The notes under the pieces are model-generated. The model was not told the DNA's origin. It saw only the letters and a program-made list of their open reading frames with translations, and did not search any database. The translations under genes were made by a program, and so were the position numbers. A DNA stretch of 21,142 nt, taken from positions 1 through 21,142 of IMG/VR virus record IMGVR_UViG_3300043427_003007. One strand, 5' to 3'. Below, in pieces: positions 1 to 21,142 of this stretch; the stretch's first letter is position 1; the number at the start of each line of letters is the position of its first letter. Origin of the DNA: a virus.

Positions 1-83
1 GTTTTTTTAGTATCATCAGGAAGAATACAGTCATCAATCACTTGAGGTCTGTATCGTTCCACGAAAAGGAAATCACTTGTCAT
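1..83 (-). CDS. gp44: Clamp loader large subunit gp44, N-terminal fragment
   Basis: Only the first 27 codons are in the window; the gene continues past base 1. The peptide starts MTSDFLFVERYRPQVIDDC and goes on with ILPDDTKK. The signature is (V/L)E(R/K)YRP followed by IDDCILP, which matches the start of T4 gp44 (EQKYRPSTIDECILP), the AAA+ ATPase subunit that loads the gp45 clamp with gp62. The ATG at 83-81 follows the preceding stop by 7 nt and has an A/T-rich leader without a clear Shine-Dalgarno, as in T4 genes under RegA control; such control here is inference. The Walker motifs lie outside the window, so the call rests on the N-terminus and on gp45 being in the same operon. Confidence 0.85.
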   Translation of the reverse strand, partial: MTSDFLFVERYRPQVIDDCILPDDTKK

Positions 84-90
84 AATTTAT

Positions 91-600
91 TTAAATCCAA
101 TTAGGTTTTCTTTGCGGCATACGAAGATAATTAGATGCAACCCAAGGTTTGGATGCGATATACATCTTGTAAGCAGTAAAAGTGTCAATGCTGTCGTCAA
201 GTTTATACTCATCTGGCATAGCACGGGCAAATGGGGTTACTTCAGTAATCTTACCTTTGGGGAAAAGGTAATATGCGTGAAGTAAAGTATTATAGCACGA
301 ATGTTGCTTTCCATATCGCAGATGATACTCATCGCAAAGGTTCATTCCGTGCTTGATTAACCAGTAGGCATTATGGATGCTCTCTGCTGCCCACTGGGTA
401 CAGGGATGGTTCCTGAATGCCCCCTTTGCGGTGCTGTAGGGGGTTCCGTCTGCCTTGGGGAGGGTCCCATACCCGTGATACCACTCAGAGGCAACGATGG
501 AGAGCATCTGGCAGGTTTCAACGGGCATTTTCGTTATATGACGGTCAGGAAGTACGATTGCACTTTCTGCCGGAAACTGATTCGTAACAAAGATGTTCAT
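91..600 (-). CDS. Conserved phage protein of 169 aa, function unknown
   Basis: The preferred start is the ATG at 600, giving MNIFVTNQFPAESAIVLPDR; the frame stays open upstream to 696, but that part overlaps the 48-aa micro-ORF that ends at 605. Conserved-looking blocks are DRHITKMPVETCQML (about residues 19-33), NHPCTQWAAES, LCDEYHLRYGKQH and FARAMPDEYK. I recognise this as a family recurring in phages, beginning NIF, with a DxHxxKMxxExxQ block, but I know no established function. The many conserved H, K, E, D and C residues are compatible with an enzyme; that is inference. It lies between gp45 and gp44, starts 4 nt after the micro-ORF and ends 7 nt before gp44, so it is probably translated by coupling. 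A GGGAGG stands about 19 nt upstream, too far for an ordinary ribosome binding site. Confidence 0.8.
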   Translation of the reverse strand: MNIFVTNQFPAESAIVLPDRHITKMPVETCQMLSIVASEWYHGYGTLPKADGTPYSTAKGAFRNHPCTQWAAESIHNAYWLIKHGMNLCDEYHLRYGKQHSCYNTLLHAYYLFPKGKITEVTPFARAMPDEYKLDDSIDTFTAYKMYIASKPWVASNYLRMPQRKPNWI

Positions 601-604
601 AATA

Positions 605-751
605 TCAAAGGGGTTGTGGTCCTCCCACAATTGTAGCAGAAGGAACCTGTGCTTGGGCAACTTTTTTTGCCTGCGATTGACTTGTTGCTTCAACAATCAT
701 TTCCAAATAACGATTATCATTTGGAAGTTTGTAACGAACTTGATACTTCAT
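605..751 (-). CDS. 48-aa micro-ORF in the gp45-gp44 operon
   Basis: This ORF falls below usual length cut-offs, but it fills the gap between its neighbours exactly. It begins MKYQVRYKLPNDNRYLEMIV, continues EATSQSQAKKVAQAQVPSAT and ends IVGGPQPL. Its ATG shares one base with the stop of the upstream peptidase-like gene (TGATG), and its TGA is 4 nt before the next start. The predicted pattern is a beta strand, a short acidic strand and a helix (SQAKKVAQAQ), then a beta strand, like small alpha/beta modules found in phage genomes. The lysine, glutamine and alanine-rich helix and normal codon use support a real protein. Function is unknown. Its tail also carries GGGAGG, which may assist translation of the next gene. 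Confidence 0.75.
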   Translation of the reverse strand: MKYQVRYKLPNDNRYLEMIVEATSQSQAKKVAQAQVPSATIVGGPQPL

Positions 752-1188
752 CAGAAGCAATACTTTTTCACAACATACCTTACTTTTTCAGGTTTGTCTT
801 CCAACCAGAATGCTTCGTGCTCAATCGCACGATTGTTTGGGTGAATGCGAACTGAAGTTTTAAGGTCAACACTTTGTCTTTCAGACAGTTTCATTTGCGA
901 TGGATTGATACCAAAAGGAACATACCAATATTGAGTATGAACTGCCTTACAATCTTGTGCTGCGTGGACTGCTTCGTGAAACAAAGTTTCATTAATATAA
1001 TACTTTGGTGAAGGTCCAGCAAGAATTCGGTCAGTACAAATACTCATCGTATCCTTACTAGCATCATACCACCCATAAATGTCTTTTTGCCTACAAATAG
1101 GAGGGTTTTCTAAAAACCTAACTTTTTGAGACATTAGGTTGTAGATATCCCTCCCAATTGGGGTTAGATAAAGAAGAAATTCCATCAT
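751..1188 (-). CDS. Zincin-like metallopeptidase domain protein, 145 aa
   Basis: The protein carries HEAVH at residues 71-75, an HExxH zinc-binding motif with a catalytic glutamate, on a predicted helix (ETLFHEAVHAAQDC). A later EHE (about 123-125, in NRAIEHEAFWLE) could supply the third zinc ligand, as in gluzincins. No signal peptide or membrane segment is visible, so it should act in the cytoplasm. Its start overlaps the gp45 stop by 4 nt (ATGA) and its stop overlaps the next micro-ORF, so it is embedded in the replication operon. A second possible ATG follows immediately (MM). The substrate is unknown; proteolysis of a host or phage protein, or a non-catalytic zinc fold, are both possible. 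It is much shorter than the VWA protein at 3683-5842, which has its own HExxH. Confidence 0.75.
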   Translation of the reverse strand: MMEFLLYLTPIGRDIYNLMSQKVRFLENPPICRQKDIYGWYDASKDTMSICTDRILAGPSPKYYINETLFHEAVHAAQDCKAVHTQYWYVPFGINPSQMKLSERQSVDLKTSVRIHPNNRAIEHEAFWLEDKPEKVRYVVKKYCF

Positions 1189-1850
1189 CCAAAAGTGCTA
1201 TCAGGTTCCATCGCAATATAGTACTTAACGTCAAAGTTTTTGTTGACGAAACGAGAAAGAAGTTTCTTGGAGATTACAACTTCATAAGTGCCAGGTAGAA
1301 TTTTGATATTCTCCACCTTGAAGTTAAAGGCAAATACCTCATCAGTTTCCCCAACAACAATAGAAAACTCATTTGAGGTATCGTTCTTTTTATCACGAAC
1401 AACGAGTTTGACTACTCCTGCCTCACCGATTACTGAAAGGTCAGGGAGTTGATAAATTGAAGATGCCTTGATGAGTTTATCAAGTTCTTTGGTATCCAGA
1501 ATGAAGCATACATCCTCACTTGGAAGAGTGATGGCCTTATCCGGAGGAGTTACAATTACATTAGGGTCGGCAAAGAAATACTTTGACCGTGACTTACCCT
1601 CACGAATCATCGCATAACCTTCATTATCAAAGTCAAGTTCAGGACTGTGATAGAGACCAATGCCATTTAGAAACTGGTTCAGGTCATAAATTCCAAAGTC
1701 CTTAGGGAACTCTTCTTCTACGGTTGCTTCCGCAAGAATGTTCTTCATTACGGAAATTGTGCGTAGATTGTTGCCTTCTTTGAAGAGAATGGACTGATTG
1801 ATACCTGCGAAGTTTTTGAGAAGAGTTAGAGTTTTATCAGATAGTTTCAT
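1185..1850 (-). CDS. gp45: DNA polymerase sliding clamp gp45
   Basis: This 221-aa protein matches T4 gp45 (228 aa) in length and N-terminus: MKLSDKTLTLLKNFAGINQS against T4 MKLSKDTTALLKNFATINS, followed by the shared IYDLNQFL block (T4 IYDLNGFL). The trimeric ring tethers DNA polymerase gp43 to the template and, in T4, also moves along DNA to activate gp55-dependent late promoters. The loader gp44 starts at base 83 and the late sigma factor gp55 is at 9.7-10.1 kb, so its known partners are at hand. It starts 5 nt after the 140-aa gene stop and overlaps the peptidase-like gene by 4 nt (GGATGATGG), so it is the second gene of a tightly coupled operon probably driven from the promoter at 2312-2340. 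Confidence 0.95.
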   Translation of the reverse strand: MKLSDKTLTLLKNFAGINQSILFKEGNNLRTISVMKNILAEATVEEEFPKDFGIYDLNQFLNGIGLYHSPELDFDNEGYAMIREGKSRSKYFFADPNVIVTPPDKAITLPSEDVCFILDTKELDKLIKASSIYQLPDLSVIGEAGVVKLVVRDKKNDTSNEFSIVVGETDEVFAFNFKVENIKILPGTYEVVISKKLLSRFVNKNFDVKYYIAMEPDSTFG

Positions 1851-1855
1851 AATAA

Positions 1856-2278
1856 TCAGCGAAATTCAGTTAGACCGTTATCTTGACGAGTATAGTGTCC
1901 GTCAAAGTGAAGTAAAAGCATAGCATAATGAATGACTTTCATCAAATCACGCTTACTACGACCATCCTTATCACCATAACGAGAACCATACTTAAGAATG
2001 TTTGCTTGACAGAAATGTGTAGCAAGATCTTTTGCTGCCATCAGGTCAATTGTTTGGATATCTTTATAATCTTCGTTATGACCGCAGTAGTGGCTGGAAT
2101 AAGTGCTGGTCACATAATATTCAATATCCTTGAGAATTTTGTCTTCATTATATTTCCAAAGGTGATTAGTCGGAGTTTCCATATTAACAGGGGTTTTTGT
2201 GAGATTAAACATTCCACTATGTTCATTCATAGTGAGGTTGTATTGAACTAAATTTCTTTCGTCTTCAGGACAAAACAT
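1856..2278 (-). CDS. Conserved phage protein (DUF3310-like C-terminus), 140 aa
   Basis: First gene of the gp45-gp44 operon. I prefer the ATG at 2278 (MFCPEDERNLVQYNL). An upstream in-frame ATG at 2296 (MFFPLV) is possible but lies in the loop of a perfect 8-bp hairpin and only about 8 nt from the predicted transcription start. The C-terminal half (ANILKYGSRYGDKDG then DLMKVIHYAMLLLHF) resembles the ANxxKYxxRYGxKxG...DLxKaxxY pattern of the small phage DUF3310 family, whose function is unclear; this match is by eye. The centre has scattered H and C residues (SSHYCGH). It is translated just ahead of the clamp gene. Role unknown; nucleotide or replication metabolism is a guess from position. Confidence 0.75.
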   Translation of the reverse strand: MFCPEDERNLVQYNLTMNEHSGMFNLTKTPVNMETPTNHLWKYNEDKILKDIEYYVTSTYSSHYCGHNEDYKDIQTIDLMAAKDLATHFCQANILKYGSRYGDKDGRSKRDLMKVIHYAMLLLHFDGHYTRQDNGLTEFR

Positions 2279-2283
2279 AACAA

Positions 2284-2309
2284 GGGGGAAGAACATATTA
2301 ACTTCCCCC
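2284..2309 (-). promoter_or_regulatory. Perfect 8-bp hairpin at the start of the gp45 operon
   Basis: On the minus strand GGGGGAAG (2309-2302) and CTTCCCCC (2291-2284) pair perfectly around a 10-nt loop that contains the ATG at 2296-2294. The 3' arm lies 5 nt before the ATG at 2278. There is no T-run after it, so it is not a good terminator. It could hide the initiation region in RNA that reads through from the upstream AAA+ gene. Confidence 0.55.
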
Positions 2310-2311
2310 AA

Positions 2312-2340
2312 ATTATATCAGTTTTGTACTTGTTCGTCAA
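2312..2340 (-). promoter_or_regulatory. Sigma-70-like promoter for the gp45-gp44 operon
   Basis: TTGACG (2340-2335), a 17-bp spacer and TATAAT (2317-2312) form a near-consensus bacterial promoter inside the last codons and just past the stop of the AAA+ gene. Predicted initiation is at about 2304-2306. This is the type of site a T4-like cyanophage would use early through host RNA polymerase. Confidence 0.7.
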
Positions 2341-3445
2341 GATTGTTGGGTGCCTCAGTAGCATCCTCAACCTTGAAGTCAGCATCAATCTTATCGTAAA
2401 GTTCAAGGAAAGCAGTTTTGGTTTCCTCATCAAAACGATTGATACAAACCTGAATTGCCTTTGCTTTGTTACCAAAGATGCTGTAGGCACGGATGATATG
2501 AACCAGACGACGGGTGCTGATAATTTCGTCAATACCACCATCGTAGAAGGTTTTACGGATTACATCCCCCCAGTCAGCAAGACGCTTACAGAAATCATCA
2601 ATCTCGGTGAGACCAAGATGCTTCGCAACCCCTTGAAGAATACGAACCTCAACAGTAGAAGCAGGATAAGGTTGCTCAAAGGTCACACAGAAACGTTCAA
2701 GGAATGCCTCGTTCAGAACATTCGTACCAACGAAACGACCATCATCAGAACCTTTACCTTTGGTGTTCGCAGTCGCAATCACGTTGAAACCATCGGCAGG
2801 TTTTACGAAACGACCGATTTTCTTGAGGAATACACCCTTACCTTCCAGAATAGATTGGAGGCACAGGATTTTGTTGGAGGCAAGGTCAATCTCGTCAAGC
2901 AGAAGAACAGCACCTCGTTCCAGAGCTTCAATCACAGGTCCGTTATGCCAAACAGTTTCACCATTCACAAGACGGAAACCACCAATCAGGTCATCCTCGT
3001 CGGTCTCAATGGTGATGTTGACACGAATCAATTCACGCTTGAGTTGAGCACACGCTTGCTCCACAGAGAAAGTTTTTCCATTACCAGAAAGACCCGTAAT
3101 GAACGTAGGATAGAAAAGACGGGACTGAATAATTTTTTTAACGTCGTTAAAATTACCAAACTTGACGAAGGTATCATCTTTATCGGGGATCAGGTTTTGC
3201 TCTACGGCAGGCATTGCAGCAGGGGCCTGATAGGTGCGTTCAATATTCTCCACAACCTGAGGAGTTACCTCAAGGTTCCACCGACCACGTTTAGTCTTGA
3301 AGGGTTCAAGATAACGAGTGACGGTCTGGTAGTTCAGAGAACGGGAGGCACAGAAACCACGAATATCAGCAGAAGTAAATTCGGTGCCGAACAGGTCTTG
3401 AAGGTCAGCAATAAGTTGGTCTTTGTTCATCAGATTACGAGGCAT
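2318..3445 (-). CDS. cobS: CobS/MoxR-like AAA+ ATPase
   Basis: A 375-aa protein from ATG 3445 (MPRNLMNKDQ). About residues 1-60 form a small helical, winged-helix-like domain. The AAA+ core follows: Walker A GLSGNGKT (118-125), Walker B LLLDEID (181-187), sensor-1 ATANT (224-228) and a putative arginine finger in NEAFLERF (245-252). The short insertion and overall pattern fit the MoxR/CobS group. Cyanophage homologues are usually annotated as the cobaltochelatase subunit CobS. Here a VWA/peptidase protein lies just upstream, so a MoxR-VWA chaperone pair acting on a metal-dependent target is an equally good reading. It has no purine-rich ribosome binding site, but has a C-tract (AACCCCCTTT) a few nt before the ATG. 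The downstream operon has its own promoter within the 3' end of this gene. Confidence 0.9.
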   Translation of the reverse strand: MPRNLMNKDQLIADLQDLFGTEFTSADIRGFCASRSLNYQTVTRYLEPFKTKRGRWNLEVTPQVVENIERTYQAPAAMPAVEQNLIPDKDDTFVKFGNFNDVKKIIQSRLFYPTFITGLSGNGKTFSVEQACAQLKRELIRVNITIETDEDDLIGGFRLVNGETVWHNGPVIEALERGAVLLLDEIDLASNKILCLQSILEGKGVFLKKIGRFVKPADGFNVIATANTKGKGSDDGRFVGTNVLNEAFLERFCVTFEQPYPASTVEVRILQGVAKHLGLTEIDDFCKRLADWGDVIRKTFYDGGIDEIISTRRLVHIIRAYSIFGNKAKAIQVCINRFDEETKTAFLELYDKIDADFKVEDATEAPNNLDEQVQN

Positions 3446-3464
3446 AATAAAGGGGGTTGTTTGT

Positions 3465-3505
3465 TTCAACTGAAGTAATTATAAGGCATAGAGGGGGCAG
3501 TTGAA
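3465..3505 (-). promoter_or_regulatory. Inverted repeat flanking a TATAAT, upstream of cobS
   Basis: The 8-bp arms TTCAACTG (plus strand, 3465-3472) and CAGTTGAA (3498-3505) are perfect inverted repeats separated by 25 bp. TATAAT on the minus strand (3483-3478) lies between them. A -35 element is weak (GTTCAA at 17 bp, itself part of one arm). The layout looks like an operator over a promoter, 20 to 60 bp before the cobS ATG. Activity is inferred only from the pattern. Confidence 0.45.
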
Positions 3506-3521
3506 CCCTACAGTAGTCAGT

Positions 3522-3683
3522 TTACCAAGTGTCCTCAGTAATAATTTGATAGTTTGGATATTTTATTTTTAACTCGTATAAAAACCGAGCATTATGTGAT
3601 GGGGGATTTAAATTTCTCGTTACACATATCGTTTTATTTTGGTGGTCCCATTTAAGAAGACCACCATATGTTTTGTCTTTCAT
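3522..3683 (-). CDS. 53-aa micro-ORF between the VWA and AAA+ genes
   Basis: The ATG at 3683 shares one base with the stop of the VWA gene (TAATG), a typical coupled start. The peptide begins MKDKTYGGLLKWDHQNKTIC, continues VTRNLNPPSHNARFLYELKI and ends KYPNYQIITEDTW. It is polar, with K, N, Y and W residues and no membrane segment. The region would otherwise be an unexplained gap of about 240 bp between two large genes. I know of no family for it. As it lies between a VWA protein and its likely AAA+ partner, it could be an adaptor or a small partner of the complex; that is inference. Confidence 0.65.
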   Translation of the reverse strand: MKDKTYGGLLKWDHQNKTICVTRNLNPPSHNARFLYELKIKYPNYQIITEDTW

Positions 3684-5842
3684 TAAGCAATCAGTTCCAT
3701 AAACTCATTCAGGATTTTCTTGTTCATTTTCTTCACTCCAAGTGACTTCACAAAAGCACTCTTGATTTGTGCTTTAGAAGCATCCTCTTTTACCTCAAAC
3801 TCAGAACTCTTATTTAGAGCATTCGCAGAAATACCGAAGTATTTGTGATAACCAGAAGAAGTCAGAACGAAACTACGTTCTTTTTTCCAACGTTCCATCA
3901 CTTTATCATACTCAGAAAAATTATGTTGATAATAACCAGTATTATCACGAATAAAGGATGAGGCACTATGAGGTTCAAGAACACGCATTCCTACAAAATT
4001 GACTGTAGGGAACTTATCACGAAGATTATTCAGAAGAAGTTGAGTAAATCCAATATAAGGATTACCATTATGCGCCATAGAATAGACGTGTCCAGTTTTG
4101 CGGTCACGAAGATAACAATGAGAACCAACATAAGAGGTTCCCATTTGAGGTTCATTCATCCATTCACGTTTGTATGGACGATAGTAATTCAGAGGTCCTG
4201 CTTCACCATCGGTTAAAACAACACACTGGACTTTCTGAAGCTTATTCTCACTTTGGAATTTAGGAAGAATTTCGTGAAGAGTAACCAGTGCCTCATTCAG
4301 AGGAGTTCCTGAAAGTTGAAGACGATAAGGAATTGTATAAGGAGAATAGTAACTACGACCAAAGTTATTCACAACACGATAAATACTCTTCATTTGTTGT
4401 TCCAGTTCGGAATTACGAACCTTACTGGTGAAGAGGTTCATCATATGAAATGATTGGTCAATTACAAATTTATTTTCCTTCTTTTGAGTATGCTCTGGAG
4501 GAGGAAGGTTGTGACCATTCTCATCAATTTGGACAATATATCCAAAACTATTTGTGAAGGCATAAACCTCAAAGGGAATGGACACCTTACGGCAGAACCA
4601 AATGAGATTATAAAGTTGCTTAATGGTGTCCTTCATTACTTCAGACATAGACCCAGACCAGTCAAGTACAAAAACTAGACCGTGATTTTTACCATCGGCA
4701 AGAGTAGTTACTTTCTTGAACAGGTCTTCATTGTATTTGTAGGTGTGGAGTTTAGTTGTATCCAGAACTCCAGTCCGACTAGTATTAGCACGAGCATAAG
4801 CATCAGCAGATTTTCGGCATTCAAACTCTTTAACAAGATAATTCACCTCCTTTTGTGCGGAACGTTTGAAGTTATTATAATCATTATCCACATATTCAAA
4901 GATGTTATTGTCTCCAGAATAATGAGACCAAGCTTCTTCACACTGTTCGTGAATAACTTTATTTGAAATAATCACAGTATCCAGATTTACTTTAGGAACT
5001 TCTAGATACACATTCTCATCAAGAGTATTGGAAACAAGGTTCTTGATTGACTCCTCAAGAGAACTCATTGTCTTAACTTGAGGTTCTGCTTCTTTACCAC
5101 CTTGATTAGAAGGAACGGTATCTTTCATTTCCCCTTCCGTTTGTTCCTTATTTTCCTGAGAAGAATTACCCTCATCGGTAGATTCTTCTTCCTCACCATC
5201 AACTTCACCTTCAGTTTTCTCAGAAGAATTCTCTTCACCTTTACCTTGAGTTTGTTCGTGAGTATCAAACGCAGGAACATTCATCTGCTCCTGTTCTTTC
5301 TCCACACAATACTTGTAGAGAATCTCAGCAGCAAGTAGAGCATCACCGAAAGTTTCAGTTTCGGCAATCATATCAACAATCTCGTGCTCCCGTTCGGTGA
5401 AAGAAATTGAAAGGAAGTTACCAACCTTAAAGTAAAGATTTACCCGGTCGGCAAGATTCATCTTGGTAAGGTCTTCATTAGCAACCATAAAGAAGTCATC
5501 TTCGTTGAGTTCCTTATAAGCACCGTAGAAGGTCTTTGCGAGACCCATATAACGACGTTTAATCAGTTTCTCTACACGGACATCCTCAACGACATTTACG
5601 AACTGCTGAGGGACTTTTACTTCCTCACTCCAATCCTCATCGGGAGTATAGAGTGCGTGAGAAACTTCGTGAGCAACAAGCATATCGTATACGGTGCTGC
5701 TTGCCTTTTGCCACATAGGCAGAGTGAGAACACGGGTATGAACATTAAAACAGGCAGTTTGGACTTTCTTATGTTCTACTACAAGGTCTTCCGTAGCAAG
5801 AAGACGGGCAAGCATTCCTTTAACTTCAAAATTTACAGACAT
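3683..5842 (-). CDS. VWA-domain protein with N-terminal zinc-peptidase motif (CobT-like)
   Basis: 719 aa from the ATG at 5842 (MSVNFEVKGMLARLLATEDL). The frame is open further upstream, but that part runs through a terminator, so it is not coding. Order of parts: HEVSH at 58-62 (HExxH), then NVVEDVRVEKLIKRR (84-97), where a glutamate may be the third ligand; an acidic, low-complexity linker at about 184-255; a VWA domain with the MIDAS motif DWSGS (394-398) and a later LTDGEAG. This is the architecture of the VWA partners of MoxR AAA+ ATPases (CobT, NorD, ViaA and related). The AAA+ partner is encoded downstream. The peptidase-like domain may bind or process a target, with the VWA domain contacting the ATPase; this is inference. 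The leader has ACCCCCCTT before the ATG and no Shine-Dalgarno. Confidence 0.85.
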   Translation of the reverse strand: MSVNFEVKGMLARLLATEDLVVEHKKVQTACFNVHTRVLTLPMWQKASSTVYDMLVAHEVSHALYTPDEDWSEEVKVPQQFVNVVEDVRVEKLIKRRYMGLAKTFYGAYKELNEDDFFMVANEDLTKMNLADRVNLYFKVGNFLSISFTEREHEIVDMIAETETFGDALLAAEILYKYCVEKEQEQMNVPAFDTHEQTQGKGEENSSEKTEGEVDGEEEESTDEGNSSQENKEQTEGEMKDTVPSNQGGKEAEPQVKTMSSLEESIKNLVSNTLDENVYLEVPKVNLDTVIISNKVIHEQCEEAWSHYSGDNNIFEYVDNDYNNFKRSAQKEVNYLVKEFECRKSADAYARANTSRTGVLDTTKLHTYKYNEDLFKKVTTLADGKNHGLVFVLDWSGSMSEVMKDTIKQLYNLIWFCRKVSIPFEVYAFTNSFGYIVQIDENGHNLPPPEHTQKKENKFVIDQSFHMMNLFTSKVRNSELEQQMKSIYRVVNNFGRSYYSPYTIPYRLQLSGTPLNEALVTLHEILPKFQSENKLQKVQCVVLTDGEAGPLNYYRPYKREWMNEPQMGTSYVGSHCYLRDRKTGHVYSMAHNGNPYIGFTQLLLNNLRDKFPTVNFVGMRVLEPHSASSFIRDNTGYYQHNFSEYDKVMERWKKERSFVLTSSGYHKYFGISANALNKSSEFEVKEDASKAQIKSAFVKSLGVKKMNKKILNEFMELIA

Positions 5843-5869
5843 AGAAGGGGGGTTGTGCGTTATGAATGT

Positions 5870-5875
5870 ATTATA
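5870..5875 (-). promoter_or_regulatory. TATAAT -10 candidate for the VWA gene
   Basis: TATAAT at 5875-5870 on the minus strand starts 1 nt after the T-run of the terminator at 5877-5901 and 28 nt before the VWA gene ATG. No recognisable -35 is present at 16-18 bp (GGTCGC), so it would need an activator or be weak. Confidence 0.4.
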
Positions 5876-5876
5876 C

Positions 5877-5901
5877 AAAAAAAGAGGGTCTTGCGACCCC
5901 C
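5877..5901 (-). terminator. Intrinsic terminator after the 177-aa gene
   Basis: Minus strand: stem GGGGGTC/GACCCTC (7 pairs including one G-U) around a GCAA tetraloop, followed by seven T (5883-5877). It lies 25 nt after the stop of the 177-aa gene. Confidence 0.85.
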
Positions 5902-5925
5902 TGATGGACAGTTTAGAAAGTGGTT

Positions 5926-6459
5926 TCAACGGCTTCCAAGTTCAGACATTTTCTTTTTAAAACTCATTCCTCTTTGACGATTCCATTGCCTATCTGCTTC
6001 TTTATCTTTTCTTTGATAGATAGCAATATCTTCTTTTTTCTTAGCACGTTCAATTTGACGATCTATTTTTTGTTGATTTGCAGGTTTCCAAGCCTCACTA
6101 ATAATTTCTTCAATAATACCCTCTCTCCACTCTTCACTCATATTATCCATAATGACTAAAGCATTTTCGTTTGTATCAGCATAACCTTCGGCAACTAGAT
6201 ATTCTAAAATTTCAAGTTCTTCTTTTGTTATTTTAGCAGTCCTTGTTTTTAATCTTTTTTTAGCTTGCTGAATATAAAGTCTTTCTTGTTGTTCTCTTTT
6301 TTTCTTTACATATTTAGGATCACCGCCTAAAGCAGCAGCCTGTCCAGCAAGTTTTCCAGCTTCTTTAGATGCTGACTTTATAGTTTCAACACTTATTTCA
6401 TCAAGTTGTTCTTGCTCATATATTTTACGATAAGCTTTTTTAAGATTAAAATTATCCAT
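5926..6459 (-). CDS. Late hypothetical protein, 177 aa, possibly virion-associated
   Basis: The protein is highly charged and mostly helical: an N-terminal part MDNFNLKKAYRKIYEQEQLD, a basic helix KKKREQQERLYIQQAKKRLK (about 52-71), a block at about 81-118 (ILEYLVAEGYADTNENAL then NMSEEWREGII), and a basic tail. The GYA(D/N)...A..IM.NMSEEW block recurs, as I recall, in several T4-like cyanophage proteins, some of them virion-related; that is from memory and not checked. Early I-Y-E and L-D-E triplets fit the gp21 cleavage rule (I/L)xE, so processing in the prohead is possible. The gene has a perfect late box TATAAATA 20 nt before the ATG and a terminator after it, so it is a separate late unit. 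Function unknown. Confidence 0.8.
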   Translation of the reverse strand: MDNFNLKKAYRKIYEQEQLDEISVETIKSASKEAGKLAGQAAALGGDPKYVKKKREQQERLYIQQAKKRLKTRTAKITKEELEILEYLVAEGYADTNENALVIMDNMSEEWREGIIEEIISEAWKPANQQKIDRQIERAKKKEDIAIYQRKDKEADRQWNRQRGMSFKKKMSELGSR

Positions 6460-6617
6460 AATTGTTTTGTTTTAAAAATATTTATAAAAAAAAACGTCTC
6501 CTTGCGGAGACGTTTTTTGAGTGCTTGACGACGTGCTTTTGCTTGTCGTAGTGCCTGAGGTTTAAGTTTTCGTTTTTGCTCTTTTTTAGAGTGGTGATAT
6601 CGATTAGGAATTTGCAT
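6393..6617 (-). CDS. Short, very basic ORF with an internal terminator
   Basis: The ATG at 6617 is 17 nt after the gp46 stop and 15 nt after a late-type box CATAAATA. The first 40 residues, starting MQIPNRYHHSKKEQKRKLKP and continuing QALRQAKARRQALKKRLRKE, are about 45 percent K and R, as in small nucleic-acid-binding proteins. The codons for RLRKETFF form the hairpin of the terminator at 6487-6516. The frame then runs on 67 nt into the next gene and loses its basic character. Either the gene ends prematurely by termination, giving an mRNA without a stop codon, or the real product has been cut by rearrangement. The N-terminal part looks coding; the C-terminal end given here is doubtful. Confidence 0.5.
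   Translation of the reverse strand: MQIPNRYHHSKKEQKRKLKPQALRQAKARRQALKKRLRKETFFFINIFKTKQLWIILILKKLIVKYMSKNNLMK
6479..6486 (-). promoter_or_regulatory. Late promoter TATAAATA for the 177-aa gene
   Basis: Exact T4 late consensus TATAAATA on the minus strand, 20 nt from the ATG at 6459, merging with the T-run of the terminator just before it. It would be read by gp55-RNA polymerase with the gp45 clamp. Confidence 0.8.
6487..6516 (-). terminator. Intrinsic terminator (GCAA loop) downstream of gp46
   Basis: Stem AAAACGTCTCC/GGAGACGTTTT, 11 perfect pairs around GCAA on the minus strand, followed by a run of T that leads into the late box. The symmetric A/T flanks could terminate plus-strand RNA too. 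Confidence 0.9.
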
Positions 6618-6631
6618 TGTTCTAAAATCAA

Positions 6632-6639
6632 TATTTATG
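6632..6639 (-). promoter_or_regulatory. Late promoter CATAAATA overlapping the gp46 stop
   Basis: Minus-strand CATAAATA contains the gp46 TAA stop and lies 15 nt before the ATG of the basic ORF. One mismatch to the T4 consensus. Confidence 0.55.
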
Positions 6640-8344
6640 TTATAAAAGAAAAATTCTTCTTTTTTTCAACTGTAAGGACATTTTCAAATTTGTCCTCCAT
6701 CCCTGTTTTATGGGAAATAACAAAGATATTAGCATCATTAATTACATAACGAATAATCTTAAGAAATTCTTCGGTTCCATTAGTATCTAATGAACTATCA
6801 AATACCTCATCAAAAATAATTAAATTACAAGAAACGGAGTTTTTAAGTTTAGCAACTTCCCTCCAAGCAAAAAGTAAAGAAAGATTAATTCTTGACTTTT
6901 CTCCTTCACTAAAAGAAGCATATGTAAAATCTTCGTGAATAGGAGATTGAATAGTTTCATTAAATTCCTCATCAAGAGTAAAATTAATGTAAAAATCCAT
7001 CATCTGAAGATATTTGTTAATCTGCTGATTAATTAATGGAATATATTTTTTAATGATTTTTGTTTTTATTCCATTGTCTTTTAAAAGTGAATGGGCAAAC
7101 TCATACTGAGAAATCTTTTCTTTTTTATCACTCAAATCTAAGAAGATTTGATCCAAAGATTTATTATAATCTTCTAATTTTTCCCACTCAGAATTCTTAT
7201 TTTCAAGTTGTTTGGTAATTGTTTGAATTTCTGTTTCCAGATCTTTGATCTGCCTTTGACTTCCAAATACCTTCGTATTGTTCTGAGAAATTTCATGGTT
7301 TAAATTTGTTATTTCTTTTGAAATGTGTAAAAAATGACTTTCTCGTATTTCTTCATCTTTAATTGCAGTTTCAAGTTCTTCATATCCACTCCTAAGTTCT
7401 TTTGCCTTACTTTCAATTTCATTGATTTTATTTAACCTAAATTCTTCATCAATGTGTTGAGTGCAAGTAGGGCAAACCGTATTATCGGTGAAAAACTTAT
7501 GTTCTTCTGTAATGTTTACTACTTTTTGAGATATTTTTCCTTTAAGATTTCCAAGTTTTTTGAGTTTTTCTTTTGCTCCAGAAACTTCTTCTAGATTTTT
7601 TGTTAGTGAAAAAATTTGTTCTTCAATTTTATTATTTTCAAGAATATATGAATTACATTCTTCAATTAATCGATCAATTACACTATTTTTTTTCTTAATA
7701 CTATCTTTACTTTCATTTTCAATCTTATCAATAAAGTCTTTTTGCATTTCAACCTTATCTTTAATAGATTGTTTTTTTAATTCCAATGTTCTTACTTCTT
7801 CTTTTATTTCACGAATTTTATCTTTAACAATATTATTCATGGAAGAAAAGATTTTTATATCTAACAAATCTTCAATTACTTCTCTTCTATGCGAAGATGA
7901 TAATTGCATAAAAGGAATAAAATTACTACTACCAATTATCACGATTTGAGTAAAAGATTTAAAATTCATTTTAAGAATTGATTGCTCAAACCATTTTTGT
8001 TGATCTACTGCAGAAGATCTTTGGTCTAACAATTTTCCATTACAAATTATTTCAAAAATATTAGGTTTTATCCCTCTACGAATTATATAATTAATATTTC
8101 CAATGCTAAAATAAACTTCAACAAGACAATCTTTTTCATTTATAGAATTAACTAATTGAGACTTGTTAATTCCCCTAAAAGATTTTCCGAAAAGTCCAAA
8201 TGTTAAGGCGTCAAGAAATGTGCTTTTCCCAAATCCATTTTTGCCTACTACTAACGTAGTCTTAGATTTTGAAAAATCCATTTCTTGAAAATGATTTCCA
8301 TAAGAAAGAAAATTTTTAAATTTTATTTTTTCAAAGTGTATCAT
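6635..8344 (-). CDS. gp46: Recombination endonuclease ATPase subunit gp46
   Basis: 569 aa (T4 560), an SMC/Rad50/SbcC-type ATPase. Walker A GKNGFGKST is at 34-42. Two long coiled coils (about 170-290 and 300-420) flank a zinc-hook CPTC at 291-294. The ABC signature FSEGEKSRI is at 478-486 and Walker B NLIIFDEVFD at 507-516, followed by the D-loop SSLD and the switch histidine in VISHK. With gp47 it resects DNA ends for recombination-dependent replication and helps degrade host DNA. It starts 1 nt after the DUF3110-like gene. It is extremely A/T rich, in contrast to genes left of 5.9 kb. All catalytic motifs are intact. Confidence 0.97.
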   Translation of the reverse strand: MIHFEKIKFKNFLSYGNHFQEMDFSKSKTTLVVGKNGFGKSTFLDALTFGLFGKSFRGINKSQLVNSINEKDCLVEVYFSIGNINYIIRRGIKPNIFEIICNGKLLDQRSSAVDQQKWFEQSILKMNFKSFTQIVIIGSSNFIPFMQLSSSHRREVIEDLLDIKIFSSMNNIVKDKIREIKEEVRTLELKKQSIKDKVEMQKDFIDKIENESKDSIKKKNSVIDRLIEECNSYILENNKIEEQIFSLTKNLEEVSGAKEKLKKLGNLKGKISQKVVNITEEHKFFTDNTVCPTCTQHIDEEFRLNKINEIESKAKELRSGYEELETAIKDEEIRESHFLHISKEITNLNHEISQNNTKVFGSQRQIKDLETEIQTITKQLENKNSEWEKLEDYNKSLDQIFLDLSDKKEKISQYEFAHSLLKDNGIKTKIIKKYIPLINQQINKYLQMMDFYINFTLDEEFNETIQSPIHEDFTYASFSEGEKSRINLSLLFAWREVAKLKNSVSCNLIIFDEVFDSSLDTNGTEEFLKIIRYVINDANIFVISHKTGMEDKFENVLTVEKKKNFSFIT

Positions 8345-8345
8345 T

Positions 8346-8621
8346 TTATATAAAATCAGTGTCCTTTTGATTAGGTGGTATAACTATATCATCTTTTGTA
8401 AAAATTTTGTATTCATATCCGTGCAATTCACATGCTTTTATTACAATTTCTTCCTCAACATCTACCACATTCATCTTTGGAAAATCCTCTTCTTCTAATA
8501 AGAGAGCAAACCTAACAGCATCATCTTCTTCCTCAAAAATATAAAGAATATGATCTCCAAATTCATCTACAGCAGCATATGCACCCTCTTGTTCTCTACC
8601 ATCTATAGTTATTAAATACAT
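8346..8621 (-). CDS. DUF3110-like small protein, 91 aa
   Basis: An acidic 91-aa protein with the blocks YIFEEEDDAVRFALLLEEED (about 27-46), FPKMNVVDVEEE and a C-terminal IPPNQKDTDF. This is the pattern of DUF3110, a small family common in cyanobacteria and plants (FEDEDDAxRFAxxLExQDFP ... ExxxFCxxxGYE ... PPxxNxExxDW). The match is made by eye. It lies exactly between gp47 and gp46, overlapping the gp47 stop by 1 nt (TAATG) and ending 1 nt before gp46, so it is co-translated with both nuclease subunits. A link to the gp46/47 complex is plausible but not shown. The family function is unknown. It may come from a cyanobacterial host. Confidence 0.8.
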   Translation of the reverse strand: MYLITIDGREQEGAYAAVDEFGDHILYIFEEEDDAVRFALLLEEEDFPKMNVVDVEEEIVIKACELHGYEYKIFTKDDIVIPPNQKDTDFI

Positions 8622-9652
8622 TATACTATTTCTAATGCCTCTTTGTAAACATCTTCAAGTACATTAGTTATAGCAGTTTTATTTAATTCACACTCACTTT
8701 CATCAATATACCTTTTTAACAGATTAAATGTATCTTCTGTTTCAAGAGACTCAAAATTTTCTAATTCTTGTATTTGAAAATTTTCAACAATTTTAACTTC
8801 TGCTGGATTTTTAGAGTATAGATTTTCTATAAATTTTTCAAATTTAAGTTGACTATCTTTTTTCTTTACAATAACCTTTACGATTTTATTTTCATAATTG
8901 TGCCTTACAATTGGAGTTGTGTCTTCTCCATAGTAAACAAGTTCAAAAATATTGTGAGGATTATCTATAGCACTATGTTCTAAAGTTTCTGTATTAAAAA
9001 TTGTAAATCCTCTTTCATCATAAAGATCATTCCAATAAATTTCGTAAGGGTTTCCAAGATAGTGAATATTACCTTTATTTGATCTAGTATGATAATGCCC
9101 AGAAAATACTTTTTCAAACTGACTAAAAATATTTGGGTCTCTTCCATCTTCCATAATATGACCTTTATAGGGAGGAAATCCATTAAGTTCCAAATGACCA
9201 GCAGCAACTTTACATTTAGAATTTTTTATCATTTTTAATGTTTTTTGTTCATTTTCATTATTAATCCAGGGAATTAATAATAAATTTAAATTTCCAATTT
9301 TAATTTCAGTTGCTTCTGAATATGTTTTTATGTTTTTGTATTCTTGTAGCAATAGATCAGGAGAATTTATACTATTAGAATTTTTCAAATAACAGTCGTG
9401 ATTTCCTGTAATCATATGAACTTCATATTTAGACAAAGGGTCTAAAACAACTCTTTTTGTCCATTCTAATCCATAGAAATCAATTGATTTACGACTATCA
9501 AAAGCATCACCCATATGGATGACAGTATTAATATTGTGATATTCTAGTGTTGGAAAAAATATATTTTTATAAAAAAGTTCAAAATGATCTTGAAATAATT
9601 TTGAAGATTTTCTAGCACAGAAATGTGTGTCAGTTATTATAGCAACTAGCAT
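8621..9652 (-). CDS. gp47: Recombination endonuclease nuclease subunit gp47
   Basis: 343 aa (T4 339), an Mre11/SbcD-type metallophosphoesterase. The metal ligands are visible in order: DTH (8-10), GDAFDSR (48-54), GNHD (83-86), a GHLEL segment around 153 and GHYHTRS near 200. It pairs with gp46 as an ATP-dependent nuclease for double-strand-break processing, recombination-primed replication and host DNA breakdown. The start MLVAIITDTHFCARK places the first motif where the family has it. It starts 3 nt after gp55 ends and overlaps the DUF3110-like gene by one base. A strong A/T bias, as in gp46. Confidence 0.96.
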   Translation of the reverse strand: MLVAIITDTHFCARKSSKLFQDHFELFYKNIFFPTLEYHNINTVIHMGDAFDSRKSIDFYGLEWTKRVVLDPLSKYEVHMITGNHDCYLKNSNSINSPDLLLQEYKNIKTYSEATEIKIGNLNLLLIPWINNENEQKTLKMIKNSKCKVAAGHLELNGFPPYKGHIMEDGRDPNIFSQFEKVFSGHYHTRSNKGNIHYLGNPYEIYWNDLYDERGFTIFNTETLEHSAIDNPHNIFELVYYGEDTTPIVRHNYENKIVKVIVKKKDSQLKFEKFIENLYSKNPAEVKIVENFQIQELENFESLETEDTFNLLKRYIDESECELNKTAITNVLEDVYKEALEIV

Positions 9653-9655
9653 AAT

Positions 9656-10135
9656 TCAATATCTTAATTTGATATGTACGTTTTCCTTAATTGAATTGTA
9701 GTCTGAGTAATTTGTTCCGTCAACTCCATTATCATCAACAAACACTTCATCAAATCCTGTTTTTTCAAGAATTTTATTTTTAATTTCTAGTTGTCTTTTC
9801 TCTTTCCCTATTCTACGAATAAAAGCATAGTGAATAATTTGAGTAAAATAAGCAAAGGGGTTCTGTGATTTCTCTGGATTAAAATTATGAAGATATTGAA
9901 TACAATTTTCAATGCCATCGGAAATCATATCATCTTTAAACATATAATTTACAAAATTAGGTTTAAAGGATAAATGAGTAGCAATTTTAAGAATACATTC
10001 TCCTATGTAGTTTGGAATAGGGGGTTTAGGAAGACCATTTGCTTCTGCATCTTCAATATTTTTTCTGTATTCTATAAGTGCTGCCAAAAATTCTTTATTA
10101 TTTACATAATGAATTGACCTTTTTCTTTTTGTCAT
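9656..10135 (-). CDS. gp55: Late-transcription sigma factor gp55
   Basis: 159 aa from the ATG at 10135 (MTKRKRSIHYVNNKEFLAAL), preceded by an AGAAG about 4 nt upstream. An in-frame ATG at 10153 would add six residues. It shares YVNNKE(F/L)L..I, MI(S/A)DGIE..I..LHNF and NP.AY.TQ...AF..RI.KE with T4 gp55 (185 aa). It is a reduced sigma factor: it binds host RNA polymerase core, recognises TATAAATA-like late promoters without a -35 element and is activated by the gp45 clamp. Nine such boxes occur in this window. It is a little shorter than T4 gp55 at the C-terminus, which in T4 binds the clamp; whether the clamp-binding tail is conserved cannot be told. Confidence 0.95.
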   Translation of the reverse strand: MTKRKRSIHYVNNKEFLAALIEYRKNIEDAEANGLPKPPIPNYIGECILKIATHLSFKPNFVNYMFKDDMISDGIENCIQYLHNFNPEKSQNPFAYFTQIIHYAFIRRIGKEKRQLEIKNKILEKTGFDEVFVDDNGVDGTNYSDYNSIKENVHIKLRY

Positions 10136-10179
10136 TACTTCTGTTGAAATCATAAGATCTACTAATTAAATATGTAGAC

Positions 10180-10208
10180 ATTATAACATTTTATCTAATA
10201 ATAAACAA
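10180..10208 (-). promoter_or_regulatory. Promoter upstream of gp55
   Basis: Minus strand TTGTTT (10208-10203), a 17-bp spacer and TATAAT (10185-10180), about 45 nt before the gp55 ATG. A perfect -10 and a moderate -35. It would give early expression of gp55, gp47 and gp46. Confidence 0.65.
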
Positions 10209-10211
10209 GTA

Positions 10212-10241
10212 TTGACATACGTATCTTATTATGAGTATAAT
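10212..10241 (+). promoter_or_regulatory. Consensus plus-strand promoter, antisense to the late/recombination genes
   Basis: TTGACA (10212-10217), an 18-bp spacer and TATAAT (10236-10241): both hexamers are perfect. Its -35 is only 3 bp from the -35 of the gp55 promoter on the other strand. A palindrome ATACGTAT (10217-10224) abuts the -35. No plus-strand gene follows; RNA from about 10248 would be antisense to the 129-aa gene and then uvsW. The 120-bp gap at 10154-10273 holds only these promoters. Confidence 0.6.
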
Positions 10242-10273
10242 AGGTTTGTTCCGTTTGAAGATAAGTTAGATCT

Positions 10274-10663
10274 CTATAAGTCTTTATAAATCTTTTCTAG
10301 TAGTTTTTTAGCATCATTTACGTTTGAGATATATCCCATTTTTCTAGATATATCTTGATTGTTATTCTTAATGTTGCTAATCTTTTTTACATATGACTGA
10401 TGCATCATAATCATTTCAATATCAGTATTTTCAGTTATTGTAATTACATCTTCCATTTTAATTAAAAACATATCTTCAGTGGTAGTTTTCATCCAAGGTT
10501 CTACTTTATATCCCACTGCTCCATTACGATTTTTATAATTTTTAATTATAATAGGATTAGTAACTAATAATATAATAGAATTATCTTCTTCACATGGAAG
10601 AACCTTTGTAAATATCTCCTCACTTGTTTTTAATTTTATTGATGCATAAAAATCTTCTTCCAT
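10274..10663 (-). CDS. Conserved cyanophage hypothetical protein, 129 aa, possibly Sm-like
   Basis: I recognise this as a protein regularly found next to uvsW and gp55 in T4-like cyanophages; it has no known function. The first 80 residues look like a small beta barrel: FYASIKLKTSEEIFTKVLP, IILLVTNPIIIKNY, GYKVEPWM, FLIKMEDVITITE. This strand order, with an acidic residue after the first turn and a hydrophobic V-I-T-I end, recalls the LSm/Hfq fold; that is a structural guess. About residues 85-129 are basic and helical (YVKKISNIKNNNQDISRK). It starts 1 nt after the uvsW stop. The plus-strand promoter at 10212 points straight into the 3' end of this gene. Confidence 0.75.
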   Translation of the reverse strand: MEEDFYASIKLKTSEEIFTKVLPCEEDNSIILLVTNPIIIKNYKNRNGAVGYKVEPWMKTTTEDMFLIKMEDVITITENTDIEMIMMHQSYVKKISNIKNNNQDISRKMGYISNVNDAKKLLEKIYKDL

Positions 10664-10664
10664 A

Positions 10665-12137
10665 TTATTTTAGAGTAATAGGTATAATTTCATAATTAAA
10701 GTCTTCTTCGTTATATATTTTTATTCTTTCTATAAAGTGATTTAAAGTATAATTTTTCTTTGAATTATATGTAGTATCATCTGCAATATCGTAAAGAGTT
10801 GCCTTGTCCTTGTTAGATCCTTTTCTTAAAACTCTTCCTATTGATTGTAAATTACGAATTCTAGATTTACTTGGTGAAGCAAATATCACATTATGTAAAT
10901 TTTTAATGGAAATACCTGTACTAAAAACACCATAGGAAGCAACAATAATTGCATTATTTTCTCTTTCAGTAATTTCTCTTACTTGCTCCCTCTCCTGAAC
11001 GTCTACTCCTCCATGGACAAAAAATACTTTACGTTTATCCTCAACATCAATATTTATTAATTCATACAAAGGTAATCCATGAGTTTCAACTCTTGAAAAA
11101 AGTATTAATGTATTTCCCTTTAAATCAAGTGCTAAATTTTTAATAAATTTATTTCTTTTATCATTATTGATAATGAACTGTATTTCATCTTCATACTTAT
11201 TAAATCTTTGAGGATTATGTTTTAAGACTAAACAATGAATATCTAATTTTGATGCCCTTCCTTTCTCTATAAGTTCTTTGGTTCCAACTGCTTTATAAGG
11301 AGGACCAAACAATCCAGAAATAACCCATTCATGGGTTTGAGAATCTTTACTTCCATTTGAAAGAGTTCCTGTAAATCCAAATCTATATTTTGCATTATGA
11401 GATTTTTTCATAATGTCAATTAATGATTTTGATTTACACCCATGACATTCATCTACAACTACACAGTCATAATCTTCAAAGAAAGATCTTTCTAATTTAT
11501 GAATACTTTGCCAGGTAGAAAGAGTTACTAACTTATCAGTTTTTTTTTCTTGCCCGGAATAAATCATATGACAATATTGATCTACATCCCATCCATATTC
11601 GGACCAATCTTTTATCATTTGATGAATAAGTGAAGTAGTTGGAAATACTACTAAACAATTTAATCCCTTACTTACATAGTATCTAATCACTGCATAAATC
11701 ATGAAAGATTTACCGGATGAAGTTGCAGATATCACAGTTTTTCTATTATATCTTAAGCATTCATATACCGTATCAATCTGATAATCATAAGGAGAAAATT
11801 TTCCAATATAATTCATATATCCCTTTACTCCTTCTAGGGATATTTCTTCATTTATTTCAAAAGGTAATCCATAGTACTTATTGTCAACAAATTCATAAGT
11901 ATATCCGTAATTTTTTATTTTTGCTATTACCCTATCTAAAAGACCTGCATACACTTCCCCTGTAGTAGTGCTTAAAAGTCTTATTTCTCCATTCCATCCT
12001 TTACCTCTATATTGAGGCATAAACTTCGCAGATTCAACAGAAAAGGTAAAGTGAGGAGCAAGTTCATGTAAAATATGAGGTTCACATTCTAACTTAATGT
12101 AAACCTCATTCTTTTTTGATATAATAATGTCACTCAT
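10665..12137 (-). CDS. uvsW: DNA/RNA helicase UvsW
   Basis: 490 aa (T4 503), a superfamily 2 helicase. The N-terminal substrate domain is at about 1-105. The helicase core follows, with a Q-motif region FSPYDYQ (114-120), Walker A ATSSGKS (138-144), motif Ia VVFPTTSL (163-170), motif II DECH (229-232), motif III FTGT (255-258) and motif VI QSIGRVLRKGS near 430. UvsW unwinds branched recombination intermediates and R-loops and turns off origin-dependent replication in favour of recombination-dependent replication; in T4 it is a late gene. Here too an AATAAATA late box stands 22 nt upstream. All motifs are intact. It stands right after uvsY. Confidence 0.97.
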   Translation of the reverse strand: MSDIIISKKNEVYIKLECEPHILHELAPHFTFSVESAKFMPQYRGKGWNGEIRLLSTTTGEVYAGLLDRVIAKIKNYGYTYEFVDNKYYGLPFEINEEISLEGVKGYMNYIGKFSPYDYQIDTVYECLRYNRKTVISATSSGKSFMIYAVIRYYVSKGLNCLVVFPTTSLIHQMIKDWSEYGWDVDQYCHMIYSGQEKKTDKLVTLSTWQSIHKLERSFFEDYDCVVVDECHGCKSKSLIDIMKKSHNAKYRFGFTGTLSNGSKDSQTHEWVISGLFGPPYKAVGTKELIEKGRASKLDIHCLVLKHNPQRFNKYEDEIQFIINNDKRNKFIKNLALDLKGNTLILFSRVETHGLPLYELINIDVEDKRKVFFVHGGVDVQEREQVREITERENNAIIVASYGVFSTGISIKNLHNVIFASPSKSRIRNLQSIGRVLRKGSNKDKATLYDIADDTTYNSKKNYTLNHFIERIKIYNEEDFNYEIIPITLK

Positions 12138-12158
12138 AAAATAATTAGTTTCTATGAG

Positions 12159-12166
12159 TATTTATT
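12159..12166 (-). promoter_or_regulatory. Late promoter AATAAATA for uvsW
   Basis: Minus-strand AATAAATA, 5 nt after the uvsY stop and 22 nt before the uvsW ATG. It agrees with late expression of uvsW in T4. Confidence 0.65.
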
Positions 12167-12170
12167 GCAC

Positions 12171-12605
12171 TTATCCCAACCCACTTGCAAACCTTTGATA
12201 GTCTATGGCATTTTTTATTTGGTAAGTTCTACTATGAATCATTTTTAAAATATCCTGAATATAACTTAACATTACATCATAATATTCAACCTTTAAACTA
12301 GCCTGAGAAAGACTTTCATCTGCATCCATATATTTTTGTAAAGTATCTTTGTCTCTTATTTTTTTAGGGAATGGGTTTTCAATATAAACATCTGGATCTG
12401 CTTTTCCAGTGTAATATTCATATTTTTGATGCCTTATATTTCTTTTTTGTTGTTCTGCTTTCTTTTTAAGAAGAAGAATATTGTTGTAAATATCAAAATA
12501 TTTTGCATGTAAAGATGCAGTATTCAAAGATTCCATGTGAAGATTATCTGGGTCAATCTTTGAATCTTCTTCCCACATTTTTTGTATTGTTTCAAGATCT
12601 ATCAT
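12171..12605 (-). CDS. uvsY: Recombination mediator UvsY
   Basis: 144 aa from the ATG at 12605 (MIDLETIQKMWEEDSKIDPD); a TTG 15 nt upstream is in frame but less likely. It aligns with T4 UvsY (137 aa): DLxxLxxxWxxDxxID, the block LHAKYFDIYNNILLLKK (T4 MLYSKWLNKHSSIKKEM), YYTGKADPDVY (T4 YYSGRGDGDEF), LQKYMDADESL (T4 VLSADKDVL), and the end IHSRTYQIKNAIDYQRFASG (T4 IKSRGFAIKHIQDMRAFEAG, with an RxFxIK core). UvsY forms hexamers that load the UvsX recombinase on gp32-covered single-stranded DNA. Genes for UvsX and gp32 are not in the window. It lies between gp3 and uvsW; no good Shine-Dalgarno is visible, so coupling to gp3 is likely. Confidence 0.88.
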   Translation of the reverse strand: MIDLETIQKMWEEDSKIDPDNLHMESLNTASLHAKYFDIYNNILLLKKKAEQQKRNIRHQKYEYYTGKADPDVYIENPFPKKIRDKDTLQKYMDADESLSQASLKVEYYDVMLSYIQDILKMIHSRTYQIKNAIDYQRFASGLG

Positions 12606-12620
12606 TATTTTAATTAGCAA

Positions 12621-13190
12621 TTAACTTGGAGGATTTAATGGATTTCCAATCCTATCTACTATATTATACATCATATACTTAAAAGAAACATCTGCTGTAA
12701 AATATTCCTCATCAGTAGATGTTGCATCAAACTGTAAGGTGCTCAATCTATATGGAAACATAGATTTGAATACCACATTAAAATTGAAATTTTGATTACT
12801 GTTCAAAACCAATAAAGTTCCATCAGAATATAAATTCATACTGGAATTATAAGGTTGTTCAAAAGATTCATTATTATTTTGCCAATTATATATCTCACTT
12901 AGAGACTCTGGAAATCCAAGACCTCTCATCCAGTTTTGAATTTCCATATAGTTTTCAAGATTTTCATCTACTAAAAATCTCAAAGTAAAGTCTTCAAATT
13001 CCATTTTGTCGCCTGGAATTGGAACATTATTTAAGTAATTTGGTTGCTCAGTTACTCCAAGAGTAATAGAAGGAATATTTGCAGTGTTGGAGAAAAAAGC
13101 TACTTTTGGTGCCCTATTCAAGGTAAATTTAAATCCTAGAGATGAAAGAAAATTTCTATTCTCTATTTGACCTTTAAATCCTGCAGACAT
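12621..13190 (-). CDS. gp3: Tail completion and sheath stabiliser protein gp3
   Basis: 189 aa (T4 gp3 176). Shared landmarks with T4 gp3: a conserved NIPSITLGVT turn (T4 SVPIPGIRIP), F(E)DFTLRFLVDENLENYMEI followed by NWM (T4 YDPLIVRFIVDEELKSWIGM YEWM), a DGTLLVLNSNQNFNFNVVFK strand pair (T4 SKTEIVMSINFYKPW), then LSTLQFDATSTDEEYFTADVS and a final FKYMMYNI. gp3 caps the tail tube end and meets the sheath. It shares the tail-tube fold with gp19, so a second tube-like protein was considered, but its position after gp23 and the FLVDENLENY segment favour gp3. Expression is late, from a box 13 nt upstream. Confidence 0.85.
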   Translation of the reverse strand: MSAGFKGQIENRNFLSSLGFKFTLNRAPKVAFFSNTANIPSITLGVTEQPNYLNNVPIPGDKMEFEDFTLRFLVDENLENYMEIQNWMRGLGFPESLSEIYNWQNNNESFEQPYNSSMNLYSDGTLLVLNSNQNFNFNVVFKSMFPYRLSTLQFDATSTDEEYFTADVSFKYMMYNIVDRIGNPLNPPS

Positions 13191-13202
13191 AATTTTTTTA
13201 AT

Positions 13203-13210
13203 TATTTAGA
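13203..13210 (-). promoter_or_regulatory. Late promoter TCTAAATA for gp3
   Basis: Minus-strand TCTAAATA, directly after the T-run of the gp23 terminator and 13 nt before the gp3 ATG. It has one mismatch to TATAAATA. Confidence 0.6.
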
Positions 13211-13235
13211 TAAAAAAAAAGACCCTTTCGGGTCT
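13211..13235 (-). terminator. Intrinsic terminator after gp23
   Basis: Minus strand AGACCC GAAA GGGTCT followed by nine T (shared with the stem end). A 6-bp stem with a GNRA tetraloop, 25 nt after the gp23 stop. Confidence 0.9.
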
Positions 13236-13247
13236 CTTGTGATACTT

Positions 13248-13265
13248 ATGTGATTTAGATCACAT
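13248..13265 (-). promoter_or_regulatory. Hairpin across the gp23 stop codon
   Basis: Perfect 7-bp stem ATGTGAT/ATCACAT with a 4-nt CTAA loop on the minus strand; the TGA stop is inside the 5' arm. It has no T-run, so it is more likely an mRNA 3'-end stabiliser than a terminator. Confidence 0.4.
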
Positions 13266-14696
13266 GAGGTTGCGAACAGACACTCTACGATAGTAGACGT
13301 TGCTGTTTGCAGTAATTCTACCAAGACCTTGATCACGACCTTCTGCGAATGGATTTGCAACAAGACCATAACGGGTCTTAAATCCAATCTTGGGCTGGAA
13401 GCTGTTCTCACCAACGGCACGAACCATTTGGAGAGGAACATAAGGGCAGTAGAAGAGTCCAGCATCATAAGGGGAAGAACCCTTATAACCAACAACGTAG
13501 TATTGGTTGCTGCTTACGTTTGCTGCATATGGGTCAATATACACACGGAACTTGCCGAGAAGTACACCAGCAAAGGTGTTACCAGTGTCATCAACGTTGA
13601 GGTTTGCATTTAGAGCAGGGGTGTAATCAAGTACACCAGCCATGCTTAGAGCAGAAGCAACGTCAGCAGAACACATAATAACATTACCCTTTCCTCTACG
13701 AGTTTGCTGTGCAATTGCGTTTGCATCACGCTCGATTTGGAAAAGAAGACCTTTGAACTTCTCAACTGACCAACGACCGTTGGAGTCAACGTCAAGGTCA
13801 AACGCACCAGCAGTTGCTACGTTTGCTTGAGCACCAGGCTTAGCAACTTTGTAGATGGTACGGATTACTTCACGGTTGATTTCAGCAAGAATCTCAGATG
13901 ACAAAATGTTTGCCAACTCAGCTTCTGCATTTAGACCGTGAATTGCCTTAAGGTCCTGAGCAAGCTCAAGTGAGTACTCAGCCTTTAGGGCTCTTGACTT
14001 TGCTTCAACGAGAACTTTCTCGATTGAGAAGTTCATTTCGTTGAACTGATTATTACCATAACCAAGTCCCTCTGAATCAGAGGTTCTCATACCTTGTCCA
14101 GTAGTGTATGAAGACTGACCGTCTGGATTTAGCAATCCTGGGTTGTCGTTAGAATTGTTTGGACTATTTGCGACCCTTGCATTAGTAGTACCGAAACCTA
14201 CTGAAGAACCGTCGTCAACAGCACCAGTGTAATCACCTTGAGTAGTGTTATACTCACTGTTTTGTGCTGAAAATGCGGTATCTACTTCATCATAGAAGGT
14301 TTCTGGTCCATTAACACGATCAGTTCCATAACGTGATCTCATTGCAAAAATAAGACCAGTAGGACCGTTCATTGGTTGAACCCCTGCGAGGTCATATGCA
14401 ACCAAATTAGGCATTGAACGTCTGATTAATGAGATCAGAACAGGATCAAAACCTGCAACTGGACCGCCAGCAGCAGCATCACCACTGAAACCAGCAGGAT
14501 TTGAACCTGCTGCCATTGTAGGAGCCTCAGTTAGCAATTCTCCGGTGGAGAATGATTGCTGCTCTCTTAAAAATCTTTCTTGGTTTTCTAGCAGGACTGC
14601 GGTTACAGCTCTTCTATGAGAATCTTTGATAGGATCTAGACCATCAAAGTCGAGAAGGGGTGCCCACTTTTCCTGCAATCTTTCTGATTGAAACAT
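13260..14696 (-). CDS. gp23: Major capsid protein gp23
   Basis: 478 aa (T4 521). The order of landmarks is that of gp23: an N-terminal prohead segment, the cleavage site LTE|A (after residue 57, rule (I/L)xE), then the strongly conserved MPNLVAYDLAGVQPMNGPTG followed by LIFAMRSRYG, and VYIDPYA, YYVVGYKG and FYCPYVPLQMVRA near the C-terminus. Cleavage by gp21 would leave about 421 aa. It forms the hexamers of the head shell. It is preceded by AGAGGT about 6 nt from the ATG, a better ribosome binding site than most genes here have. Codons are G+C richer than in the central genes, as expected of the most abundant virion protein. It lies downstream of gp22 and ends at a strong terminator. Confidence 0.98.
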   Translation of the reverse strand: MFQSERLQEKWAPLLDFDGLDPIKDSHRRAVTAVLLENQERFLREQQSFSTGELLTEAPTMAAGSNPAGFSGDAAAGGPVAGFDPVLISLIRRSMPNLVAYDLAGVQPMNGPTGLIFAMRSRYGTDRVNGPETFYDEVDTAFSAQNSEYNTTQGDYTGAVDDGSSVGFGTTNARVANSPNNSNDNPGLLNPDGQSSYTTGQGMRTSDSEGLGYGNNQFNEMNFSIEKVLVEAKSRALKAEYSLELAQDLKAIHGLNAEAELANILSSEILAEINREVIRTIYKVAKPGAQANVATAGAFDLDVDSNGRWSVEKFKGLLFQIERDANAIAQQTRRGKGNVIMCSADVASALSMAGVLDYTPALNANLNVDDTGNTFAGVLLGKFRVYIDPYAANVSSNQYYVVGYKGSSPYDAGLFYCPYVPLQMVRAVGENSFQPKIGFKTRYGLVANPFAEGRDQGLGRITANSNVYYRRVSVRNLM

Positions 14697-14746
14697 TGCT
14701 TTTACCTCTGTAAAATGAAATTGTTTTGTTTGATTTAATATTAAAT

Positions 14747-15940
14747 TCAGCGTTTTGCAACTGCTGAAAGAGTCTTCAGATAAGCATTCATTTTGTCTGA
14801 GTGATACTCAGAAACAACTTCAGTGCTTTCTGTTAGTGTCTCAGTCGTTGCTGTTGGAGCAACTACTCTTGAAGGGAAATATGATTCCTTCAAAGTCTCC
14901 AGTTTTTCACGATATTCTGTCTCACTTTCAAACTCAACACTTTCGGCAAGTGAAGCGAGCTTTTCTTTCTGAGTGACCGCTAGACCCTCTGAAATCTCAT
15001 CAAAGATTCTGTCAGCAACAGACTCACTGAGTCTCTTGTTGAGTTGAATATTTCTTTCAATTTGCTCGTTGAGTTTTTCTTCCATTTCATCAAGTTTTTC
15101 TACCATGCTCTCAAGTACATTATATTTCTCTTCAGGGATTTCTACATAATGTTCTTCAAAAAGTCCTTTAAGACCAGATAGGAATGATTCGGTTAATTCT
15201 TCTTTAATTCCAGTTTCTACTGAAAGTTGATTTTCGTTCATCCATTCATCAGCAACATACTCAAGATATGAATCTACTCTTTCCTTAAGTGCTTCGGAAA
15301 TTATAGAAACTTCTTCAACTAAACGACTTTCATATTGAGCCTCTAAGGACTCTTTGATTTCTGATACTTTACTACGGAGAGCAGACTCAAAAATAATTCT
15401 TGCTTTTTCTTGGAACTCTTCTGAAAGTTCCTCACCTTCAAGAAGGGCATTAACATCTTCTTCGATGTCATACTCTTCTTTCATTTTTTTATCTTCATCC
15501 TCATCTTCATCATCTTCTTCTTTTTCTTCATCCTCATCTTCATCTTCATCATCTTCTTTTTCTGCTTCAGAAATTATTTCATCATCTTCCTCAAGATTTT
15601 CTTCATCAATATATTCTTCATCATCGAGTTCTTCTTCTTCCTTTACAGCATCAGTTTTTTTGATGCCCTTCATGGAATCAGCACCCTTTGCTCCTTTGTT
15701 TACTACGTCCTTAACTTGCTTAAGAGTTGATGCTGCATCTTTTAGTTTTGCAGAATCATCATCAGACTTGTAGTTTTCTGGAGTAGGACCTCCAAGATCT
15801 TCCCAATTTCCTGTTTGTCCATCAGGAATACCTGTACTAAGCTTACGCATTGGTTCTGCTGGTTTAGAATTAGCGTTAACAGCAGTTCTGGATTGCTTAG
15901 TGCCTACTTCCATTTCCTGTAAATTTTTTCCACGAGACAT
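14747..15940 (-). CDS. gp22: Prohead core scaffolding protein gp22
   Basis: 397 aa, clearly longer than T4 gp22 (269 aa). The typical segment DVNALLEGEELSEEFQEKAR is at about 162-181, followed by long amphipathic helices up to the end YHSDKMNAYLKTLSAVAKR. The extra length is mainly N-terminal: a lysine- and serine-containing part (1-100) and an almost pure D/E tract (101-161) coded by CTT/CAT-like repeats. gp22 forms the core on which gp23 assembles, and gp21 then cleaves it to peptides that stay in the head. I/LxE triplets are frequent (for example LLE, ISE), fitting proteolysis. It stands between gp21 and gp23, as in T4. A CATAAATA box is 39 nt upstream and GGAGAG lies before the start. Confidence 0.93.
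   Translation of the reverse strand: MSRGKNLQEMEVGTKQSRTAVNANSKPAEPMRKLSTGIPDGQTGNWEDLGGPTPENYKSDDDSAKLKDAASTLKQVKDVVNKGAKGADSMKGIKKTDAVKEEEELDDEEYIDEENLEEDDEIISEAEKEDDEDEDEDEEKEEDDEDEDEDKKMKEEYDIEEDVNALLEGEELSEEFQEKARIIFESALRSKVSEIKESLEAQYESRLVEEVSIISEALKERVDSYLEYVADEWMNENQLSVETGIKEELTESFLSGLKGLFEEHYVEIPEEKYNVLESMVEKLDEMEEKLNEQIERNIQLNKRLSESVADRIFDEISEGLAVTQKEKLASLAESVEFESETEYREKLETLKESYFPSRVVAPTATTETLTESTEVVSEYHSDKMNAYLKTLSAVAKR
15458..15640 (-). repeat. Low-complexity tract coding the gp22 acidic run
   Basis: About 180 bp of nearly pure C/T trinucleotide-like repeats on the plus strand (tcttcatcctcatcttcat type). Slippage during replication could change its length. Confidence 0.7.
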
Positions 15941-15978
15941 TTGAAACTCTCCGTTAAACCTTTTAAATTAACTATATT

Positions 15979-15986
15979 TATTTATG
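15979..15986 (-). promoter_or_regulatory. Late promoter CATAAATA for gp22-gp23
   Basis: Minus-strand CATAAATA, 39 nt before the gp22 ATG; another AATAAATA overlaps it. It lies in the 56-bp gap after gp21. No separate box is seen in front of gp23, which probably shares this transcript. Confidence 0.6.
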
Positions 15987-15996
15987 TTTTAAGAAA

Positions 15997-16644
15997 TTAC
16001 AAAGAATTCAAAAACTCATTGAATAATGAAAGTTTATGTTCTTCTAATGATCTTTGAGATACATAAGAATCAACTTTATTTTTCATAGATGCAACTTTTT
16101 GCTCAAGTATGCCATTATTCCAAACCCACTCAACACCTTCCATAATTCCTTGAACAAATGCATCAGGAGCAGAAGGATCTGCTACAATATCTGCTGCAGT
16201 TGCAAGCATAAAATCTTCACCAACTTCTTTGTATCCCTTATTGTTTTCTCTTAAAGAACCAATTCCTCTTGAGGATACACCTAAGCAAACACCATCTTTA
16301 AGAAGTGATTCTGCAATTCTTCCCATAGGAGTGGAAAGAATCTGTGCCTTTCCAATCCAGTCATTGTTTTTTTGTTCAAGAGAAACAATTTTATGTGAAA
16401 CTCTATCAAGATTTACAGTAGGACCGTCTGGATGACCTAGTTCTCCAAGAGCACGACCTTTTTGAACATAATTTTCATTATATCTTTTTACTTCCCTTTC
16501 CATAATTGAAAAAGGATACATTCTTCCATTGCGATTTACACATTCACTTTGAAGAAAAACTCCTTGAATATAGAATTTTTTATTAGTTCCAGTTCCTTCT
16601 GTAAGAACTTTAACTTTTTCTATTTCTTCTCTGATTAGTTTCAT
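15997..16644 (-). CDS. gp21: Prohead core protein protease gp21
   Basis: 215 aa (T4 212). A herpesvirus-type serine protease: catalytic His in ELGHPD (His71), the catalytic Ser in GVSSRGIGS (Ser124 or 125), and an ADIVADPSAPDAF block that supplies conserved Asp residues. It cleaves the prohead core and gp23 after (I/L)xE. Its own sequence has ILE at 179-181, just after the catalytic domain, a likely self-cleavage site like the one by which T4 gp21 is activated and destroyed. The ATG at 16644 follows the stop of the small 88-aa gene by 4 nt. The gene order gp21-gp22-gp23 is the T4 order. Confidence 0.95.
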   Translation of the reverse strand: MKLIREEIEKVKVLTEGTGTNKKFYIQGVFLQSECVNRNGRMYPFSIMEREVKRYNENYVQKGRALGELGHPDGPTVNLDRVSHKIVSLEQKNNDWIGKAQILSTPMGRIAESLLKDGVCLGVSSRGIGSLRENNKGYKEVGEDFMLATAADIVADPSAPDAFVQGIMEGVEWVWNNGILEQKVASMKNKVDSYVSQRSLEEHKLSLFNEFLNSL

Positions 16645-16648
16645 GGTA

Positions 16649-16915
16649 CTAATTTGTAAATCCTACTTTGTTTGCTTTTATTTCAGAAGATGTCCAAATA
16701 ACATCAGTTGGAGATTTTTCTAAAAATTCTACAGAATTTCCAGGCATAGAAAAATAATTAGTAGTTGCAGATCCAACAGACGAAGCAATTGCTACTGTAA
16801 CGGAACTATTTGTAGTATTATGAAGTCTAACGCAAGTAGCATTAGATATACTAGTAGCTGCTCCAACACTCGTTGGAGTATTAATTTCAGTTTCAATTAC
16901 TCTTGTTCTTTGCAT
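16649..16915 (-). CDS. Small beta-rich protein, probably virion, 88 aa
   Basis: 88 aa beginning MQRTRVIETEINTPTSVGAA, rich in T, S, N and V, with alternating hydrophobic residues (VRLHNTTNSSVTVAIASSVG) and a closing block SVEFLEKSPTDVIW then ANKVGFTN. This looks like a small beta-sandwich; I have seen similar VEF.EK.P.D...KVGFTN proteins in marine phages, without function. It has a late box 23 nt upstream and sits between the 431-aa protein and gp21. A head decoration or a partner of the 431-aa protein is possible but unproven. Confidence 0.7.
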   Translation of the reverse strand: MQRTRVIETEINTPTSVGAATSISNATCVRLHNTTNSSVTVAIASSVGSATTNYFSMPGNSVEFLEKSPTDVIWTSSEIKANKVGFTN

Positions 16916-16937
16916 TTTATGAAAGATTAATATTAGT

Positions 16938-16945
16938 TATTTATT
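16938..16945 (-). promoter_or_regulatory. Late promoter AATAAATA for the 88-aa gene and gp21
   Basis: Minus-strand AATAAATA in the 36-bp gap, 23 nt before the ATG at 16915. Confidence 0.6.
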
Positions 16946-16951
16946 AGTTAA

Positions 16952-18247
16952 TTAAGTTAGATCATAAAACCCTAAAGCAGCAACAACTCCACCAGTTCCA
17001 GTGATTGTTCTTACTGCTACTGTGTATATATCACTTACTTTATCTTGAGTTCTTCCAAGTTGAAGACCCCAGTTATATCCTTCAGATACTTTAATTGCTC
17101 CGCCTGATTGATTAGAACCAAATGCATAAGAAAAATCTACTACTTGGCCACCAGTAATAGAGGATGCACTAATATCATATTCAACATTTGGACTTTCCGA
17201 TAAAGTAAATGCTGCTCCTACTAAAGTAGGATTTTTTATGAGTGCAATAATATAAGGGACATTGTTACTTAAAGGCAATCCATTAAATTTTGTTGGTAAA
17301 ATAATAGAATCTTCTCTTCCAGGAGAAAGACGAATAGATACGATAGGTAAAAAATCAGTTCCCACTGTAACTGAAGTCGTTTTTCTTACAAAGGTTTCCG
17401 CAACTTTCTTTTCATATCCACCATTTGATTGAACAGATACACAAATTTGTTTCATTACTGATGGTGATGTTGTAATTCCAGTATTTAAAATTTCATATCT
17501 TACTGGTAGATTTGGAGTGGTCATATAAACGGTGTCTATATGATTTGAATGGTTGAATTGATGTGCTATAATAAATTTTCCATCAATTGCAAAACCAACT
17601 CTAACCGATCCTACCCCTAACCATTCATATTCACTGAAAAGAATTTGAGCTTTAGAAATATCCAATCGAATACCACTTGGATTACTTGTACTGAATCCAG
17701 TTCCATCCAGAGTATCTATGTTCCACTCTGACTGAGGGACAGTAATTACAGTGGTTACTCCAGATACTGCTGTTCTTTTAATGATATTGAGTTGAGAACC
17801 ATCAAGTTCCAACATTATGCCGTTTTCAGATGATGCATATCCTGCTCTTTGAACGAGATTTTCTTTTGCTGGATTAAATACAAAAGTTTGAAGAATCTGT
17901 AAAGATTTTCCAGGTTGGTATGAAAATACTCGTTTACTTTCACGAACAAATGAACAACCAGCAGTTGTTCCAATTCCTAATGTTGCTGTGCTTTGTTCTT
18001 CTATGGTCCCAACAGTAGACCCTGCCCCAACAATTACATCACTAAAATCTCCATCTTGAGAATAACGATGGGTTGAATCGAAAAGTGTGTATGGATTGGA
18101 TACTTTTAATCTACCAAAAAGATCTCCGGAAAATCCTTGACCAAGTGGATCAAAAACATTTCCATACCGATCTGCTTGAATAAAAACCTCAAAAAGACTT
18201 CTTTCTTGGTTTAGATAATCTTGATTTTGTTTATTCCACTGAGCCAT
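16952..18247 (-). CDS. Putative virion structural protein, 431 aa
   Basis: Starts MAQWNKQNQDYLNQERSLFE and then has DLFGRLKVSNPYTLFDSTHR (about 44-63), a phrase that recurs in large structural proteins of marine phages. The rest is beta-rich, with many G, T, S, V and N residues (VSGVTTVITVPQ; GGQVVDFSYAFGSNQSGGAI) and few cysteines. There is no signal peptide or membrane segment. I cannot name the family. It lies in the middle of the prohead genes, 2 nt after the capsid-targeted 105-aa gene, where T4 has nothing of this size; a head decoration or fibre-like protein is the likeliest reading. Confidence 0.75.
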   Translation of the reverse strand: MAQWNKQNQDYLNQERSLFEVFIQADRYGNVFDPLGQGFSGDLFGRLKVSNPYTLFDSTHRYSQDGDFSDVIVGAGSTVGTIEEQSTATLGIGTTAGCSFVRESKRVFSYQPGKSLQILQTFVFNPAKENLVQRAGYASSENGIMLELDGSQLNIIKRTAVSGVTTVITVPQSEWNIDTLDGTGFSTSNPSGIRLDISKAQILFSEYEWLGVGSVRVGFAIDGKFIIAHQFNHSNHIDTVYMTTPNLPVRYEILNTGITTSPSVMKQICVSVQSNGGYEKKVAETFVRKTTSVTVGTDFLPIVSIRLSPGREDSIILPTKFNGLPLSNNVPYIIALIKNPTLVGAAFTLSESPNVEYDISASSITGGQVVDFSYAFGSNQSGGAIKVSEGYNWGLQLGRTQDKVSDIYTVAVRTITGTGGVVAALGFYDLT

Positions 18248-18249
18248 TA

Positions 18250-18567
18250 TTAGTCAATCCATTCTAATTTTGATGGGTGATATCGTTTTACATCTTTAAT
18301 GTTGAAATTTTTTTCTAGCATAGGATAAATTTGTTGAACAATCGCACCAGGATAGTTTGATTGCAATTGTTCACCCAAATCTCTTTTTGATGGAATTCCA
18401 GTTTCCGATACTAATTCTAATCTATAAATGCTTCCATTCCACAATATATCAGCAACGTATTCTTCCCCAATTCTTTGAGGTTCTGCTGGGGAATTAACAT
18501 AAAGGTTTCCGTTAAAATCACCTGATATGTTTATAGATTCTGATATAAATTGTTTGAATGATTTCAT
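18250..18567 (-). CDS. Capsid-targeted prohead core protein, 105 aa
   Basis: From the ATG at 18567, 1 nt after the stop of the 54-aa gene (TAAAATG); the longer open frame upstream only overlaps that gene. The N-terminus MKSFKQFISES matches the T4 capsid-targeting sequence MKTYQEFIAEA of the internal proteins: M-K-x-(F/Y)-x-x-F-I-x-E followed by a small residue. Cleavage by gp21 after Glu10 (I-S-E|S) would release a 95-aa internal protein. The rest (GEEYVADILWNGSIYRLELV; SNYPGAIVQQIYPM) is a small alpha/beta domain without known family. Position between gp20 and gp21 corresponds to T4 gp68, a core protein; true homology is open. Confidence 0.75.
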   Translation of the reverse strand: MKSFKQFISESINISGDFNGNLYVNSPAEPQRIGEEYVADILWNGSIYRLELVSETGIPSKRDLGEQLQSNYPGAIVQQIYPMLEKNFNIKDVKRYHPSKLEWID

Positions 18568-18568
18568 T

Positions 18569-18733
18569 TTACTCTGTCTCTTCCTCTGTTCCGTTATTAA
18601 ACAAAGAAGAAGCCACTGCAGGTCTAAGAGTATCAATTCTGTCTGAGGATTTAGTAAATAAAATATCCTTTATTTTATCACTAATTTGTGATGGAGATTC
18701 ATCTGAGACAATCATATCCATTAATTCGTCCAT
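18569..18733 (-). CDS. 54-aa prohead core candidate (gp67-like)
   Basis: Below usual length limits. It starts MDELMDMIVSDESPSQISDK, continues IKDILFTKSSDRIDTLRPAV and ends ASSLFNNGTEEETE. It fills the gap between gp20 and the 105-aa gene. A helical middle and an acidic tail, and the place right after gp20, fit T4 gp67 (PIP, 80 aa), whose N-terminal helices and acidic tail are alike; the pattern SDxxx...A/SxxIDxLxxxxAxxxF is similar by eye. It has a late box TCTAAATA 26 nt upstream. gp67 is needed for correct prohead shape in T4. Homology is probable but unproven. Confidence 0.7.
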   Translation of the reverse strand: MDELMDMIVSDESPSQISDKIKDILFTKSSDRIDTLRPAVASSLFNNGTEEETE

Positions 18734-18758
18734 AGTATTTAAAAATTAACTATGCTAT

Positions 18759-18766
18759 TATTTAGA
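18759..18766 (-). promoter_or_regulatory. Late promoter TCTAAATA overlapping the gp20 stop
   Basis: Minus-strand TCTAAATA contains the gp20 TAA stop and lies 26 nt before the ATG at 18733. Confidence 0.55.
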
Positions 18767-20444
18767 TCTCTCCCCCTTTGGGTAAATTCATTGGTTTTGT
18801 ATTCACTTCTGGTTCTATTGGAACTTTTCCGGATTGTCCTTCTATGTTATCCCCAGGAACAGGGGACATATCCATTGGCATTCCAGTTTCTGGATCAACT
18901 GGCATATTTGGATCTGGAATAACACCATCTTCTATTTCTTTCTTAATTAATTTGTCTTGTTCGATTATTTCTTCGTCAGTTTGTTTTAATATATTTCTTC
19001 TTACATAATCTTGAGAAAAATACTTTCCGATATAAGGTTCTGCTGTAGCAGCAATGTTTAGTCTTTCGGTTAATAATTCAGCATCTTTTAACTCTGAAAA
19101 ATGATTGTCATATAAGAAATCGAACTGAATATGTTCAGACATTTCTTTCCAATCTTCTGGTGTGATTATATTTTTAAGAATTAGTTGTGTTCTTAAAATG
19201 TCATAAAAAACTCCAGAAAATCTTTTTCTTAATCTTCCTACAAACTTAGTAAATTTAAGTTCATCTCTTAAGATTTCGGAAGATCTTCCGAGATTAAATC
19301 CACCTTCTCCATCCATTCTTGAAGGAGGAACATTTAGTGCTCTATAAAGTTTTTGTTTAAAATATTCTATATCAGTGATTTCTCCCAAATTCTGACCACC
19401 AGGAAGAGTAGAAATTTCTGTTCCTCTTCCACCTTCTCTACGAGGCAACCAGAAATCCTCAAGCATACTCATAAATTTTTTATCATCACGAATTTCCCCA
19501 GTAGAAGCATCATATACAAGTTTATTTCTATAACGCATCATCACATCACGAAGATACTGCTCTGCCTTAACTTTAGGAAGATTTCCTACGTCAATGTAAA
19601 ATATTCTACGTTCAGGTGCTCTTGATAATCTATAAATCACCAAAGAATCTTCAATCATACGAAGTTGGTTGAGAGATTTAATTGATTTATGAAGATATGA
19701 TAAAATAGTATTTTTATTTCTATCAACGAGTCCGGAAGTGCAATATGTAATAGAGTCTTTGGACATTTTTATTCCACGACTAGCAATACCTCCACTAAGA
19801 TCACTTAATCCAGTTGAATTTTGGAAGTTTCCCTTAGGATTATAAATGAAATATTCTTCTATTTCAGGAAAAATATAATCCATTGGATTATCATCATTTT
19901 TCGCATATGCAGTAGATTGATCTTTTTTTGAATTTTTTTGCTGCCTTACATATCTAATTTTTAAAGAATCAATATATCTTAATTCTTGTATTCCTTCTTG
20001 AGGTTTCTTTAGGTCAATTACTTTATGGTAGAAGAGTCTTCCGTCAACATACCAATTTCTATAGATTTCGTGACATTTTCTGTCAAAATCCATTAATTCC
20101 AAAATAGATTTAAATTCTTCTCTTATTTTTTTCTTTAATGAATCACTAGCATTTAAATTTGATAACTCTATTTGAACAGGAGAGTCATTTTGGTCTGAAA
20201 CAATGGCTTCATTCACAATATCCTCAATAGCACTATCAACTTCAGGATGAAGTGCCATCTCTCTATATCTTTTAATTAAATCAAATTCTGTTTTATATAC
20301 ACCTTCAATATCAACATAAGATCCAAAAAATCCACTAGTTAGATAGTAATCAACCCCGTCCTCATCATTTTGAGGAACGGGGGAAACTATAGAAGGACTT
20401 ATTTTATCATTATCTTCAATAGAAAAACCAAATAATTTTGCCAT
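18762..20444 (-). CDS. gp20: Portal vertex protein gp20
   Basis: 560 aa (T4 524). Landmarks of gp20: FDLIKRYREMALHPEVDSAI (about 55-74) followed by EDIVNEAIV, the block KCHEIYRNWYVDGRLFYHKV near 124, ELRYIDSLKIRYVR, and the conserved core SRAPERRIFYIDVGNLPK then QYLRDVMMRYRNKLVYD, and FWLPRREGGRGTEISTLPGG then a NLGEITDIEYF segment. gp20 forms the 12-subunit ring through which DNA enters, and starts prohead assembly on the core. The C-terminal 40 residues are proline-rich (PDPNMPVDPETGMPMDMSP), longer than T4. It follows gp19 by 33 nt, with a late box in between. Confidence 0.97.
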   Translation of the reverse strand: MAKLFGFSIEDNDKISPSIVSPVPQNDEDGVDYYLTSGFFGSYVDIEGVYKTEFDLIKRYREMALHPEVDSAIEDIVNEAIVSDQNDSPVQIELSNLNASDSLKKKIREEFKSILELMDFDRKCHEIYRNWYVDGRLFYHKVIDLKKPQEGIQELRYIDSLKIRYVRQQKNSKKDQSTAYAKNDDNPMDYIFPEIEEYFIYNPKGNFQNSTGLSDLSGGIASRGIKMSKDSITYCTSGLVDRNKNTILSYLHKSIKSLNQLRMIEDSLVIYRLSRAPERRIFYIDVGNLPKVKAEQYLRDVMMRYRNKLVYDASTGEIRDDKKFMSMLEDFWLPRREGGRGTEISTLPGGQNLGEITDIEYFKQKLYRALNVPPSRMDGEGGFNLGRSSEILRDELKFTKFVGRLRKRFSGVFYDILRTQLILKNIITPEDWKEMSEHIQFDFLYDNHFSELKDAELLTERLNIAATAEPYIGKYFSQDYVRRNILKQTDEEIIEQDKLIKKEIEDGVIPDPNMPVDPETGMPMDMSPVPGDNIEGQSGKVPIEPEVNTKPMNLPKGGEI

Positions 20445-20471
20445 AATTTAACTGAACTCTAGATGTTTATC

Positions 20472-20479
20472 TATTTATT
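20472..20479 (-). promoter_or_regulatory. Late promoter AATAAATA for gp20
   Basis: Minus-strand AATAAATA overlaps the gp19 TAA stop (reads TAATAAATA) and lies 28 nt before the gp20 ATG. Confidence 0.6.
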
Positions 20480-21092
20480 ACCCTTGTGCAGAATTACTTC
20501 CTGCTTGCTCTGGATACCAGAATTGAACTTGGAACTCAACAGTAAATTCTTCAATTGTGTCAGAAGTATCATATGACAAATCAATTGCAGAAATATTAGT
20601 GGGGAAAATATCCTTAAATTTATACTGTGCTAATATATTGGCATTTCCGCCAGTACCAGTACCACTTTCTTTACCAACTGCAGTTCTTCCTAATTGAATG
20701 ACAGTAGCATCTGTCATATAAGAATTTGGTTCAGTCAAACCACTATGGTCTGAATATTGCCCAATACTTTGCATCCAATATTCAAAAGCTCTTCTATGTG
20801 AGAAGTTTTCGTCATTTATTACTGTTACTGTCCAAACATCAAATGTTCTGTCTCCAGCAACTTTTAGAGTGCGTCCTCTAAAAGGAACCTCAATTGGTGC
20901 TATAACTGATGCTGGAAGGGCTGCTGCTTTGCATAGAAAAGTGAAATTTTCTGCATCAAAAGCACCCCCTACCCCCTGAGCATTAGATACTCCTGCTGGG
21001 AAACTTGGTATAGAGACCTCAAAAAGGTTGGGACGAGCACCACCTCCAATTAATTTAGATTTAAATTGTGAAAGACCTTTTAGTGTTGCCAT
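20478..21092 (-). CDS. gp19: Tail tube protein gp19
   Basis: 204 aa (T4 163). The start MATLKGLSQFKSKLIGGGAR leads into RPNLFEVSIPSFP. Then come FLCKAAALPASVIAPIEVPF and RGRTLKVAGDRTFDVWTVTV, a strongly conserved core of myovirus tail tubes, INDENFSHRRAFEYWMQSI, and the end FTVEFQVQFWYPEQAG. Hexamer rings of gp19 stack into the DNA channel inside the contractile sheath. The extra length is in a glycine-rich insert (about 142-153) and the C-terminal tail. AGGAGG stands 9 nt before the ATG, the strongest Shine-Dalgarno in the window, fitting high late expression. Gene order gp19-gp20 is that of T4. Confidence 0.95.
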   Translation of the reverse strand: MATLKGLSQFKSKLIGGGARPNLFEVSIPSFPAGVSNAQGVGGAFDAENFTFLCKAAALPASVIAPIEVPFRGRTLKVAGDRTFDVWTVTVINDENFSHRRAFEYWMQSIGQYSDHSGLTEPNSYMTDATVIQLGRTAVGKESGTGTGGNANILAQYKFKDIFPTNISAIDLSYDTSDTIEEFTVEFQVQFWYPEQAGSNSAQG

Positions 21093-21115
21093 TTTAGAAT
21101 TCCTCCTTTGTAATT

Positions 21116-21123
21116 AATTTATA
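21116..21123 (-). promoter_or_regulatory. Late promoter TATAAATT for gp19
   Basis: Minus-strand TATAAATT (one mismatch), 24 nt before the gp19 ATG and ahead of the AGGAGG. Nothing else is recognisable in the last 50 bases of the window. Confidence 0.5.
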
Positions 21124-21142
21124 AAAATCAAACAGTTCCGAC

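Follow-up and report, generated by a model that had tools for sequence, protein, structure and literature searches.

A predicted promoter opposed to the late sigma factor gene gp55 is widely conserved among T4-like cyanophages

The gap upstream of gp55

Why should a promoter of perfect consensus stand directly upstream of gp55, the gene for the late-transcription sigma factor, and point away from it? The question was raised by a 21-kb record of 21,142 nucleotides, a fragment of a T4-like cyanophage (Kyanoviridae), which is called the window below. The gene order on the minus strand is gp23, tail tube/gp3, uvsY, uvsW, a 129-aa Sm-like gene (phrog_471), gp55, gp47, a DUF3110 gene (phrog_470) and gp46, and all genes around gp55 lie on that strand. 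gp55 (9656-10153; 165 aa; phrog_234, E 1.3e-69) has about 80% identity to its counterparts in isolate phages. Upstream of it lie the Sm-like gene (10274-10663; phrog_471, E 8e-35), the helicase gene uvsW (10665-12137; UvsW_N, E 5e-11; phrog_16) and uvsY (12171-12620), all on the minus strand. The product of the 129-aa gene is commonly annotated as 'methylamine utilization', yet its match is to the Sm-like domain PF16243 (E 4e-8); a search of the PDB gave no sequence match at E 0.01. An Sm-fold protein whose gene adjoins a conserved antisense promoter might bind RNA. Strong terminator-like hairpins were observed at two other places on the minus strand. One is located directly 3' of gp23 (13217-13238). 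The other (5883-5902), followed by a T run, comes shortly after the TTG (5929) that is listed as the start of a 748-aa peptidase ORF; the true start of this ORF is therefore probably further downstream.

The gap of 120 bp between the Sm-like gene and gp55 houses two promoters, and both were found as the original prediction had described them. On the plus strand, the antisense promoter consists of a perfect -35 box, TTGACA (10212-10217), and a perfect -10 box, TATAAT (10236-10241), separated by an 18-bp spacer. On the minus strand, the gp55 promoter consists of TTGTTT (10203-10208, read from 10208 to 10203) and TATAAT (10180-10185, read from 10185 to 10180) with a 17-bp spacer and a predicted start near 10173; it is conserved in relatives, and its -35 box is weak in the window and in the closest relatives. 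The coordinates confirm that the two -35 boxes are 3 bp apart. The start of the antisense promoter is predicted at 10248, the G of a conserved TGT 7 nt past the -10 box, from a TG conserved 6-7 nt past the -10 in 297 relatives. The predicted starts of the two promoters are thus 75 bp apart in the window. Among 70 promoter-like sites in the 20 kb of the window that were scanned, the antisense promoter (10212-10241, plus strand) was the only one to match the sigma70 consensus at 12 of 12 positions; 0.0125 such exact pairs are expected per Markov shuffle of the window. A palindrome, ATACGTAT, had also been noted beside the promoter. It is present at 10217-10224, where it overlaps the last base of the -35 box, but it is missing even from close relatives such as L003 and was rejected as a functional part.

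As had been claimed, no credible plus-strand gene was found after the antisense promoter. From a start near 10248, an RNA made from it would run first into the Sm-like gene, at its 3' end, and then on into uvsW. Cyanobacteria are not known to have Rho, and no plus-strand terminator was found nearby in the window; the antisense RNA could therefore be long. A short antisense sRNA with its own terminator was rejected, as terminators within 400 nt showed no clear excess over shuffles. Constraint on the body of the RNA was likewise rejected for the Sm-like gene, where synonymous sites are not unusually conserved, and no known RNA family was matched in the window at the Rfam gathering threshold. Such transcription could plausibly occur early in infection, since host sigma70 promoters, read by the unmodified host polymerase, are believed to drive the early genes of cyanomyoviruses (PMC2984593).

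Conservation of the antisense promoter and of its start site

The original prediction had named a lack of conservation of the TTGACA/TATAAT pair in close relatives as one result that would refute it, and it withstood this check. gp55 loci were drawn from IMG/VR and from isolates. In a first set, an exact antisense TTGACA was followed by a -10-like hexamer at 16-18 bp in all 83 of 83 upstream regions. In a larger set of 336 regions, non-redundant in that 8-mer overlap was below 0.35 and still related in sequence, about 297 carried the antisense promoter with the consensus TTGACA, 16-18 bp, TANNNT and a TG start dinucleotide. The -35 box was exactly TTGACA in 286 of these 297, and the spacer was 17 bp in 272. 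In the S-N03 clade the box is often TTAACA. The -10 box varies in its middle (TACAAT, TAGAAT, TATAAT, TAGACT, TACACT), as true -10 boxes do, and the start G follows it by 6-7 nt. A2 and T6 of the -10 box and the TGT were requirements of the search and the remaining features were not; the TGT, although imposed in the selection of the 297, is nearly invariant in other sets too. All sequence features of a host-type sigma70 promoter (TTGACA, a spacer of 16-18 bp, a -10 box and a start purine 6-7 nt further on) are present. The antisense element is very probably a functional promoter. The spacer of the relatives also contains a short conserved A run at about -22 to -19, counted from the start; 159 of 174 have A at position -20, an unusual feature among sigma70 promoters.

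The element has been lost wholly or in part in two clades. It is missing, along with most of the gap, from P-TIM40 and its relatives and from a part of the S-N03 clade. gp55 retains promoter-like sequence in these phages, and the antisense element is therefore not essential. Some scored absences were not real: in S-CRM01 the element is there but the gap is longer, L175 carries an insertion, and pf16 and L543 are only distantly related. In L175 (IMG/VR contig 3300006802_002150) the gp55 match stops short of its start, and the sequence ahead of it resembles an insert of the LAGLIDADG type (EYIAGFIYGWWLADGYK), which might be an intein or a homing endonuclease within the late sigma factor gene.

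Conservation of the antisense -35 box could have been a by-product of the gp55 promoter, since TTGTCAA read in reverse is TTGACAA. In most close relatives the gp55 -35 box is TTGTCA and has bases in common with the antisense TTGACA, and a single set of bases serves both boxes in 144 of 298 regions. In the other 154 regions the gp55 box is located elsewhere or interleaved (TTGACA...TGTCAA in Syn9 and S-RIM2; S-PM2 is another such phage); even so, 144 of them have the exact antisense TTGACA. The by-product explanation was rejected on this count, which argues that the antisense box is selected for itself. It is also the stricter conserved of the two, sense -35 boxes being more variable (TTGTCA, TTGACA, TTTACA, TTGACG, TTGCCA). 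The antisense promoter is kept in about nine of ten such viruses, generally more strictly than the gp55 promoter, and is therefore probably a real control element.

In most relatives, a palindrome is found directly after the antisense -10 box, with the presumed start (T-G-T) in its loop. It extends from about -6 to +10, the 5' arm covering -6 to -1. At least ten different stems were observed, among them AACCT/AGGTT, AACTC/GAGTT, AACTT/AAGTT, AACCG/CGGTT, AACCC/GGGTT, ATGAG/CTCAT, TGTAGT/ACTACA, GTTAT/ATAAC and, in S-CRM01, CTTAG/CTAAG. The sequence differs between clades and the base pairing is kept. The mean Watson-Crick stem was 3.22 bp, compared to 2.66 bp (maximum 2.84 of 300) when 3' halves were swapped within clades. 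By this comparison, from which shared ancestry is not fully removed, the stems covary. The window's own copy pairs weakly. Its start-site element, AGGTTTGTTCCGTTTG (10242-10257, plus strand), is the counterpart of the relatives' palindrome (CC-TTTGT-NNGGGTTGA), and the palindrome version in the window (AGGTTTGTTCCG) has a single-strand fold of 0 kcal/mol; the closest relatives are weak here too. The predicted antisense starts of S-PM2 and Syn9 read AACTCTG/TCGGGGGTT and AACACTG/TCAGGGTT, the start being the G before the slash. With its 5' arm placed upstream of the expected start, the palindrome does not suit a simple RNA hairpin. The structure could possibly be formed by non-template DNA in the initiating complex, or the palindrome could be a co-evolving operator. 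G-T rather than A-C pairs are seen on the antisense strand. The excess over swaps was about equal for both, and the apparent strand preference of the hairpin proved to be largely base composition.

Copies of the promoter and start element also stand immediately before small genes (phrog_1653, phrog_878 and others without known function) in S-SM2 (43272), in Bellamy (56734) and in further contigs; those in the further contigs were found with a narrow pattern, so that their number is no estimate. These copies have the right direction for driving the small genes, as expected of a working promoter type. The two copies in Bellamy have different stems. Just one convincing copy was found in each of P-SSM2, P-HM2 and S-CRM01, and a regulon in all phages was rejected on that ground. 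A general early-promoter motif was rejected as well, as only two strong sites emerged when the 190-kb S-SM2 genome was scanned with a PWM. Exact TTGACA promoters that oppose gene direction are rare, with 3 against 26 along it in S-SM2 (3/29) and 5 against 25 in Bellamy (5/30). One further antisense promoter is common to S-SM2 (NC_015279.1, minus strand, near 58141) and Bellamy (MF351863.1, minus strand, near 73365). It reads TTGACA-17-TAGA(A/C)T, then a conserved GC(A/T)CGCTTAGATCACTAC, and opposes a coding-strand promoter at a distance of about 120 bp within the early gene cluster.

Possible roles of the antisense promoter

The distance between the sense and antisense starts has a median of 65 bp (5-95%, 54-83). 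The footprint of a sigma70 polymerase runs from about -55 to +20. With starts 54-83 bp apart in 90% of the phages, a polymerase bound at either promoter should keep the other from being occupied. The pair has the marks of a bidirectional promoter, namely shared core bases or room for one polymerase. Competition between the two promoters, which had been suggested as a means of tuning gp55, fits this geometry and the -35 bases common to both in about half of the regions, from which we infer the exclusivity itself.

The best explanation of the locus, given slightly less than an even chance, is that mutually exclusive binding of polymerase restrains gp55, with the antisense RNA as a second effect. 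The action proposed for the antisense promoter on gp55 is held a little more tentatively. Early in infection, the unmodified host RNA polymerase would bind in one orientation at a time, and the antisense promoter would draw off much of it, which would keep gp55 low or delay it. Polymerases leaving the antisense promoter would run against the uvsW/Sm-like transcript that may otherwise read into gp55. The palindrome could set the speed of polymerase departure, or a factor bound there could shut the antisense promoter off, and gp55 would then be freed. The antisense RNA itself might be incidental, or it might add a second level of control. For a pure decoy a conserved start site would be unneeded, which counts against that version. 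In the window and in its closest relatives both the sense -35 box and the palindrome are weak, so that the balance of the two promoters may differ between phages. In a more specific form, which we consider doubtful, the palindrome forms a hairpin in the non-template strand, with the start G in the loop, that traps the polymerase as a poised complex and so blocks the gp55 promoter until its release. If true, the poised hairpin would be a structure-coded timer of the late switch, kept by pairing and not by sequence.

The main rival of mutual exclusion is cis-antisense action on the uvsW and Sm-like message, a possible reading to which we give roughly one chance in four. The long plus-strand RNA would pair with the Sm-like, uvsW and perhaps uvsY messages, resulting in repression or in shielding from, or exposure to, host RNase E. 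The promoter does point at these genes with no plus-strand terminator after it, and pairing of perfect complements requires no extra conservation; nevertheless, synonymous-site conservation is not raised in the Sm-like gene, the first one reached, and the RNA would first meet the 3'-most part of its target, whereas translational control usually acts elsewhere. The family has known antisense RNAs, such as CfrI at psbA of S-PM2 (PMC2984593), and antisense transcription has been proposed to guard phage mRNA against RNase E (Stazic 2016, as cited in PMC10976474).

It is unlikely that the start-site palindrome is instead an operator, bound by a phage or host regulator that switches the antisense promoter and its second copies together. 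Its position at about -6 to +10 is a usual one for a repressor, and second copies with the same element do occur in S-SM2, Bellamy and other contigs; on the other hand, the stems are wholly different between clades (AACCT/AGGTT, ATGAG/CTCAT, TGTAGT/ACTACA, CTTAG/CTAAG) with only the pairing kept, they differ even between the two Bellamy copies, and the single copies of P-SSM2, P-HM2 and S-CRM01 leave no regulon there. A replication origin of the T4 ori(uvsY) kind, primed by an R-loop of the antisense transcript, is quite improbable. The site lies near uvsY and uvsW, the latter encoding the R-loop helicase, and a promoter with a structured start is a feature of T4 origins, but no consistent turn in GC skew was observed at gp55 in four complete genomes, ori(uvsY) uses a sense-direction middle promoter, and several clades are without the element. 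Finally, a functionless consensus promoter that arose by accident in an AT-rich gap is hardly credible: the 70 promoter-like sites in 20 kb are not above the number in shuffles, but an exact consensus is rare in them, and this reading is already contradicted by conservation of the site family-wide with exact spacing.

Comparison with known systems

T4-like cyanophages have no MotA, AsiA or Alt, and control of their early and middle transcription is called unclear (PMC2984593), as is the timing of gp55. The near-universal opposed promoter with its covarying start palindrome offers one defined site to mutate or footprint, in phages whose hosts, Prochlorococcus and Synechococcus, are among the most abundant photosynthetic organisms of the ocean. 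No description of an opposed promoter beside gp55 was found in the literature, of which coverage was partial, and an earlier description is possible.

Antisense transcription has been noted in the cyanophage family (PMC10976474). The closest likeness there is CfrI, an antisense RNA at psbA of cyanophage S-PM2 (PMC2984593, PMC5931967), in that antisense transcription in a T4-like cyanophage is proposed to regulate a key gene. CfrI differs in its location, at psbA together with a homing endonuclease gene, and in having been shown by experiment, whereas the gp55 site is known only from sequence. Control by overlapping early and late promoters has been proposed for S-PM2, Syn9 and RB49 (PMC2984593); host sigma70 promoters are common to that proposal and the gp55 site, and the accessible part of the paper does not mention an opposed promoter upstream of gp55. 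T4 ori(uvsY) resembles the gp55 site in having a promoter near uvsY and uvsW. It differs in its sense direction, in its dependence on MotA as a middle promoter and in having been shown to prime replication.

Bidirectional promoters are known in bacteria (PMC12825309). In the class described by Warman, Grainger and colleagues, from which the gp55 pair differs, the two promoters reportedly have -10 bases in common and initiate about 18 bp from each other. In the gp55 pair there is no such shared -10 symmetry and the starts are not close; the -35 bases are shared or adjacent, the -10 boxes face outward, and the starts are about 65 bp apart, or 75 bp in the window.
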